Assembly (NCBI RefSeq): GCF_007830175.1
Contig: NZ_VLKH01000007.1
Span: 1 to 64,000, forward strand
From: Sedimentibacter saalensis
GTDB taxonomy: Bacteria > Bacillota > Clostridia > Tissierellales > Sedimentibacteraceae
Reading direction: 5' to 3'
DNA length: 64,000 bases
The position numbers and the translations under genes are program-made. Shown here piece by piece: positions 1-64,000 of this stretch. The stretch's first letter is position 1, and each line of letters begins with the position of its first letter. Under the pieces are notes generated by a model. The model did not search any database. It was given only the letters and a program-made list of their open reading frames with translations, and was not told the DNA's origin.

Positions 1-78
1 GAGAACCTTGTGTTCTCCCGCAGATAATAAAATAATTGAATCAATAACAACGGGCGGACACGAGGTCCGCCCCTACGC
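1..78. repeat. Dispersed paired-hairpin repeat, copy 1
   Basis: Two hairpins separated by an AT-rich spacer. The first has arms GAGAAC/GTTCTC (1-17). The second has arms GGGCGGAC (52-59) and GTCCGCCC (65-72) and is followed by CCTAC. Related copies lie at 47998-48074 (opposite orientation) and twice in tandem at 58501-58760. Copy 1 sits directly behind the stop codon of the DUF2156 gene. It may extend left of the window. Confidence 0.7.
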
Positions 79-89
79 ACCGGTGAAGA

Positions 90-983
90 TTATTTTCTTA
101 CAACAATTCCTTTTTCAGCCATGAAAGCAGGGTAGTAGGATTCCTTTGCTTTCCTTAATCCTTCAACTCCCATGTCTTCTTCGCGGTTTACGTAAGTAAA
201 GTTTCCTGCAAGTTCGTTTATGATGAACTGCTGATTTATCATCTGATATGCACCATCTATATGAGAAAATGCCTTTTCAAAATGTATTATAAACATGTCA
301 TCTCCGGATTGTTCGCCCAATGTTAAAGCTATAATTTTTCCTTCTAATCTGATTATGCCGCCAATCATGTTCAGTTCTTTTCTTAATTTAAGGCCTTTTA
401 TGAGCACACATATTTCATCTGCCTTGGATTTATCTTCGCAGCAGCCGTTCTGTGTACACCATTCTTTTACCATTTCAATGCATTCAGGGGTGTTTTCGTC
501 AGTTATTTTTTCATAGGACCAGTCTATGTGCGTTTTCTTGAACTTGTTCACATGATTTTTCTTGCCGTGGTACTTCTTGCCTGAAAGATTTTTTAAATCT
601 TCAACATTGTACACATAGTCTGCATTGTCCCTTTGATAAGAAATTTCAAACATTCCGGGATAAAGATTTTCTATTTCTTCAAACATGGAAGGGTCTACAA
701 CATTCAATTTGAACTCCTTGTCATGTTTTTTGCAGTAATCAAACAACCATTCAAATGATTGCTTTAAATCACCTTTTCCTGTAGGAAATGTGAAATATTC
801 ATTGTTGCCTTCGACAAACTTTATAAAAAGATTATCTCCTGCAACTGCAAACTGAGTGTTATATACATCTGACCATAATATGAGATTGCCTATGCTTAAG
901 TCGCATGCTCTATACTTTCTTAAGCTCAGATGTTCAGTCAGTATATTTTTATCTTCTATAGTAATTTTCTTAAATTGTTCCAT
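90..983 (-). CDS. DUF2156 domain protein (GNAT-fold, MprF C-terminal-like)
   Basis: A 297-residue protein that looks like the clostridial DUF2156 family. This family resembles the acyltransferase-fold C-terminal domain of phosphatidylglycerol lysyltransferase (MprF), but occurs here as a soluble stand-alone protein without membrane segments. The basic stretch GKKYHGKKNHVNKFKK near residues 135-150 and the C-terminal block with YVNREEDMG are typical of the family. A purine-rich AGAGG lies 7 bases before the ATG. The substrate is unknown. The gene is monocistronic and divergent from the arsenic operon. The family call is firm; the biochemical role is not. Confidence 0.85.
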   Translation of the reverse strand: MEQFKKITIEDKNILTEHLSLRKYRACDLSIGNLILWSDVYNTQFAVAGDNLFIKFVEGNNEYFTFPTGKGDLKQSFEWLFDYCKKHDKEFKLNVVDPSMFEEIENLYPGMFEISYQRDNADYVYNVEDLKNLSGKKYHGKKNHVNKFKKTHIDWSYEKITDENTPECIEMVKEWCTQNGCCEDKSKADEICVLIKGLKLRKELNMIGGIIRLEGKIIALTLGEQSGDDMFIIHFEKAFSHIDGAYQMINQQFIINELAGNFTYVNREEDMGVEGLRKAKESYYPAFMAEKGIVVRK

Positions 984-1102
984 AAATACCTCTTTTGTTT
1001 TTTATTGCTCAAGCTATGTATATTATACCATCTTTTAAGAATAGCATTAAACATAGATTGTTGTCAATGTGATAAATAAAAATTTAATGATGATAAGTAG
1101 TA

Positions 1103-1130
1103 TTTACAAAAAATTTACACTTTACTTACA
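1103..1130 (+). promoter_or_regulatory. Candidate Pho box upstream of arsC
   Basis: Three direct repeats occur at exact 11-bp intervals: TTTACA (1103-1108), TTTACA (1114-1119) and CTTACA (1125-1130). PhoP/PhoB-type regulators bind TT(A/T)ACA-like repeats with 11-bp periodicity. There are 31 bases from the last repeat to the -10 element TATAAT at 1162, exactly as for the repeats upstream of pstS at 39501-39517. The repeats and spacing are visible; binding is inference. Confidence 0.55.
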
Positions 1131-1145
1131 AATTTCATATCGACA

Positions 1146-1167
1146 TATGAGCATATGCTGATATAAT
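1146..1167 (+). promoter_or_regulatory. ars promoter -10 and candidate ArsR operator
   Basis: The near-perfect palindrome TATGAGCATATGCTGATA (1146-1163) has a perfect core AGCATATGCT (1150-1159) and overlaps a consensus -10 TATAAT (1162-1167). No good -35 is present, which fits an activated promoter. Related cores CATATGCT occur here and at 1704-1711. The position suggests repression by the ArsR encoded in the operon. Confidence 0.55.
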
Positions 1168-1200
1168 ATAATAAAAGAAGATAAAAATCAAGGAGGATAT

Positions 1201-1614
1201 ATGAACAATAAACCGAAAGTAGCATTTATCTGTGTGCACAACTCATGTAGAAGCCAAATGGCTGAAGCACTTGGAAAGCATTTTGCAGGAGATGTCTTTG
1301 AAAGCTATTCAGCAGGAACTGAAACTAAACCTCAAATAAATCAGGATGCAGTAAGACTGATTAAAAAGATTTACAATATAGATATGGAACAAACTCAATA
1401 TTCTAAATTGATAACTGAGCTTCCTGAAATTGATATAACAATAAAAATGGGATGTAATGTAATATGTCCATTTGTTGACAGCAAGTACGAGGAAGACTGG
1501 GGCCTAGATGATCCAACCGGAAAAAGCGATGAGGAATTTGAAAAAATAATAGAAGAAATTGAAAAGAAGATTAAAGACCTTGCTCATAAAATTTCAAATG
1601 AAAAACTGTATTAA
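1201..1614 (+). CDS. arsC: Arsenate reductase, thioredoxin-coupled type
   Basis: A 137-residue cytoplasmic enzyme of the low-molecular-weight tyrosine phosphatase fold that reduces arsenate to arsenite so the efflux pump can export it. The P-loop CVHNSCR (residues 11-17) gives the CX5R signature with nucleophile Cys11. Cys85 and Cys89 in MGCNVICPF are the likely redox relay cysteines that pass through a disulfide to thioredoxin. The DWGLDDPTGKSDEEF segment is typical of this ArsC class. AAGGAGG lies just upstream of the ATG. It is the first gene of the arsenic operon, with a 122-base gap before arsD. Confidence 0.9.
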   Translation: MNNKPKVAFICVHNSCRSQMAEALGKHFAGDVFESYSAGTETKPQINQDAVRLIKKIYNIDMEQTQYSKLITELPEIDITIKMGCNVICPFVDSKYEEDWGLDDPTGKSDEEFEKIIEEIEKKIKDLAHKISNEKLY

Positions 1615-1701
1615 TTGATGTTGGTTTTCATATTTATTATAGGATAATAATGTTGCCAGCATTACTAATGTTTTTTTAAAACCAGAGCGTATGAATATAT
1701 A

Positions 1702-1711
1702 CTCATATGCT
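1702..1711 (+). promoter_or_regulatory. Second ArsR-like half site between arsC and arsD
   Basis: CTCATATGCT matches 8 of 10 bases of the palindromic core AGCATATGCT at 1150-1159 and lies 26 bases before the arsD start. It may mark an internal ArsR-controlled promoter. I see no convincing -35/-10 pair, so this is tentative. Confidence 0.3.
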
Positions 1712-1736
1712 AATTGATTAACATATAGGAGGAAAA

Positions 1737-2093
1737 ATGAAGAAGATTCAGATATTTGAGCCAGCAATGTGCTGTCCTACTGGACTTTGCGGGGTGGGAA
1801 TAGACCCGGAGCTCTTGAGAATGTCAACCATGCTGAACAATTTAAAAAAGAATGGTGTGGAAATAGAAAGATTTAATCTGACAAGTTCGCCCATGGAATT
1901 TATAAACAACAAGACTGTAAACAAATACATCAATGAAAATGGAGTCGATGTCCTGCCTGTTACAGTTGTGGACGGTGAAATTTCTGTTTCTGGAAGATAT
2001 CCTACAAATGAGGAAATTGTAAGATATCTTGGGATTTCTGTAAGCACAATAGACTCACAGCCAAAAGTTGCAAAGGTAAGACGCGGCAGGTAA
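1737..2093 (+). CDS. arsD: ArsD-type arsenic metallochaperone / repressor
   Basis: A 118-residue ArsD protein. Cys12, Cys13 and Cys18 (AMCCPTGLCG) match the arsenite-binding triad known for ArsD. In characterised systems ArsD hands arsenite to the ArsA ATPase and acts as a weak repressor. The rest is the expected thioredoxin-like fold ending in a basic VAKVRRGR tail. AGGAGG precedes the ATG by 4 bases. No arsA is present in this operon, so the chaperone's partner here is unclear: it may act with Acr3, as a regulator, or with an ArsA encoded elsewhere. Confidence 0.88.
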   Translation: MKKIQIFEPAMCCPTGLCGVGIDPELLRMSTMLNNLKKNGVEIERFNLTSSPMEFINNKTVNKYINENGVDVLPVTVVDGEISVSGRYPTNEEIVRYLGISVSTIDSQPKVAKVRRGR

Positions 2094-2124
2094 GGTGGAA
2101 ACTAACAATGAAGGGGGCAATAAG

Positions 2125-2472
2125 TTGATAGAAATATTAAAAGCATTAGCAGATGAAACAAGGCTGCGAATTTTAGCTCAGATTATAAAAAACGAAATGT
2201 GTGTGTGTGAAATTGAAGAGTGCCTTCAGCTTACTCAGTCCAATGCTTCAAGGCATCTCACTGTTCTCAGGAGAGCAGGGATCCTGGAAAGCTACAAAAA
2301 TGCACAGTGGACATATTACAAAATAAGCAAGGAATTTATAAGTGAAAACAAGGAATTATATGATTATATTATTAAAAAAATCAAACAACTTCCTTGTTAT
2401 GAAACTGACTGCGCAAATTTTGACAGTTGCAGAAACCAGGACTTATGCATTCAAAATATAAATTTAAAATAA
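2125..2472 (+). CDS. arsR: ArsR-family arsenite-responsive repressor
   Basis: A winged-helix repressor that releases DNA when As(III) binds. The metalloid site motif MCVCEIEE is present, followed by the recognition helix LTQSNASRHLTVLRRAGIL. I chose the TTG at 2125 because GGGGG lies 7 bases upstream, giving 115 residues that begin directly with IEILKALADETRLRIL. The alternative GTG at 2095 adds ten residues but has only a poor ribosome site. The C-terminal tail carries four extra cysteines (CYETDCANFDSC...C). It is translated just after arsD and ahead of acr3. Confidence 0.9.
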   Translation: MIEILKALADETRLRILAQIIKNEMCVCEIEECLQLTQSNASRHLTVLRRAGILESYKNAQWTYYKISKEFISENKELYDYIIKKIKQLPCYETDCANFDSCRNQDLCIQNINLK

Positions 2473-2487
2473 AATTGGAGGAGTATT

Positions 2488-3543
2488 ATGGGTAGTGAAA
2501 ATTCATCAGGAATAGGATTTTTCCAAAAATATTTATCGCTTTGGGTAGCGCTGTGCATGGTTGTTGGAGTTCTAATTGGCAGGTTTATGCCGGCTTTGCC
2601 TGCATTTTTAAACAAGTTTGAATATGCAAAAATATCAATACCAATGGCTGTGCTCATTTGGGTAATGATTTATCCAATGATGATGAAGGTTGATTTCCAG
2701 AGCCTGAAAAACATCAGAAACAATCCCAAGGGTTTGTATATAACATGGGCAACTAACTGGCTTATTAAACCATTCACCATGTATGCAATTGCATCATTTT
2801 TCTTTTATGTGGTTTTTAAAAATTTCATTGCTCCGGATTTAGCAAAGGAATATCTTGCAGGTGCAATACTTCTGGGTGCTGCTCCTTGTACAGCTATGGT
2901 ATTTGTATGGAGTACACTGACAAAGGGTAACCCTGCATACACAGTGGTACAGGTTGCAACGAATGATCTTATTATTCTTGCAGCGTTTGTGCCCATTGTA
3001 AAGTTTTTGCTTGGAGTAAGCAATGTAAGAGTACCTCTTGAAACTTTGATATTGTCTGTTGTGTTGTTTGTTGTAATACCTCTTGCCGGAGGAATACTTA
3101 CAAGAATTAATGTAATAAAGAAAAATGGCATTGAATACTTTGAAAATCAGTTCCTGTCCAAATTTGACAATGCAACAACTGTAGGACTGCTTCTTACATT
3201 AGTTCTGATATTCTCGTTCCAGAGTGAAGTAATACTTAACAATCCTCTGCACATTGCTTTAATAGCAGTGCCTTTGACGCTGCAGACATTTTTGATTTTC
3301 TTCATTGCATATCTGGCATGCAAATCATTTAAGCTCCCTTATGACATTGCTGCTCCTGCAGGAATGATAGGTGCATCGAACTTCTTCGAACTTGCAGTAG
3401 CTGTTGCAATTGCGCTCTTTGGTCCTACATCTCCGGCAGCTCTTGCAACAACCGTAGGAGTTTTAACAGAAGTTCCAACAATGTTGTTGCTTGTTAAGAT
3501 AGCAAACAATACAAAAAGCTGGTTTCCGGCAAGTAAACTATAA
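2488..3543 (+). CDS. acr3: Arsenite efflux permease, ACR3 family
   Basis: A 351-residue integral membrane protein with about ten hydrophobic segments, of the ACR3 (BART superfamily) class that exports arsenite using the proton motive force. The conserved segment GAAPCTAMVFVWS puts the essential cysteine at Cys134 in the fourth membrane segment. The late block MIGASNFFELAVAVAIALFG is also characteristic. GGAGGAG precedes the ATG by 6 bases. It is the last gene of the operon, followed by a clear terminator. It completes reduction (ArsC), binding (ArsD), sensing (ArsR) and export. Confidence 0.93.
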   Translation: MGSENSSGIGFFQKYLSLWVALCMVVGVLIGRFMPALPAFLNKFEYAKISIPMAVLIWVMIYPMMMKVDFQSLKNIRNNPKGLYITWATNWLIKPFTMYAIASFFFYVVFKNFIAPDLAKEYLAGAILLGAAPCTAMVFVWSTLTKGNPAYTVVQVATNDLIILAAFVPIVKFLLGVSNVRVPLETLILSVVLFVVIPLAGGILTRINVIKKNGIEYFENQFLSKFDNATTVGLLLTLVLIFSFQSEVILNNPLHIALIAVPLTLQTFLIFFIAYLACKSFKLPYDIAAPAGMIGASNFFELAVAVAIALFGPTSPAALATTVGVLTEVPTMLLLVKIANNTKSWFPASKL

Positions 3544-3548
3544 ACAAA

Positions 3549-3574
3549 GCCTTCCTGGAGACAGGAAGGTTTTA
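3549..3574 (+). terminator. Terminator of the ars operon
   Basis: Arms CCTTCCTG (3550-3557) and CAGGAAGG (3562-3569) with a 4-base loop, followed by TTTTAT. Confidence 0.85.
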
Positions 3575-3682
3575 TATTAGCTCCATAAAAGTTATGAAAT
3601 AATTAATATATACGTATTTCTCCATTAAATCTACACATAAATAATATATATTGTGTTTAACTTAGTTTTAAAGGAGATAATG

Positions 3683-4396
3683 ATGAAAATTAAAAAGATA
3701 ATAATAATAGCTTCATTGGCAGCAATGGTTTTGGCAGCATCAGGATGCCAAAGATCAAAGACGGGAGATGAAACTTCTGACAATGCTTTGAAATCATTCA
3801 GTGCCATACTTAAAGCATATCCAAGCCAAAAGGGATATCATGAAGCATTAAATCACTGGGGATTTGCTCTTCCGACAGGTGAAAAGTTTGAATGGTCCAG
3901 CGACATGTCAGCAAACAAGGCGGATTTTGCAGTTGTAATGCTTGCGGATCCATTGGTTGAGGCAGGACTTGACATTGAAAAGCTTGACAAAAATGAGTGG
4001 CTGTATGAACCGGCAGGAAAAGATGATATGGGAGAAAATCTTCCAAATCGTTTAATAAAGCCGTACAATGTAAGCGACACCAAGGTTAAGACAGATGGTT
4101 CAGAAGATTCAATGATGAAAATTTTAAAAGAAGACACAAGTCTTATAAAATATCATGAAGACCAAAAACATTACAGACTTCTGTTGGGAGACGGCAATGA
4201 GGTTCAATGGACTGAAGAGCTTGGTATCAACGATGCAGACATGATATTTGTAATTAAAGCACAGCCTTTAATAGATGCAGGACTTGACATTAACAAACTT
4301 GAAGGAAGCGGATGGACATTCAGGGAAGCAAACAGCGACTCTGGCATGGGAGAAAATCCGGACCAGTTGGTTAAAATATTTGACATACAGGAATAA
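3683..4396 (+). CDS. Lipoprotein with two tandem ~95-residue repeats, function unknown
   Basis: A 237-residue exported lipoprotein. The signal peptide MKIKKIIIIASLAAMVL ends in the lipobox LAASGC (Cys22). Two homologous halves follow. Residues about 35-130 contain DPLVEAGLDIEKLDKNEW and DDMGENLPNRLIK; residues about 140-235 contain QPLIDAGLDINKLEGSGW and SGMGENPDQLVK. ATG 3683 is 6 bases after AAGGAG and is preferred over ATG 3680. I do not recognise a characterised family. It stands alone between two terminators behind the arsenic operon. Confidence 0.75.
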   Translation: MKIKKIIIIASLAAMVLAASGCQRSKTGDETSDNALKSFSAILKAYPSQKGYHEALNHWGFALPTGEKFEWSSDMSANKADFAVVMLADPLVEAGLDIEKLDKNEWLYEPAGKDDMGENLPNRLIKPYNVSDTKVKTDGSEDSMMKILKEDTSLIKYHEDQKHYRLLLGDGNEVQWTEELGINDADMIFVIKAQPLIDAGLDINKLEGSGWTFREANSDSGMGENPDQLVKIFDIQE

Positions 4397-4422
4397 AAAG
4401 ACGGAATATTTCCGCCTTTTTT
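4396..4422 (+). terminator. Terminator after the repeat lipoprotein
   Basis: Hairpin CGGAA/TTCCG with AAAG/CTTT continuing the stem around a mismatch, followed by a T run ending at 4422. It separates the lipoprotein gene from tag. Confidence 0.7.
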
Positions 4423-4481
4423 GTTGCAAGTATGGAGACTTTGGTGTATTTTTTAATTACAAAGATAAAAGGGGTGTTAAG

Positions 4482-5042
4482 ATGAACAGATGCGATTGGT
4501 GCGGCGACAATGAGCTGTATGTAAAATATCACGATGAAGAATGGGGAGTTCCTGTACATGATGACAGGAAACATTTTGAGTTTCTTGTGCTTGAATCGGC
4601 ACAGGCAGGCCTTAACTGGCTCACCATATTGAAAAAAAGAGAAAATTACCGCAAGGCATATGACGGATTTGATTATATGAAAGTAGCACAATATGACGAA
4701 AACAAAATCGAAGAACTCATGCAGGACAAGGGAATAATAAGGAACAGGCTGAAAATTAATGCTTCTATTAACAATGCCAAATGTTTTATAGAAATTCAAA
4801 AGGAATTCGGAAGTTTTGACAATTACATATGGGGCTTTACAGGCAATAAGCCTTTGGTGAACCACTGGCAGGATATTTCTCAGGTTCCTGCATCCTCCAG
4901 CCTTTCGGATAAGGTAAGCCTGGATTTGAAAAAAAGGGGATTTAAGTTTCTCGGAACAATAATTGTGTATTCCCATTTACAGGCAACAGGTGTTATCAAT
5001 GACCATATAACAACATGCTTCAGACATGGTAGCGTTCTTTGA
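4482..5042 (+). CDS. tag: DNA-3-methyladenine glycosylase I
   Basis: A 186-residue base-excision repair enzyme that removes 3-methyladenine. The zinc-binding residues fall at exactly the positions known from the E. coli enzyme: Cys4, His17, His175 and Cys179 (MNRC, YHDEEWG, NDHITTC). The catalytic-site Glu38 (VLESAQAGLNW) is also conserved. The open frame extends further upstream, but the ATG at 4482 follows GGGGTG and starts the conserved MNRCDWCG, so I use it. It is monocistronic, closed by a strong hairpin shared with the convergent coat operon. Confidence 0.93.
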   Translation: MNRCDWCGDNELYVKYHDEEWGVPVHDDRKHFEFLVLESAQAGLNWLTILKKRENYRKAYDGFDYMKVAQYDENKIEELMQDKGIIRNRLKINASINNAKCFIEIQKEFGSFDNYIWGFTGNKPLVNHWQDISQVPASSSLSDKVSLDLKKRGFKFLGTIIVYSHLQATGVINDHITTCFRHGSVL

Positions 5043-5065
5043 TAAATGCTCGAGAAAAGTAACAA

Positions 5066-5096
5066 AAGGGCATTCGCTGCTATAGCGAATGCCCTT
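5066..5096. terminator. Bidirectional terminator between tag and the coat operon
   Basis: A 13-bp perfect stem, AAGGGCATTCGCT (5066-5078) and AGCGAATGCCCTT (5084-5096), lies in the gap between two convergent genes. Confidence 0.8.
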
Positions 5097-5100
5097 AATG

Positions 5101-5388
5101 TTACATTATTGCAGTTCTTGCATCCTGCATATCAGTCTGCATTTGCTGCATTGGAGATGCATATGCCTGATACCAGCCTTTATTTAAAGCAATATCAGAT
5201 AGTCTGTGATGGCTTACAACACAGTTGTTCAGCTGTGCCCCGAGCATTTGCCTAAGCTGAGGATTTGTGGTTTCGGCAAGAGCCATTGTGAGTCCTGTCA
5301 ATCCGAACTTGGAATCCTTCAGCATGTCAAATGCTATGTCCTTGTCACTTAAGCTCATATTGTTTCCCATTAAATCCATTAAACTCAT
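5101..5388 (-). CDS. Spore coat protein, CotF-like C-terminal half
   Basis: A 95-residue protein resembling the C-terminal part of CotF/ferritin-like coat proteins: an early SDKDIAFDMLKDSKFGLTG, then a helical middle and the GWYQAYASPMQQMQTDMQ tail. The ATG overlaps the TGA of the preceding gene by 4 bases (ATGA), with GGAGG 8 bases upstream, so the two are translationally coupled. In Bacillus, CotF is one precursor cleaved into two coat polypeptides. Here two separate coupled genes seem to supply the halves. Expression in the mother cell during sporulation is expected from the family but not shown. Confidence 0.75.
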   Translation of the reverse strand: MSLMDLMGNNMSLSDKDIAFDMLKDSKFGLTGLTMALAETTNPQLRQMLGAQLNNCVVSHHRLSDIALNKGWYQAYASPMQQMQTDMQDARTAIM

Positions 5389-5618
5389 CTCATACCTCCG
5401 TTGTTCATAGCTGAGCCTGAAGCAATAAATTGCTGCAACTGCTCAATGCTTCTTTGTTTAGAATTCATTGCTTCATTCATAAACTGTTTTAGTTCATTGT
5501 CCTGAACAATGGACATATTGGCCTGTAGTTTTTTTAAACAAGTGAGTTCTGATCTTAATAGTTCATGAACTTCAAGAGTTTCATGAGGGGCTAGCGTATT
5601 GTTTTGTAAATTCATCAT
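5385..5618 (-). CDS. Spore coat protein, CotF-like N-terminal half
   Basis: A 77-residue, mostly helical protein. HETLEVHELLRSELTCLKK and the downstream LKQFMNEAMNSKQRSIEQLQ match the small CotF-like coat proteins of clostridia. GGAGAG lies upstream of a double ATG (5618 or 5615). It follows the asparagine-rich gene by 15 bases and overlaps the next gene by 4 bases. The three minus-strand genes form one operon read from about 5.9 kb downward. Confidence 0.75.
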   Translation of the reverse strand: MMNLQNNTLAPHETLEVHELLRSELTCLKKLQANMSIVQDNELKQFMNEAMNSKQRSIEQLQQFIASGSAMNNGGMR

Positions 5619-5633
5619 ATCTCTCCTGCTTGA

Positions 5634-5882
5634 TTATCTTCTGTTGTCATTGTTGTTGTTGTTGTTATTGTTATTGCTGTTGTTTCTTAAATCATTGTTT
5701 CTGTTGTTATCATTGTTTTTGTTGTTTCTCAAATCATTGTTATTGTTGATGTTTCTTAAATCATTGTTGTTGTTTTTGTTTCTTAAATCGTTGTTGTTCT
5801 TGTTTCTTAAGTCATTGTTATTGTTGTTTCTTTCGTTGTTTCTGTTGTTATTATTGTTGTTGTTGTTTCTGTTATTATCCAT
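5634..5882 (-). CDS. Asparagine-rich repeat protein, probable spore coat component
   Basis: An 82-residue low-complexity protein made almost entirely of Asn with Asp, Arg, Lys and a few Leu, Ile, Glu and Ser. Five DLRN units (for example DLRNKNNN) are spaced by poly-Asn runs; the ends are NNN-rich and contain NNRNNERNN and DNRR. It has no signal peptide, cysteine, aromatic residue or proline. It is a real gene: a near-perfect AGGAGGTGA sits 7 bases before the ATG, and two coupled CotF-like genes follow 15 bases downstream. No known family is evident. A structural, self-associating coat or exosporium role is my inference from composition and neighbours. Confidence 0.75.
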   Translation of the reverse strand: MDNNRNNNNNNNNRNNERNNNNNDLRNKNNNDLRNKNNNNDLRNINNNNDLRNNKNNDNNRNNDLRNNSNNNNNNNNNDNRR

Positions 5883-6021
5883 TCTGTTTCACCTCCTGAG
5901 AAAAGTATTTACAAAAATTTTTTAACTATGCAATATAAATAACAATATTGTTTCTAAAATTAAGGAATAAAATCATGTCTTTTCAAAATAATAAAAGCAC
6001 GACAAAAATTTTGAGGTAAAC

Positions 6022-7206
6022 ATGCTGCTCATAAAAAACGGTACAGTTTTAACCATGGCCGGAGTGACTTATAAATCCGGCTGTGTATTGGTTAATGAAC
6101 ATAAAATATTAATTGTTGCAGAAAAAATTGATGAAAGTAAGTACAACATCACAAAGACTATAGATGCAGAAGGATTTTGGGTAATGCCTGGAATTATAGA
6201 TGCCCACTGCCACATAGGAATAACAGAAGAAAAGAAAGGTTTTGAAGGAGATGACTGCAATGAAATGACAGAACCAATCACTCCATACATAAGAGCCATC
6301 GATGGCATAAATCCCATGGACTCAGCTTTTCACAATGCAGTGTGTTCCGGAATTACATCAGTGATGGTTGGACCGGGGAGTTCGAATGTTGTGGGCGGGC
6401 AGTTTGCATTCATAAAAACAAACGGAAGGTCAATTGATCAGATGATTGTGCTTGCACCGGCTGCAATGAAAATTGCCTTTGGTGAAAATCCAAAAACAAA
6501 CTATAATGATATGGAAAAAATGCCGACAACAAGAATGTCCATAGCTGGAATGCTCAGGGAAGAAATATTTAAGGCTGTACAGTATAAAAAAGAAAAAGAC
6601 AAAAAAGGTGAAGATTTTGAGCCTGATTTTAAAAAAGAGTGTTGGCTGCCTGTTCTAAAGGGAGAAATACCTCTTAAGGCACATGTTCACAGAACTGACG
6701 ACATACTCACAGCCATAAGAATAGCGAAGGAGTTTAAATTGAAGCTTACACTGGACCACTGCACAGAAGGACATCTTATTGCAGATGAAATTAAACAATC
6801 AGGTTTTCCTGCAATAGTGGGACCTTCACTTGCATCAAGGAATAAAATTGAAGTACAGAACATGGATTTTAAAACGGCAGGAATTCTTAGCAAAAAAGGA
6901 ATAAAGGTTGCTGTAACAACGGACCATCCTGTAACAAGGATTCAGTATCTTCCCGTGTGTGCAGGATTTGCAGCAAAGGAAGGACTCGGAATAGAAGAAG
7001 GGTTAAAGGCTATAACAATCAATGCAGCTGAAATATGCAACGTTTCTGACAGAGTGGGGAGCCTGAAGGAAGGAAAGGATGCTGACATAGCCATTTTTGA
7101 CGGAAATCCCATGGAAACATTCACAAATACCATGTATACGCTCATAAATGGCGAAATTATATATGACCGCAAAAAAGATATGGAACAACAAAAAACGGAA
7201 GAATAA
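6022..7206 (+). CDS. Amidohydrolase-superfamily metal-dependent hydrolase
   Basis: A 394-residue enzyme of the imidazolonepropionase/dihydroorotase-like superfamily with a TIM-barrel metal site. The first metal ligands are in GIIDAHCHIG (residues 57-66). Later ligands are suggested by KAHVHRTDD, LDHCTEGH and VAVTTDHPVT. The flanking beta-sandwich includes LLIKNGTVLTMAG and the C-terminal GSLKEGKDADIAIFDGNP. TTGAGGT lies just ahead of the ATG. Such proteins hydrolyse cyclic amides or deaminate heterocycles; I cannot name the substrate. It is monocistronic with a terminator that includes its stop codon. Confidence 0.85.
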   Translation: MLLIKNGTVLTMAGVTYKSGCVLVNEHKILIVAEKIDESKYNITKTIDAEGFWVMPGIIDAHCHIGITEEKKGFEGDDCNEMTEPITPYIRAIDGINPMDSAFHNAVCSGITSVMVGPGSSNVVGGQFAFIKTNGRSIDQMIVLAPAAMKIAFGENPKTNYNDMEKMPTTRMSIAGMLREEIFKAVQYKKEKDKKGEDFEPDFKKECWLPVLKGEIPLKAHVHRTDDILTAIRIAKEFKLKLTLDHCTEGHLIADEIKQSGFPAIVGPSLASRNKIEVQNMDFKTAGILSKKGIKVAVTTDHPVTRIQYLPVCAGFAAKEGLGIEEGLKAITINAAEICNVSDRVGSLKEGKDADIAIFDGNPMETFTNTMYTLINGEIIYDRKKDMEQQKTEE

Positions 7207-7217
7207 TCTTCCGTTTT
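7192..7217. terminator. Bidirectional terminator, amidohydrolase / moaD-like gene
   Basis: Arms AAAACGGAAGA (7192-7202) and TCTTCCGTTTT (7207-7217) around the TAA stop of the amidohydrolase, with T or A runs on both sides, in the 12-base gap before a convergent gene. Confidence 0.85.
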
Positions 7218-7218
7218 T

Positions 7219-7446
7219 TTAACCGCCTCCAACAGGGGGGAATATTGACAGATAATCCCCACATGAAGGCACTACATCCATTTTAGAACTTATGCCGTTT
7301 TTTAAAAGTATGGCGACTTCTTTTTCTTCAATTTTAAGGTCATGGAGAATTTCCCTTATTTTTTTTCCTTCCTTGCATTCCATTTCAATAATCTTGCCTC
7401 TTCCTTCACGAAGTGTTGCAAAAAGCTTTACTGTGATTTTTTTCAT
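7219..7446 (-). CDS. MoaD/ThiS-like sulfur-carrier protein paired with aldehyde oxidoreductase
   Basis: A 75-residue ubiquitin-fold protein (KKITVKLFATLREGRGK...) ending in PPVGGG, the flexible glycine tail that is adenylated and thiocarboxylated in MoaD/ThiS proteins. It starts 4 bases after the stop of the oxidoreductase gene with no clear ribosome site, which suggests translational coupling. MoaD-like genes are often found next to tungsten aldehyde ferredoxin oxidoreductases and probably supply sulfur for tungstopterin synthesis. Upstream in-frame starts would overlap the oxidoreductase and lack support. Confidence 0.8.
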   Translation of the reverse strand: MKKITVKLFATLREGRGKIIEMECKEGKKIREILHDLKIEEKEVAILLKNGISSKMDVVPSCGDYLSIFPPVGGG

Positions 7447-7450
7447 AAAG

Positions 7451-9265
7451 TTATTTAAATGCTTCCAACCCAAGAAGCGTTAATTTTTCTTCTGTTGGAA
7501 TTCCTTTTTCAGTCCATCCTCTTGCTTTGTAATATTCAGGAAGAGTTACGCTTAATTTGTTTACATGGCCTGTGGATGGTCCTGATGAAATTGGCTCTTC
7601 CAGCAATCTCTTTGGAAGAGTGTCTTCGGAAGGATCGATGCCTGCCTTTAAGTTGTACAATCTTTCAAGGTTCCAGATTCTGTCTCCTATTTCAACAAAA
7701 TCATTTCCGGTAAGTTTTGTTCCGCATATTGAATTGTACAAATCTGCATAGTCGTCTGCTCCCATGGCAAATGAAGTGAAGAGGCAAAGTCCCACAGCAT
7801 CGATGCTTGCTGTAAAGTCCTGGAATATTTTGGTCCATTCAGCCTTTCCGTCAGTTGCAAATCTATCCAGTTCCTGAGGAAGATTCAAAATTTCTGGTGA
7901 TATCATGTAGCCTCTTACGTGGCAGCCACCTCTGTTTGATGTAGCATAGTTAAGTCCTATTCCCTGGATACCTCTTGGGTCGTATGCAGGCATTTCCTGT
8001 TTCTTTACGCTCATGGATAATTCGGGAACACCATAGCTTTCACACAATCTGTAAGAACCTTCTGCCATTTTTGCACCAAGTCCTTTTGCCTGGCCCATAA
8101 GCTTTGTCCATTCCACAACAGCCTCGGCATTTCCCCATACTAACTCAGGAGCACCTTCAAGGTCTTCTTTCTTTATATATCCCTTTTGATATAGTTCCAT
8201 TGCTGCAGCAATGGTTGTGGAAGCTGAAATTGTATCCAGCCCGTATTCATTGCACCAGTAATTTGCCTTTATTATTGCGCTAAGGTCTGATACTCCGCAG
8301 TTTGATCCAAAACCCCAGATAGTTTCATACTCAGGGCCTGAACCTTCAATTCCGTCTGTTTCGCAATATCTTCCGCAGCCAATAGGACATCTGAAACAAG
8401 GATCTTTTTTCTTCAGGAATTTTTCTGCAAGAGTTTCTCCGCTTATATCATCTGCCTTGTCAAAATAAGACTCCTGGAAATTATTTGTTGGCAAAACTCC
8501 GTTTTCATTTATGATGTTAACAAGAACTGCCGAACCGTATGTGGGAAGACCCTGGCCTGTTACACCGTTTTCCCTGATTTTAGCCATTGATTTTGAAAAT
8601 GCTTCTTTCAGCATTGCAGCATCATTTACATTAACTTTGCCTGTTCCTCTCACTACAATGGCTTTGAGGTTTTTAGAACCCATTACAGCTCCTACACCTG
8701 ATCTTCCGGCTGCACGGCCTCTGTCGTTTATTATGCCGGATATTTTTGAAAGATTTTCTCCTGCAGGACCTATTGTTGCAACACGTACTTTTTCGCCGTG
8801 AGCTTCTTCAAATGCTGCTGTTGTTTCTCCTGCGGTCTTGCCCCACACAAATGAAGCATCGTTTATTTCAACTGAATCGTCTGAAATGTTTAAGTATACC
8901 GGTTTTTCGGATTTTCCCTCTATGATGACAACATCATAGCCGGCAAATTTAAGTTCTGCTCCCCAATATCCGCCAGAGTTGGAACATGCTACTGTGCCTG
9001 TAAGGGGAGATTTTGTTATAACCATGTATCTTCCGCCTGTAGGAGTGCTTGTACCAGTCAATGGTCCTGTTGCAAATATCAATTTATTTTCTGAACTCAG
9101 TGCGTCTGTTTTCGGATCAACTTCATCCATTAAAATTTTAGTTCCTAAACCTCTTCCGCCTATAAACTTCAAAGCATCGTCAAGATTTAATTCTTCTTTT
9201 TTAATTGTCTTTTCTGTTAAATTTACTCTTAGGATTGTTCCTTGATAGCCAAAATAATTTTGCAT
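7451..9265 (-). CDS. aor: Tungsten-containing aldehyde ferredoxin oxidoreductase
   Basis: A 604-residue enzyme oxidising aldehydes to carboxylic acids with ferredoxin as acceptor, or the reverse, using bis-tungstopterin and one [4Fe-4S] cluster. The N-terminal domain has the pterin-binding IGGRGLGTKIL. The cluster motif is CFRCPIGC (Cys290, Cys293, Cys297), and the usual fourth ligand is in GLCLFTSF near the C-terminus. The ATG at 9265 follows GGAGG and starts the typical YGYQGTILRVNLTEK region; earlier in-frame starts lie in the promoter. It is transcribed with a MoaD-like partner, apparently from a sigma-54 promoter. A role in amino-acid-derived aldehyde metabolism is likely. Confidence 0.92.
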   Translation of the reverse strand: MQNYFGYQGTILRVNLTEKTIKKEELNLDDALKFIGGRGLGTKILMDEVDPKTDALSSENKLIFATGPLTGTSTPTGGRYMVITKSPLTGTVACSNSGGYWGAELKFAGYDVVIIEGKSEKPVYLNISDDSVEINDASFVWGKTAGETTAAFEEAHGEKVRVATIGPAGENLSKISGIINDRGRAAGRSGVGAVMGSKNLKAIVVRGTGKVNVNDAAMLKEAFSKSMAKIRENGVTGQGLPTYGSAVLVNIINENGVLPTNNFQESYFDKADDISGETLAEKFLKKKDPCFRCPIGCGRYCETDGIEGSGPEYETIWGFGSNCGVSDLSAIIKANYWCNEYGLDTISASTTIAAAMELYQKGYIKKEDLEGAPELVWGNAEAVVEWTKLMGQAKGLGAKMAEGSYRLCESYGVPELSMSVKKQEMPAYDPRGIQGIGLNYATSNRGGCHVRGYMISPEILNLPQELDRFATDGKAEWTKIFQDFTASIDAVGLCLFTSFAMGADDYADLYNSICGTKLTGNDFVEIGDRIWNLERLYNLKAGIDPSEDTLPKRLLEEPISSGPSTGHVNKLSVTLPEYYKARGWTEKGIPTEEKLTLLGLEAFK

Positions 9266-9298
9266 ATGGTACCTCCATAAATGTATTTCTTCTATATA

Positions 9299-9314
9299 TG
9301 CAATTCTTGTTCCA
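9299..9314 (-). promoter_or_regulatory. Sigma-54 (-24/-12) promoter of the aor operon
   Basis: On the minus strand TGGAACAAGAATTGCA fits the consensus TGGCAC-N5-TTGCA, with correct spacing of the GG and GC elements. The predicted transcript start is about 20-25 bases before the aor ATG. A sigma-54-dependent activator gene lies immediately upstream, which supports the call. Confidence 0.8.
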
Positions 9315-9406
9315 ATTATTAAGGCTTGGAAATCCATGGTTTTCCAACGTTTAAAAAGATAGATAATTTAATGTACTAATATGGCGCAAATTATGGCAAA
9401 TTCTGT

Positions 9407-9448
9407 TGTTCCATAATGGAGCTGTGTTCCTAAGTGGAACACAGCTCC
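9407..9448. promoter_or_regulatory. Paired inverted repeats, candidate upstream activating sites
   Basis: Two copies of TGTTCC-N5-GGA(A/G)C are centred at 9415 and 9433, 18 bp apart and about 110 bp upstream of the -24/-12 promoter. The second is extended to 13-bp arms (9418-9430 and 9436-9448) and could also form an RNA hairpin behind the activator gene. No T run follows it on the minus strand, so I favour an activator binding site. Confidence 0.55.
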
Positions 9449-9453
9449 AAAAA

Positions 9454-11364
9454 TTAACATTCAATTTCGAATTCTTTTAACTTCCTGTAGAGTGTATTTC
9501 TTCCTATTCCCAAGACTGAAGCTGCCTGGGTGATATTATGTCCGGTTGATTCCAGCACATTAACAATGTGTTCCTTTTCCATCTCTTTGAGGCTTAAGAC
9601 ACTTGAGACATTTGCTGCTGATTTAATTTTAATTGATTTATTTGAACTTTCTTCAAAATTCAGCACGTGTATGTCCGGTACCATCTCTGTGTTTACTGCA
9701 AGCTCAACATAGTTTTCCAGTTCTCTTACGTTTCCCGGCCAATTGTATTCCACAAGTTTTTCGATGTACTCAAGTGGTATATGAACTTTTTTCTTGTTGA
9801 GTTTTTTGCTTATTCTATCCATGAAGTAATCTAATAGAAGCTTTATGTCTCCCTTTCTTTCACAAAGGCTTGGGAGGCGCAGGGGAAGAACATTAAGCCT
9901 GTAGAACAGGTCTTTTCTGAATGTTCCGTTTTCAACTTCTTGTTTTAAATTTTTGTTTGTAGCTGCAATTACTCTTACGTCCACAACCCTTTCATGAGAG
10001 CTTCCGATTCTGGAGACAGTTCCTTCTTCTATTACTCTTAATAGTCTTGTCTGCAAATCCAGAGGCATTTCACCGATTTCATCAAGAAATATTGTTCCGC
10101 CATCTGCTATTTCAAATTTTCCGGGATTTCCGCCAGCCTTGGCGCCCGTAAATGATCCTTGTTCATATCCAAAGAGCTCGGATTCTATGAGGTTTCTTGG
10201 AATGGCACCGCAGTTTAAGGCCACAAAGCTTCCGTTTGACCTTTCAGAATAGTTGTGTATGGACTGTGCAAAAAGTTCCTTGCCGGTTCCGCTTTCTCCC
10301 ATTATTAGTATGTTTGACCTGCTGTCTGAAATTTTCTTTGCAAAGTTTATTACCTGAAGGAAATTTGCATCCTTGCCTACTATTTTGTCAAATGTGTAAA
10401 TAGCATGTCTTCCCATTATGCTGTCTATTGATTTTCTTTGCTTTTTAACTTCATCAAACACCAATATGACGTTTGTTGCTTCATTGTTTTGATTCTTAAC
10501 CGGATATACAGTTAAGTTAAGCTGCAGGATATTTCTTTTGGAAATTACATCCACATCTTTTTTGAAAGGGGAGGAATCTTCTTTTATTGATTTATATACT
10601 GAGTTCCAGTCCTTAAGTATGTTACTTGTTTTCATATGAAGGAGTTCATCATTGCTGCAGCCGAAAAGCTCGCTGGCAAATGAATTGGCAGATAGTATGA
10701 AGCCCTGCATATCTGCAGTAATAAATCCCTTCAATATGGAATCCAGAATAAGTTTCTGCTGTTTTTTTTCTGTTAAAAGCTTACTTCTCAGTTTGTTGTT
10801 CATGAGCTGATTTTCAATTGCCCTAGCCCCGGCAACTACCATGCCGAGGGTGTGTGAATGCACCTGCTCGCTATAGCCAGTCAGGTCAAGCGTTCCGATT
10901 ATTTTTCCTGACTCATCCTTTATAGGACATCCTGAGCATGTCCAGCGATGATATGCGCTTATGAAATGCTCCTCTGCTGATACCTGAATGGGATTGTTTT
11001 CTGTAATACAAGTTCCCATGGCATTTGTTCCGATATTTTCTTCATCCATGTATGCACCTGGTATCATTTTAAAGCGAAAGGCTTCTGACAATATTTCCTC
11101 ATCACCAATTACATTGAGGATGCAGCCTTCTTTGTCTGTAAGAATTGAGAAGAAATTCGAACCCTTTACGAAATCATATATTTTATTCATTATAGGAGCT
11201 GCTGCAAGCACAAGTTCCCGGTTTTCTTCCATCTTTTCAAACAATTCTTTTTCATCAAGTATTTTGTTCGAATATATCTGATTGTAATTAATGTTGTACA
11301 TTTTACATCTTTCATGAGATATTCTGATAAATTCCTTGTGTCGTACAGAACCTTTTTCGACCAT
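9454..11364 (-). CDS. Sigma-54-dependent transcriptional activator, AcoR-like
   Basis: A 636-residue enhancer-binding protein. The order is a GAF-like N-terminal sensor region (ENIGTNAMGTCITENNPIQV; HRWTCSGCPIKDESG with a Cys pair), a PAS domain (about residues 210-300), an AAA+ domain with Walker A GESGTGKE, the sigma-54 contact loop GSFTGA and Walker B GGTIFLDEIGE, and a Fis-type HTH (ITQAASVLGIGRNTLYRKL) at the end. AAGGAGG precedes the ATG. It lies just upstream of aor on the same strand and is its likely activator, perhaps sensing an aldehyde or related metabolite. Confidence 0.92.
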   Translation of the reverse strand: MVEKGSVRHKEFIRISHERCKMYNINYNQIYSNKILDEKELFEKMEENRELVLAAAPIMNKIYDFVKGSNFFSILTDKEGCILNVIGDEEILSEAFRFKMIPGAYMDEENIGTNAMGTCITENNPIQVSAEEHFISAYHRWTCSGCPIKDESGKIIGTLDLTGYSEQVHSHTLGMVVAGARAIENQLMNNKLRSKLLTEKKQQKLILDSILKGFITADMQGFILSANSFASELFGCSNDELLHMKTSNILKDWNSVYKSIKEDSSPFKKDVDVISKRNILQLNLTVYPVKNQNNEATNVILVFDEVKKQRKSIDSIMGRHAIYTFDKIVGKDANFLQVINFAKKISDSRSNILIMGESGTGKELFAQSIHNYSERSNGSFVALNCGAIPRNLIESELFGYEQGSFTGAKAGGNPGKFEIADGGTIFLDEIGEMPLDLQTRLLRVIEEGTVSRIGSSHERVVDVRVIAATNKNLKQEVENGTFRKDLFYRLNVLPLRLPSLCERKGDIKLLLDYFMDRISKKLNKKKVHIPLEYIEKLVEYNWPGNVRELENYVELAVNTEMVPDIHVLNFEESSNKSIKIKSAANVSSVLSLKEMEKEHIVNVLESTGHNITQAASVLGIGRNTLYRKLKEFEIEC

Positions 11365-11429
11365 AGTGCCTCCTTGAATAAAGTTATTATAATAAAAAAC
11401 ATTATACTATAAATTGCTTAACATTACAT

Positions 11430-11461
11430 AAAAAAATAAAAAAACTGCCAAAAAGGCAGTT
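11430..11461 (-). terminator. Terminator of gdhA
   Basis: Arms AACTGCC (11443-11449) and GGCAGTT (11455-11461). On the minus strand they are followed by a T-rich run (11430-11444), just after the gdhA stop. Confidence 0.85.
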
Positions 11462-11473
11462 CCTTCTATATTA

Positions 11474-12823
<1,350 letters not shown>

Positions 12824-12880
12824 TTAATAATTTTTAATAAATAAATTAAAAGTTTAAATTTCTTAATAAATATTTTTTAT

Positions 12881-12909
12881 AATATACAACGAAAAAAGAA
12901 GTTCGTCAA
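12881..12909 (-). promoter_or_regulatory. gdhA promoter
   Basis: On the minus strand TTGACG (12909-12904), a 17-base spacer and TATATT (12886-12881), giving a leader of about 65 bases. Confidence 0.65.
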
Positions 12910-13105
12910 TTTAATTTCTTAAATATTACGCAAAAGTAATAATTAAATAGTCAAAAGACAAGTCTTTAATAAGTAAAACAGAAAAATTTAAAATTAAAAT
13001 AATGATAAAATGCGTTATTAATAGAAATAATGCGCGATTATAAAGTTTAAAATGAAAATATAATAATTATTAGCTAAATTAGCCAATAATAATAAAAAAC
13101 AGCAT
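12910..13105. other. Long AT-rich gap between gdhA and ctsR with a 23-bp palindrome
   Basis: The intergenic space between two divergent genes (12809-13189) contains both promoters. Between them is a nearly perfect 23-bp dyad at 13067-13089 (arms TTATT/AATAA and GCTAA/TTAGC) lying 16 bases before the ctsR -35. I see no coding frame or RNA gene here. Confidence 0.5.
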
Positions 13106-13134
13106 TTGAGAAATAATATATTTTGATTTAATAT
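13106..13134 (+). promoter_or_regulatory. ctsR promoter
   Basis: TTGAGA (13106-13111), a 17-base spacer and TAATAT (13129-13134). Confidence 0.65.
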
Positions 13135-13142
13135 TAGTGAAA

Positions 13143-13159
13143 GGTCAAAGAAAGTCAAA
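13143..13159 (+). promoter_or_regulatory. CtsR operator
   Basis: GGTCAAAGAAAGTCAAA is a full match to the CtsR heptad repeat (A/G)GTCAAANAN(A/G)GTCAAA. It overlaps the expected transcription start and predicts autorepression of the ctsR-mcsA-mcsB-clpC operon. Confidence 0.9.
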
Positions 13160-13189
13160 GTTAATATCAGATTTTAAGGAAGTGAGAAA

Positions 13190-13660
13190 ATGTCTAATTT
13201 AAGCGATATTATTGAAGGCTTCATAAAGGAACTAATGGAAGCCAACAATCAAAGGGCAGTGGAAATACAAAGAAACATTTTGGCTCAACAGTTTGATTGT
13301 TCTCCTTCACAGATAAACTATGTGCTCACAACCCGGTTTAACAACGACAGGGGATATATTGTTGAAAGCAGAAGAGGCGGAGGCGGCTATATAAGAATTT
13401 TCAAGGTTCGCTCATCCATAGAAGAAGATCTTCAGAACCTACTGAATGAAAGCATAGGAGACAGCGTAACATTGAACAAGGCGCTGGATTTAATTTATGC
13501 ATTGCTTGAAAGAGGTATAATAAACATCAGAGAACAAAAAATTATGCAAAGCACCATAAGTGACAGAGCTTTGAACAGTGTTTCATATGATGAAAGAAAT
13601 AAATTGAGAGCTGATTTGCTGAAAGAAATGATTCTTGCATCAGCAGAAAATAACATATAA
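13190..13660 (+). CDS. ctsR: Class III heat-shock repressor CtsR
   Basis: A 156-residue dimeric winged-helix repressor of clp genes. The DNA-binding part has FDCSPSQINYVLTTRF and the glycine-rich wing ESRRGGGGYIRI, the heat-sensing loop known for CtsR. The C-terminal domain is the McsB/ClpC-targeted dimer part. AAGGAAG lies ahead of the ATG. First gene of a four-gene operon preceded by its own operator. Confidence 0.95.
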   Translation: MSNLSDIIEGFIKELMEANNQRAVEIQRNILAQQFDCSPSQINYVLTTRFNNDRGYIVESRRGGGGYIRIFKVRSSIEEDLQNLLNESIGDSVTLNKALDLIYALLERGIINIREQKIMQSTISDRALNSVSYDERNKLRADLLKEMILASAENNI

Positions 13661-13673
13661 CAGGAGGGGTAGT

Positions 13674-14177
13674 ATGCTTTGCGATGAATGCGGCAAAAAC
13701 GAAGCCAAGGTCCATGTGACCCATATATTAAATGGAAAAAAATCTGAAAATCATTTGTGCGAGGAATGTGCTAAAAAGAATCAGACAATTTTAAATTCAA
13801 ATTTTTCGATGGAAAATTTATTTTCCGCAATGCTCAACAATGCCATGAACACTACGCCATATTTGCCTGCTAAGGGCTGCGACATGTGTGGCATGACGTA
13901 TGAGGAATTCAAACAGACAGGAAAGTTCGGATGCAGCCACTGCATAGATACATTCAAGCCAAGGCTTATGCCAGTAGTAAAAAACATACAGGGTCATGAG
14001 CTGCACAGGGGCAAGATTCCAAGAAGAGCAGGGGGAATTTACAAGGTTCAAAAGGATATTGAGAAATTAAAAGATGAGCTGAAATCTGCAATTGAGCAGG
14101 AAGAATATGAAACAGCAGCAAAATTAAGAGATAAAATAAGAAGCATGGAATCAAACATGAAGAAGGGAGATGAGTAA
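13674..14177 (+). CDS. mcsA: McsA, activator of protein arginine kinase
   Basis: A 167-residue zinc protein that activates McsB. Two CXXC pairs at the N-terminus (CDECGKNEAKVHVTH...CEEC) and a second pair set (CDMCGMTYEEF...CSHC) bind zinc. A C-terminal UVR motif (LKSAIEQEEYETAAKLRDKI) matches the UvrB/UvrC-type helix pair. The ATG at 13674 follows AGGAGGGG and begins MLCDECG; the longer in-frame start is not supported. Its end overlaps mcsB by 8 bases. Confidence 0.93.
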   Translation: MLCDECGKNEAKVHVTHILNGKKSENHLCEECAKKNQTILNSNFSMENLFSAMLNNAMNTTPYLPAKGCDMCGMTYEEFKQTGKFGCSHCIDTFKPRLMPVVKNIQGHELHRGKIPRRAGGIYKVQKDIEKLKDELKSAIEQEEYETAAKLRDKIRSMESNMKKGDE

Positions 14178-15174
14178 TTTGGAAAATAGCGGAATAGTCC
14201 TCACAAGTCGTATAAGACTTGCAAGAAATTTAAAAAATTACAAATTTCCTTTGAAAATGACTGGGGAAGAATCAAACAATGTAGTTGAAGAAGTAAAAAA
14301 TGCAGTAGACAGACAAAATTTAAATTACAAGCTCACATACATGAGGGATTTGTCGGATGTTGAGAAAAGCGTGATGGTTGAAAAACATCTCATAAGTCCT
14401 GCTCTTGCGGAAAAGAAAGAAACAGGAGCATTTCTCTTAAGCAATGACGAAAAAGTATCAATAATGATCAATGAGGAAGACCACATAAGAATTCAGACGC
14501 TGGGAACAGGCATGTCTCTTAAGGAATGCTGGGAATTAAGCAACAAAATAGATGATGTTCTGGAAGAAGAAGTTGATTATGCATTTGACAGAGAGCTGGG
14601 ATATGTGACAGCCTGCCCCACAAACATAGGCACTGGAATGAGAGCTTCTGTCATGGTTCATCTTCCTGCATTGTCCATTACAAATCAAATTGAAAAACTA
14701 TTAATAGGTATTTCCCAGCTTGGGGTTGCTGTAAGAGGAGTTTACGGCGAAGGGACAAAATCCATGGGTCATCTTTACCAAATTTCCAACCAGGGAACAT
14801 TGGGAGCAAGCGAAGAAACCTTGATAGATAAAATTTCTCAAATTGTTGCCCAGATAGTTGAAAAGGAAGAAAGAATGAGAGCTCATCTCAAGAAAAACAA
14901 TTTGTACGAAATTGAAGACGATTGTTACAGAGCGTACGGACTCCTTACAAATGCAAGAAGAATGTCTACGGAGGAAGCCATGAAGCTTTTGTCACTGCTT
15001 AAGCTTGGTAAGGAAATGGAAATAATAGACAAGGCAAAAGACAAGGACATTTACAGATTAATGGTAAAAATTCAGCCAAACAATATTTTGTCTTCAACAG
15101 ACACTGAACTTACAACAAAAGAAAGAGATAAAATGAGAGCTGAAATAATAAGAAATGAATTATTAGAAAATTAA
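14170..15174 (+). CDS. mcsB: Protein arginine kinase McsB
   Basis: A 334-residue kinase of the guanido-kinase fold that phosphorylates arginines on proteins and thereby marks them for ClpCP. The start [16 protein letters not shown], the ATP-site segment [21 protein letters not shown] and [20 protein letters not shown] are family hallmarks. The gene overlaps mcsA by 8 bases, so translation is coupled. Loss of CtsR repression on heat would express it with its activator and with ClpC. Confidence 0.95.
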
Positions 15175-15212
15175 GGTCAATAATAAATAATATCAGAAAA
15201 GGAGATACAATT

Positions 15213-17657
15213 ATGATAAGCGGATTCAACAACTCTGCAAAGAATGCCATTGAACTTGCTCAGGAAGAAGTAAAGCGTTTCAAGCAAAATGTTCTTGGAA
15301 CTGAACACATATTGCTTGGGCTCATGATGGAGCAGGAAGGAATTGCAGGGAAAATACTGAGAAATAAGCTTAATGTAGATAAAGTAAGAGACATAATAAA
15401 AAATACTACGGGTACAGGCGAAAGCACACCTGAATTCATAGCCATAAGCCCAAGAAGCAAGTACATCATAGAACTTTCAAGACAGTATTCATCACAAATG
15501 GGTGTTCCATATGTGGGAACAGAGCATATTCTTCTGGGACTCATTGACGAAGGCGAAGGAATTGCTGCCCAGATAATTAAATCTGTTGCAAATTTAAAAG
15601 AACTTAAATACGAGGTTATTGAAGCTGTTAAGCAAGGAAGCGGCGGCGGAGTTCCGGGAGACAAGGAATTTTCACCGGGACCTCAGCAAGCTTCAGCACC
15701 CGGCACAAAGACAATAGACAAATATGGTATAGACCTGAATCAGAAGGCAAAGGAAGGAAAGCTTGATCCTGTCATAGGAAGAGAAGATGTTATTGAAAGA
15801 GTAATTCAAATACTTTCAAGGAGAACAAAAAACAATCCGTGCCTCATAGGCGAGCCGGGAGTTGGAAAGACTGCCATAGCAGAAGGACTGGCTCAGGAAA
15901 TAATAAAAGGAAATGTTCCTGAAACATTGAAGACAAAGAGAGTAATAACTCTTGATATGTCAGGAATGGTTGCAGGAGCCAAGTATAGAGGAGAATTTGA
16001 AGAAAGGCTTAAAAGTGCCATTGATGAAATAAAGAATGCAGGAAACATAATTCTATTCATTGATGAACTTCACACAATCATAGGAGCAGGGGCAGCAGAA
16101 GGTGCAATTGATGCATCAAACATACTTAAGCCCACGCTTGCAAGAGGAGAGCTTCAGATTGTGGGAGCTACAACACTTGATGAATACAAGAAGCACATTG
16201 AAAAAGATGCTGCTCTTGAAAGAAGGTTCCAGCCCATAACTGTTGAAGAACCAAGCGTTGAAGATACAATTAAAATTCTGAAAGGATTAAGAGACAAGTA
16301 CGAAGCGCACCACAAGGTTTCAATAACCGATGAAGCAATTGATGCTGCAGCAAAATTGTCGCACAGATACATTTCAGACAGATTTTTGCCTGACAAAGCC
16401 ATAGATCTTATTGATGAGGCTGCTTCAAGAACAAGGCTTAAATCTTCCACAGTCCCAAAAGGATTGAAAGAAATTGAAGATAAAATAAATGAACTTAAAA
16501 ATGAAAAGAAAGCTGCAATAAACAATCAGGATTTTGAGAAGGCAGCATCTTTCAGAGATGAGGAAAAAAGGCTTACAGATGAGCTCGACAAGCAGAAGAA
16601 GCTTTGGGCAGCAAAAAATTCAAAGGATTCAAGCATTGGATACGAGGATATTTCAGAAGTTGTTTCCCAATGGACAGGGATTCCTGTTAAAAAGCTGCAG
16701 GGAGATGAAACAGACAGACTTCTGCACATGGAAGACATTCTTCACAACAGGGTAATCGGACAGGAGCCGGCAGTTGTAGCCTTGTCAAAAGCCATAAGAA
16801 GATCAAGGGTTGGACTTAAAGACCCTAAAAAGCCTATTGGTTCATTCATATTCCTGGGACCTACTGGAGTGGGCAAGACAGAGCTTTCAAAGGCACTGGC
16901 AGAATCCATGTTCGGAGATGAAAATGCAATGATAAGGGTTGATATGTCAGAATACATGGAAAAACATTCTGTTTCTAAACTTGTCGGTTCACCTCCGGGA
17001 TATGTGGGATTTGATGACGGCGGACAGCTTACAGAAAAAATAAGAAGGAAGCCATACTCAGTTGTATTGTTTGATGAAATTGAAAAGGCACATCCTGATG
17101 TTTTCAACATACTGCTGCAGATCCTCGATGACGGAAGACTTACAGATGCCAAGGGAAGGACTGTGGACTTTAAGAACACGGTTATAATCATGACATCAAA
17201 CGTTGGGGCAAGCACAATCAAGAAACAAAGAACGCTGGGCTTTGCATCAAACTCATCAAATGAAGAAAAAGATGAATATGAAAAAATGAAGGAAAATGTA
17301 ATGGCTGAGCTTAAACAGACATTCAGACCGGAATTTTTAAACCGTATCGATGAAATAATTGTGTTCCACTCCTTGAGCAAGGACAACATCAAGCAGATTG
17401 TTTCACTTATGATTGACAATCTTTCTAAAAGGCTTGAACAGCTCAATATCAAAATCGAGCTAGATGAGAAAGCAAAGGAATTCTTGGCAGAAGCAGGCTT
17501 TGACCCGGTTTACGGAGCAAGACCTCTTCAAAGAGAAATAAGAAGAAAAATTGAAGACCGACTTTCAGAAGAACTTTTGAAAGGTTCTGTTCAAAAGTCT
17601 GACACAATTAAAATATCAGCTGAAAACAATGAATTGATTTTTTCAAATGAAAGATAA
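15213..17657 (+). CDS. clpC: ATP-dependent Clp protease ATPase subunit ClpC
   Basis: An 814-residue HSP100 unfoldase. Two N-terminal Clp_N repeats (residues about 5-145) are followed by AAA+ domain 1 with Walker A GEPGVGKT, a middle UVR/coiled-coil region (about 420-455), AAA+ domain 2 with Walker A GPTGVGKT, and the D2-small domain ending [14 protein letters not shown]. It feeds substrates, including arginine-phosphorylated proteins, to ClpP. AAGGAGAT lies 6 bases from the ATG. Last gene of the CtsR operon. Confidence 0.95.
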
Positions 17658-17695
17658 TAAATACCGGTAATGGTGCTTAGGACATTGACAAATCT

Positions 17696-17754
17696 CGACG
17701 CTGTCATCCTGAACGATATTGAAGAATTTCATCGACCTCAGAATGACAACGTCA
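17696..17754. repeat. Inverted repeat behind clpC
   Basis: Arms of about 16 bases (CGACGCTGTCATCCTGA at 17697-17713 and its near complement ending in ATGACAACGTC at 17754) enclose about 25 bases. TGTCATCCTGA...TCAGAATGACA is a motif often found dispersed in bacterial intergenic DNA. It may end clpC transcription, but no T run follows. Confidence 0.5.
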
Positions 17755-17792
17755 AAAGTAATTTTGTTAAATAAAAAAAATTCTAAATGCAC

Positions 17793-17820
17793 TTGACAAA
17801 CAAAATGAATTGTGTATAAT
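17793..17820 (+). promoter_or_regulatory. Promoter of the aspS-gatCAB operon
   Basis: Consensus TTGACA (17793-17798), a 16-base spacer and consensus TATAAT (17815-17820), starting a transcript just before the T-box leader. Confidence 0.85.
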
Positions 17821-17840
17821 AATAAAAAACATATTCAGCA

Positions 17841-18090
17841 ATGACGGGAAGAGTAGTTTAAGATTTAGTCACAGAGAGATAGCGTTGGTGAAAGTCTATT
17901 ACAATAATCTTAAAATGAAGAACATCCCTGAGCTTGTGACCCAAATTGCACTTAAAGAGTAGGCTCACACGCATCCGAGCGATAAAGCGGCAGAAACATG
18001 TCAGTGTTTTTAGAGTGAGCATCTTTGGATGCTAATTAGGGTGGTACCGCGGATTACTCCTTCGTCCCTTTCGGGATGAAGGAGTTTTTG
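17841..18090 (+). ncRNA. T-box leader with overlapping Glu/Asn specifier codons
   Basis: A tRNA-sensing attenuator. Stem I starts with GGGA (17846-17849), which pairs with TCCC (17925-17928), and has the loop-E AGTA at 17852-17855. TTTAAGATT (17857-17865) pairs with AATCTTAAA (17906-17914), and the distal part contains TTGGTGAAAGTC. The specifier segment reads GAAC (17920-17923): AAC (Asn) in the standard register before an A, and GAA (Glu) one base earlier. The antiterminator T-box GGGTGGTACCGCGG is at 18039-18052 and the terminator at 18056-18089. It controls the tRNA-dependent Asn/Gln synthesis operon. Confidence 0.9.
18056..18089 (+). terminator. T-box attenuator terminator
   Basis: Arms ACTCCTTCGTCCC (18056-18068) and GGGATGAAGGAGT (18073-18085), followed by five T. 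It competes with the antiterminator formed by the T-box sequence. Confidence 0.9.
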
Positions 18091-18099
18091 TATGCCCTA

Positions 18100-18200
18100 A
18101 CCCTGTTTTTCGACCGTAGGGAAGAAAAACAGCGGTAGGTCAACCGCAACGAGCACCAAATTTGTGCGACGCAAGGAGCAGACAAATTTGTGTTGCGAGA
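18100..18200. repeat. Structured insert between T-box terminator and aspS
   Basis: About 200 bases separate the T-box terminator from aspS. They contain consecutive hairpins: TGTTTTTC/GAAAAACA (about 18104-18131), GCGGT/ACCGC (18132-18147), and two AAATTTGTG-centred dyads. The last two are imperfect direct repeats, at 18145-18169 and 18170-18198, each running CGCAA..GAGCA..CAAATTTGTG..GCGA. No coding frame or known riboswitch is recognised; it resembles a small repetitive element. Confidence 0.55.
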
Positions 18201-18299
18201 CTGTGGTATGCCCGCTTACGACCAATTAATAATGTAGGTAAGGTTATGGCTCAGACAATCTCATTCCGAAGGAGTAAATAAAATTCGAAAGGGATTATT

Positions 18300-20045
18300 A
18301 TGAGAAAAAATGAATATCGCACCCACACATGCGGGGAATTAAGAGAAAGCCACATAGGCATGGAAGTTAAAGTATCAGGATGGTTTGAAAATGTCAGAGA
18401 CCACGGCGGAGTTAAATTTGCAGATATTAGAGATCAGCATGGAACAGTGCAGGTTGTGGTGGAAGATGAAACACTTCTTGATGGAATTTCAAAAGAAAGT
18501 ACCGTATGCGTTTCAGGACGTGTAATAAAAAGAGATGCAGACACCATCAATGAAAAAATTGCAACAGGAACTGTTGAAATTGTTGCAGAAACATTTCAAG
18601 TTCTTGGAAAAAACAAGTGCTCTCTTCCTTTTGAAATATCTTCTTCTAAGGAAACAAAGGAAGACATTAGGCTTAAATACAGATTCCTTGACTTAAGAAA
18701 CAAGGATGTTCAAAAAAACATCATCATGCGTTCAAAAATAATTTCATTTTTAAGAAGCCGCATGACTGACATGGGATTTTTGGAGATTCAGACACCCATA
18801 CTCACATCATCTTCTCCGGAAGGTGCAAGAGATTACATTATACCAAGCAGAAAGCATCCTGGAAAATTTTATGCCCTTCCCCAGGCACCTCAGATGTTCA
18901 AACAGCTTTTGATGGTGTCCGGATTTGACAAATATTTTCAGATAGCACCATGCTTCAGAGATGAAGATGCCAGGGCTGACCGTTCGCCGGGAGAATTTTA
19001 TCAGCTTGACTTTGAAATGAGCTTTGCAACACAGGATGATGTTTTAAATGTTGCAGAAGAAGTTCTTTACAGAACTTTTGTTAAGTTTTCCGATAAAAAG
19101 GTTTCTAAACCTCCATTTGTCAGAATTCCTTACAAAGAGTCCATGATTAAATACGGAACTGACAAACCTGATTTAAGAAATCCCCTTGAAATTATAGATA
19201 TAAGTCAAATGTTTCTTGATACTGATTTTGCACCGTTTAGAAAAAAGACAGTAAGAGCCATAAATGTTCCGGATTGTGCAACCCAATCAAAAAGCTTTTT
19301 TGAGAACATGCTTGATTATGCCATGAAGATTGGAATGAAAGGGCTGGGATACATCAAAGTCGACGATGATATGAAGTACCACGGTCCAATAGACAAGTTC
19401 CTTTCTGAAGAAGACAAAAAAGAGCTTGCTGAAGTTGCAGGATTAAAACCGGGATGCGTATTGTTCTTCATTGCAGATGAAAAGGAATATGCTCCCAAGC
19501 TTGCAGGTCAAATAAGGACTGAACTGGGAAGAAGGCTTCATTTAATTGATGAGGACAAATTTGAAATGTGTTTCATAGTTGACTTCCCAATGTATGAAAT
19601 CGACGAGAACACAGGAAATGTGGCTTTTACACACAACCCGTTTTCAATGCCTCAGGGAGGAATGGAAGCTCTCCTTACAAAAGACCCTCTTGACATTGTT
19701 GCGTATCAGTATGATATTGTATGTAATGGTATTGAATTATCCTCGGGAGCCGTTAGAAATCATGATGCAGACATCATGGTGAAGGCTTTTGAAATTGCAG
19801 GATACACTGAAGAGGATCTTGAGAGCAAGTTTTCAGCCCTTTACAATGCATTTAAATACGGAGCTCCTCCTCATGCAGGAATGGCTCCTGGTATTGACCG
19901 AATAGTAATGCTCTTGACAGGTGAAGAAAATATCAGAGAAGTAATAGCTTTCCCAATGAACAGCAGTGCTCAGGACCTTCTTACAAATTCTCCGTCAGAA
20001 GTTACGGAGCAGCAATTAAGAGAAGTTCATATTAAAATCAGGTAG
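18300..20045 (+). CDS. aspS: Aspartyl-tRNA synthetase, probably non-discriminating (Asp/Asn)
   Basis: A 581-residue bacterial-type class IIb synthetase: OB-fold anticodon domain (residues 1-110), catalytic domain with motif 2 FRDEDARADRSPGEFYQLD, a GAD insertion (about 290-410) and motif 3 GAPPHAGMAPGIDRIVMLL. The anticodon domain has NVRDHGG (His35); a histidine at this place marks synthetases that charge both tRNA-Asp and tRNA-Asn, while discriminating enzymes usually carry Leu. With gatCAB next to it and an Asn codon in the leader, it most likely makes Asp-tRNA-Asn for amidation. The dual specificity is inference. Confidence 0.93.
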   Translation: MRKNEYRTHTCGELRESHIGMEVKVSGWFENVRDHGGVKFADIRDQHGTVQVVVEDETLLDGISKESTVCVSGRVIKRDADTINEKIATGTVEIVAETFQVLGKNKCSLPFEISSSKETKEDIRLKYRFLDLRNKDVQKNIIMRSKIISFLRSRMTDMGFLEIQTPILTSSSPEGARDYIIPSRKHPGKFYALPQAPQMFKQLLMVSGFDKYFQIAPCFRDEDARADRSPGEFYQLDFEMSFATQDDVLNVAEEVLYRTFVKFSDKKVSKPPFVRIPYKESMIKYGTDKPDLRNPLEIIDISQMFLDTDFAPFRKKTVRAINVPDCATQSKSFFENMLDYAMKIGMKGLGYIKVDDDMKYHGPIDKFLSEEDKKELAEVAGLKPGCVLFFIADEKEYAPKLAGQIRTELGRRLHLIDEDKFEMCFIVDFPMYEIDENTGNVAFTHNPFSMPQGGMEALLTKDPLDIVAYQYDIVCNGIELSSGAVRNHDADIMVKAFEIAGYTEEDLESKFSALYNAFKYGAPPHAGMAPGIDRIVMLLTGEENIREVIAFPMNSSAQDLLTNSPSEVTEQQLREVHIKIR

Positions 20046-20053
20046 GAGGAAGT

Positions 20054-20344
20054 ATGGTTACCAGGGACGATATAATTAAAATTGCAAAACTTGCTAAATT
20101 GTCGGTGGAAGATGATGAAATAGAAGCATTGACTCACGACATGGCAGAAATAATCGGATTTGCGGATACAATAAGTTCAGCCGTTCAAGACGGATTTGAG
20201 GGTTTTGATGATATAAACAACATAACAAATGCATTTCATGAAGATGTAGTACAGGAATCCTTTGACAGAGAACTGATTCTTAAAAACAGGGATGGCGGTG
20301 AACAAGGCTGCTTCATGGTGAAAAAAAGGTCGGGGAGGATATGA
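20054..20344 (+). CDS. gatC: Asp/Glu-tRNA amidotransferase subunit C
   Basis: A 96-residue small subunit that stabilises GatA on GatB in the GatCAB complex. The N-terminal IIKIAKLAKLSVEDDEIEAL and the following DMAEIIGFADTI are typical. AGGAGGAAGT precedes the ATG and the gene follows aspS by only 8 bases. The C-terminal end RDGGEQGCFMVKKRSGRI fits the family's extended tail (normally ...GYFVVPKVIE) in degenerate form. Its TGA overlaps the gatA ATG. Confidence 0.92.
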   Translation: MVTRDDIIKIAKLAKLSVEDDEIEALTHDMAEIIGFADTISSAVQDGFEGFDDINNITNAFHEDVVQESFDRELILKNRDGGEQGCFMVKKRSGRI

Positions 20345-21801
20345 TGAGCAAAATAACTTATATAGGAAAACTCCTTAGAGATAAAGAAATATCATGCACA
20401 GAGCTAACGGAAAAATATATAAAGTCAATTGAAGCAGAAAACAAAAAACTGAATGCGTATGTGAACATTACGGCTGAAACAGCCATGAAGACAGCAAAGA
20501 ATGTTGATGAGAAAATTTCAAGGGGAGAAATTCTCCTTCCTCTTGAAGGAATACCAATGACGCTGAAAGACAACATATCCACTAAAAATATTGAAACAAC
20601 ATGCTGCTCAAACATACTAAAGGGCTATGTGCCCATATATGATGCAACAGTGTGGGATATTTTGAAAAATCAAAATGCTGTCCTTCTTGGAAAAGCAAAC
20701 ATGGATGAGTTTGCCATGGGTTCATCATGCGAAACTTCCTGCTTTGGAGGTGCTCTTAATCCTTACAGCACAAATCATGTGGCCGGAGGAAGTTCGGGAG
20801 GAGCGGCAGCAGCTGTTGGTGGAAATATTGCAGTGTATGGTCTTGGTTCAGATACAGGTGGTTCAGTAAGGCAGCCGGCAAGTTTCTGCGGCCTTGTTGG
20901 GCTTAAGCCTACATACGGAACTGTTTCAAGATACGGTCTCATTGCATATGCTTCAAGCCTTGATCAGATAGGGCCCATAACTACATCAGTTGAAGATGCT
21001 GCCATTGTTTATGATGCAATATCCCTTTACGATAAAAATGATGCAACTTCACAGGGAAGCAAAACAAAGACTACCCATACATTAAAAAACAGCATCAAGG
21101 GTATGAAAATAGGAATAGCTAAGGAATATTTCGAAGGAATAAGAGATGACGTGAGAGAGTCAGTAGAAAGTGCAGTGAAAGTATATGAATCTCTTGGGGC
21201 AGAAGTAGTTTCAATAAGTATTCCTCAGTTAAAACATGCTCTTCCTGTTTACTATATACTTGCCTGTGCTGAAGCTTCCTCAAACCTTGGAAGGTATGAC
21301 GGCATACGCTATGGTTACAAGACTCCAAGCTACAACGACATAAATGACATGATATGCAAGACAAGAAGCGAAGGGTTCGGCAAGGAAGTCAAAAGAAGAA
21401 TCATGCTTGGAACATACGTCTTAAGTGCCGGTTACTACGATGCTTACTACAAGAAGGCTCAACAGCTTCGAGGGGCATTGGTGAATGCATTCAAGGATGC
21501 ATTCAAAAAATGCGATGTCATTGTTTCGCCAACGGTTCCCATGACTGCTTTTGAACTTAACTTTACTCAAAAGGACCCTATTGAAACATACATGACAGAC
21601 ATACTGACTGTTCCTGTGAATATTGCAGGGCTTCCTGCAGTATCTGTACCATGCGGTTTTGATAACAAAGGGCTTCCAATAGGGATGCAGATAATTGGAA
21701 ACAGCTTCGATGATGCCAAGATACTAAATGCAGCATATCAATATGAGCAGGCGGTTAAAAACCACACATTCAAAGAATTAGAAACAGGGGTGAGACTATG
21801 A
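20341..21801 (+). CDS. gatA: Asp/Glu-tRNA amidotransferase subunit A
   Basis: A 486-residue amidase-signature enzyme that releases ammonia from glutamine for transfer to Asp-tRNA-Asn or Glu-tRNA-Gln. The signature GGSSGGAAAAVGG with the Ser-cis-Ser-Lys triad region (LKDNIS; GSDTGGSVRQPASFCG) is intact. The ATG at 20341 overlaps the gatC stop (ATGA) and is preceded by GGGAGG, so the genes are coupled. The C-terminus overlaps gatB by 4 bases. Confidence 0.95.
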   Translation: MMSKITYIGKLLRDKEISCTELTEKYIKSIEAENKKLNAYVNITAETAMKTAKNVDEKISRGEILLPLEGIPMTLKDNISTKNIETTCCSNILKGYVPIYDATVWDILKNQNAVLLGKANMDEFAMGSSCETSCFGGALNPYSTNHVAGGSSGGAAAAVGGNIAVYGLGSDTGGSVRQPASFCGLVGLKPTYGTVSRYGLIAYASSLDQIGPITTSVEDAAIVYDAISLYDKNDATSQGSKTKTTHTLKNSIKGMKIGIAKEYFEGIRDDVRESVESAVKVYESLGAEVVSISIPQLKHALPVYYILACAEASSNLGRYDGIRYGYKTPSYNDINDMICKTRSEGFGKEVKRRIMLGTYVLSAGYYDAYYKKAQQLRGALVNAFKDAFKKCDVIVSPTVPMTAFELNFTQKDPIETYMTDILTVPVNIAGLPAVSVPCGFDNKGLPIGMQIIGNSFDDAKILNAAYQYEQAVKNHTFKELETGVRL

Positions 21802-23216
21802 GCTGGGAAATGGTAGCAGGACTTGAAACTCATGTGGAGCTTTCAACAAAGACAAAAATATTCTGCCAGTGCACAACAGAATTTGGCGGAGATCCTAACA
21901 CACACTGCTGTCCTGTGTGCATAGGTCTTCCGGGTACACTTCCTAAATTAAACAAGGCAGTTGTTGAATATGCAGTGAAGGCAGGCCTTGCCACAAACTG
22001 CAAAATCAGAAACATTTCAAAAATGGACCGAAAAAACTACGTGTATCCTGACCTTCCAAAGGCGTACCAGATTTCACAATACGACAAACCACTGTGTGAA
22101 AATGGATTTATCACATTGTCTTCAGGCAAGAACATAAACATCACAAGAATTCATATTGAAGAAGATGCTGGAAAGCTCATTCATGAAAGAGGAGACACAT
22201 ACATCGACTACAACAGGGGAGGAGTTCCTCTTATTGAAATAGTTTCGGAGCCCGACATAAGAAGCATAGATGAAGCAGTTGAATACATTGAAAAACTAAG
22301 ACTCATTATGAAATATATAGGAGTTTCTGACGTTAAGATGCAGGAAGGTTCCTTAAGATGCGATGTGAACATTTCTATCAGGAAACATGGAGAAGAAAAG
22401 TTTGGAACAAGGGCGGAAATCAAGAACATGAACTCCTTAAACTTCATTGCTAAGGCAATGGAATTCGAATTTAACAGACAGGTAGACATCCTTGAAAACG
22501 GCGGATGTGTGGAGCAGGAAACAAGAAGATACAATGCAGAGCAAAATATCACAGAAAGCATGCGCGGCAAGGAAGATGCCGATGACTACAGGTATTTCAG
22601 GGATCCTGACCTTGTTACAATTTCAATTTCAGATGATGAAATAAAAAACATCAAAAATTCTCTGCCGGAACTTCCGGGAGAAAAATTAAAGCGCTTTACG
22701 GAAGAATTTGCTCTTCCCATGGATGATGCAGAACTTTTGACAAAATACAAAAAAATAGCAGAGTATTTTGAAAGCTCATGCAAAAATGTAACAAACAAGA
22801 AGCTTGTTTCAAATTATATCCTGGGGCAGATATTCAGACGTCTTTCCACAGATACGGAAAAGGAAGAGTTTTTAATCAAAGTTTCTCCTGAACAATTAAA
22901 CGAGCTTGTGCTGTTGACTGAAAACAAGAAGCTGAGCTCAAACATGGCAAGAAATGTGCTTGAGCAAATGCTTGATACGGGAAAAGGTGTCATGAGCTTT
23001 ATTTCTGAAAGCGATATGGAAGGAATTGACGAAAGCGATTTAAGGGCTATATGTGAAAAAGCAGTGACAAACAATCAAAAGGCTGCAGAAGAATACAAAA
23101 GCGGCAAGGAAAAGGCAATAGGTTCTATAATAGGATTTATTATGAAGGAAACAAAGGGCAAGGCAGATGCGGCTAAGGCCACGGAAATAGTTAAACAATT
23201 AATAATTAAGAGTTAA
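21798..23216 (+). CDS. gatB: Asp/Glu-tRNA amidotransferase subunit B
   Basis: A 472-residue subunit that activates the misacylated aminoacyl end by phosphorylation and receives ammonia from GatA. The catalytic cradle has GLETHVELSTKTKIFC and the zinc cysteines CQC...CCPVC. MDRKNYVYPDLPKAYQISQYD and HIEEDAGKLIHE follow. The GatB/YqeY tail (residues about 325-472) binds the tRNA elbow. The start overlaps gatA by 4 bases. Ends the aspS operon, followed by a heptamer repeat and a palindromic terminator. Confidence 0.95.
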   Translation: MSWEMVAGLETHVELSTKTKIFCQCTTEFGGDPNTHCCPVCIGLPGTLPKLNKAVVEYAVKAGLATNCKIRNISKMDRKNYVYPDLPKAYQISQYDKPLCENGFITLSSGKNINITRIHIEEDAGKLIHERGDTYIDYNRGGVPLIEIVSEPDIRSIDEAVEYIEKLRLIMKYIGVSDVKMQEGSLRCDVNISIRKHGEEKFGTRAEIKNMNSLNFIAKAMEFEFNRQVDILENGGCVEQETRRYNAEQNITESMRGKEDADDYRYFRDPDLVTISISDDEIKNIKNSLPELPGEKLKRFTEEFALPMDDAELLTKYKKIAEYFESSCKNVTNKKLVSNYILGQIFRRLSTDTEKEEFLIKVSPEQLNELVLLTENKKLSSNMARNVLEQMLDTGKGVMSFISESDMEGIDESDLRAICEKAVTNNQKAAEEYKSGKEKAIGSIIGFIMKETKGKADAAKATEIVKQLIIKS

Positions 23217-23230
23217 GAATTAAGAATTAA
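23199..23230 (+). repeat. Heptamer repeat at the gatB stop codon
   Basis: Consecutive 7-base units of the form A(A/G)TTAAG (AATTAAG, AGTTAAG, AATTAAG, AATTAAA) run across the gatB stop and end just before the terminator. The same array is found inverted at about 24985-25013, and longer forms at 51313-51365 and 51446-51490. Confidence 0.6.
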
Positions 23231-23234
23231 AGGA

Positions 23235-23262
23235 AAGGAATTTGGGCATGCCCAAATTCCTT
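23235..23262. terminator. Bidirectional terminator gatB / HD-GYP gene
   Basis: A 28-base perfect palindrome with arms AAGGAATTTGGGCA and its complement lies between two convergent genes and is followed by TTATTTG. Confidence 0.8.
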
Positions 23263-24169
23263 ATTTGTTTAGAACTTTTTCTTCAATTAAAATCTGCTCT
23301 AAAGCAAGCACTATTTCTTTATCATAAAATGTTCCGATGCAAATCTTTAATTCACTCATGGCCTCTTCCGGAGACATGGCATTTCTATATGCTCTGTCTG
23401 ATGTCATGGCATCATAGGAATCGGCTACGGCTATTATTTTTGCTTCTATTCGGATTTCATCACCCTTAAGACCCTTAGGATAACCTGATCCATCTAATCT
23501 TTCATGGTGTGCTTCAACAATTTTGGATATGTCCTCAATAAATTTACCATGCAATAATTCTGAGCTGTATGTGCTGTGCTTTTTAATATAGTTAAATTCC
23601 TCATCACTTAGTTTTGAGGCTTTATTTAATATTTCATCGGGAATAAAGTATTTACCCACATCATGGAAAAGTGATGCCAGAGCAATGGTATAATTGATTT
23701 CACCTGAAAGCCCCAACTTGCTGGCAATTTTTACTGAATAATCCTGTACCCTGTTGCTGTGATTATAAGTATATACATCCTTTTGTTCGGATTTATCCAG
23801 CAAGTTTCTTAATTCATCCGTATATGTATATAATAAATTGTAAACCGGCTGTGACGTTATATACAATATCTTTGTATCCGTAAGTGTTCTGAAAGGCACG
23901 GTTTCTTTTATATCATGCACGTAAAAGTAATCGCCTTTTTGCATTTTGACTGTCTTATTGCCGTCTTCAATTAATATTGATCCTTCCAAAATGTAATAAA
24001 ACTCCATGAGATTAGCAGTATTTCCCGGAGTGATGCTGTTTGGCCTCTCAGCCGCGAATTCATATAACATGATCTCCATGTCATCATTTCTTGCTAGAAG
24101 GCTAAGTATTGAAGTCCCTCTAACCTGATCAATATATTTCTTGTCTTTATAAATAAATAACCCGTCCAT
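23261..24169 (-). CDS. Cupin plus HD-GYP domain protein, putative c-di-GMP phosphodiesterase
   Basis: A 302-residue protein. Residues about 30-110 look like a cupin beta-barrel (EFYYILEGSILIEDGNKTVKMQKGDYFYVHD). Residues about 125-300 form an HD-GYP domain with HDVGK and the signature HHERLDGSGYPKGLKG, then AKIIAVADSYDAMTSDRAYR. HD-GYP proteins hydrolyse cyclic di-GMP in the cytoplasm, so the cupin is likely a ligand-sensing module. It lies 145 bases downstream of a c-di-GMP riboswitch gene on the same strand, separated by a terminator. The HD-GYP call is firm and the cupin call moderate. Confidence 0.88.
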   Translation of the reverse strand: MDGLFIYKDKKYIDQVRGTSILSLLARNDDMEIMLYEFAAERPNSITPGNTANLMEFYYILEGSILIEDGNKTVKMQKGDYFYVHDIKETVPFRTLTDTKILYITSQPVYNLLYTYTDELRNLLDKSEQKDVYTYNHSNRVQDYSVKIASKLGLSGEINYTIALASLFHDVGKYFIPDEILNKASKLSDEEFNYIKKHSTYSSELLHGKFIEDISKIVEAHHERLDGSGYPKGLKGDEIRIEAKIIAVADSYDAMTSDRAYRNAMSPEEAMSELKICIGTFYDKEIVLALEQILIEEKVLNK

Positions 24170-24244
24170 TAATTCACTCCTTAAGAAATAATTATAGCAT
24201 ATTATTTGTTAGTAGAAATCTCAAATTATAATTAAATATTAAAT

Positions 24245-24270
24245 TAAAAAAACATCTCCTGAGAGTATGT
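24245..24270 (-). terminator. Terminator of the riboswitch-controlled gene
   Basis: On the minus strand ACATACTC, loop TCAG and GAGATGT form a stem with one bulge, followed by seven T. Confidence 0.75.
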
Positions 24271-24313
24271 CAATAAAATAAAAGGAGAGATTGCTCCCTC
24301 CTTAACTTTTAAA

Positions 24314-24697
24314 TTAATGTGCGTAGCACGGGTCTACCAGGATTGTTCTGTCATATATAACTACTTCAATATATGTCTTTGTGACTTCTATTCCTTCTGC
24401 GGCAGCATCTGTAATTAGCTTATCAACTTTTGACTCTGTCTTTTCAAGTAGTTTTTCAATGATTTTATCAACAATTAAATCCAAATCTTCGCTCTTGTTT
24501 TCTTTGAGAGCTTCAATTTCCGCCTGTTTTACGGCGACTTCCACAGCCTTAAAGACATACTCATTGGTTTTATCAACCCTTTTCATTATTATGTCGCTTG
24601 CTGTCACTTCGTCTGCAAATACCGAAGGTCCAAATAACGTTAACAAGCTGATCATAATCATTGTTACTGATACTACTCTTTTTAATCTTTTGTACAT
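24314..24697 (-). CDS. Small secreted protein under c-di-GMP riboswitch control
   Basis: A 127-residue protein with a clear signal peptide (basic start, hydrophobic VTMIMISLLTLFGPSVFA, likely cleavage after FADE region). The mature part is highly charged and helical (EVAVKQAEIEALKENKSEDLDLI) and ends in IYDRTILVDPCYAH. I do not recognise the family. GGAGG lies 8 bases before the ATG and a c-di-GMP-I riboswitch lies upstream. Regulation by c-di-GMP suggests a surface, adhesion or matrix-related role, but nothing in the sequence proves it. Confidence 0.75.
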   Translation of the reverse strand: MYKRLKRVVSVTMIMISLLTLFGPSVFADEVTASDIIMKRVDKTNEYVFKAVEVAVKQAEIEALKENKSEDLDLIVDKIIEKLLEKTESKVDKLITDAAAEGIEVTKTYIEVVIYDRTILVDPCYAH

Positions 24698-24751
24698 TTC
24701 CCTTTACCTCCATTATTCTTCAACCTACTCTTTGAAGGAAATAAAAAAACC

Positions 24752-24832
24752 CCTTTCGGTAGCTGGCTGCCATTTTAAAGGCCCTGTAGCTTTGCGTCGC
24801 TAACTTTCGTCAGCTTTGCCATTATCGGTTGA
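24752..24832 (-). ncRNA. Cyclic di-GMP-I riboswitch (GEMM)
   Basis: Minus-strand reading shows the conserved elements in order: ATGGCAAAGC, a first hairpin GCTGAC-GAAA-GTTAGC with a GNRA tetraloop, GACGCAAAGC, GGGCC and the late ATGGCAGCCAGCTACCG. These match the class I c-di-GMP aptamer. A run of seven T (24744-24750) follows, but I could not draw a convincing terminator stem, so the direction of control is open. The aptamer sits about 55 bases before the secreted-protein start. Confidence 0.85.
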
Positions 24833-24963
24833 AGTTGAATTTTATTTACTATAATAATATCATATTATCAATAAATTATCAAACATTATTTGGAATATAT
24901 GTATTTTTATTGCTATTCCACTAAATTTCTTACTGATAATATAAAATGAGACAATGCGCATTC

Positions 24964-25013
24964 AGTGAATTGTCTCATTTATATTCTTAATTCTTAACTC
25001 TTAATTATTCATT
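24964..25013 (-). terminator. Heptamer repeat and terminator behind the ANTAR gene
   Basis: After the stop at 25018 the minus strand carries the 7-base units AATTAAG, AGTTAAG, AATTAAG. A hairpin with arms ATGAGACAAT and ATTGTCTCAT and a T-rich ATTTTATATT tail follow. This is the same stop-heptamer-hairpin arrangement as at gatB. Confidence 0.65.
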
Positions 25014-25017
25014 GTAA

Positions 25018-25587
25018 TTACGTTTCGTATGTCTTCAGTATATTTTGTGCGATTTGATCTCTTGTTGTCCTCATGTCCATTGCCTGCTTTTCTATGTAGC
25101 GGTGGGCTTGGTTTTCAGTCATGTTGAGATATTGTATGAGAACACATTTTGCCCTTGTTACAAGCCTTATTTCTTCAATTTTTTGCTGCAGATGTATATT
25201 TTCGTTTTTTAGACCAAGTATTCTTTTTTTTGAAGCCAGAGCAAGCTTGAGAGACTGAAAGAAAACCTGTTTAATTATTGGTTTTGAAACCACCAATACG
25301 CCGCTGTCTTCAACCTTGGCTGATATGTCATCGGCAATTTCGCTTTTTACAACTATTATGACTCCCGAAGCGCTGATTTCGGTTACAGTAACTGCAAGAT
25401 TATCTCCAAACTCGTCTTTTAAAGGAGCGTTGATTACTACAAGGTCATATTCAAAATTATTTAGCATTCTTCTTGCTTCGCCGCTGCTTGATGCCGTTGC
25501 GGTTGAGCAAACAGTATTCGTGTTCAATAGCTGGGACAAAAGCTCTATTCCTTTGTCGGAGCTTGACACCACAAGCACACTGTTCAT
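25018..25587 (-). CDS. ANTAR-domain response regulator (RNA-binding antiterminator type)
   Basis: A 189-residue protein with a receiver-like N-terminal domain (MNSVLVVSSSDKGIELL... about residues 1-115), a short coiled-coil, and a C-terminal ANTAR domain (KCVLIQYLNMTENQAHRYIEKQAMDMRTT). The expected phospho-acceptor Asp is not obvious: the strand reads DLVVINAPL, so it is a pseudo-receiver. ANTAR proteins bind paired-hairpin RNA and prevent termination, often in nitrogen genes. The ATG at 25587 follows GGGGGTGG. It is 36 bases downstream of glnA, whose leader contains a terminator. Confidence 0.9.
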   Translation of the reverse strand: MNSVLVVSSSDKGIELLSQLLNTNTVCSTATASSSGEARRMLNNFEYDLVVINAPLKDEFGDNLAVTVTEISASGVIIVVKSEIADDISAKVEDSGVLVVSKPIIKQVFFQSLKLALASKKRILGLKNENIHLQQKIEEIRLVTRAKCVLIQYLNMTENQAHRYIEKQAMDMRTTRDQIAQNILKTYET

Positions 25588-25622
25588 GAAATCACCACCC
25601 CCTGTCAATGATAGGAAAAATA

Positions 25623-26942
25623 TTATATTGTGTAAAAGTATGTGTTGTGCTCAAATTCTTCCTTGTTTCCAGACTTTTCACACAAAATGCATTCATCAGT
25701 CTTGAAAGACAAGTATTTTTTCAATGTATTTGAAGGTAGACAATTAGCCACAAATTCACTTTTTTCTGCAATTCTCACGGCTTCTTCAAGTGTATCTGGA
25801 ATTGTGTCGTAATTTTTCAAAACATCTTCACTGGCCTGGTATAAATTTAAGTTTGAAGGCTTCTTCAGTTCAATATTGTTCTCAATTCCTTCAAGCCCGG
25901 CATAAATTAAAAGAGCAAATGCATAGTAAGGATTGCAGCTTGGATCTGAAGAACGAAGTTCCATTCTAGAGTATATTCCTTCTGCTGCAGGTATTCGCAC
26001 AAGCTGGGAACGGTTCTGGTAAGACCATGTAACATATTTTGGAGCTGAATGGCTTCCAAAACGGTTGTAGGAATTTGTAAGAGGATTTAAAAAAACAGTT
26101 ATTTCTTTAATTCTGTTTAATATTCCTGCAATAAAATTTTCAGCTTCTTTGGAACTGCTGTTTTTTATGTTGTCGAAAATATTCTCATTGTTTTTCAAAA
26201 TAGATATATTGATGTGAAGTCCGCTTCCGCTGCAATCTTTTAAAGGTTTAGGCATAAAAGAAGCATAAAGACCATTTAAATGAGCAATGGTTTTTACGAC
26301 GGATTTGAATGTGACCAGGTTGTCTGCAGCTGACATGGCATCACTGTATTTAAAGTCAATTTCATTTTGTCCGGGACCCTGTTCGTGGTGGGAACATTCT
26401 GGAAGAATTCCCATTTGCTCTAACGTGAGACTTATGTCTCTTCTTACGTTTTCTCCCTTGTCCAGAGGGGCTATGTCAAAGTATCCTGCATTGTCCTGAG
26501 GAATTTTAGTTGGATTTCCTTTTTCATCTTCTTCAAAAAGATAAAATTCACATTCTGAGCCTATTTCAATTTTGTAGCCCATTTCTTGGGCTTTATTTAC
26601 TGCTTTTAAAAGTATAGCTCTGCCATCACCTTCAAAAGGTGTTTTGTCGGGATATTTTATGTCACAATAGAATCTTACAACTCTTCCCTGCTGAGGTCTC
26701 CATGGCAGAATTGCCAGTGTGGATGGGTCAGGATACAAAAAAAGGTCAGACTCCTCTATGTTTAAAAATCCCCGTATTGAAGATGCGTCAAAAGAAATGC
26801 CGTTTTTAAATGCTCTTGGAAGTTCCTCAGACAAAATTGAAATATTTTTTATGGTTCCAAATATGTCACAGAAAGACAGACGTACAAATTTTACGTCATT
26901 GTCGCTTATAAACTGCAAAACTTCATCAATGGTATATTTCAT
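25623..26942 (-). CDS. glnA: Glutamine synthetase, type I
   Basis: A 439-residue dodecameric-type enzyme making glutamine from glutamate, ammonia and ATP. The beta-Grasp start (VKFVRLSFCDIFGTIKN), metal and glutamate site segments (EIGSECEFYLFEE; HHEQGPGQNEIDF), SGSGLHINIS and NRSQLVRIPA are present. The adenylylation-type loop is not conserved, as in Gram-positive enzymes. GGAGGTG precedes the ATG. It is followed by an ANTAR regulator in the same operon and is divergent from the type III glnN. Confidence 0.94.
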   Translation of the reverse strand: MKYTIDEVLQFISDNDVKFVRLSFCDIFGTIKNISILSEELPRAFKNGISFDASSIRGFLNIEESDLFLYPDPSTLAILPWRPQQGRVVRFYCDIKYPDKTPFEGDGRAILLKAVNKAQEMGYKIEIGSECEFYLFEEDEKGNPTKIPQDNAGYFDIAPLDKGENVRRDISLTLEQMGILPECSHHEQGPGQNEIDFKYSDAMSAADNLVTFKSVVKTIAHLNGLYASFMPKPLKDCSGSGLHINISILKNNENIFDNIKNSSSKEAENFIAGILNRIKEITVFLNPLTNSYNRFGSHSAPKYVTWSYQNRSQLVRIPAAEGIYSRMELRSSDPSCNPYYAFALLIYAGLEGIENNIELKKPSNLNLYQASEDVLKNYDTIPDTLEEAVRIAEKSEFVANCLPSNTLKKYLSFKTDECILCEKSGNKEEFEHNTYFYTI

Positions 26943-27037
26943 GTTACACCTCCGAAATTATAACTATAAAAAAAAGCGCACTGCAGCGCAATTGTCTACC
27001 AGTACAATAATGCTGCAATGAACGCCTTTGTTCTTGT
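26943..27037 (-). promoter_or_regulatory. glnA leader with terminator and alternative helix
   Basis: The ~95-base leader (minus strand) ends in GCGC-TGCAGT-GCGC followed by eight T, a terminator directly upstream of the ribosome site. An alternative helix pairs GCAGC (about 27016) with GCTGC of the terminator arm and loop, plus TTGT with ACAA around ACTGGTAG. This is the arrangement expected for attenuation, and the ANTAR protein encoded after glnA is the natural candidate. The ANTAR hexaloop consensus is not clearly met. Confidence 0.5.
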
Positions 27038-27044
27038 TGAAAAA

Positions 27045-27073
27045 ATTTTATTATATGAGATACCGTTTGTCAA
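27045..27073 (-). promoter_or_regulatory. glnA promoter
   Basis: On the minus strand TTGACA (27073-27068), a 17-base spacer and TAAAAT (27050-27045). Confidence 0.7.
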
Positions 27074-27139
27074 GTTCTTTTTAAAATTTATGCATTTAAA
27101 CTACAATTTATGAGTGAAAAATAAAAATAAAAAAAGTTC

Positions 27140-27169
27140 TTGACACAGGCCTATCCCATAATGTATCAT
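27140..27169 (+). promoter_or_regulatory. glnN promoter
   Basis: TTGACA (27140-27145), an 18-base spacer and TATCAT (27164-27169). Confidence 0.65.
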
Positions 27170-27184
27170 TCATCTATAATAAGC

Positions 27185-27219
27185 AAAGGCGCTTAGGTTT
27201 TTAAACCTACGCGCCTTTT
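27185..27219 (+). terminator. Terminator-like hairpin in the glnN leader
   Basis: Arms AAAGGCGC and GCGCCTTT enclose an inner stem AGGTT/AACCT, followed by a T run, only about ten bases after the predicted transcript start and just before the GGAGG of glnN. It implies attenuation or conditional read-through. Confidence 0.65.
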
Positions 27220-27237
27220 TTGTATACGGAGGTAATT

Positions 27238-29328
27238 ATGAGCAATATTTCAGAGATTTTCGGAAGCATGGTATTTAACGATGACGTAATGAAAGAAAGA
27301 CTGCCTAAAGACACATACAAGGCGTATAAAAAGACAATAATGGAAGGCAAAAGTCTGGACATCAATGTTGCCAACGTAGTGGCAAATGCAATGAAAGACT
27401 GGGCCATTGAAAAGGGAACAACTCATTTCACGCACTGGTTTCAGCCAATGACTGGAATTACAGCTGAAAAACATGACAGCTTCATATCAGCAACATCTGA
27501 TGGAAAAGTTATTATGGAATTTTCAGGAAAAGAGCTGATAAAGGGAGAACCTGATGCATCAAGCTTTCCTTCAGGAGGACTGAGATCCACATTTGAAGCA
27601 AGAGGATATACAGCATGGGATCCGACTTCCTACGCTTTTATAAAAGATTCTGTTTTATGCATTCCAACGGCATTCTGTTCATACGGCGGAGAAGTGCTTG
27701 ACAAAAAAACACCTCTTCTTCGTTCAATGGAAGCTCTAAACGAACAGGCACTGAGAGTATTGAAGCTTTTCGGTGACACAACAACTACAAGAGTTATTAC
27801 AACAGTAGGACCTGAACAGGAATATTTCCTAATTGACAAAGAAGTTTACAAAAAAAGAAAAGACATAGTATTTACAGGAAGAACTCTTTTCGGAGCAAAG
27901 CCTCCAAAAGGACAGGAGCTTGAAGACCATTACTTTGGAGCAATAAAACCAAGAGTATCGGCTTTTATGAAAGAACTGAACAATGAACTCTGGAAACTTG
28001 GAATTCTAGCAAGAACAGAGCACAACGAAGTAGCACCTGCTCAGCATGAGCTTGCCCCTATATTTACAAATACAAACATTGCATGCGACCACAATCAGCT
28101 TACAATGGAAACATTAAAAAGAATTGCAGATAAACATGGAATGTTCTGTCTGCTGCACGAAAAACCATTTGCAGGAATTAACGGAAGCGGCAAGCACAAC
28201 AACTGGTCTCTTTCAACAAATGACGGAGTAAACCTTCTGGAGCCGGGAACATCTCCTTATGACAATGCAAGATTTTTATTGTTCCTTTGTGCAGTTGTAA
28301 AAGCTGTTGATGAATATCAGGATTTATTGAAGGTTTCAGTTTCAACTGCAGGCAACGATCACAGACTTGGAGGCAACGAAGCTCCTCCTGCTATAATTTC
28401 AATATTCCTTGGAGATGAACTCACTTCTGTTCTTGAGTCTGTTGAAGGGGAAACTGCATACGACAAAGAATTCAAACGAGAAATGGCAGTAGGCGTTGAT
28501 GCAATTCCTGTGTTTCCTAAAGACACCACCGACAGAAACAGAACATCACCTTTTGCATTCACAGGCAATAAATTTGAATTCAGAATGGTTGGCTCAAAGC
28601 TGTCCATTGCAGGTCCAAACATGGTGCTGAATACAATAGTGGCAGATGAACTTTCAAGATTCGCAGACATTTTGGAAAAAGCAGATGATTTCACTGCTGA
28701 ATTAAATAAATTGCTTAAAGATACAATTAAAAATCATAAGAGAATAATTTTCAACGGAAACAACTACACTGATGAATGGGTTGTAGAAGCAGAAAAAAGA
28801 GGGTTGTTGAACCTCAAGTCTACTCCTGAATCAATTCCATACTTCAGCAGTGAAAAAAGTGTAACGTTGTTTGAAAAATTCAATGTACTTTCCAGAAAAG
28901 AAATTTATTCAAGAACTGAAATAGTACTTGAAGAATACTGCAAGGAAATAAACATTGAAGCCCTGACATTGATTGATATTGCAAAGAAGGATCTTATCCC
29001 TTCGGTTACAGCATACATCAAGGAACTGTCAGACACCGCAAACTCGAAAAAAGCTTTCATGATTGATATTGACTGTGAAACAGAAAAATCTCTCATATAC
29101 AAACTGTCACTTCTTGCCAGTTCACTTTATTCAAAGACGGAGCTGTTAGAAAACAAGCTGCTTGAAGTAAAAAACTGCAATGGAGTTGAAGAAACCGCAT
29201 ATTTTTACAGAAACAGCATATTTGCTGCAATGCAAGAAATGAGAGCAGTTATAGATGAACTGGAAACAAATACAGCAAAAAAATACTGGCCTTTCCCAAC
29301 TTACGGAGAAATATTGTTCAGTGTATAG
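27238..29328 (+). CDS. glnN: Glutamine synthetase, type III
   Basis: A 696-residue enzyme of the large GSIII class. Visible landmarks are the N-terminal [54 protein letters not shown], the [17 protein letters not shown] segment and the [28 protein letters not shown] arginine/ATP region ([20 protein letters not shown]). GGAGG lies before the ATG at 27238; the longer frame from 27220 runs through the leader. It is divergent from glnA, so two non-homologous-length synthetases share one control region. Confidence 0.94.
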
Positions 29329-29391
29329 TTTAAATTCCTCCCGAAATAATGAACTACACTGAACGATATAAGTTAATTCCGATGTTTATAT

Positions 29392-29421
29392 AAAAGCACA
29401 CTGCTATGCAGTGTGCTTTTT
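29392..29421 (+). terminator. Terminator of glnN
   Basis: Arms AAAAGCACACTGC (29392-29404) and GCAGTGTGCTTTT (29408-29420) with a 3-base loop and T run. Confidence 0.85.
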
Positions 29422-29478
29422 ATGTAAGCAATTGGAAAAACAGTGCATATACTAATATGAAAAGAAAGGAGCGAAATT

Positions 29479-30762
29479 ATGATAATTCATGTTGTACAGC
29501 CGGGAGATACTATTTATTCCATAGCAAAAAAATACAATGTATCTCCTCAAAAAATAATCATGGATAACGAACTGGCTACGCCAAATGTACTTGTGCCGGG
29601 GCAGACAATTGTTATTCTCATACCAAGTCAGGTACATGTAGTAAGGCCTCTTGACACACTTGCAGGCATTGCGCAGATGTATGACACAACAACAGTTGAA
29701 CTGCTTCAAAAAAATCCATTCATTGAATATGCCGACGCAATTTATCCCGGTGACCAAATTACAATTGAAAACACTGAACCCAAATTAGGAACCATATTTG
29801 TTAACGGCTACGCTTATCCTAACATAGACAGAAATGTACTTATGAAGATTTTGCCGTATTTGACATATTTAAGTGTGTTCACATATGGGATAACAGAATC
29901 CGGAGAACTCATAGATATTGAAGATGAAGAGCTCATAAGAATGGCAAGGGATTTCGGCGTTGCACCGCTCATGGTTATTTCTACATTGACAGAAGAAGGA
30001 TCATTCAGCAATGAACTGGCTCACAAGATTTTAAACAGCGTAGAAATACAAGAAAAACTTATAGAAAATGTGCTTCAAAACCTTAAAGAAAAACAATACC
30101 ATGGTCTTGATATTGATTTTGAATACGTGCTGCCTGAAGACAGAGAAGCATTTGTCAACTTTGTTGAAAAAATTACAGAACGCCTCAATAATGAGGGATT
30201 TCAGGTGTTCACGGCTCTTGCACCAAAAATTTCCTCTGAACAAAAAGGCCTTTTGTATGAAGCTCATGATTATCCTGCCATAGGAGATGCATCAAACAGA
30301 GTGCTTCTCATGACTTACGAGTGGGGCTACACGTACGGGCCTGCCATGGCAGTTGCTCCCATTGATAAAGTCAGAGAAGTTCTTGACTATGCCATAACAG
30401 AAATCGACCCGGAAAAAATATATATGGGAATTCCAAACTACGGATACGATTTTATACAGCCATATGTTGCAGGAGAGTCAAGGGCAGATTCATTATCAAA
30501 TGTGGAAGCTGTGGACTTGGCTGCAAAAGTTGGTGCGAACATTCAATATGATGTAAAATCACAATCTCCTTACTTCATTTATTATGACAATCAAGGGCGC
30601 CAGCATCAGGTATGGTTTGAAGATGCAAGAAGCATCCGTGAAAAGCTTGAGGCTTTTAATGAATATGGATTTGAAGGAGTGGGAATTTGGAATGTAATGA
30701 AGTACTTCCCTCAAAAATGGCTGGTTTTAAGTTCGCTGTATGACATAGCAAAGGTTATTTGA
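29479..30762 (+). CDS. LysM plus glycoside hydrolase family 18 protein, SleL/YaaH-like
   Basis: A 427-residue protein with two LysM peptidoglycan-binding repeats (residues 2-48: HVVQPGDTIYSIAKKYNVS; 51-96: HVVRPLDTLAGIAQMYDTT) and a GH18 barrel. The catalytic motif DxDxE is in YHGLDIDFEY near residue 215. There is no signal peptide, as in spore-associated homologues such as SleL/YaaH, which are deposited from the mother cell and degrade cortex fragments during germination. AAAGGAG precedes the ATG. The spore role is inferred from family and domain order. Confidence 0.9.
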   Translation: MIIHVVQPGDTIYSIAKKYNVSPQKIIMDNELATPNVLVPGQTIVILIPSQVHVVRPLDTLAGIAQMYDTTTVELLQKNPFIEYADAIYPGDQITIENTEPKLGTIFVNGYAYPNIDRNVLMKILPYLTYLSVFTYGITESGELIDIEDEELIRMARDFGVAPLMVISTLTEEGSFSNELAHKILNSVEIQEKLIENVLQNLKEKQYHGLDIDFEYVLPEDREAFVNFVEKITERLNNEGFQVFTALAPKISSEQKGLLYEAHDYPAIGDASNRVLLMTYEWGYTYGPAMAVAPIDKVREVLDYAITEIDPEKIYMGIPNYGYDFIQPYVAGESRADSLSNVEAVDLAAKVGANIQYDVKSQSPYFIYYDNQGRQHQVWFEDARSIREKLEAFNEYGFEGVGIWNVMKYFPQKWLVLSSLYDIAKVI

Positions 30763-30828
30763 GTCATAAGAGTAATTATATGAAAAAATCAGCATATAAA
30801 TAGATAACAGGTAATTTAGGAGGTTTCC

Positions 30829-31941
30829 ATGAATAATAAAAATTATAGAGTGATGAAATTCTTTGAGCCGGTTAATAAAAAGGACATAGCAAGGGGTTAC
30901 GTGCGCCTTGACATCAGAGGAATAAAGGGCAATGTTATTGTGTCAGTTGAAAATTTAGGAGATGCGAAGACAACAAGCGAAGTATATTTATATAAGGACA
31001 AAACGAACAAAATCAAGCTCGGAGACATCAACAACAAAAAAGGAATGCTTAAGAAAATTCTTACATTCGGAAGCAACAACGCAATAGAAGACTACAACAC
31101 ATGTGCCATAGTAAAAAACGGAAAGATTGCACTTTACTCCAATTTGTTCAATACAACCAGCATTGAAACTATCAATAAACTGGATGCAGGAGAAAAGGAA
31201 TTAACAATTGTACCCGATTCTAAAGAACAAGATAAGAAGGAAGTGTCAGTTCCTCCAGAAGTGGTTGAGCAGCCGGAAAATGAAGAACCAAAATTGTCAT
31301 CTCCTGTTCAGGATGTACCAAGAAGAATAGAAAAAATTGTTACCGTGGAAGAAAGACATGATGAGGAAGAAAACATTGAAGAATTTCAAGAATCAGAAAA
31401 ACAAGAAATCGACGTCGATGTTACAAAGTCTTCCCAAGAATTTTCCCAGGAAGATGAAAACTCAGTGAAATCAGAATCAATCAGACATAAAAATAAATTC
31501 AACGAAAGTCTGTACAATGCTCTAAGGGATTATAAAAGAACAGAGCCGTTGTCGGTAAAAATCAAGAATTTCAGCTGGTGGTACATACCATATGACGAAA
31601 TGGGAATAAAAAACGGCTTTCTGCCTTACTACAATCAAATAGTGAGCTCATATTACCCGTATCCCATGTCAAACCGTGTAACAACCTGCAACAGTCTCAT
31701 GAAAAAATACGGACATTATATTTTTGGAATATATGAAGACAATGATGACATAATTAAATTCATTTACGGAATTCCCGGAGAATTTACTAAGGAAGAGCAG
31801 CCTTACAAGGGTATTACAGGATTCAAAAACTGGTCATACAGCAACAAGGATAATAATACAGAGCATGGCTACTGGCTGGCATTTGTAAATCCGAGGACAG
31901 GTGAGTCGACAGACCCTCCGCAAATTGTTTTGACTAAATAA
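30829..31941 (+). CDS. Conserved clostridial protein, two domains with acidic linker
   Basis: A 370-residue protein of unknown function. The N-terminal domain (1-125) has KDIARGYVRLDIRGIKGNVIVSVENLG and a second strand-rich segment. Residues about 130-225 are a Glu/Pro/Ser-rich low-complexity linker. The C-terminal domain (about 235-370) is rich in aromatics (FSWWYIPYDEMG, YYPYPMSNRVTTC, KYGHYIFGIY, HGYWLAFVNPRTG). I recall similar uncharacterised clostridial proteins but cannot name a function. AGGAGG precedes the ATG. Position after a spore-type hydrolase suggests, weakly, a sporulation or envelope link. Confidence 0.7.
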   Translation: MNNKNYRVMKFFEPVNKKDIARGYVRLDIRGIKGNVIVSVENLGDAKTTSEVYLYKDKTNKIKLGDINNKKGMLKKILTFGSNNAIEDYNTCAIVKNGKIALYSNLFNTTSIETINKLDAGEKELTIVPDSKEQDKKEVSVPPEVVEQPENEEPKLSSPVQDVPRRIEKIVTVEERHDEEENIEEFQESEKQEIDVDVTKSSQEFSQEDENSVKSESIRHKNKFNESLYNALRDYKRTEPLSVKIKNFSWWYIPYDEMGIKNGFLPYYNQIVSSYYPYPMSNRVTTCNSLMKKYGHYIFGIYEDNDDIIKFIYGIPGEFTKEEQPYKGITGFKNWSYSNKDNNTEHGYWLAFVNPRTGESTDPPQIVLTK

Positions 31942-32009
31942 TACTGTACAAATTGTTATAAATTTGCTATAATTAGCAAGAACAACTTAAAAAGGAGTAT
32001 AGTAAACAA

Positions 32010-32603
32010 ATGCCACCCATAAGTACTAACATGCACTTTGGTAAAATTTTTATAGAAAATTCTGAGGATGAAATAGACATACCGAGTTTTATTATGGGTA
32101 TTGTATCCCCGGAAACTATGGATGTAGATGATTTTGAAGAAATGCACACCCTTGATGAAGATGGAAACATCGATGTAAGGGAGTTTTATGAACAATTTAA
32201 CTTCAAAAAGTTAGACATAACACAAAAATCATTTGTTTTGGGATACTATTGCCATTTGTGGTTTGACGAATATTACAAGTTCAATGCAAGCAAACTTACA
32301 ATACACAATAATCTGGAATTAAGCGACGAAGAACTAAGAGCTGCAGTAAAAAGCACGCTCAGATATTACGACTATAAGGCAATAAACAACTTTTTCGAGA
32401 ATTATGTTAAAGATATAAATACATTCGACATAAAAATCAATTTGAAAGAAACCAATTGGGTCAATATTAAAAAGTCCAAGGATAAAATATTGGAATTTTT
32501 AAAAGGCAATAAATCAGAAACCATATATCCTCAACTTATTGAAGAAGAAGAATATATGAGATTTATTAACAATGGCTTCAGCAAAATTAAGAAATCTTTG
32601 TAG
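32010..32603 (+). CDS. Conserved protein resembling zinc-dependent phospholipase C family
   Basis: A 197-residue cytoplasmic, helical protein. Histidine/acidic motifs in order are STNMHFGK, FIMGIVSPETMD, EEMHTLDEDGN and SFVLGYYCHLWFDEYY. These follow the pattern of small clostridial zinc phospholipase C-like or HD-like hydrolases (H near the start, an SPD/SPE, then H..W.D), but the match is by eye only and no activity can be assigned. AGGAG lies 11 bases before the ATG. A terminator follows immediately. Confidence 0.6.
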   Translation: MPPISTNMHFGKIFIENSEDEIDIPSFIMGIVSPETMDVDDFEEMHTLDEDGNIDVREFYEQFNFKKLDITQKSFVLGYYCHLWFDEYYKFNASKLTIHNNLELSDEELRAAVKSTLRYYDYKAINNFFENYVKDINTFDIKINLKETNWVNIKKSKDKILEFLKGNKSETIYPQLIEEEEYMRFINNGFSKIKKSL

Positions 32604-32628
32604 AAAACTCCTTTACGGGAGTTTTTTT
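32604..32628 (+). terminator. Terminator
   Basis: AAACTCC (32605-32611), a 5-base loop and GGGAGTTT, followed by seven T. Confidence 0.8.
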
Positions 32629-32718
32629 AAAAATTTTAAATTGACTGAAAAAGGAAAATATAATATAGTTTAATTGCGTTCAATTTGTTGATGGATATTA
32701 AGATAAGGATGGTAAATA

Positions 32719-33351
32719 GTGAGATATAAATATGTATTTTTTGACTTTGATGGAACTCTTGCAGACACTGAAGAGGTTAATTTTGTAATATATCAAAAGT
32801 TAGCTGAAAAATATAATTTAAGAAATATTACCATAGATGAACTTGGTCATATTAAAAAAATGAGTGCTAAGGAATTGATGGCTTATGTTGAGCTTAAAAA
32901 AAGATACCTTCCTTTTATGCTTAAAAGGGGAAAGAATCTTTTGAAACAGGACATGAAGAATATCAAACCTTGCAAGCCAGATATTTTGAGCACTGTAGCA
33001 GAACTTAAAAAAATGGGAATAAAGACTGCAATTATTACAACTAATTCAAAGACAAATGTTGAAATGTTTTTGGAAAAAAATGATGCATATATTTTTGATT
33101 TTATTGCAAGTGCCTCAATGTTTGGAAAAGAAACAAAGATGAGAAGAATAATGAAGAAAGAAAAACTCAGCAAGAATGAAGTTCTTTATGTAGGTGATGA
33201 AATCAGAGACATAAATGCTGCAAAGAATGCTGGAATTGATATTGCATCTGTGGGATGGGGTTACAACACAGTTGAAAGTCTTAAAAAAAACAATCCGGAA
33301 TATTTAGTGATGGAACCTAACGAACTTATAGATATATGCAGCCAGAAATAA
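32719..33351 (+). CDS. HAD-family phosphatase, phosphoglycolate phosphatase-like
   Basis: A 210-residue HAD hydrolase starting with GTG, preceded by AAGGATGG. Motif I FFDFDGTLADTEE (nucleophile Asp), motif II TAIITTNSKTN, and motifs III/IV VLYVGDEIRDINAAKNAG are intact. The small helical cap between motifs I and II is the type seen in PGP-like and pyrophosphatase-like members. The physiological substrate cannot be named. It is monocistronic, between two terminators, ahead of the long glutamine synthetase. Confidence 0.85.
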   Translation: MRYKYVFFDFDGTLADTEEVNFVIYQKLAEKYNLRNITIDELGHIKKMSAKELMAYVELKKRYLPFMLKRGKNLLKQDMKNIKPCKPDILSTVAELKKMGIKTAIITTNSKTNVEMFLEKNDAYIFDFIASASMFGKETKMRRIMKKEKLSKNEVLYVGDEIRDINAAKNAGIDIASVGWGYNTVESLKKNNPEYLVMEPNELIDICSQK

Positions 33352-33369
33352 ATACGAACATTTATAAAA

Positions 33370-33426
33370 AGTCGCTTTAAATATTTCGTCTTTTTGCGAA
33401 ATATTATGAAAAAAGCGTACTTTTTT
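33370..33426 (+). terminator. Terminator of the HAD gene
   Basis: An outer stem pairs AGTCGCTTT with AAAGCGTACT (one bulge), and an inner stem pairs AATATTTCG with CGAAATATT. Eight T follow. Confidence 0.65.
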
Positions 33427-33487
33427 TTCTTGCAATGAATATTTCGATATGCTAGAATACTCATTATAAGAATTATAGGAGGAAGAC

Positions 33488-35386
33488 ATGGGTAAAATGA
33501 TATATACCATTAAGCCTGAACACCACGGCATACAAGATATAACACGAATACTTGAAGAACATCCTGAAATCCAGTTTGTATCTTTCATGGGTGTTGATAT
33601 CGGAGGAAACGGTACTGACGAAAAAATACCGGTTAAATTATTTGTTAAAGATATGGAAGATATGCTGAAATACGGCATACAAACAGACGGGTCAAGCGTT
33701 GAGCTTCAAGGAATCGCCGATTTGAACGATGCCAAGGTTGATATATTGCCGGACGTTGACTGTACATGGTTCGTTGATTACAATTATGAGTATTACAACG
33801 ATGAAAACGGGCTGCCGGTTGGGACATTAAAAATTCCTTCTTTTATAATACACAGCGGCAAGCAGGTATGCTCAAGATCTATTCTAAAAAGAGCAGGACT
33901 CAATTTCCAGAATGAATTGATGGAAATATTCAAAAAACATCCGGAACTTACAAAAAACTATGGCTTTAACCATGATGATGTTGAAGAAATTGTATTAACA
34001 AGTGCCACAGAACTTGAAATGTGGGTTAAGACACCTGAACAAAGCGCTGATTTTGAAGAACTTCACACTTCTCAGGTATTAAAGGAACAATATTGGAAAA
34101 GAACAATGGGAACTGTCAGAACAGTTCTTGAAAAAATAATGGATCAGCTGGAATGCTACGACCTTAAACCTGAAATGGCACACAAGGAAGTTGGTGGAAT
34201 TGCCAATAGAATTGATGCTAAAGGAAGAATCACTCATGTTATGGAACAGCTTGAAATAGACTGGAGATTTTCAACCACTCTACAGACAGCTGACAATGAA
34301 ATTTTTATAAGAGAGTTAATAGAAGATCAGTTCAGACACCATGGATTGGAAGTTTTGTTTAAGGCAAAACCAATAGAAGGTGTTGCAGGAAACGGAGAGC
34401 ATGTTCACTTGGGAGCTGCTGTTAAGCTGAAGAACGGAAAAAGAATCAATTTATTTGCTCCTGTCGACATGAAAAATCAATACTTGAGCGAAATAGGATA
34501 CGGAGCCTTAATGGGAATACTTAAAAACTATGAAGTTATAAATCCTATTGTTACAGCTACCAATGATGCATTCAACCGTTTAAAACCAGGTTTTGAAGCT
34601 CCTATATGCACAGTTACATCACTTGGAGGAAGCAAGGAATCACCTTCAAGAAACCGTTCAGTTCTTGTGGGAGTAATAAGAGATTCTAACAGCCCTCTTG
34701 CTACAAGATTTGAGCTCAGATCTCCAAATCCATATTCTAACACTTATCTCGTGCTGGCAGCATCATATCAGGCGATGCTGGACGGAATAGAAAAAGTGAC
34801 AGATGCAGGACGTTCAATGGATGAACTTGAAAAGGAAATATCCAAGAAATACGGAGAAGAAGGTTTCTACCTGGAGAAGTTCAGAGAATACAGAAGCGAA
34901 GAAGATGTTTTTGAACGCTTTACTGAAGAAGAAAGAAATAAACTTTATGGCAAAGCTCCTGCAACAGTATGGGAAAACTTAAGCGCGTTTGAATCCAATG
35001 AATTAAAACAGCAGGTATTGAAAAAAGGTGATGTTTTTAGCTGCGAACTCATAAATTCATTTAAAGAATCCACTGTTCAAAAATGGAAAAATGAGCTTAA
35101 AGGCAGGATCATCCACGATAACATAATGCTGTTAAAAACATTTGTAAAACTTCATGATGAACAAAACCACGCTACAGATCTTGATGTGGTTAATTGGGAA
35201 AAAATAGTATACCTTAAAACTAAGCTTATGAAGGACAGCATGACTAAGAAATGTATATTTACAAAAATCAAGAATGCTCTTGCAGAAGGTGATTTTGATA
35301 CGGCATCAGAACTTCAAAAGCAAATGAATGAGAAGATGACTGAAATAAGAGGACTGTATATACAGTATAAGAACAATATATTTTAA
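33488..35386 (+). CDS. Long-form glutamine synthetase-family protein
   Basis: A 632-residue member of the glutamine synthetase fold, distinct from both the 439-residue type I and the 696-residue type III enzymes nearby. GS-type motifs are EIVLTSATELEMW, GVAGNGEHVHLGA (the SGSGLH-like segment), NDAFNRLKPGFEAP and a catalytic arginine region SPSRNRSVLVGV. About 150 extra C-terminal residues are helical and charged. GGAGGAAGAC precedes the ATG. This long group is known in clostridia, but its activity is not well established to my knowledge; it may make glutamine or act as a gamma-glutamyl ligase. Confidence 0.82.
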   Translation: MGKMIYTIKPEHHGIQDITRILEEHPEIQFVSFMGVDIGGNGTDEKIPVKLFVKDMEDMLKYGIQTDGSSVELQGIADLNDAKVDILPDVDCTWFVDYNYEYYNDENGLPVGTLKIPSFIIHSGKQVCSRSILKRAGLNFQNELMEIFKKHPELTKNYGFNHDDVEEIVLTSATELEMWVKTPEQSADFEELHTSQVLKEQYWKRTMGTVRTVLEKIMDQLECYDLKPEMAHKEVGGIANRIDAKGRITHVMEQLEIDWRFSTTLQTADNEIFIRELIEDQFRHHGLEVLFKAKPIEGVAGNGEHVHLGAAVKLKNGKRINLFAPVDMKNQYLSEIGYGALMGILKNYEVINPIVTATNDAFNRLKPGFEAPICTVTSLGGSKESPSRNRSVLVGVIRDSNSPLATRFELRSPNPYSNTYLVLAASYQAMLDGIEKVTDAGRSMDELEKEISKKYGEEGFYLEKFREYRSEEDVFERFTEEERNKLYGKAPATVWENLSAFESNELKQQVLKKGDVFSCELINSFKESTVQKWKNELKGRIIHDNIMLLKTFVKLHDEQNHATDLDVVNWEKIVYLKTKLMKDSMTKKCIFTKIKNALAEGDFDTASELQKQMNEKMTEIRGLYIQYKNNIF

Positions 35387-35391
35387 AAAAT

Positions 35392-35421
35392 AAAAATCAG
35401 AATTGTAAAATTCTGATTTTT
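35392..35421 (+). terminator. Terminator of the long glutamine synthetase gene
   Basis: Arms AAAAATCAGAATT and AATTCTGATTTTT around GTAA, followed by ATTTTG. Confidence 0.85.
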
Positions 35422-35501
35422 ATTTTGTCGATTAAAGTAATATATCAATATGAGAATTTATAAGTTGTATGTTTAAATATTAACTTGTTAATAAATTACT
35501 G

Positions 35502-35530
35502 TTTACAAATCAACATATATATGATAGAAT
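35502..35530 (+). promoter_or_regulatory. nhaC promoter
   Basis: TTTACA (35502-35507), a 17-base spacer and TAGAAT (35525-35530), giving a leader of about 185 bases. Confidence 0.6.
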
Positions 35531-35536
35531 TACATT

Positions 35537-35721
35537 GCAAGTAAAACGTATTCTTTTCATTTGGGCGATGAAAATAACGTTTTATTAAAATCATTCTGCA
35601 CAGTGGAATTTTATGAATAAAGGGATAACGTTATTATTGGGTTTTTTTTATGTATTGGGTGAATAGTCCTTTTGTGAATATATTCAACATGTGCATACCA
35701 AATTTTTTATGGAGGAGTATT
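35537..35721 (+). promoter_or_regulatory. Structured leader of nhaC
   Basis: AAACGT (about 35547) pairs with ACGTTT (about 35577), with TTTTCAT/ATGAAAA continuing the stem. A second segment with ATAACGTTAT (35624-35633) is followed by GGG and eight T at about 35641-35648. ATAACGTT occurs in both halves, so mutually exclusive foldings are possible. No known riboswitch was identified. Confidence 0.4.
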
Positions 35722-37212
35722 ATGAGTAAAGATCCAAAACAAAAGAAGGTACCGTCATTAGGAGTTTCAATTATTCCGGTAGCAGTAACAGTTGGTCTAT
35801 TAGCCTTTTCTATAATAGTATACGGAGCAGATGTTCATATACCTATTATAATTGGAGCAATTGTTGCAGCAGCAATAGCAATATTTACATTAGGTTTTAC
35901 ATGGAAAGAAATTGAAGAAGGTATTGTTGAATCAATAGGAAGCACAATGCAGGCAATTTTAATTCTTGCAATAATTGGCGTGTTAATTGGTACTTGGATT
36001 TCAGGCGGCATTGTTCCTACATTAATTTATTACGGTTTGCAAGTATTGTCACCAACATTCTTCCTTGCTGCATCTGTTATACTATGCAGTATAGTATCTC
36101 TGGCAACCGGAAGTTCGTGGACAACTGCAGGTACTGTTGGGGTTGCTCTTATAGGAGTTGGCCAAGGTCTTGGAATATCGCTTCCATTGGCAGCAGGAGC
36201 CATAATTTCAGGAGCTTATTTCGGAGATAAAATTTCTCCGTTGTCTGACACAACAAACCTTGCACCTGCAATGGCAGGAGCATCATTGTTTGATCACATC
36301 AAACACATGCTTTACACAACAAGCGTATCATACGGAATAACTTTTGTTATATTCCTTGTTATAGGATTGCAGTACAGAGGAAAACAACTGGATGTTACTG
36401 AAATTAACGGAATTTTGGCAGCAATTGAAAGTATTTATACTATCAATCCGATTTTATTGTTGATACCGGTTATAGTAATTGTAATGGTAGCAATGAAAGT
36501 TCCTGCAATTCCAGGTCTTATAATAGGTTGTATACTTGGAGGTATTGCAACTGTATATCAAGGCGGAGACTTTGGTTATATACTGGATGTTGCTAACTAT
36601 GGTACAGTAGCTGAATCAGGCCATGCAATGGTTGATGAACTGTTGACAAACGGCGGTCTCCAGAACATGATGTGGACAATTTCTTTGATTATGTGTGCTT
36701 TGACATTTGGCGGCGTTCTGGAAAAAACAGGTATGATGGCTGTAATAGCTAACAAACTTTTAGGATTTGCTAAGAGCACAGGTTCATTGGTTCTTATAAC
36801 AGCACTTACTTGCTTGTTTGTAAACATTCTTTGCGGAGATCAATATCTTGCATTGGCATTGCCAGGAAAAATGTACAAAGATACTTACCATGAAAGAGGA
36901 TTGGCACCTAGAAACTTATCACGTACTCTTGAAGACTCAGGTACTGTAACTTCAGCACTTGTTCCTTGGAACACTTGCGGTGCTACAATGTCTACATTCC
37001 TGGGAGTACCGACATTGTCATATATGTTCTATGCATTCTTCAATATTTTGAGCCCAATAGTAACAGTTGTATTTGCTTTCCTTGGAATTTCTATAATGAC
37101 ATTGGAAGAAGATCCGGCTGCTCCTGAATATGTTCGTCCTATGAAATTGAAGAAATCTCCAAAAGAGCTTATGGAAATTCAGGAAAGATATTTGAAAATG
37201 AACAATATTTAA
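35722..37212 (+). CDS. nhaC: Na+/H+ antiporter, NhaC family
   Basis: A 496-residue membrane protein with about 11-12 hydrophobic segments that exchanges Na+ for H+. Family landmarks are TGSSWTTAGTVGVALIGVGQG, GAYFGDKISPLSDTTNLAPA and the C-terminal CGDQYLALALPGKMYKD with LVPWNTCGATM. GGAGGAG precedes the ATG at 35722; the earlier in-frame ATG at 35650 lies in the leader. It is monocistronic with a long structured leader and a strong terminator. Confidence 0.92.
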   Translation: MSKDPKQKKVPSLGVSIIPVAVTVGLLAFSIIVYGADVHIPIIIGAIVAAAIAIFTLGFTWKEIEEGIVESIGSTMQAILILAIIGVLIGTWISGGIVPTLIYYGLQVLSPTFFLAASVILCSIVSLATGSSWTTAGTVGVALIGVGQGLGISLPLAAGAIISGAYFGDKISPLSDTTNLAPAMAGASLFDHIKHMLYTTSVSYGITFVIFLVIGLQYRGKQLDVTEINGILAAIESIYTINPILLLIPVIVIVMVAMKVPAIPGLIIGCILGGIATVYQGGDFGYILDVANYGTVAESGHAMVDELLTNGGLQNMMWTISLIMCALTFGGVLEKTGMMAVIANKLLGFAKSTGSLVLITALTCLFVNILCGDQYLALALPGKMYKDTYHERGLAPRNLSRTLEDSGTVTSALVPWNTCGATMSTFLGVPTLSYMFYAFFNILSPIVTVVFAFLGISIMTLEEDPAAPEYVRPMKLKKSPKELMEIQERYLKMNNI

Positions 37213-37240
37213 TCTTTCCCTGACAAAAAATTAAATAAAT

Positions 37241-37271
37241 AAAAAAACCTCATTTTAAATGAGGTTTTTTT
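37241..37271 (+). terminator. Terminator of nhaC
   Basis: AAAAAACCTCATTT and AAATGAGGTTTTTTT form the stem and T run. Confidence 0.85.
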
Positions 37272-37352
37272 ACAGTATAATTGACAATACAACTTTTTAT
37301 GTTTATTATGAATATCAATAATCTATGAAAAAATGTTACCAGGAGTGAAGAT

Positions 37353-39437
37353 ATGGATTTTCAGCTCAAGTATGTCAAAGAACTTGCAAGTCTTAAAGAA
37401 AACGAAGATAATATTGAAATTTTCAGGAAAGAAGCAATGAAATATCTGTCGAGCAACCTGGAAGAATTCAAAAAAATAAGTGATGGCTTAATGATTTTTT
37501 CTGAAGAAAATAAACTCTATAAGGTAAATGCATGGGCTTACTACTACCAGGGCTGGTATAATTTCGATACTACTCATTACGATAAGGCTGTCACAAGTTT
37601 TTTGAAATCATATGAAATATTTAACAACATTGTAGATAAAGAAGGTATTGTATATGCATGCAACGGATTGACCAATGTCTACTGTCAGATAGGGCAGTTA
37701 AATCTAGCCAATGAATGGGGACTGAAGGGAATAACAATTGCAGAAGAAATAAACAACAAAAGTGCACTCATAACACTACTGTTAAACACAGGAATAAATT
37801 ACATTCAAATGCAGCATTTTGATAAGGCAAAGGAAATATTCAACTCTATGGAACTCATGTATGACCTTTCTGATCAGCAGCGGGTGGCATGTCTTTTGGC
37901 CATGGCTGAAATAGAAATACATATTGGAGATTCTATGAAATCTCTATCATATATTGAAGAAGCATCAAAGGCTGAAGAAAAATCACATTTAATTACTGAT
38001 ATGAGCGAAATTCATAAGCTTAAAGGAATGGCTTATAAAAAGCTTATGGAATATGATATAGCAGAAAATGAATTTGTGATGGCCTGTAATTATGCAGAAC
38101 AGCAAAATCTTACTTATGAAAGATGCAGCGCCATGGTTGAATGGGCCAACCTTTGCGTAAATGTGGGAAGAAAGCAGGAAGCCATTGAAAAACTAAACGA
38201 AGTTGCTTACATATGTTCTTCAAAAGATATAAATGTTCTTCTTAAGGAAATTTATTTTAAATTATATAAAATATACAAAGAACTTAAATTGATAGAAAAT
38301 GCTCTTGAGTTCTTAGAGAAATACAAGCTTATAGATGACGAAATGTACAATTATGAACAAAACCAGCTGATTGCAAAAGTGAGTATCAAGAATGCAAGAA
38401 GAGAAGTCGAACAATACAAGTCACTTTATGACAGGACTGAACTCCTGTCAACCATTGGTCAGAAAATAATTTCAAATTTAAATATAAATTCAATTATAGA
38501 TATAATAAATGATGAGATAAACAAGCTTATTGAAACAGATTATTTCGGAATTGCAGTATATGACAAGGAAAAAGATCAGATAAGCTACCACTTTGCAGGG
38601 ATGGATGAGAAGCTGTTTGAAACTGTGCAGTTCTCAAAGGTAGATTATTCAACATTTGCAGGATACTGCATTAAAACAAAACGTGATATCATTTTAGGAA
38701 ATGTAAGCAAGGAATACAAAAAATTCACCAGCGTCTTTCCAAGAAGCCTTGATGGGATTGATGAGTCAAAGCTTAAATCCATGATATACACACCCATGAT
38801 TATTAATGACAAAGTTGTAGGAGCAATGACCGTTCAAAGCATGAAAGAAAACTCCTATGATAAAAACGACCTTAACATGTTGAAAATTCTTGCCAATTAT
38901 ACAGCCATAGCCATTGAAAATGCTATTTCTTACAAGAAGGTTGAAGAAATAGCCACATATGACCAGCTGACAAGATTTTTGAGCAAGCATGAAATTGTTA
39001 AGCTTGGCAAACTTATTTATGATAAATGTAAAGATAATAAAATTAAATTCAGTGCTGTAATGATTGATGTGGATAATTTCAAGATTATAAATGATACATA
39101 CGGTCATATATATGGTGACAAGGCAATAAGCCTGTTATCGGAAACAATTACAAAAAGTATCAGAAATACTGACTACATAGGACGTTATGGAGGAGACGAG
39201 TTTTTGCTCATATGTCCTGATGCAGGAGAACATGAAGCGTTTGAAGTTGCTGAACGCATAAGGAAAAACGTAGAAAACAGTATTTTTTCAATTGGAGAAG
39301 GTATTAATATGTCTCTTACCATAAGCCTTGGTGTGCATCAGTGCTCAGACTGCGACTCATCATTTGACGATGTTATAAACAGGGCGGACAAGAATCTTTA
39401 TTATGCCAAAGGAAGCAACAAGAACAAGGTGGTATAA
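37353..39437 (+). CDS. TPR-GAF-GGDEF diguanylate cyclase
   Basis: A 694-residue cytoplasmic signalling protein. TPR-like repeats fill residues about 40-330 (WAYYYQGWYNFDTTHYDKAVTSF and similar), a coiled stretch follows at about 340-370, then a GAF domain (about 375-530), and a GGDEF domain from about 540 with the intact active site RYGGDEF. Immediately before it RNTD fits the RxxD product-inhibition site. It should make cyclic di-GMP in response to a ligand or partner bound by the TPR/GAF part. It stands between two terminators and could feed the c-di-GMP riboswitch at 24.8 kb. Confidence 0.9.
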   Translation: MDFQLKYVKELASLKENEDNIEIFRKEAMKYLSSNLEEFKKISDGLMIFSEENKLYKVNAWAYYYQGWYNFDTTHYDKAVTSFLKSYEIFNNIVDKEGIVYACNGLTNVYCQIGQLNLANEWGLKGITIAEEINNKSALITLLLNTGINYIQMQHFDKAKEIFNSMELMYDLSDQQRVACLLAMAEIEIHIGDSMKSLSYIEEASKAEEKSHLITDMSEIHKLKGMAYKKLMEYDIAENEFVMACNYAEQQNLTYERCSAMVEWANLCVNVGRKQEAIEKLNEVAYICSSKDINVLLKEIYFKLYKIYKELKLIENALEFLEKYKLIDDEMYNYEQNQLIAKVSIKNARREVEQYKSLYDRTELLSTIGQKIISNLNINSIIDIINDEINKLIETDYFGIAVYDKEKDQISYHFAGMDEKLFETVQFSKVDYSTFAGYCIKTKRDIILGNVSKEYKKFTSVFPRSLDGIDESKLKSMIYTPMIINDKVVGAMTVQSMKENSYDKNDLNMLKILANYTAIAIENAISYKKVEEIATYDQLTRFLSKHEIVKLGKLIYDKCKDNKIKFSAVMIDVDNFKIINDTYGHIYGDKAISLLSETITKSIRNTDYIGRYGGDEFLLICPDAGEHEAFEVAERIRKNVENSIFSIGEGINMSLTISLGVHQCSDCDSSFDDVINRADKNLYYAKGSNKNKVV

Positions 39438-39454
39438 GCAATTAAAAAGTTATG

Positions 39455-39481
39455 TTCCGGCAAACAGCCGGAATTTTTTTT
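39455..39481 (+). terminator. Terminator of the GGDEF gene
   Basis: TTCCGGC (39455-39461), loop AAACA, GCCGGAA (39467-39473), then eight T. Confidence 0.9.
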
Positions 39482-39500
39482 GCAATAAATAGTCTGTAAT

Positions 39501-39517
39501 TTTACATAGTTTTTACA
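39501..39517 (+). promoter_or_regulatory. Pho box upstream of pstS
   Basis: Two TTTACA repeats at 39501 and 39512, 11 bp apart, lie 31 bases before a -10 TATATT at 39549-39554. This is the expected site for the response regulator encoded in the same cluster, and has the same geometry as the repeats upstream of arsC. Confidence 0.65.
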
Positions 39518-39588
39518 TTGTTGCGGTTTTTTTTTTACTCTGTGGGTATATATTAAGCACAGGTAAAAATTGAGTAAAGGAGTATGCA

Positions 39589-40467
39589 ATGAAAAGAAGA
39601 AAAACTCTAGGTTTTTTAGTTTCAATTTCTGTTTTATCAATTGCTGCTGCAGGGTGTTCAAAAGGACAATCTATGGAAGAGTTCAACTTCGATAAAGAAA
39701 TTACGGTTGTTGCAAGAGATGCCGCATCCGGAACAAGGGGAGCTTTTCATGAAATAATGAAAATAAAAGTGAAAGCGGACGGAACAGAAACAGATAATCT
39801 GGCTGTTGGTGCTCTTGAATTTGACGGCACAGATAAGGTGGTGACTGCCGTAGAAGGAGACAAACATGCCATAGGCTACATTTCTGTTGGATCTTTGAGC
39901 GATAGAGTTAAGACTGCCAGAATAAACGGAGCTGATCCAACAGAAGAAAATATTAAAAACGGGTCCTATGTAGTGTCAAGACCATTTTTGCTGGTGACAA
40001 AAGAAAATAAAACTGAGCTGGTGGATGATTTTATAAAGTTTGTATCTTCATCAAGAGGTCAGACAATTGCAAAAGAGATGAAATACATTCCGGGAGCTGA
40101 AGCTGAAGAGGAATATACTGCATCTGGACTTAAGGGAACAATCAAGGTTGCCGGGTCAACATCCGTGACTCCTCTGATGGAAAAACTCCAGGAAGATTAC
40201 AAATCTTTGAACCCAGATGTTACGTTTGAAATGCAGTCAAATGGTTCATCACAGGGAATCAAGGCAGCAATTGACGGTTCCTACGACATAGGAATGAGCT
40301 CAAGGGAGCTTAAGGAAGATGAAGCTATAAGTTTAAAAAGGCATGTGCTGGCAATTGACGGAATTGCTGTAATACTTAACAAGAATAATCCCATAAGTGA
40401 TTTGTCATCGGAAGAAATCACAGAAATTTACACAGGAAAAATAACATCCTGGAGGCAGGTGAAATAA
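39589..40467 (+). CDS. pstS: Phosphate ABC transporter substrate-binding lipoprotein, circularly permuted order
   Basis: A 292-residue lipoprotein (signal ending in lipobox AAAGC, Cys23) that captures phosphate outside the cell. The order of halves is reversed relative to classical PstS. VVARDAASGTRGAFHE, IGYISVGSLSD and SRPFLLVTKE, usually C-terminal, come first. GTIKVAGSTSVTPLMEKL, DIGMSSRELKEDE and IAVILNKNNPISDLSSEEI, usually N-terminal, come last. Phosphate-binding motifs of both halves are kept. GGAG lies before the ATG; its TAA overlaps the pstC ATG region. First gene of the phosphate operon. Confidence 0.9.
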   Translation: MKRRKTLGFLVSISVLSIAAAGCSKGQSMEEFNFDKEITVVARDAASGTRGAFHEIMKIKVKADGTETDNLAVGALEFDGTDKVVTAVEGDKHAIGYISVGSLSDRVKTARINGADPTEENIKNGSYVVSRPFLLVTKENKTELVDDFIKFVSSSRGQTIAKEMKYIPGAEAEEEYTASGLKGTIKVAGSTSVTPLMEKLQEDYKSLNPDVTFEMQSNGSSQGIKAAIDGSYDIGMSSRELKEDEAISLKRHVLAIDGIAVILNKNNPISDLSSEEITEIYTGKITSWRQVK

Positions 40468-41348
40468 TGGAAAATGCAAAAAAATCAAAATTTAACGACA
40501 CTGTTATGCAGTCAGTTTTCTTCATGTCTGCTTTTGTGTCAGTGCTGGCTGTAATTGCCATCAGTTTGTTTCTGTTTTTAAGGGGAATACCGGCAATAGC
40601 AGAAATAGGATTCATGGATTTTGTTTTCAGCGAAAAATGGGGACCTGTAAATACACCGGCATCCTATGGAATTTTATCCATGATAGTGGGAAGTATTTAT
40701 GTAACAGCAGGTGCAATTGTAATAGGTGTTCCTGTAGGATTAATGTGTGCTGTTTTTCTGGCAGAGTTTTGCCCGGAGAGTATTTATAAAATTGTAAAGC
40801 CTGCTGTCAATCTGCTTGCAGGAATTCCATCAATCATTTATGGTTTTTTCGGAATGCAGATTGTTGTTCCCTTTGTAAGAGACAACATAGGAGGTAACGG
40901 CTACAGCATATTGTCTGCTGCCATTATTCTTGGGATAATGATTTTGCCTACAATAATATCAATAAGCGAATCTTCCATAAGAGCAGTACCGGAAAGCTAC
41001 AAGGAAGGATCTTTCGGCCTTGGAGCCACAAAAGAAGAAACAATATTTAAGGTTGTGGTACCTGCAGCAAAATCAGGTGTTCTTACAGCAATTATATTGG
41101 GAATAGGTAGAGCGGTTGGTGAAACAATGGCTGTTGTAATGGTTGCAGGAAACGCAGTAATGCCTCTAGATAAAATAGCAATTTTAAAACCTATCAGAAC
41201 ACTTACAACAAATATTGTTACGGAAATGAGTTATGCTTCGGGACTTCATGAATCATCACTTATAGCAACTGGCGTGGTTTTGTTCGTGTTCATAGTAATA
41301 CTAAATGCCTCCCTAAGTTTAATAAAATCCAGATCATCGAGAAATTAA
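40467..41348 (+). CDS. pstC: Phosphate ABC transporter permease PstC
   Basis: A 293-residue inner-membrane permease with six membrane segments. The binding-protein-dependent transport signature is EGSFGLGATKEETIFKVVVP. LLAGIPSIIYGFFGMQ is typical of PstC. The ATG overlaps the last base of the pstS stop, with GGAGG about 12 bases upstream. Works with PstA, PstB and PstS in high-affinity phosphate uptake, which is also the usual entry route for arsenate. Confidence 0.94.
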   Translation: MENAKKSKFNDTVMQSVFFMSAFVSVLAVIAISLFLFLRGIPAIAEIGFMDFVFSEKWGPVNTPASYGILSMIVGSIYVTAGAIVIGVPVGLMCAVFLAEFCPESIYKIVKPAVNLLAGIPSIIYGFFGMQIVVPFVRDNIGGNGYSILSAAIILGIMILPTIISISESSIRAVPESYKEGSFGLGATKEETIFKVVVPAAKSGVLTAIILGIGRAVGETMAVVMVAGNAVMPLDKIAILKPIRTLTTNIVTEMSYASGLHESSLIATGVVLFVFIVILNASLSLIKSRSSRN

Positions 41349-41357
41349 GGAGGAATC

Positions 41358-42236
41358 ATGGAAAATACAGCTCTGGAAAAAAGCGTTCTAAATAAAAGAA
41401 AAACAAAGTCTCTGATTCTAAGGTCTCTTGTTTGGCTTTGCGGAATATTGACAGTGGGAATTCTTGCATATATACTGTTGTTTATACTAGTTAGAGGAAT
41501 TCCAAACATAAACATGGAATTTCTTTTCGGAGAATACAATTCTGAATCGCTGTCAGCATTCTCTTCAATTGTGACAACTGTGGAAATGATAGTGATTTCC
41601 CTTGTCATTGCAGTTCCTGTTGGAGTATTTTGTGCAATATATTTACATGAGTACTCAAAGAGAGGAAATAAGGCAGTTAAGGTTATCAGACTTGCTGTAG
41701 ACACTCTGGCAGGAATACCGTCCATTGTGTACGGATTGTTTGGAATGATATTCTTCGTGAACATTCTCGGTCTAAGAGCATCAGTATTGTCAGGGGTGCT
41801 TACTATATCAATAATGATACTTCCTGTAATCATAAGCTCATCAGAGGAAGCCATAAAGTCTGTTCCGGACATGTATCGTGAAGGAAGTCTGGGCCTTGGA
41901 GCAACAAGGCTTAGGACTGTGTTTTCAATAGTTCTTCCCACAGCAATGCCTGGAATTTTATCAGGGGTTATCCTGGCAATAGGAAGAATTGTGGGTGAAA
42001 CTGCTGCGCTAATATTTACAAGCGGAACAAATGTACTTGAAAATCCTACTCTGGATGTTATGGCATCTCAAAGAACACTTGCAATTCATATGTACATGCT
42101 GGCAAGTGAAGGTCTGCCGCATTCAAAGGACATGGCATTTGCAACAGGAGCAATACTTATCATAATTGTATTTTTAGTAAATTTTGCCGCAACAAAGCTT
42201 GCAGGCAGAATAGGGAGGCTGAACAATGGAAAATAA
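41358..42236 (+). CDS. pstA: Phosphate ABC transporter permease PstA
   Basis: A 292-residue permease, paralogous to PstC, with six membrane segments. [15 protein letters not shown] and the ABC-coupling loop [20 protein letters not shown] are clear. AAGGAGG precedes the ATG; the gene follows pstC by 9 bases and overlaps pstB by 11 bases. Confidence 0.94.
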
Positions 42237-42984
42237 AGAAAAAATGAAAATAGAAAATATAAATTTATATTACGGAGAATTTCAGGCTCTGAAAAATATA
42301 AACATGAATATTAATGAAAATGAAATTACTGCTTTCATAGGTCCTTCTGGCTGTGGCAAGTCAACTCTTTTAAAATCCTTAAACCGCATGAATGACCTGG
42401 TTGAAGGAGTGAAAATAGAAGGAAAAATTCTGCTGGACAATGTGGACATATACAAGGACATGGATGCAACAGTTCTCAGAAAAAGAGTTGGGATGGTTTT
42501 TCAAAAGCCTAATCCATTCCCCATGAGTATTTACGACAATGTGGCATATGGGCCAAGGACACACGGCATCAAACAAAAGTCAAGGCTGGATGAAATTGTT
42601 GAACAAAGCCTTCGTTCAGCAGCTATGTGGGATGAAGTGAAAGACAGACTTAAAAAAAGTGCGCTGGGAATGTCCGGAGGACAGCAGCAGAGGCTTTGCA
42701 TAGCCAGAGCATTTTCCGTGAACCCGGAGGTGATTCTTCTTGATGAACCAACATCTGCATTAGATCCGATTTCTACAATGAAAATAGAAGATTTACTTGT
42801 TGAAATCAAGAATAATTACACAATCATCATTGTAACTCACAACATGCAGCAGGCAACAAGAGTTTCAGACAAGACTGCATTTTTCCTGCACGGGGAAGTT
42901 GTTGAGTTCAATGAAACAGAAAAACTGTTCTCAATGCCTAAAAACAAAAAAACAGAAGATTATATAACCGGAAGATTCGGCTAA
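42226..42984 (+). CDS. pstB: Phosphate ABC transporter ATPase PstB
   Basis: A 252-residue ATPase. Walker [11 protein letters not shown]-loop [24 protein letters not shown] signature [16 protein letters not shown] and Walker [15 protein letters not shown] are all intact. GGGAGG lies ahead of the ATG within the end of pstA. Energises the PstCA pore and, with PhoU, signals phosphate sufficiency to the sensor kinase encoded downstream. Confidence 0.96.
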
Positions 42985-42997
42985 TAGGAGGTATAAT

Positions 42998-43645
42998 ATG
43001 AGAAATAAATTTGATCATGAGCTTGAAAATTTGAACCTGGAACTGATTAAAATGGGAAGCCTCATTGAAAATGCAATTGAACTTAGCACCAGATCTCTTT
43101 TGGAGCAAGATTTGGAGCTTGTTGGCAAGGTTAATGAGCTTGAAATTGAAATTGATGAAATGGAAAAAACAATTGAAAGTCATTGTCTTAAACTTTTGCT
43201 CCAGCAGCAGCCTGTGGCTTCTGACCTTAGGATAATCAGCACTGCTCTAAAAATGATTACGGACATGGAACGCATAGGGGACAACGCTGAAGACATTGCA
43301 GAAATAGCAAGATTTATGGTTAACCAGAAGTTTATAAAGGATCTTGTTCATATACCTCAGATGGCTGAAGCCACCATCAGCATGGTGACAAGAAGCGTTG
43401 ATGCCTTTGTAAACAAAGACAGAAAGCTTGCTGAAGAAGTGTGTGCATATGATGACATAGTTGACAATTTGTTTCAGGTTGTAAAAAAGGAACTCATAGA
43501 AAAAATTCAGGAAAATACAGAAAACGGAGAACAAGCAATTGACCTCCTCATGATTGCAAAATATTTTGAAAGAATAGGCGATCATGCTGAAAATATAGCT
43601 GAATGGGTTATATTTTCAATTACAGGAGAACATAAACCAAAGTAG
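42998..43645 (+). CDS. phoU: Phosphate transport system regulator PhoU
   Basis: A 215-residue protein made of two three-helix bundles. The duplicated metal-binding segments are TALKMITDMERIGDNAEDIAE and AKYFERIGDHAENIAEWVIF. It links PstB to the kinase and keeps the phosphate regulon off when phosphate is plentiful. AGGAGG precedes the ATG; 13 bases after pstB and 7 bases before the response regulator. Confidence 0.95.
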   Translation: MRNKFDHELENLNLELIKMGSLIENAIELSTRSLLEQDLELVGKVNELEIEIDEMEKTIESHCLKLLLQQQPVASDLRIISTALKMITDMERIGDNAEDIAEIARFMVNQKFIKDLVHIPQMAEATISMVTRSVDAFVNKDRKLAEEVCAYDDIVDNLFQVVKKELIEKIQENTENGEQAIDLLMIAKYFERIGDHAENIAEWVIFSITGEHKPK

Positions 43646-43652
43646 GTGAGTT

Positions 43653-44348
43653 ATGAAGACTATTTATTGTGTTGAAGATGACGCGGGAATAAGAGAGCTC
43701 ATAACACTGGCTCTTTCAGCAGCTGATTTTGAGGTGTACGGTTTTGAAGATGCAAAAGGATTTTATGATGAAATTAAAAAGAAAATTCCAGACTTGGTAT
43801 TGCTTGATTTGATGCTTCCTAAAGTTGACGGCATGACGATTCTAAGAGACATGAAAAAAGAAATGGACTACAAAGACATACCTGTGATAATTCTTACAGC
43901 AAAATCAATGGAACTTGACAAGGTCAGGGGACTTGAATCAGGAGCAGATGATTTTATAACGAAACCTTTTGGTGTTCTTGAACTGCTGGCAAGGGTGAAG
44001 GCAGTATTGAGGCGTTACGGAAAAAACGGTCAAAACGGCAGTGAAACTGATATCACGGAATACAACGGGCTCATACTTGATTACCAGAAGAGAAATTTAA
44101 GCTACAACGGTACTTCAATATCATTGACATTCAAGGAATTTGAACTGTTGCATTTCTTAATGCTCAACAAGGGAATTGTTCTTTCAAGAGATAAAATCCT
44201 CCAGGAAATATGGGGATATGATTATGAGGGCGAAACACGGACTGTGGATATGCACATAAAAACCATCAGGCAGAAACTTGAAAGTGCAGGGTGCATTAAT
44301 TTCATATCCACCGTTAGGAGTGCAGGATATAAATTGGAGGAACAGTGA
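43653..44348 (+). CDS. phoP: Response regulator, PhoB/PhoP type (OmpR family)
   Basis: A 231-residue regulator with a receiver domain (acidic pocket VEDD, phospho-acceptor in LVLLDLMLPKVDG, Lys in FITKPF) and a C-terminal winged helix (LTFKEFELLHFLMLNKGIVLSRDKILQEIWGYDYEGETRTVDMHI). Clustering with pst, phoU and a PAS-type kinase identifies it as the phosphate response regulator. Its expected binding sites are the 11-bp-phased TTTACA repeats at 39501 and possibly at 1103. Confidence 0.9.
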   Translation: MKTIYCVEDDAGIRELITLALSAADFEVYGFEDAKGFYDEIKKKIPDLVLLDLMLPKVDGMTILRDMKKEMDYKDIPVIILTAKSMELDKVRGLESGADDFITKPFGVLELLARVKAVLRRYGKNGQNGSETDITEYNGLILDYQKRNLSYNGTSISLTFKEFELLHFLMLNKGIVLSRDKILQEIWGYDYEGETRTVDMHIKTIRQKLESAGCINFISTVRSAGYKLEEQ

Positions 44349-46075
44349 TGAAAAAGCGAATGTTCCTCATGATCACACTTATTTCAGTTGCTGCCTCTCT
44401 TTTAGCCTGCATATTGACATCATTTGTATACTATGGGTTTTATTCAGAAGATGCCAAAAATCAAATTAAGACTATAACTGAACTTTCAAGGGAGCCTGAA
44501 AAGTGGGGTGATGAAGAATCAGTGAAGTCATCTGTCAACAATATTTTAAAATCTGTTGATTACACCATGCGCTTTACCATAGTCGACAAAAGCGGAGTTG
44601 TTGTATATGACAATTGGGCAAGTGGTGAAACCCTGGATAACCATGGAAACAGGCCTGAAATAAAAAATGCATTTGCATACGGCTATGGAGATGATACAAG
44701 GTATTCAAACACAATATCGTCAGATATGTATTATTTTGCTGTAAAATTAAATGATAATAGAGTACTTCGCATATCGAGGGAAATAAAAAGCATCAATTCA
44801 GTATTCGCAGGTGTAATTCCATTGCTTGCGGTACTTTTTGTTATGCTTTTTGCTGTTGTATATGCATGTGCCAATGAATTTACAAAAAAAATTCTCAAAC
44901 CTGTCAATGAGATGACATCAGCTCTGGACGATATGCTGGAAGGAAACAACGTTCAAGAAATAAAAATATATGATGAGTTCAGGCCTCTTTCTCATAAAAT
45001 TAAAGACCAGAAAATAAAAATCAGCGAATATGTTGATGAATTAAGACATGAAAGGGACACAATAGGGATTATAACTGAAAATATGAAGGAAGGCTTCATA
45101 CTCATAAACCGCCATAAAAACATACTATCCATAAATCAAAGCGGAAAAAACATGATGAGAAACTACAATTTCAACCTGCAGGGAAGCAGGAACATACTTG
45201 AGCTTACAAGAAACGCAGAAATCATTGAAAATATTGATACAGCCATCAGGGAAAACACGCATTTGACATTTGACATGGATACGGGAAAAAACTTTTACAG
45301 GTATTATTTCAGTCCTGTTAAGGAACAGTCAGAAAGTATGGTTACAGGTCTATTAATACTCATTGAAGATGTAACATTTCAGAAGAAGGCAGAAATCATG
45401 CGCAGTGAATTTTCAGCAAATGTATCTCATGAACTGAAAACCCCTCTCACAACAATGATTGGCTTTGCTGAAATGATAAAGGAAGGGTTAATAACCGATT
45501 CAGACAGCATTAAAAAATATTGCGGTATGATACACAAGGAAGGGCTGAGGCTTATTTCCCTCATAGAGGATATTATAAGGCTTTCAAAAATTGAAGAAGG
45601 AATAGACGGGTACGAATACAATGAGGTAAATCTCAAGGAAACAGCTGAGGAAGTGGTGAACTTATTAAGGCACAAGGCAGAAGACAACAATGTCACTTTG
45701 ACATTGAAGTCCGAAAAAGTGATTATGGAAGCCAACAAAAATTATATAAGCGAGCTTTTGTACAATCTTGTGGACAACGGAATAAAGTATAACAAAAAAG
45801 GTGGAAAAGTTGATGTGGAAATATTTAAAAGAGGTGTTTTCATAAACATAGTGGTTAAAGACACGGGAACAGGAATTCCTGAAGAACACCAGCTACGTGT
45901 ATTTGAACGTTTTTACAGGGTTGATAAAAGCAGGTCCAAAGAAACCGGAGGAACAGGTCTTGGATTGTCCATTGTGAAGCATATAGCTGAGCTTTATGAC
46001 GGAGCAATTGATTTGAAGAGCTGGGAAAATGTGGGAACTCAAATCACTGTGCAATTTCCCTCAAAAGAGGTATAA
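44348..46075 (+). CDS. phoR: Sensor histidine kinase, PhoR type
   Basis: A 575-residue membrane kinase: N-terminal membrane segment (MFLMITLISVAASLLACILTSFVYY), an extracytoplasmic region of about 115 residues, a second membrane segment (AGVIPLLAVLFVMLFAVVY), a HAMP-like linker, a PAS domain (about 235-345), HisKA with NVSHELKTPLTTMIGF, and HATPase with DNGIKYNKKGGK, DTGTGIPE and GGTGLGLSIVKHI. I start at ATG 44348, overlapping the regulator stop (TGATG) after GGAGG; GTG 44345 is the alternative. Partner of the adjacent regulator. Confidence 0.92.
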   Translation: MKKRMFLMITLISVAASLLACILTSFVYYGFYSEDAKNQIKTITELSREPEKWGDEESVKSSVNNILKSVDYTMRFTIVDKSGVVVYDNWASGETLDNHGNRPEIKNAFAYGYGDDTRYSNTISSDMYYFAVKLNDNRVLRISREIKSINSVFAGVIPLLAVLFVMLFAVVYACANEFTKKILKPVNEMTSALDDMLEGNNVQEIKIYDEFRPLSHKIKDQKIKISEYVDELRHERDTIGIITENMKEGFILINRHKNILSINQSGKNMMRNYNFNLQGSRNILELTRNAEIIENIDTAIRENTHLTFDMDTGKNFYRYYFSPVKEQSESMVTGLLILIEDVTFQKKAEIMRSEFSANVSHELKTPLTTMIGFAEMIKEGLITDSDSIKKYCGMIHKEGLRLISLIEDIIRLSKIEEGIDGYEYNEVNLKETAEEVVNLLRHKAEDNNVTLTLKSEKVIMEANKNYISELLYNLVDNGIKYNKKGGKVDVEIFKRGVFINIVVKDTGTGIPEEHQLRVFERFYRVDKSRSKETGGTGLGLSIVKHIAELYDGAIDLKSWENVGTQITVQFPSKEV

Positions 46076-46093
46076 TATAGATGAGGTGAATAT

Positions 46094-47767
46094 ATGAATA
46101 AAATACTTAGAATAAATATGAAGACCAAGGAAATCGTGTATGAATCCCCAAAAGATGAATATTTGAAAACCGGAGGCAGAGGACTCATTGCAAAAATAAT
46201 GCTTGCTGAAGTGAATCCCACATGTGATCCCTTGGGAAGTGAAAACAAGCTGATTATTGCCAATGGAATGCTTACAGGAACAAATGTGTCAAGCGCCAAC
46301 AGAATAAGCATAGGAGCAAAGAGCCCCCTTACAGGCGGCATCAAGGAAAGCAACGGCGGAGGAATAACAGCCATGTGGCTTGCCCAGCTGGGTTTAAAGG
46401 CCTTGATAGTTGAAGACATGCCTGAAGATGACAATTGGTACTATATCAAAATAGACAAAAATGGATGTACTCTGGAACCTGCAAATGAATATGCAGGAAT
46501 GGGCACGTTTGAATACTGCGAAAAAATGATTGAAAAATATCCCGACTGTGCTGTGACATGCATTGGACCTGCAGGAGAAAATTTGTATCATTCTGCCGGA
46601 ATAGCAACCATGGACAAGGAAAAGAAGCCAAACAGATACAGCGGCCGAGGCGGACTGGGAGCTGTAATGGGTTCTAAAAAAATCAAGGGAATAGTTGCTG
46701 CAGAAAAGGGTTCTGTAACAATCGCGGACAAAGAGAAATTTTCAGAGGCATTTAAAGCATATACTAAAATTATCATGGATGCTCCAAGTTCTGCAAACTA
46801 CAGGACATTGGGTACTGCATCAACAGTGAGGGTTACAAACGACCTCACAGGTCTTCCTACAAGAAACTTCAGGGGAGAAAAATTTGAACATGCTGACAAA
46901 ATTTCAGGAGAAAGCCTCTATGAGTTTATAAAGCAGCGAGGAGGAGAAGGCAAAACAACTCATGCCTGCATGCCAGGATGTGTTATTCAGTGCTCAAATG
47001 TTGTTCCGGACAAGGACGGCAAGACAATTGTTTCTCCACTTGAATACGAAACAATAGGTTTAATGGGATCAAACCTTGGTATTGGAGATTTTGATGCAAT
47101 AGCAAAATTAAATGCAATGTGCAATGATTTCGGTATAGATACCATCGAAGTTGGTGCCGCCATGGGAGTAGCCATGGAAGCCGGTGAAGGACAATTCGGC
47201 GATGCTTCTTCTGCATTTAAGATGATGGATGAAATAATAAATGGAACAGTATTTGGAAAGGTTTTAGCCTGTGGGGCAACTATAACCGGAAAAGTTCTCG
47301 GAGTATCACATGTTCCGGCAGTTAACGGCCAGGCCATGCCTGCATATGATCCAAGAGCAATAAAGGGCATGGGTGCCACATTTGCCACATCTCCAATGGG
47401 TGCAGACCACACATATGGCCCGGTTATAAAGACTGACAAGGGATGGGCTGAAGCCAGCAAGGGCTCACAAATGTTCATGGCCATTTTAGACAGCCTCGGA
47501 ATATGCATGTTCACAAGAGCAGCAATAGCCAATGAAAAGCAGCTTCTTGTGGATCTGGTAAACGGATTTACAGGATATGATCTTGATGTTGACTGGCTGG
47601 AAAAGGTCAGCACGGAAACAATCAAAGACGAGTTAAGGTTCAACGAACTTGCAGGTTTCACAAAAGAAAATTACCGCATGCCTGAATCATTCATGAAGAC
47701 AGAAATAAAAAGCACAGGCGATGTGTTTGATTTGACTGAAGAAGAGCTTGATGAATTAAGATTATGA
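46094..47767 (+). CDS. Second aldehyde ferredoxin oxidoreductase-family protein
   Basis: A 557-residue tungsten/molybdenum-pterin family enzyme, shorter than and divergent from the one at 7.5 kb. It keeps TGGRGLIAKIML, the IGAKSPLTGGIKESN block and QAMPAYDPRAIKG. The iron-sulfur motif is CMPGCVIQC (Cys292, Cys296, Cys300), a CX3CX3C spacing instead of CX2CX3C; a late Cys sits in LGICMFTRA. GAGGTGA precedes the ATG only 18 bases after phoR with no terminator between, so it may be co-transcribed with the phosphate genes. The substrate is unknown. Confidence 0.88.
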   Translation: MNKILRINMKTKEIVYESPKDEYLKTGGRGLIAKIMLAEVNPTCDPLGSENKLIIANGMLTGTNVSSANRISIGAKSPLTGGIKESNGGGITAMWLAQLGLKALIVEDMPEDDNWYYIKIDKNGCTLEPANEYAGMGTFEYCEKMIEKYPDCAVTCIGPAGENLYHSAGIATMDKEKKPNRYSGRGGLGAVMGSKKIKGIVAAEKGSVTIADKEKFSEAFKAYTKIIMDAPSSANYRTLGTASTVRVTNDLTGLPTRNFRGEKFEHADKISGESLYEFIKQRGGEGKTTHACMPGCVIQCSNVVPDKDGKTIVSPLEYETIGLMGSNLGIGDFDAIAKLNAMCNDFGIDTIEVGAAMGVAMEAGEGQFGDASSAFKMMDEIINGTVFGKVLACGATITGKVLGVSHVPAVNGQAMPAYDPRAIKGMGATFATSPMGADHTYGPVIKTDKGWAEASKGSQMFMAILDSLGICMFTRAAIANEKQLLVDLVNGFTGYDLDVDWLEKVSTETIKDELRFNELAGFTKENYRMPESFMKTEIKSTGDVFDLTEEELDELRL

Positions 47768-47973
47768 TTAAAGTTATTATTGCTGTTGATGAAAATCAAA
47801 AAACATTCCAGACTAATTTTAAAGACATGACAATTCTTGAGCTTGCAGATGAACTTGGAATTCACAAAAACACTATAGGGGCAGTCCTTGTGGATGGAGT
47901 TCCTAAAAAACTTCATGAAAAGATAAGAGATAACACTGAAATATATGTATTGCCGATCCTAAGCGGAGGCTAA
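47764..47973 (+). CDS. MoaD/ThiS-like protein paired with the second oxidoreductase
   Basis: A 69-residue ubiquitin-fold sulfur carrier ending in LPILSGG, the diglycine tail needed for thiocarboxylation. The ATG overlaps the TGA of the oxidoreductase by 4 bases, so translation is coupled. This repeats the arrangement at 7.2-9.3 kb, supporting a dedicated cofactor partner for each enzyme. Confidence 0.8.
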   Translation: MIKVIIAVDENQKTFQTNFKDMTILELADELGIHKNTIGAVLVDGVPKKLHEKIRDNTEIYVLPILSGG

Positions 47974-47997
47974 GTTAATAAACCAATTTTCCAAAAT

Positions 47998-48074
47998 TGT
48001 AGGGGCGGATCTTGTGTCCGCCCGTTTTGTTTAATCAATTATTTTGATATATTCAGGGGGACATAGGTCCCCCT
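47998..48074. repeat. Dispersed paired-hairpin repeat, copy 2 (inverted orientation)
   Basis: GGGCGGAT (48003-48010)/GTCCGCCC (48016-48023), an AT-rich spacer, then GGGGGAC (48056-48062)/GTCCCCC (to 48073). Same two-hairpin plan as copy 1 at the window start, read from the opposite strand. Confidence 0.7.
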
Positions 48075-48079
48075 AGCGG

Positions 48080-48100
48080 AGTTGCGGAGCAACTTTTTTA
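48080..48100 (+). terminator. Terminator after the second oxidoreductase operon
   Basis: AGTTGC, loop GGA, GCAACT, then T run. Confidence 0.75.
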
Positions 48101-48161
48101 TTGTATTTAACCTAAAAATAAAATATAATTAATGTAATTTTAATAAATGAGGGTTAAAATT

Positions 48162-49340
48162 ATGTGTGATATGGAAAATATAAGTGAAGAACTAATCAAC
48201 ATAAGAAGAGAATTTCATAAAGATCCCGAGCTGGGCGGATATGAATTTAAAACAATGGATAGAATATGCAGTTACCTTGATTCGTGGGGAATCGAATACA
48301 AAAAAGGCATTGCACAAACCGGAGTGTGTGCCATAGTACGAGGAAAAAATCGTTCAGGAGAAAAAAATATATGTGTTGGAGTAAGGGCTGACATAGATGC
48401 TCTTCCCTTAAAAGAAGAAGCAGACGTGGATTTTAAATCATTGAATGATGGAGCAATGCATGCATGCGGACACGATGCGCACACTGCAATAGCCCTTGGA
48501 ACAGCAAAAGTGATAAAATCAATGGAAGACACGCTAAAGGGAGATGTGAAGTTTTTCTTTCAGCCAGCGGAAGAAACTACCGGCGGAGCCGAAAGGATGA
48601 TCAGTGAAGGTGTCTTGAAAAATCCTGATGTTGATTATGTGCTTGGACTACATGTGGATACTGGAATAAATACAGGCACTGTGAAACTGAAATACGGAAA
48701 AATGATGGCTTCTTCAGATGAAATAACAATAAGGGTAAGTGGAAAATCAACTCACGGAGCTCATCCTGACAAAGGTGTTGATCCTCTTGTGATTGCTGCA
48801 AATCTTATTATGTCGCTGCAGTCTCTTGTAAGCAGGAACATTTCACCGCTGAACCAAGCTGTGTTTACCCTTGGAACCATCCATGGAGGAACAAGAGGAA
48901 ATATAATTCCCGATGAGGTGGAAATGACCGGAATATTAAGAACTCTTGATCCGGAAACAAGAAGCTTCATGAAAAAACGAATAGGTGAAATGGTTGAAAA
49001 TGTGCCAAAGGCTTACGGCGGAGAAGGAAAATTGTTCATAAGGGAAAGCTACATGGCTCTCATTAACAGCGATGAGGCAGTTGACAGTGTAAGGAGCGTT
49101 GCAGAAAAAATTCTTGGCGAAAACAATATTTTAATAAGCCATGAGCCTGACATGGGAACAGAGGACTTTTCATATTTTGCAGCAAACGTGAAATCATGTT
49201 TCTTCAACTTAGGCTGCAGGAATGAAGAAATAGGTGCTGTGTACCCAATCCATTCAAACAGGTTTAAGATTGATGAAAATTGCCTTGCAACAGGAGTGCA
49301 GCTCCAGGTTGAAAATGTACTGAAGCTTCTGGAAAGTTAA
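48162..49340 (+). CDS. M20-family amidohydrolase (N-acyl amino acid / hippurate hydrolase-like)
   Basis: A 392-residue zinc metallohydrolase that removes acyl groups from amino acids or related amides. The metal ligands and catalytic residues are in ACGHDAHTAIALG, FFQPAEETTGGAERMI and LGLHVDTG, with the late DMGTEDFSYFA. The lid domain is at about residues 185-295 (KSTHGAHPDKGVDPLVIAA). I start at ATG 48162, 8 bases after GAGGG, rather than the leaderless ATG at 48147. The natural substrate is not evident. Confidence 0.9.
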   Translation: MCDMENISEELINIRREFHKDPELGGYEFKTMDRICSYLDSWGIEYKKGIAQTGVCAIVRGKNRSGEKNICVGVRADIDALPLKEEADVDFKSLNDGAMHACGHDAHTAIALGTAKVIKSMEDTLKGDVKFFFQPAEETTGGAERMISEGVLKNPDVDYVLGLHVDTGINTGTVKLKYGKMMASSDEITIRVSGKSTHGAHPDKGVDPLVIAANLIMSLQSLVSRNISPLNQAVFTLGTIHGGTRGNIIPDEVEMTGILRTLDPETRSFMKKRIGEMVENVPKAYGGEGKLFIRESYMALINSDEAVDSVRSVAEKILGENNILISHEPDMGTEDFSYFAANVKSCFFNLGCRNEEIGAVYPIHSNRFKIDENCLATGVQLQVENVLKLLES

Positions 49341-49396
49341 ATTTATATTGATTAAACCAATCAGTGTTGTTACAATAAAAAAGAAATGAGTAGATT

Positions 49397-50218
49397 ATGT
49401 TTGGATACGTTACAATAAACAAAATGGAGCTTAAGTTCAAGGAATATTACAGCTACAGAGGCTATTACTGCGGACTGTGCAAGTGCCTTAAGACAGAGTA
49501 CAGCAATTTGTCAAGGTTCACACTGAATTATGACATGACATTCCTGATACTTCTTCTAAGCTCATTGTATGAGCCGGAAAACAAGTCGTACAATGAAAGG
49601 TGCATGGTTCATCCCACAAAGAAACAACTGGTAATACAAAATGAAATAACAGAATATGCTGCTTCCATGAACATTATGCTTTCGTATTACAACATGATTG
49701 ACAACTGGAACGATGAACGCGACGTGAAAAGTCTTGCTGTATGCAAAGCACTTGAAAAAGATTTCAGGAAAGCTTCCTTAAAATACAGTGAGAAGGCAGA
49801 AAAAATCAAAGAAAGGCTTCAGAATATTTCTAAGCTTGAAAAGGAAAATACACGTGATGTTGATGCTGTGTCCAATGAATTCGGACATCTAATGGAAGAA
49901 ATTTTTTTGTATAAACGTGATGAATGGGAAAAGATATTAAGAAAAGTAGGCTTTTATGCAGGCAAGTATATTTATTTCCTGGATGCTTACGAAGACATGG
50001 AAAAAGATGAAAAAAGTGGATCCTACAATCCCTTTAACAACCTTGAAATTGAAGACAAAAAAGATTATGCAAGAGAACTTTCCATGCTGAACTTGTCATT
50101 TTTGAGCAATGAAATAGAAAAACTGCCCTTGGAACAAGACAAGGGAATAATAGACAATATAATATATTCAGGAATATTGAACAAAATCAATAATGTTGAT
50201 AAGGAGAAAATTAAATGA
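49397..50218 (+). CDS. DUF5685 family protein
   Basis: A 273-residue helical protein recognised by its N-terminal [32 protein letters not shown], where the paired cysteines of YYCGLCKCL may bind a metal. Later segments ([41 protein letters not shown]) hold conserved Asp residues, a layout reminiscent of helical prenyl-synthase-like folds, although that comparison is only mine. No function is established. It overlaps the DnaJ gene by 4 bases and forms a three-gene unit with it and a membrane protein. Confidence 0.8.
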
Positions 50219-50817
50219 AAGACCCATATGAAGTGCTTGGTTTGAGCCGAGGCGCATCAAAGGATGAAGTAAAAAGCGCCTATAGGAAGCTTGCAAAAAA
50301 GTACCACCCGGACATGAACGAAAACAACCCTCTTAAGGATCTGGCAGAGGAAAAGTTCAAGGAAATACAATGGGCGTATGATGAAATAATGAACGGCACA
50401 GCTTCAAGCACAAATTACAGCTCAGGTTCAAGTTATTCAAGCGGTTCTTACGGAAGCGGAAACTTGTTCAGTGTAAGACAGCAGATACAGACAGGAAGGT
50501 TTCAGGAGGCTTTAAGAGCACTCAACAGCATGACAGACAGAAATGCTGAATGGAACTACCTCATGGGAGTTTGTTATGTTAATATAGGTTCTATGGGACA
50601 GGGAATGCAGTTTGTGCAAAGAGCAGCAAACATGGATCCTGCCAACACGGAGTACAGAAACTTTTTAAATCAGATATTAAATATGCAGCGTTCATACCAG
50701 CAAAGAGCATATAGCTATGGAGGAAGAGGATCAAGTTCTGCCGACTGCTGTACACAGCTTATATGTGCTGATTGTTTGTGTGAATGTTTGGGAGGAGACT
50801 TGATCTCATGCTGCTAA
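50215..50817 (+). CDS. DnaJ-domain protein with cysteine-rich tail
   Basis: A 200-residue J-domain protein. Residues 1-65 are a complete J domain with the HPD motif ([16 protein letters not shown]). A Ser/Gly/Tyr-rich linker follows, then a TPR-like segment ([32 protein letters not shown]). The tail holds eight cysteines in the last 25 residues ([19 protein letters not shown]...CC), which may bind metal or a membrane. It would stimulate an Hsp70, but it lacks the G/F and zinc domains of DnaJ itself. Coupled to the DUF5685 gene upstream. Confidence 0.87.
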
Positions 50818-51311
50818 AAAGCAAAGATACGGCCTATTTAGGAGTTCTTTTGGGATTAAATCAGATTTTTGTAATACTTTCATCAGTGATAGAAACAAAT
50901 ACAATAATTCTTTTTGCAGCTGCAGCCTTGGTTGTGGGAATTGTTGTTGTTGAGTTCGGAGGCAAAAGCGCCTTTGTTTTTTACGCTGCTTCATGTATGC
51001 TGGGATTTTTTCTGACCTTCAACAAGGTTGAAATAATAACTTATATAATGTTTTTCGGACTTTACAGCATTGCTAAGCATATATTTGAAGCATTTATAAA
51101 AAACAAGAAAATTCAGTACGCGGCAAAGCTGGTGTTCTTCAATATTTCACTTGCTGCCATGTATTTTACAGTACGACTGTTCATATCATTCAACTTGTAC
51201 TGGTGGATGCTAGCAGCAGCACAGGCGGCGTTCTTAATTTACGACTATGCATTTACCGTTTTTATCAACCAGTACATCGAAAAGGTTAAACCTAAAATCA
51301 AAAGAAATTGA
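50808..51311 (+). CDS. Small integral membrane protein, unknown function
   Basis: A 167-residue protein with about five or six hydrophobic segments ([96 protein letters not shown]) and a basic tail [12 protein letters not shown] 50808 follows GGGAGGAG by 11 bases and overlaps the dnaJ-like gene by 10 bases. No family is recognised by eye. Co-translation suggests it works with the J-domain protein, perhaps as its membrane anchor. Confidence 0.7.
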
Positions 51312-51312
51312 T

Positions 51313-51365
51313 ATAATTAAGAATTAAGAACTAATGCAATGAAGCGTTAAGAATTAAGAATGAAG
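51313..51365 (+). repeat. Heptamer repeat, left copy
   Basis: Units AATTAAG, AATTAAG, AACTAAT... and GTTAAGAATTAAGAATGAAG lie between the stop of the membrane protein gene and a terminator. Inverted counterpart at 51446-51490. Confidence 0.55.
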
Positions 51366-51373
51366 AATTCAGG

Positions 51374-51405
51374 AAGGCATTGTGCAGAGCACAATGCCTG
51401 TTTTA
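51374..51405 (+). terminator. Terminator of the DUF5685-dnaJ operon
   Basis: AGGCATTGTGC and GCACAATGCCT with loop AGA, followed by GTTTTATT. Confidence 0.85.
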
Positions 51406-51418
51406 TTATATAAAAATA

Positions 51419-51445
51419 AGGATTTGTGCACGCACAAATCCTTTC
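51419..51445 (-). terminator. Terminator of purA
   Basis: AAGGATTTGTG and CACAAATCCTT around CACG, in the gap between convergent operons. Confidence 0.75.
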
Positions 51446-51490
51446 ATTTAATTCTTCACTCTTCACTCTTAATTCTTAATTCTTAATTAT
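51446..51490 (-). repeat. Heptamer repeat, purA side
   Basis: Read on the minus strand from the purA stop: AATTAAG, AATTAAG, AATTAAG, AGTGAAG, AGTGAAG, AATTAA. It leads directly into the purA terminator. Confidence 0.6.
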
Positions 51491-51492
51491 AA

Positions 51493-52770
51493 TTACTTGC
51501 TCATTACAAGGTAATCTTCTCTTTCAGCGCCTACAGAAACATATTTAATATAGCAGCCTACCTCTTTTTCAAGATATTTAATGTAATCATAAGCTTCCTT
51601 AGGAAGATCTGATTCTTTTCTGCACTTGCTTATGTCGCATTTCCAACCTTCTTTATATTCAATGACAGGTTTTGCAACTGCAAGTTCTTCTCCTGTTGGG
51701 AAGTCTTTTGTTATTTTGCCGTTTACGTCGTATGCAACAACAACAGGAACTTTATCCATGTAGGACATAACGTCGAGTTTTGTGAGTGCAAGTTCGTCAG
51801 CACCCTGAACGCTTACGCCGTACTTAGAAGCAACAATGTCAAATGGGCCCACTCTTCTTGGTCTTCCTGTGGCAGCGCCGTATTCACCGCCTGCTTCTCT
51901 TAAATCTTCAGCTTCTTTGCCGAACATTTCGCAAGTGAAAGGTCCTTCGCCAACACATGAAGAATAAGCTTTCATTATTCCAAGAGTGTTGTCTAATTTT
52001 TTTCCCGGTATTCCAGAGCCTATAGGGGCATATGCTGCAATTGTTGATGATGAAGATGTGTATGGATATATACCGAAGTCTATGTCTCGAAGTGCTCCAA
52101 GCTGTGCTTCAAACATTATTTTTTTGTTTTGTTTTACAGCTTCATTCAGGAACAATCCAACATCACATATGTAATCTTTCAGTTCTTCAGAATATTTTAT
52201 GAGCCAGTCATACATGTCCTGAGGGTCAAATTCAACTGATTTGTATCCTCCGGCAATAAGCAGGTTTTTCCATTCAACAATGTGCTCAAGTCTTTCTTTT
52301 AAAGCTTCCTTGTTTGAAAGGTCTCCCATTCGTATTCCCTTTTTAAGGTATTTATCTCCGTATACAGGAGCTATGCCTCTTCTTGTGGAGCCAAATTTCA
52401 TGTCTTTAAGTCTTTCTTCTTCAAGTACATCCTGTTTAACATGGTATGGCAGACAAATAATGGCTTTGTCGCTTATTTTTAAGTTTTCAGGCGTTATTTT
52501 AATGCCTGCTTTTCTCAAACTAGATAATTCTTTATGAAGATGTTCTATGTCAATGACCATTCCATTGCCCATTACATTTACTACATCAGATCTCAATATG
52601 CCTGAAGGGAGCAGGTTCAAAATAAATTTGCCGGATTCGTTAATAACAGTGTGGCCTGCATTGTTTCCGCCTTGATAGCGGCATACAACATCATAATCTG
52701 CGGCCATTAAATCAACCATTCTTCCTTTTCCTTCGTCTCCCCAATTAATTCCAACTATAGCAGTTAGCAT
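51493..52770 (-). CDS. purA: Adenylosuccinate synthetase
   Basis: A 425-residue GTP-dependent enzyme joining IMP and aspartate, the first committed step to AMP. The P-loop GINWGDEGKGRMVD, GGNNAGHTV, GSTRRGIAPVYGDK, and the late TGRPRRVGPFD and LTKLDVMSYMD are all typical. ATG 52770 follows AAGGAGG and starts MLTAIVGINWGDEGKG; a longer in-frame start is in the promoter region. Monocistronic. Confidence 0.96.
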   Translation of the reverse strand: MLTAIVGINWGDEGKGRMVDLMAADYDVVCRYQGGNNAGHTVINESGKFILNLLPSGILRSDVVNVMGNGMVIDIEHLHKELSSLRKAGIKITPENLKISDKAIICLPYHVKQDVLEEERLKDMKFGSTRRGIAPVYGDKYLKKGIRMGDLSNKEALKERLEHIVEWKNLLIAGGYKSVEFDPQDMYDWLIKYSEELKDYICDVGLFLNEAVKQNKKIMFEAQLGALRDIDFGIYPYTSSSSTIAAYAPIGSGIPGKKLDNTLGIMKAYSSCVGEGPFTCEMFGKEAEDLREAGGEYGAATGRPRRVGPFDIVASKYGVSVQGADELALTKLDVMSYMDKVPVVVAYDVNGKITKDFPTGEELAVAKPVIEYKEGWKCDISKCRKESDLPKEAYDYIKYLEKEVGCYIKYVSVGAEREDYLVMSK

Positions 52771-52798
52771 AATTGCCTCCTTATGTTTTGATAAAAGA

Positions 52799-52827
52799 AT
52801 TATATATTTTGTAAATATTAAAGTCAA
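52799..52827 (-). promoter_or_regulatory. purA promoter
   Basis: On the minus strand TTGACT (52827-52822), a 17-base spacer and TATAAT (52804-52799). Confidence 0.75.
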
Positions 52828-52899
52828 GGAATAATTTATATGCTGTAAAATCTGTTAAAAATTACATGCAGGTAAAAGTGTGATTGACTTCAATGATTG

Positions 52900-52928
52900 T
52901 TGATTAAGGTTGAATTGTATGTTAAAAT
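52900..52928 (+). promoter_or_regulatory. Promoter of the DUF4015 lipoprotein gene
   Basis: TTGATT (52900-52905), a 17-base spacer and TAAAAT (52923-52928). Confidence 0.5.
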
Positions 52929-53001
52929 TAGACATGCATTATAGAATGTAACAAGCATTAATTGGGGTGTATAACCTCCAATGCAAAAATTAGGAGGCTT
53001 T

Positions 53002-54780
53002 ATGTTTAAAAGTGTAAGACATGCAATTTTATTATTTATTTTAACAGCTGTTCTCACAGCATGTGCCAATCCGGCAAGTGCAAATTCTCCCATTCCCGGC
53101 GAAGTCAATGAACCTGGAAGCGAAACTCCGGCAGCGGAAGAACCTTCACAGCCTGAATTGACTGAAGAAGAAAAGGCTGCGCAAGAACTTGAGAAGAAAA
53201 TTGCCGAGAGAGAAGAACTTGAAAAATCAAGAAAAGAAGAGTACAAAGAATTTTATGTGCCCCTTGTTCCCGTATCTGAACAAAGAGAAAAAGAATATGT
53301 TGAGGTGAGGGCGCTTTATGCTACAGGGCACACAGCAGGAAATGAATTGAACAAAGAAAACATAGATGCATATTCTGAATATGTGAAAGCTCTTCAGTCA
53401 AATGACAAGGCTCTTGCATCATCACTTTATGCTGCTGCTGACAAGGCGAACAAATTTGAACGAATTGTAGGTATTGCCGACGCTACGGAAATCAATGGCC
53501 TGGTAATTAACGTCAAAGATGACAACGGATTCATAACATATGAAAGCGATGTTGAAATAGTTCAAAAAATGAATCAGAATACTCCGATACCAATCAAAGA
53601 TGTAAAGAAGATGCTTGAAGTTTTAAAGGATTACGATATTTATACCATAGGAAGAATTGTTGCCTTCAAGGATAAGAATTTTGCAGTCCTCAGTCCTGAC
53701 CATTCCATTCAGTTAAAAACCGGAGGTACATGGCTTGACCCTAACAGCGGCAACATTCCATGGATTAACCCATTTGATAAGTATGTTTGGAACTACAATA
53801 TTGCTATAGCAAAGGAAGCTTCGCTTCTTGGATTTGATGAAATCCAATTTGATTATGTGCGTTTTCCGGATGGTGCAAAAAAATATAATCCTATAACTGA
53901 ATTTCCTGGAAGAAATGGCAGGGACAAAGATGTAGCAATTGCCGAATTCCTGCAGTATGCTAAAAAAGAACTTGCTCCATACAGCGTTAATCTCGGTGCA
54001 GATGTATTTGGTATAATCACCAGGACATGGGATGATTTTCCTGAGGACATAGGACAGACGTGGATATTAATGGGTGAGCATGTTGACAACCTGGCACCAA
54101 TGGTTTATCCAAGCCACTATTCAACAGGCTGGTACAATTTAGAAAATCCGAACGCCAATCCTTACCTGGTAGTTAAGGGAGCAATGGAAGAAGCAATTGA
54201 GAAAAATTCATCCATGGAAAATCCTCCGCACATTAGACCGTGGATTCAGGACTTTGACTGGCAGGGAATCGAATATGGTCCGGATAAGGTGAGAGCTCAG
54301 ATTATTGCAGCCAAGGAACTTGGTGTGACTGAATACATGATTTGGAATCCCGGCAACGTATATGATCCCTATGCTTTCATGCTCACAGAAACAGAAAAGA
54401 AAACAACATATCCACTTGATAAGGGAGAGCTTGATTACAGGGAAAAAACACCTGGAGACAGCGCCGATAAATATTTATCGGGTATGCTTAATGAGAGATT
54501 CAGCTACATGTATCTTATGACTCCGGTTGCTGACAGAGAAAAAGACTTTGACAGCTACCTTAAGGCAATGGAATCAACAAATGTAAGTCTCTTGCGCTAC
54601 AAGGTTACAGGCTATGAAATGGATCCTTCAGACAAGGATAAGGCAACAGTTTACTTGAACTACAAAATAGAGATAAAAAACGGCGACGTTTCTCAGATTG
54701 TTGAAAAAGACAACGCTCAATGGCAGTCAGTGAGAGAAAACAACATATGGAAAATCAAAGCTGTATTTGATGCACAATAG
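53002..54780 (+). CDS. Putative glycoside hydrolase (DUF4015) lipoprotein
   Basis: A 592-residue exported lipoprotein: signal peptide ending in lipobox LTAC, a Pro/Glu-rich and then highly charged coiled linker (residues about 25-90), a DUF4015-type barrel (about 150-490), and a C-terminal 90-residue domain resembling an NTF2-like/SnoaL fold. Barrel landmarks are GLVINVKDDNGFITYES, the acidic FDEIQFDYVRFPDG and DVFGIITRTWDDFPEDIGQ. The family is predicted to hydrolyse glycans, with no proven substrate. ATG 53002 follows TAGGAGG. Monocistronic. Confidence 0.85.
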   Translation: MFKSVRHAILLFILTAVLTACANPASANSPIPGEVNEPGSETPAAEEPSQPELTEEEKAAQELEKKIAEREELEKSRKEEYKEFYVPLVPVSEQREKEYVEVRALYATGHTAGNELNKENIDAYSEYVKALQSNDKALASSLYAAADKANKFERIVGIADATEINGLVINVKDDNGFITYESDVEIVQKMNQNTPIPIKDVKKMLEVLKDYDIYTIGRIVAFKDKNFAVLSPDHSIQLKTGGTWLDPNSGNIPWINPFDKYVWNYNIAIAKEASLLGFDEIQFDYVRFPDGAKKYNPITEFPGRNGRDKDVAIAEFLQYAKKELAPYSVNLGADVFGIITRTWDDFPEDIGQTWILMGEHVDNLAPMVYPSHYSTGWYNLENPNANPYLVVKGAMEEAIEKNSSMENPPHIRPWIQDFDWQGIEYGPDKVRAQIIAAKELGVTEYMIWNPGNVYDPYAFMLTETEKKTTYPLDKGELDYREKTPGDSADKYLSGMLNERFSYMYLMTPVADREKDFDSYLKAMESTNVSLLRYKVTGYEMDPSDKDKATVYLNYKIEIKNGDVSQIVEKDNAQWQSVRENNIWKIKAVFDAQ

Positions 54781-54782
54781 AA

Positions 54783-54809
54783 AAAGGGGCGGGCAACCGC
54801 TCTTTTTGT
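54783..54809 (+). terminator. Terminator of the DUF4015 gene
   Basis: AAAAAG-GGGCGG, loop GCAA, CCGCTCTTTTTG; a stem with one mismatch and a T run. Confidence 0.75.
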
Positions 54810-54891
54810 ATAAGAGGATTACTTTTTCCTTGAATAATTAGCTCATGTACGCAAAGACGAAACCTATGTAATTAAAATAAAAACAAAAAGC

Positions 54892-54919
54892 TTGACAAGA
54901 AAAAATTTATTGTTATAAT
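54892..54919 (+). promoter_or_regulatory. asd promoter
   Basis: Consensus TTGACA (54892-54897), a 16-base spacer and consensus TATAAT (54914-54919). Confidence 0.8.
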
Positions 54920-54972
54920 AAATTTTATATTTAAAAGTAGTTGTTTATATATTTCGGATTTGGAGGAGAGAA

Positions 54973-55986
54973 ATGAAAAAGTACAATGTGGCAATATTAG
55001 GTGCAACAGGAGCAGTAGGACAAGAAATGCTCAAGGTTTTAGGCGAAAGGAATTTTCCGTACGGAGAGTTGAAACTTTTGGCAAGCAAAAGAAGTGCTGG
55101 TGAAGAAGTTGAATTTCAAGGCAAGAAATTTGTTATAGAAGAAGCAACAGAAAATTCTTTTGAAAATATTAACGTAGTCTTGTGTGCTGCTGAAAATTAT
55201 ATAAGTGAAGCACTTTCTCCGGCAGCTGTAAAGGCTGGAGCAGTTGTAATAGACAACAGTTCTGCTTTCAGACTTAATGATGATGTTCCTTTGGTGGTTC
55301 CTGAGGTTAATCCGGAAGATGTTAAAAATCACAAAGGAATAATTGCAAATCCAAACTGCTCAACAATAATTGCATTGACTGCACTGAATGAACTCAATAA
55401 ATATGCAAAAATAAACAGAATGGTAGTATCGACATTCCAGGCTGTTTCAGGAGCAGGCGTAAATGGAATAAAGGAATTGGATCAGCAGATTTCTGATATA
55501 AATAGTGGCAAGACAGTTGAAATAAAAACATTCGCCCACCAGATTGCTTATAATGTGATCCCACAGATAGGCGATTTTGATGAAATGGGATACTCACAGG
55601 AAGAAATGAAAATGCAGAATGAAGGAAGAAAAATATTCCACAATCCTGATTTGAAGGTAAACTGCACATGCGTAAGAGTTCCTGTTTACAGAAGCCACTC
55701 GGAATCAATTACCATAGAAACAGAAAAGGAAATTACTCCTGAAAAAGCAAGAGAGCTTCTTGCAAATGCTGATGGAGTGAAGCTGGTAGACGATCCTGCA
55801 AGCAAGAAATACCCAATGCCTCTTGATACATCTAACCAGGATTTAATTTATGTTGGAAGAGTGAGAAAAGACATAAGCCAGGACAATTCACTTGTATTAT
55901 GGTGCTGCGGAGACCAGGTAAGAAAAGGTGCTGCAACAAATGCAGTGCAGATTGCAGAAGTGCTGGTAAAAGAAAACTTAATATAA
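54973..55986 (+). CDS. asd: Aspartate-semialdehyde dehydrogenase
   Basis: A 337-residue NADPH enzyme reducing aspartyl phosphate to the semialdehyde for lysine/DAP, threonine and methionine synthesis. The nucleotide-binding GATGAVGQEML, active-site Cys in ANPNCSTIIAL, and the late RVPVYRSHSESITIE (catalytic His region) are intact. GGAGGAG precedes the ATG. Monocistronic; the leader shows no lysine riboswitch. Confidence 0.95.
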   Translation: MKKYNVAILGATGAVGQEMLKVLGERNFPYGELKLLASKRSAGEEVEFQGKKFVIEEATENSFENINVVLCAAENYISEALSPAAVKAGAVVIDNSSAFRLNDDVPLVVPEVNPEDVKNHKGIIANPNCSTIIALTALNELNKYAKINRMVVSTFQAVSGAGVNGIKELDQQISDINSGKTVEIKTFAHQIAYNVIPQIGDFDEMGYSQEEMKMQNEGRKIFHNPDLKVNCTCVRVPVYRSHSESITIETEKEITPEKARELLANADGVKLVDDPASKKYPMPLDTSNQDLIYVGRVRKDISQDNSLVLWCCGDQVRKGAATNAVQIAEVLVKENLI

Positions 55987-55990
55987 TGAT

Positions 55991-56019
55991 GTAAGAAACG
56001 GCTTTGCCGTTTCTTTTTT
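55991..56019 (+). terminator. Terminator of asd
   Basis: AGAAACGGC, loop TTT, GCCGTTTCT followed by T run. Confidence 0.9.
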
Positions 56020-56081
56020 TAGAAAAATATGGACAAATGTTCGAAAATATTATAAAGTATAGGTATTCAGGAGGTGTCAAA

Positions 56082-57311
56082 TTGGATGCAGCAATAATCG
56101 CAATGCTTATACTATCAATAATATTAAATGTAATCCTTTTGTGGAAGACATCAAAACGAGACATGGAAGAACATATAATATCTGAAATAAAAATTAATTT
56201 AAGTCAGAACAACATGAATCTCATAGATTCAGTGAACAGGAAAATATCCGATTCAGAACAAAAACAGCTCAGGGAAATATTGACCAACAAGCTTGAAACA
56301 GTGGAGAGGATGGAAAAAAATACTACTCGTATGACTGAATCTTTCATGAATTTTTCTCAGACTACATCAAAATCCTTAAATGAAAATTTCCAATCTCTTA
56401 CTGAACGAGTGGGAACAAATCTTGATAAAATAAATATGCGTGTTGAGGAAAGGCTTAGCGAAGGATTTGAAAAAACAAACAAAACTTTTGCCAACATTCT
56501 TGAAAGACTTTCTAAAATCGATGAGGCTCAAAAGAAAATAGACAGCCTTTCAACAAATATAGTATCATTACAGGATGTGTTGACAGACAAGAAGAGCAGG
56601 GGAACATTTGGAGAGGTTCAGTTAAACCATATTTTGTCCGTTGTGTTCGGGGAGAAAAATGACAAAATATATGAACTTCAAAAAAAACTTTCTAATGGAA
56701 CAATTGCCGATGCAGTGCTTAATATTCCAGAACCTGTGGGGATGCTTTGCATTGATTCGAAATTCCCACTTGAAAATTACCAGCGTATGATTGACACAAA
56801 CATCAATGAAGCAGAAAGAAAGATTTATTCAAGGGATTTTAAGACAAATGTAAAGAAGCACATAAACGATATTTCCTCAAAATATATAATCAATGGACAA
56901 ACATCAGAACAGGCCATAATGTTTATACCTGCAGAAGCAATATTTGCTGAAATAAATGCTTACCACCAGGACATAATTGATTATGCAGGTGAAAAGCGGG
57001 TTTGGATGGCATCACCCACAACAATGATGTCTGTTTTATCAACTGTGCAGGTTGTGCTCAGGAACATGGAAAGAGAGAAATATGCTGTTATTATACACGA
57101 AGAATTGAACAAGCTTGGAAGAGAATTCAAGCTGTACAAGGACAGATGGGATTCTTTGGCAAAAGACATAAAAAGGGTTTCAGATGATGTGGATAAAATC
57201 AATATTACATCAAATAAAATCGAGAAAAAGTTTGACAAAATATCAAAAGTAGAAATAGGCATGGATCAGAGTGAAGATGTTATTGGGGAAGCTGTTATTA
57301 CGGAGGAATAA
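56082..57311 (+). CDS. rmuC: DNA recombination protein RmuC homologue
   Basis: A 409-residue protein with one N-terminal membrane segment (AAIIAMLILSIILNVILLW), a long coiled-coil (about 30-165), and the RmuC nuclease-fold domain (KKSRGTFGEVQLNHILSVVFG; LCIDSKFPLENYQRMID; IMFIPAEAIFAEINAY; RVWMASPTTMMSVLSTVQ). I choose the TTG at 56082 because AGGAGGTG sits 7 bases upstream; the longer frame would run back into the asd terminator. RmuC limits DNA inversions in E. coli; the biochemical role is not settled. Confidence 0.9.
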   Translation: MDAAIIAMLILSIILNVILLWKTSKRDMEEHIISEIKINLSQNNMNLIDSVNRKISDSEQKQLREILTNKLETVERMEKNTTRMTESFMNFSQTTSKSLNENFQSLTERVGTNLDKINMRVEERLSEGFEKTNKTFANILERLSKIDEAQKKIDSLSTNIVSLQDVLTDKKSRGTFGEVQLNHILSVVFGEKNDKIYELQKKLSNGTIADAVLNIPEPVGMLCIDSKFPLENYQRMIDTNINEAERKIYSRDFKTNVKKHINDISSKYIINGQTSEQAIMFIPAEAIFAEINAYHQDIIDYAGEKRVWMASPTTMMSVLSTVQVVLRNMEREKYAVIIHEELNKLGREFKLYKDRWDSLAKDIKRVSDDVDKINITSNKIEKKFDKISKVEIGMDQSEDVIGEAVITEE

Positions 57312-57312
57312 A

Positions 57313-58194
57313 ATGATTTTTTCAAGCAAGCAGGACGTTTTAGATTCTATTTCTAAATTTGAAGGATTGTATGATGTTGTCAGAATTGTAGATCCCATTA
57401 AAAAAAGCGTAGAAGACAAGGATGGAACGGCTGTACATACCCACTGTTACGATTTTTGGGATAAAGGAGTGCCATGTGAAAATTGCGTAACTTCAAGGGC
57501 ATTGAATGAAAACAATACATTTCACAAAATAGAGTTTAAAAAGGGAATTATTTATTTGATCACTTCATGTCCCGTTAAGGTAAAAGAAGATACTTATGCA
57601 TTGGAATTGCTCAAAGACATTACAAACACAGGAATAATTGAAAACGAAAGCATTAGAAGTGAAGAAGAACTGGAAAAATCAATTGAAAATTTAAATAAGA
57701 AACTTGTAATTGACGATCTGACAGGTACATATAACCGAAGATTTATCAATGAAAGACTTCCTGCAGAAATATTTTTTGCATTAATGAACAAAACAAGACT
57801 GTCGTTGATAATGATGGATGTGGATGATTTCAAAAATATAAATGACAGCTACAGCCACATGGCAGGAGATTTAATATTAAAAGAAGTAAGTGAAATAATG
57901 AAATCAAGCATCAGAATGAACATAGACTGGGTTGCAAGATTCGGGGGAGATGAGTTTTTGATTTGTCTTAATGGTGCAAATGAAGAAGCAGCATTAAGAA
58001 TTGCAGAAGCCATAAGACAAAGGGCAGAAAAAACAGCAGTAGAGTATAATGGAAATAAGATAAATACTTCATTGAGCATAGGCATCTACACATTGGACAA
58101 AGAAGACATAACATCTGAAGAGCTTTTAAGACGGGTTGACATGAACATGTACGAAGCGAAGAAAATGGGTAAAAATGCCATTTTTTCAAGATAA
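57313..58194 (+). CDS. Diguanylate cyclase with cysteine-rich N-terminal PAS-like domain
   Basis: A 293-residue cytoplasmic protein. Residues 1-110 look like a PAS-type sensor with HTHCYDFWDKGVPCENCVTSRAL and a later TSCPVK, giving four cysteines and two histidines that may hold a metal or heme. The GGDEF domain follows with NRRFINERL, DDFKNINDSYSHMAGD and active site RFGGDEFLICLNG. The segment before it reads RMNID, so the RxxD inhibitory site is not conserved. GGAGG precedes ATG 57313, directly behind rmuC. Confidence 0.88.
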   Translation: MIFSSKQDVLDSISKFEGLYDVVRIVDPIKKSVEDKDGTAVHTHCYDFWDKGVPCENCVTSRALNENNTFHKIEFKKGIIYLITSCPVKVKEDTYALELLKDITNTGIIENESIRSEEELEKSIENLNKKLVIDDLTGTYNRRFINERLPAEIFFALMNKTRLSLIMMDVDDFKNINDSYSHMAGDLILKEVSEIMKSSIRMNIDWVARFGGDEFLICLNGANEEAALRIAEAIRQRAEKTAVEYNGNKINTSLSIGIYTLDKEDITSEELLRRVDMNMYEAKKMGKNAIFSR

Positions 58195-58235
58195 AATGAA
58201 CCACTAAATTTAATAAAAAAAGTTAAAAAAAACTC

Positions 58236-58264
58236 TTGCATTTTGTTTGACGGTATGCTAATAT
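58236..58264 (+). promoter_or_regulatory. tRNA-Leu promoter
   Basis: TTGCAT (58236-58241), a 17-base spacer and TAATAT (58259-58264). Confidence 0.65.
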
Positions 58265-58278
58265 ATAAAAGTGGTTCC

Positions 58279-58364
58279 GCCGTAGTGATGGAATGGCAGA
58301 CGTGACGGACTCAAAATCCGTTGGTGGCAACACCGTGGGGGTTCAAGTCCCTTCTACGGCACCA
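58279..58364 (+). tRNA. tRNA-Leu, anticodon CAA
   Basis: An 86-base class II tRNA. The acceptor stem GCCGTAG pairs with CTACGGC, followed by A and an encoded CCA. The anticodon arm ACGGA-CTCAAAA-TCCGT gives anticodon CAA (codon UUG). A variable arm TGGTGGCAACACCG and T arm GGGGTTCAAGTCCC follow. Confidence 0.95.
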
Positions 58365-58376
58365 AATTTTAAATAA

Positions 58377-58407
58377 AAAAAGAGACTTTTATAGGTCTCT
58401 TTTTTTA
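58377..58407 (+). terminator. Terminator of tRNA-Leu
   Basis: AGAGAC (58381-58386) and GTCTCT (58395-58400), then T run. Confidence 0.85.
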
Positions 58408-58500
58408 TGTCTATTAAGATAATAGCAGCGTGGCTTAGCTAAATGCTTATTAAATTCACCCCTCAAACTGGTTAATTCGGCAATAAGCGGTGAGTCTGGA

Positions 58501-58760
58501 TTCCAATACGTAGGGGAGGGCCTCGTGCCCTCCCGAAGATAAAAATATTGAAATAACGACAACGGGCGGACACAAGATCCGCCCCTACATCTTGATAACT
58601 CAACACTTTGCAATGATTCGGTTATTTTTTCATTCCAGTATGTAAGGGAGGATTGCTGTTATCCCGAAAAAAATATCGAAATAACGACAACGGGCGGATA
58701 CAAGATCCGCCTCTACATCTTGATAATTCAACACTTTGCAATTATTCGGTTATTTTTTCA
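58501..58760. repeat. Dispersed paired-hairpin repeat, tandem copies 3 and 4
   Basis: Two about 130-bp direct repeats (58501-58632 and 58633-58760). Each holds a first hairpin (perfect GGGAGGGC/GCCCTCCC in copy 3, decayed in copy 4), the spacer AAATAACGACAACGGGCGGA, a GGGCGGA/TCCGCCC hairpin, and a shared tail with CATCTTGATAA and TTCAACACTTTGCAAT or close variants, then CGGTTATTTTTTCATTCC. A further ATTCCGG at 58760 begins a truncated third unit. The rest of 58408-58500 shows no gene. Confidence 0.85.
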
Positions 58761-58822
58761 TTCCGGTTGAAACAATGGTCATCATTCCAAGTGAGGCTAT
58801 TAATATATGTGATTAAATAAAA

Positions 58823-58840
58823 AACTGGCAGCTGCCAGTT
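58823..58840 (-). terminator. Terminator of the MATE gene
   Basis: AACTGGCAG/CTGCCAGTT palindrome with T runs on both strands, directly behind the stop. Confidence 0.85.
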
Positions 58841-58843
58841 TTT

Positions 58844-60208
58844 TTATTTCATTATTTCATTGTCGTCAAGTATTTTATTGATTTGAAGCATGAATGTGGT
58901 GAATGTAACTGTTGCTGCAATAAAATCTGACACCGGTTCTGCCAGGAACACTGCAAATACCTTGTTCTCAAAGAAGTGAGGAAGTATGTAAATCAGTGGA
59001 ATCAAAAGTATAATTTTTCTTAAGAGAGCCAGAAACATTGATACACGGGATTGTCCCAAAGCAACAAATGTCTGCTGGCATGAATTTTGTGCAGCCATGA
59101 CAAATGCAGTTGCCATGTAAATTCTTGCTGCCCACACGGAGTATTCCTTTAAGGCTGGGGCATTGGTAAACATGGAAACAAAAGTGCCCGGGAATATCAT
59201 CATCATGAGCCATGCGGTTGTGGTGTAAAGAAAGGCACATTTTATAAGCAGTTTGAATGTTGCCTTTACCCTTTCGTTATTTTTAGCTCCGTAGTTGTAG
59301 CTTGTGATTGGCTGAGCTCCTTGAGTAAGTCCCACCAGAGGAAGATGAATCATCTGCATGAGGCTTGACAGTATTGTCATTGAACCAACAGCCAGATCAC
59401 CACCATATTTTTGCAGCGATGAATTAAAGGCAATGTTAAGCAGGCTTTCCGTGCTCTGCATTATGAAAGGAGATACTCCAAGCAGCAACACAGGAATTAT
59501 GATGGATTTATTTATTTTCAAGTTGCATTTTCTTATTTTAAGGCTTGACTTTGGTCCTGTAAGGAATTTCATTACCCAAAGTGATGACAACGCCTGGGAA
59601 AGAACTGTTGCTAATGCTGCTCCCTTCACGCCCATGTTAAATCCAAATATGAATATGGGGTCCAGTACTATGTTTGTGACTGCTCCTATTATTACAGTGA
59701 GCATGCTGTACTTTGCATAGCCCTGTGTTGATATGAAACTGTTCAGTCCAAGGGTGAGCTGAACAAATATTGTACCTATGAGGTATACATTGAGGTATTC
59801 AAGCCCAAATGATATAGTATCTTTGCTTGCACCGAACATCCATAGAAGTTTTTCACCGGATGCCAGGAATACGGCTGTAAGTGTTATTGAAATTATAAGA
59901 AGCATGGAAAAACAGTTTCCAAGTATTCTTTCTGCCTCATCATGATTTTTTTCTCCCATTTTAATTGCGGCCCTTGGGGCTCCTCCCATGCCCACAAGGC
60001 TGCTGAAGGCTGTTATGGTCATGATGACGGGCATTGTTATTCCCACTCCTGTCAGAGCTGCAGGCCCTGTTTCTGCCATGTGTCCAATGTAAATTCTGTC
60101 CACTATGTTGTAGAGCATGTTCACTATCTGAGCGGTTATTGAAGGTATGGCAAGGCTTAATAAAAGCTTACCTATTTTTTCTGTACCTAGCTTGTTTGTA
60201 TTGTTCAT
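58844..60208 (-). CDS. MATE family efflux transporter
   Basis: A 454-residue membrane protein with twelve predicted hydrophobic segments in two homologous halves, of the Na+- or H+-coupled MATE group. LLSLAIPSITAQIVNMLYNIVDRIYIGHM and the ALTGVGITMPV segment open the first half; GVSPFIMQSTESLLNIAFNSSLQKYGGD opens the second. Such pumps export cationic drugs or metabolites; the substrate is unknown. Monocistronic, convergent with the repeat region behind tRNA-Leu. Confidence 0.92.
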   Translation of the reverse strand: MNNTNKLGTEKIGKLLLSLAIPSITAQIVNMLYNIVDRIYIGHMAETGPAALTGVGITMPVIMTITAFSSLVGMGGAPRAAIKMGEKNHDEAERILGNCFSMLLIISITLTAVFLASGEKLLWMFGASKDTISFGLEYLNVYLIGTIFVQLTLGLNSFISTQGYAKYSMLTVIIGAVTNIVLDPIFIFGFNMGVKGAALATVLSQALSSLWVMKFLTGPKSSLKIRKCNLKINKSIIIPVLLLGVSPFIMQSTESLLNIAFNSSLQKYGGDLAVGSMTILSSLMQMIHLPLVGLTQGAQPITSYNYGAKNNERVKATFKLLIKCAFLYTTTAWLMMMIFPGTFVSMFTNAPALKEYSVWAARIYMATAFVMAAQNSCQQTFVALGQSRVSMFLALLRKIILLIPLIYILPHFFENKVFAVFLAEPVSDFIAATVTFTTFMLQINKILDDNEIMK

Positions 60209-60326
60209 TTTTATCCGTCCTGTTTGTTTTAGTCCATAGTATTATATAGCCAAAAAAATTTTTTGGCAACTTTATATTGTTTTCTATTCATGATATAATA
60301 ACTTATTAAAAACAAAAGAGGTATAT

Positions 60327-62510
60327 ATGTTGGAAAAGGCATTGGAGCTTTTGAAAAAATATTATGGATATGAATCATTTCGCGAAGGACAGGAAGAAAT
60401 AATCAATAACATATTGTCCAAAAGGGACGTGCTTGCAATCATGCCAACAGGCGGAGGAAAATCCCTGTGCTACCAGCTTCCTGCACTCATGCTTGATGGT
60501 ACGGCAATAGTTATATCGCCGCTTATTTCCTTAATGAAGGACCAGGTTGACACTCTCAGGCAAATGGGAATGGAAGCTGCATTTATAAACAGCACATTGT
60601 CTGTTGCTGAGCTTAGAAACATAATTTATGAAGCAGAAAGAGAAAAATACAAGCTTCTGTACGTTGCACCTGAAAGACTTGAGTCTGAAGGATTCACTGA
60701 AATGCTTAAAAACATTAAAATATCCATGATAGCCGTTGATGAAGCTCACTGTGTTTCTCAGTGGGGACACGACTTCAGAACAAGCTATTTAAAAATAAAA
60801 GAAATTCGGCACATGACGGGCCAAAATCCTGTAGTGTCTGCATTTACAGCAACTGCAACTGCCCAGGTCAAAGAAGACATTATAAATTTAATAGAGCTTA
60901 AAAATCATTTTGAACTTATAACCGGTTTTGACAGAGAAAATCTAAAATTTGAAGTCATTAGAATAAATAAGAAGTTTCCTTTTGTTTTAAAATATGTTGA
61001 GGAAAACAAGGGAAAACCAGGAATAATATATTGCATTACAAGGAAAATTACGGATGAGGTGTGCGCAAGGCTTATAGCTGCCGGGCATAAAGCAGTGAAA
61101 TACCACGCCGGATTAAACGACAGGGAAAGAGCTTCTAACCAGGATGATTTCCTTTATGATAACGCCGATGTTATGGTTGCTACAAATGCCTTCGGCATGG
61201 GAATTGACAAATCAAACATCAGATACGTCATACATTACAACATGCCCAAGAACATAGAAAGCTATTATCAGGAAGCAGGAAGAGCCGGACGTGACGGAGA
61301 ATCTTCAGATTGCATACTCTTGTTCAGTCCATCAGACATTGTTATGAACAATTTTCTCATTGAAAGCAGCTTCAATTTTTCGAGCAAGTCCAAGGAATAT
61401 GAAAAGTTAAGGGACATGACAAATTATTGCAACACGGATAAATGTCTGAGGAAATTTCTCATAAGCTATTTTGACGAGAAATATGAAAAAGAAATCTGCG
61501 GAAACTGCAGCAGCTGCTTAAGCACTGTAGAAAAAAACGACATAACACTTGAAGCTCAAAAAATCCTCTCATGCATATACAGAATGGGTGAAAGATTCGG
61601 AAGCAACTCAGTAATTGATGTTTTAAAGGGTTCATCAAACCAGAAAATAAAAGCAATGAAGTTTCACGAGCTTACAACATACGGCCTCATGAAGGAATAT
61701 GACAAGGACACATTGAAGGAAATCATATCTGTACTTGTTTCAGAAGGCTTTTTATCCGTAAGCGGAGGAAAATATCCTGTGCTGAAAATTACACAGAGCG
61801 GAAATATGGTTCTCCGCGGAAAATGCAGTGTGGAAATCAAAAAAGTATTTGCAAAGAGCAAGAGTGCAGCTGAAACACTGCCTTTTGAAAAAGATTTGTT
61901 TGATATTCTTAAATCATTGCGAAAGGAAATTGCAGATAAACTAAAAGTTCCTCCATTTGTAGTTTTTTCAGATGCATCTTTAAAAGACATGTGCATTAAG
62001 TACCCTCTCACAGATGAAGAGTTTCTCAATGTTTCAGGTGTAGGTGATGTGAAGGCTGAAAGATATGGCAAAGAATTCATACGGGCTATAACAGACTACA
62101 CCAAGAAAAACAATATTGATGTACAATCAGTAAAAAATGCTGAACATAAAAATAATATTGAAACAAAAAGCGTGGGCAATCATAGAGCAAGTACAAAAAA
62201 ATCATTAAAGGAAGACACTTACCTTACTACCTACAATCATTATAAACAAGGAAAAAGTGTGAAAGAAATTGCAGCTGAAAGAAGTCTCACTGAAAATACA
62301 GTGGAAAATCACCTTGCTCACTGTGCAGAAACAGGATATGAAATAAATTTCAGTGAGTTCATAAAAGCCGAACACGAAGAAATGATAATGAAAGCAATTG
62401 AAAAACAAGGAACAGATAAACTTAAACCAATTAAAGAATGTTTGCCTGATGAAGTAACATATACAGAAATCAAATTTGCAATATGCAAATTTAAGAGGAG
62501 ATTAACATGA
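60327..62510 (+). CDS. recQ: RecQ-family ATP-dependent DNA helicase
   Basis: A 727-residue 3'-5' helicase. Walker A MPTGGGKSLCYQLPA, DEAH box (VDEAHCVSQWGHDFR), helicase motif VI QEAGRAGRDG, a zinc cysteine set (CNTDKCLRKFL...CGNCSSC), an RQC winged helix, an HRDC domain (about 520-595) and a C-terminal HTH_40-like segment (THYKQGKSVKEIAAERSLTENTVENHL, split across 635-665) are all present. GAGGT precedes the ATG. It overlaps rsmI by 4 bases. Confidence 0.94.
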   Translation: MLEKALELLKKYYGYESFREGQEEIINNILSKRDVLAIMPTGGGKSLCYQLPALMLDGTAIVISPLISLMKDQVDTLRQMGMEAAFINSTLSVAELRNIIYEAEREKYKLLYVAPERLESEGFTEMLKNIKISMIAVDEAHCVSQWGHDFRTSYLKIKEIRHMTGQNPVVSAFTATATAQVKEDIINLIELKNHFELITGFDRENLKFEVIRINKKFPFVLKYVEENKGKPGIIYCITRKITDEVCARLIAAGHKAVKYHAGLNDRERASNQDDFLYDNADVMVATNAFGMGIDKSNIRYVIHYNMPKNIESYYQEAGRAGRDGESSDCILLFSPSDIVMNNFLIESSFNFSSKSKEYEKLRDMTNYCNTDKCLRKFLISYFDEKYEKEICGNCSSCLSTVEKNDITLEAQKILSCIYRMGERFGSNSVIDVLKGSSNQKIKAMKFHELTTYGLMKEYDKDTLKEIISVLVSEGFLSVSGGKYPVLKITQSGNMVLRGKCSVEIKKVFAKSKSAAETLPFEKDLFDILKSLRKEIADKLKVPPFVVFSDASLKDMCIKYPLTDEEFLNVSGVGDVKAERYGKEFIRAITDYTKKNNIDVQSVKNAEHKNNIETKSVGNHRASTKKSLKEDTYLTTYNHYKQGKSVKEIAAERSLTENTVENHLAHCAETGYEINFSEFIKAEHEEMIMKAIEKQGTDKLKPIKECLPDEVTYTEIKFAICKFKRRLT

Positions 62511-63376
62511 GCAGATTATACATTGTTCCCACACCCATAGGGAATTTAAAGGATATGACGGAAAGAGCCGTTGAAACATTAAAGGAATGTGATCTTATTC
62601 TGGCAGAGGATACAAGACATACACAAAAGCTCTTAAATCATTTTGATATAAAAACAAAACTTGTTTCATATCACAAGTTCAATGAAAAAACAAGAAGTGA
62701 AGAAATAGTAAATGAAATTTTAACAGAGGAAAAAAACGTGGCACTTGTTACAGATGCAGGAACGCCATGCATTTCTGATCCCGGTTATGAGCTTGTAAAA
62801 AGAGCCAGAGAAGAAGAAATTGAAATTATAGCACTGGCAGGCGCATCGGCAGTAACCATTGCACTTTCTGCCGCAGGAATAGACACTTACGAATTTGCTT
62901 TTTACGGGTTCTTACCCAGAAAGAAAAGTGAGCTTGAAGAAGCCCTTGAAAAAATCAAGAAAAATTCCATAAAAACATTTATTATATATGAATCACCAAA
63001 AAGAATAATTAATCTTATGGAAATAATAAGTACAATTATGCCAAACTCAACAATTTGTGTAATGAAGGAACTTACAAAGCTTCATGAAAATTCATTTTAC
63101 GGAAACGCTGAGCAGGTACTTGAAAAACTAAAGAATCATGAAGATGTTGAAAGAGGAGAATACGTGCTGGTGGGCTATAACAACGACTGGGAAGAAAATC
63201 TCTCTACAGGCCCAGCTGTGAGCCTGCAGGCGATTTTGTTTGACAAACTTATACAAAAATATTATTCTTTAAAGGAGGCTGTCAATGAAGTCGTAGAGGA
63301 AGGCATTGCATCAAAAAACGATGCATACAAGGCTTCGCTTGAAGTGAAAAAATTCATAGAAAATTACAACAAATAG
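62507..63376 (+). CDS. rsmI: 16S rRNA (cytidine-1402-2'-O)-methyltransferase
   Basis: A 289-residue SAM-dependent enzyme of the tetrapyrrole methylase fold that modifies C1402 in the ribosomal P site. LYIVPTPIGNLKDMTERA, LAEDTRHTQKLLNHF, VTDAGTPCISDPGYELVK and GFLPRKK are diagnostic. The ATG overlaps the recQ stop (ATGA), with AGGAG upstream. The C-terminal helical tail (about 235-289) is normal for the family. Confidence 0.95.
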   Translation: MSRLYIVPTPIGNLKDMTERAVETLKECDLILAEDTRHTQKLLNHFDIKTKLVSYHKFNEKTRSEEIVNEILTEEKNVALVTDAGTPCISDPGYELVKRAREEEIEIIALAGASAVTIALSAAGIDTYEFAFYGFLPRKKSELEEALEKIKKNSIKTFIIYESPKRIINLMEIISTIMPNSTICVMKELTKLHENSFYGNAEQVLEKLKNHEDVERGEYVLVGYNNDWEENLSTGPAVSLQAILFDKLIQKYYSLKEAVNEVVEEGIASKNDAYKASLEVKKFIENYNK

Positions 63377-63384
63377 GGGGAAGC

Positions 63385-64000
63385 ATGTTAGGCACAATAG
63401 TAAACGCATTGGCAATTGTAGTCGGAGGAATAATAGGAATCATCTTTAAAAACATAATTCCAGATAAGCTGTCTGAATCTCTTCTGAAAGCAACAGGTTT
63501 GGCTGTTGTGACTGTAGGAATAAGACTTAGTCTTGCTGGTGAAAATCTCACACTGTTAATAATTTCTGTCATAGCTGGAACTTTAATTGGAGAATTGCTT
63601 GATATAGAAGGAAGGCTTGACAGGTTGGGTCAGAATATAGAAGGACGACTTAAAAACAAGGATAGCAACATCACTGCAGGCTTCGTATCCTGTACTCTTG
63701 TGTACTGCGTTGGATCAATGTCTATTATGGGTGCCATTCAAAGCGGTCTTACAGGAAACCATGAAATATTGTTTTCCAAGGCACTGATTGACGGTATAGT
63801 TTCAATTTCAATGGCTGTTTCAATGGGTGTGGGCGTAATATTCTCGAGCATAAGCGTATTGCTTTATCAGGGACTGTTGACAATACTCGCACAATTTGTA
63901 CAGTCTTTGTTGAGCCCGGAAGTTATAAGTGAAATGACTGCCGTAGGTGGAACTGTAATTATGGCCATAGGACTTAATTTCCTGGAAATTAAACGAGTTA
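63385..64000 (+). CDS. DUF554 family membrane protein (3' truncated by window)
   Basis: An ATG at 63385, preceded by AGGGGGA, opens a frame that runs past the window end (205 codons seen). MLGTIVNALAIVVGGIIGIIFKN, ITAGFVSCTLVYCVGSMSIMGAIQSGL and MSMGVGVIFSSISVLLYQG match the DUF554 family of seven-segment membrane proteins, thought to be transport-related but uncharacterised. It lies 8 bases after rsmI and probably belongs to the recQ-rsmI operon. The missing end should add about 20-30 residues. Confidence 0.88.
   Translation, partial: MLGTIVNALAIVVGGIIGIIFKNIIPDKLSESLLKATGLAVVTVGIRLSLAGENLTLLIISVIAGTLIGELLDIEGRLDRLGQNIEGRLKNKDSNITAGFVSCTLVYCVGSMSIMGAIQSGLTGNHEILFSKALIDGIVSISMAVSMGVGVIFSSISVLLYQGLLTILAQFVQSLLSPEVISEMTAVGGTVIMAIGLNFLEIKRV

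Follow-up and report, generated by a model that had tools for sequence, protein, structure and literature searches.

A predicted PHO box precedes the arsenic-resistance operon of Sedimentibacter saalensis

Results and Discussion

The promoter of the arsenic-resistance (ars) operon of Sedimentibacter saalensis carries three hexamer repeats (positions 1103-1130 of the window, the whole 64,000-nucleotide stretch of contig NZ_VLKH01000007.1 that was analysed) which, judged from their sequence, very likely represent a clostridial PHO box. We consider it probable that the PhoP-type regulator encoded with the pst genes boosts ars transcription through these repeats at low phosphate, and that ArsR blocks the promoter until arsenite is present. 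Such joint control by PhoP and ArsR had been put forward in the first-pass annotation of the window. It is supported by the conservation of the box, by its specificity for the 11-bp step, by its fixed register to the -35 element and by its identity with the pst box, whereas the accompanying claim of a geometry shared with pstS did not hold beyond the distal repeats.

The ars promoter and operon

The operon has the gene order arsC-arsD-arsR-acr3 (1201-3543; Table 1) and its nearest relative by arsC is that of MAG UBA6113 (G003, 98%). In the source genome (G000) the box is located in the 217-nt gap between arsC and a divergent gene at 90-983. Direct reading verified that the repeats starting at 1103, 1114 and 1125 follow each other in exact 11-bp steps upstream of arsC, and that 31 nt separate CTTACA (1125-1130) from TATAAT (1162-1167), both as first annotated. 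Members of the Pho regulon have at least two direct repeats of 11 bp upstream of the promoter, and three are found at ars.

The core promoter reads TCGACA (1140-1145)-N16-TATAAT and is overlapped by a palindrome at 1145-1164, ATATGAGCATATGCTGATAT, which covers the last base of the -35 element and, in agreement with the reported overlap of an ArsR-like palindrome with the -10 element, the first three bases of the latter. Palindromes of this type in the ars spacer are presumably ArsR operators, as in the family generally, and the predicted operator has the position at the core promoter that is characteristic of ArsR-controlled operons. The gene for an ArsR/SmtB repressor also lies inside the operon (arsR, 2095-2472), and the CVC motif of its product is taken by us to bind arsenite, as in ArsR proteins generally. 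Among seven other aligned Sedimentibacter ars promoters, the palindrome core TATGAGCATA was found again in five (G003, G009, G015, G021 and G004) and was absent from those of G014 and G011; a palindrome is present in the -35/-10 spacer of most of the seven ars promoters of the genus that have the box.

Table 1. Features of the ars and pst regions, with positions in the window.
Feature	Position	Strand	Remarks
PHO-type repeat a, TTTACA	1103..1108	+	sequence reading
PHO-type repeat b, TTTACA	1114..1119	+	sequence reading; best conserved of a-c
PHO-type repeat c, CTTACA	1125..1130	+	9 nt from repeat end to -35
-35 element, TCGACA	1140..1145	+	TCGACA, TTGACA or TTGACG in congeners
Predicted ArsR-type operator palindrome in the -35/-10 spacer	1145..1164	+	18/20 positions symmetric
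-10 element of arsC promoter, TATAAT	1162..1167	+	sequence reading
arsC, LMWP-type arsenate reductase	1201..1614	+	active-site loop CVHNSCRS; NCBIfam arsenate-reductase matches below curated cut-offs
Second ArsR-type palindrome, arsC-arsD gap	1686..1711	+	22/26 positions symmetric
arsD, arsenite metallochaperone	1737..2093	+	
arsR, ArsR/SmtB repressor, CVC motif	2095..2472	+	NF033788, 90.9 bits (cut-off 55)
acr3, arsenite efflux transporter	2488..3543	+	TIGR00832, 370.9 bits (cut-off 282.8)
pstS PHO box: TTTACA, TTTACA, GCGGTT (degenerate), TTTACT, 11-bp steps	39501..39539	+	
pstS -10 element, TATATT	39549..39554	+	9 nt past last repeat; recognisable -35 absent
pstS-pstC-pstA-pstB	39589..42984	+	
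phoU	42998..43645	+	
PhoB/PhoP-type response regulator, presumed repeat binder	43653..44348	+	best match TIGR02154, 231.5 bits (below cut-off 296.2)
PnpS/PhoR-type sensor kinase	44345..46075	+	best match NF046044, 323.9 bits (below cut-off 400)

The pst promoter as reference

In this genome the ars and pst promoters share the repeat word TTTACA-N5-TTTACA. At pstS, two TTTACA hexamers 11 bp apart (39501-39506 and 39512-39517) could be read directly where they had been annotated, and the reported 31 nt from the second of them to the TATATT -10 element (39549-39554) were confirmed. The first-pass annotation overlooked a further in-phase repeat, TTTACT (39534-39539), located 9 nt before the -10 element of this promoter, in which no -35 element is recognisable. 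Alignment of 16 pst promoters from 15 genomes yielded the consensus TTTACA-N5-TTTAC[AT]-N16-TTTAC[TCG]-N9-TATA[TCG]T. The fourth repeat and the absence of a -35 element are common to all 16 alignable promoters; as these were chosen for having the pair, the independent observations are the fourth repeat and the -10 element. The remaining five of the 21 pst loci (G007, G015, G019, G021 and G023) stand outside the alignment, their promoters being missed by the open reading frame rule or by a contig end, or lacking the pair.

The proposed likeness of the two promoters is therefore partial: the distal repeats are alike, whereas the promoter-proximal half consists of a proximal repeat at pst and of a -35 element with a palindrome at ars. 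At pstS the most palindromic 20-nt stretch of the promoter is symmetric at 14 of 20 positions, compared with 18 of 20 at ars. The regulator and the kinase encoded with pst have PhoB and PnpS as their best matches, both below the NCBI curated cut-offs, so that a putative cognate pair is present. Since the ars promoter is without the -10-proximal repeat that replaces the -35 element at pst, it would be a variant acting in the manner of a Pho promoter and not a canonical member of the regulon.

As a separate observation, the PstS protein (39589-40467) looks circularly permuted, for its residues 26-107 correspond to positions 83-158, a late part, of a PBP profile of 193 positions, and residues 172-291 to the early portion of other profiles. 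Congeneric PstS proteins have a similar N-terminal half at their start.

Motif frequency and chance

The loose form of the motif is not enriched. In the whole window, 18 pairs with up to two mismatches were counted against 19.1 expected, and the whole genome contains 64+46 pairs with up to one mismatch against 69+58 for the reversed-pattern control. Motif density was consequently dropped as evidence, and the informative copies are the perfect, well-placed ones. The check suggested at first annotation, whether the pair is common at random sites, was run, and perfect pairs proved rare, with six in 3.83 Mb on both strands. The 25 genus genomes together contain 75 perfect pairs, and the reversed-pattern control gives 66. 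By position, 19 of the 75 are at pst, spread over 18 of the 25 genomes, and five are at ars (G000, G003, G011, G014 and G015). From the density of the remaining 51 sites over some 140 Mb of strand, about 0.002 perfect pairs would be expected in all of the ars upstream sequence of the genus (5,395 nt), an expectation that intergenic A/T-richness would raise. When the intergenic region 984-1200 was shuffled with dinucleotide composition retained, a perfect pair arose in one of 20,000 shuffles and a triple with up to one mismatch in none of 20,000. The signal is the placement and conservation of the perfect copies, not their number.

Conservation within Sedimentibacter

For the survey, 139 ars upstream segments were cut; 15 Sedimentibacter genomes contributed 25 of them, and a further 71 genomes of the order contributed 114. 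The acr3 loci of G098, G151 and G181 (order) and of G289 and G292 (class) lie outside the survey. A pair with up to one mismatch at the 11-bp step is present in seven of the 25 genus segments (G000, G003, G009, G011, G014, G015 and G021), and a perfect pair in five. At the remaining steps between 7 and 25 there was no perfect pair and none or one near pair (up to one mismatch), with the exception of step 22, the harmonic of repeats a and c, with three. Three tandem copies, each within one mismatch, occur in G000, G003, G009 and G011.

The distance to the core promoter is equally constrained. Using a rule that allows up to two mismatches each to TTGACA and TATAAT with a spacer of 15-19 and takes the best score, we found that the best -35/-10 pair starts 9 or 20 nt past the repeats in all seven promoters, that is, in one phase modulo 11. 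This register is kept in G011 despite a different operon layout and sequence.

Mean pairwise identity over the seven genomes is 0.95 for repeat b, 0.63 for a, 0.66 for c, 0.45-0.63 for the spacers and 0.37 for the flank. Hexamers a and c are thus barely above the spacers, and repeat b holds most of the conservation. Weak conservation of a and c would also be compatible with A/T-rich phased repeats that act, free of any regulator, as an UP element or a bend raising basal transcription. UP elements sit directly upstream of the -35 element, which is where these mostly A/T repeats are found, next to a near-consensus -35. We nevertheless regard this reading as very unlikely, because TTTACA, including its C, is kept at repeat b as the adjoining A/T spacers drift, and because the same word stands at pst, where a recognisable -35 is absent.

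Since the box lies in a divergent intergenic gap in G000, it might instead serve the gene at 90-983, which is phosphatidylglycerol-lysyltransferase-like and has a counterpart at the same place in G003. The neighbour is a different one in G009, G011, G014, G015 and G021, where the box still stands in the ars register; as the upstream gene varies between species, it is ars that the box accompanies. The shuffle and spacing controls speak against chance, and the two possibilities, service to the divergent gene and a chance or relic origin, appear highly improbable even when taken together. The box does not extend to all ars loci of the genus. It is absent from both the arsR and the arsC upstream regions of G024 (S. 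acidaminivorans), and degenerate traces are all that G004 has at ars. A pair with up to one mismatch is likewise missing from ars clusters whose arsR is unlike that of the window (G006, G008, G012, G013, G016 and G018) and from the second copy of arsC in G003 and in G011. The ars promoter of G007 is unreadable, the contig beginning 19 nt before arsC.

Occurrence outside Sedimentibacter

In the rest of the order a pair with up to one mismatch was found in one of the 114 segments (G192), out of register. A different form was encountered in G064, from another family of the order, where TTAACA-N5-TTAACA-N9-TTGACA precedes arsR; here the register is kept with an operon layout and a sequence that differ from those of the window.

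The class-wide set comprises 102 class or named segments at 63 loci of the 80 given. These 80 loci are partly redundant, as the named loci L141, L142 and L148 repeat G028, G058 and G521; the named loci L133-L138 and L151 are genus members and were excluded from the class count. Perfect TTWACA pairs occur in three of the 102 segments (L361, L145 and L146), with none at steps 8-10 and 12-15, and pairs with up to one mismatch number five at step 11 against 0-2 at these other steps. Loose triples (up to three mismatches) do not favour step 11 in these segments, with two there and two at step 8.

When the -35 element was picked by eye, all of nine promoters stood in the 9-nt register, and the rule-based check kept eight of the nine. 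The Acidaminobacter locus L145 was dropped as an in-register case, for a better-scoring -35/-10 pair lies elsewhere (gap 47) and the register fits only with a weaker one. L119 (gap 11), L361 and G192 also fail the rule-based check, as does L400, whose own second hexamer is a TTGACA. L147 (Clostridiales 38-18), with a pair containing one mismatch, is in register (gap 20). In L146 (MAG OKU13) three TTAACA hexamers at 11 bp (3410-3460) start 102 nt before an arsC-type gene, the first of two consecutive ones. The rule finds no TTGACA-like -35 element there, so that the layout is pst-like, and TTAACA arrays stand at both pst operons of this MAG.

By sequence, the predicted coupling of phosphate and ars is sparse, strongest in Sedimentibacter and with few candidates elsewhere. 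Besides the seven Sedimentibacter genomes, the candidates, in unrelated surroundings, are G064 and Clostridiales 38-18 (both in register), Acidaminobacter MAG4 (register uncertain) and the Firmicute MAG OKU13 with its pst-like tandem TTAACA array before arsC. Whether Clostridia have repeatedly wired ars into phosphate starvation, through a PHO box in fixed helical phase with an ArsR-repressed promoter and a gate for low phosphate and arsenite, arming detoxification before arsenate enters via phosphate transporters, is a question on which we find the case evenly balanced.

Identity of the repeat

A PHO box is defined, in a review of the Pho regulon, by two direct repeats of 11 nt (PMC4415409). 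In Sedimentibacter, 18 of the 25 genomes have perfect pairs upstream of pst. A scan of 393 Clostridia genomes for the triple tandem TTWACA pattern gave 49 sites in 39 of them, a modest excess over the control (about 39 sites, summed). Of these sites 30 were inspected, and 18 of the 30 adjoin pst, Pit, Na/Pi-transport or 5'-nucleotidase genes, as recognised by reading the translations, without a profile scan; seven of these 18 phosphate-linked loci come from one genus.

The repeats might alternatively be the site of another regulator of the OmpR family, most plausibly WalR, which would tie arsenic defence to the state of the cell envelope. The reverse complement of the box, TGTAAA-N5-TGTAAA, fits the WalR motif TGTWAH-N5-TGTWAH, and pstC is listed at 2.03 in a 'Wal-OFF' table, both in the same study (PMC9210968). 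Moreover, the source genome encodes a WalR-like regulator (G000:C1:345102; 318 bits, below the cut-off of 340) and some perfect pairs of the genus adjoin an UppS-like cell-wall gene. A WalR site would be expected in sense orientation, TGTWAH-N5-TGTWAH, before an envelope gene; what precedes ars is antisense and the gene is ars, the orientation being the one seen at pst. The three tandem copies in G000, G003, G009 and G011 speak for PhoP, as does the proximity of 18 of 30 triple-pattern loci to phosphate genes, and the pst operon carries its own PhoB/PhoP-type regulator gene beside the same box. Control of ars by WalR is thus unlikely, and PhoP is the preferred binder in what follows.

The six perfect pairs of the source genome are those at ars, at pst and at a Pit-type permease, plus L001, L002 and L004. 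In four Sedimentibacter genomes (L179, L182, L282 and L290) a perfect pair is flanked on one side by a gene for a HAD-like hydrolase and on the other by a divergent gene resembling that of undecaprenyl-diphosphate synthase, both named by eye; these pairs may be PhoP or WalR sites, both being possible. At L002, L278 and L286 a gene that by eye resembles a sigma-54 regulator begins roughly 100-120 nt away from a perfect pair; the pair is antisense in two genomes, G000 and G003, and sense in G020.

Proposed regulation of the ars operon

Phosphorylated PhoP would bind repeats a-c in tandem and aid RNA polymerase from just upstream of the ars -35 element. ArsR would block the same promoter sterically at the palindrome between -35 and -10, and arsenite would free the promoter from ArsR. 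The highest output would be expected from low phosphate and arsenite together, which would make the promoter a two-input gate. Because ars has its own -35 element and pst has none, ars is expected to be phosphate-modulated and not strictly phosphate-dependent, and because the promoter-proximal repeat is missing at ars, activation there would need a different contact. Furthermore, the palindrome at 1686-1711 suggests an internal arsenite-responsive promoter before arsD, and since no PHO repeats accompany it, arsenite on its own may also suffice to induce arsD-arsR-acr3.

Relation to known systems

The arrangement resembles the Pho regulon of Bacillus subtilis (PhoP) and Escherichia coli (PhoB) in its tandem 11-bp direct repeats, in the word shared with pst and in a PhoB/PhoP-type regulator encoded with pst. 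It differs in that the predicted target is an arsenic-resistance operon, in that the repeats lie upstream of a real -35 element instead of replacing it, and in the missing proximal repeat. With ordinary ArsR-repressed ars operons it has in common an arsR within the operon, a palindrome at -35/-10 and the genes arsC, arsD and acr3; the predicted PHO-type activator site upstream is an addition.

In Agrobacterium tumefaciens 5A, pst1/phoB1 is repressed by ArsR1, and the aioXSR promoter is bound by PhoB1 (PMC7965956, PMC7533571). The arsenic island of that strain (PhoB1, ArsR1, pst1, aio) is alike in coupling phosphate and arsenic regulators through promoters, whereas in the present case it is the ars operon that carries the predicted PHO site, the organism is a Firmicute, and no stretch of the pstS promoter is as palindromic as that at ars. 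PhoB of Halomonas HAL1 binds the aioBA regulatory region by EMSA and one-hybrid assay, at a single 18-bp box positioned -21 to -3 relative to the aioB start codon (PMC4563254). A PHO box at an arsenic gene is thus shared with that system; the target there is arsenite oxidation, in contrast to arsenate reduction and efflux in a Firmicute here. Links of PhoB and ArsR are known in Proteobacteria; the open-access PMC literature searched gave no example of a PHO box at the ars operon of a Firmicute.

If the prediction is true, a PHO box on the ars operon would let cells prepare for arsenate from the phosphate signal, and the release of arsenite in phosphate-poor sediments would be tied to phosphate status. 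It would also broaden the regulatory link between phosphate and arsenic, as described in the proteobacterial reports cited, so as to include anaerobic Firmicutes and the operon that carries out detoxification.

Arsenate uptake and Pit

Arsenate mimics phosphate, and its uptake is hence tied to the phosphate supply. The first-pass annotation named a leaky Pst transporter as the door for arsenate, and this part of its rationale is uncertain. One review names both Pit and Pst as routes of arsenate into E. coli, and Pst as the route into Agrobacterium and Streptomyces (PMC12607644), which supports Pst uptake in some bacteria. The same review describes Pst as the more phosphate-specific system, which discriminates against arsenate, and that of B. 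subtilis as not carrying it (PMC12607644); another paper presents Pit as the As(V)-prone system and Pst as the remedy (PMC9751042). In the source genome a Pit-type gene also adjoins a perfect pair, and Pit may likewise belong to the predicted Pho regulon here. This perfect TTTACA pair (L003, 1501-1517; C3:18021-18037 of the same genome) is located between a Pit-type permease (PF01384) and a divergent NMT1-type ABC binding protein. The pair between the permease and the divergent binding protein is found in three Sedimentibacter genomes (L003, L180 and L181), the profile scan covering L003.
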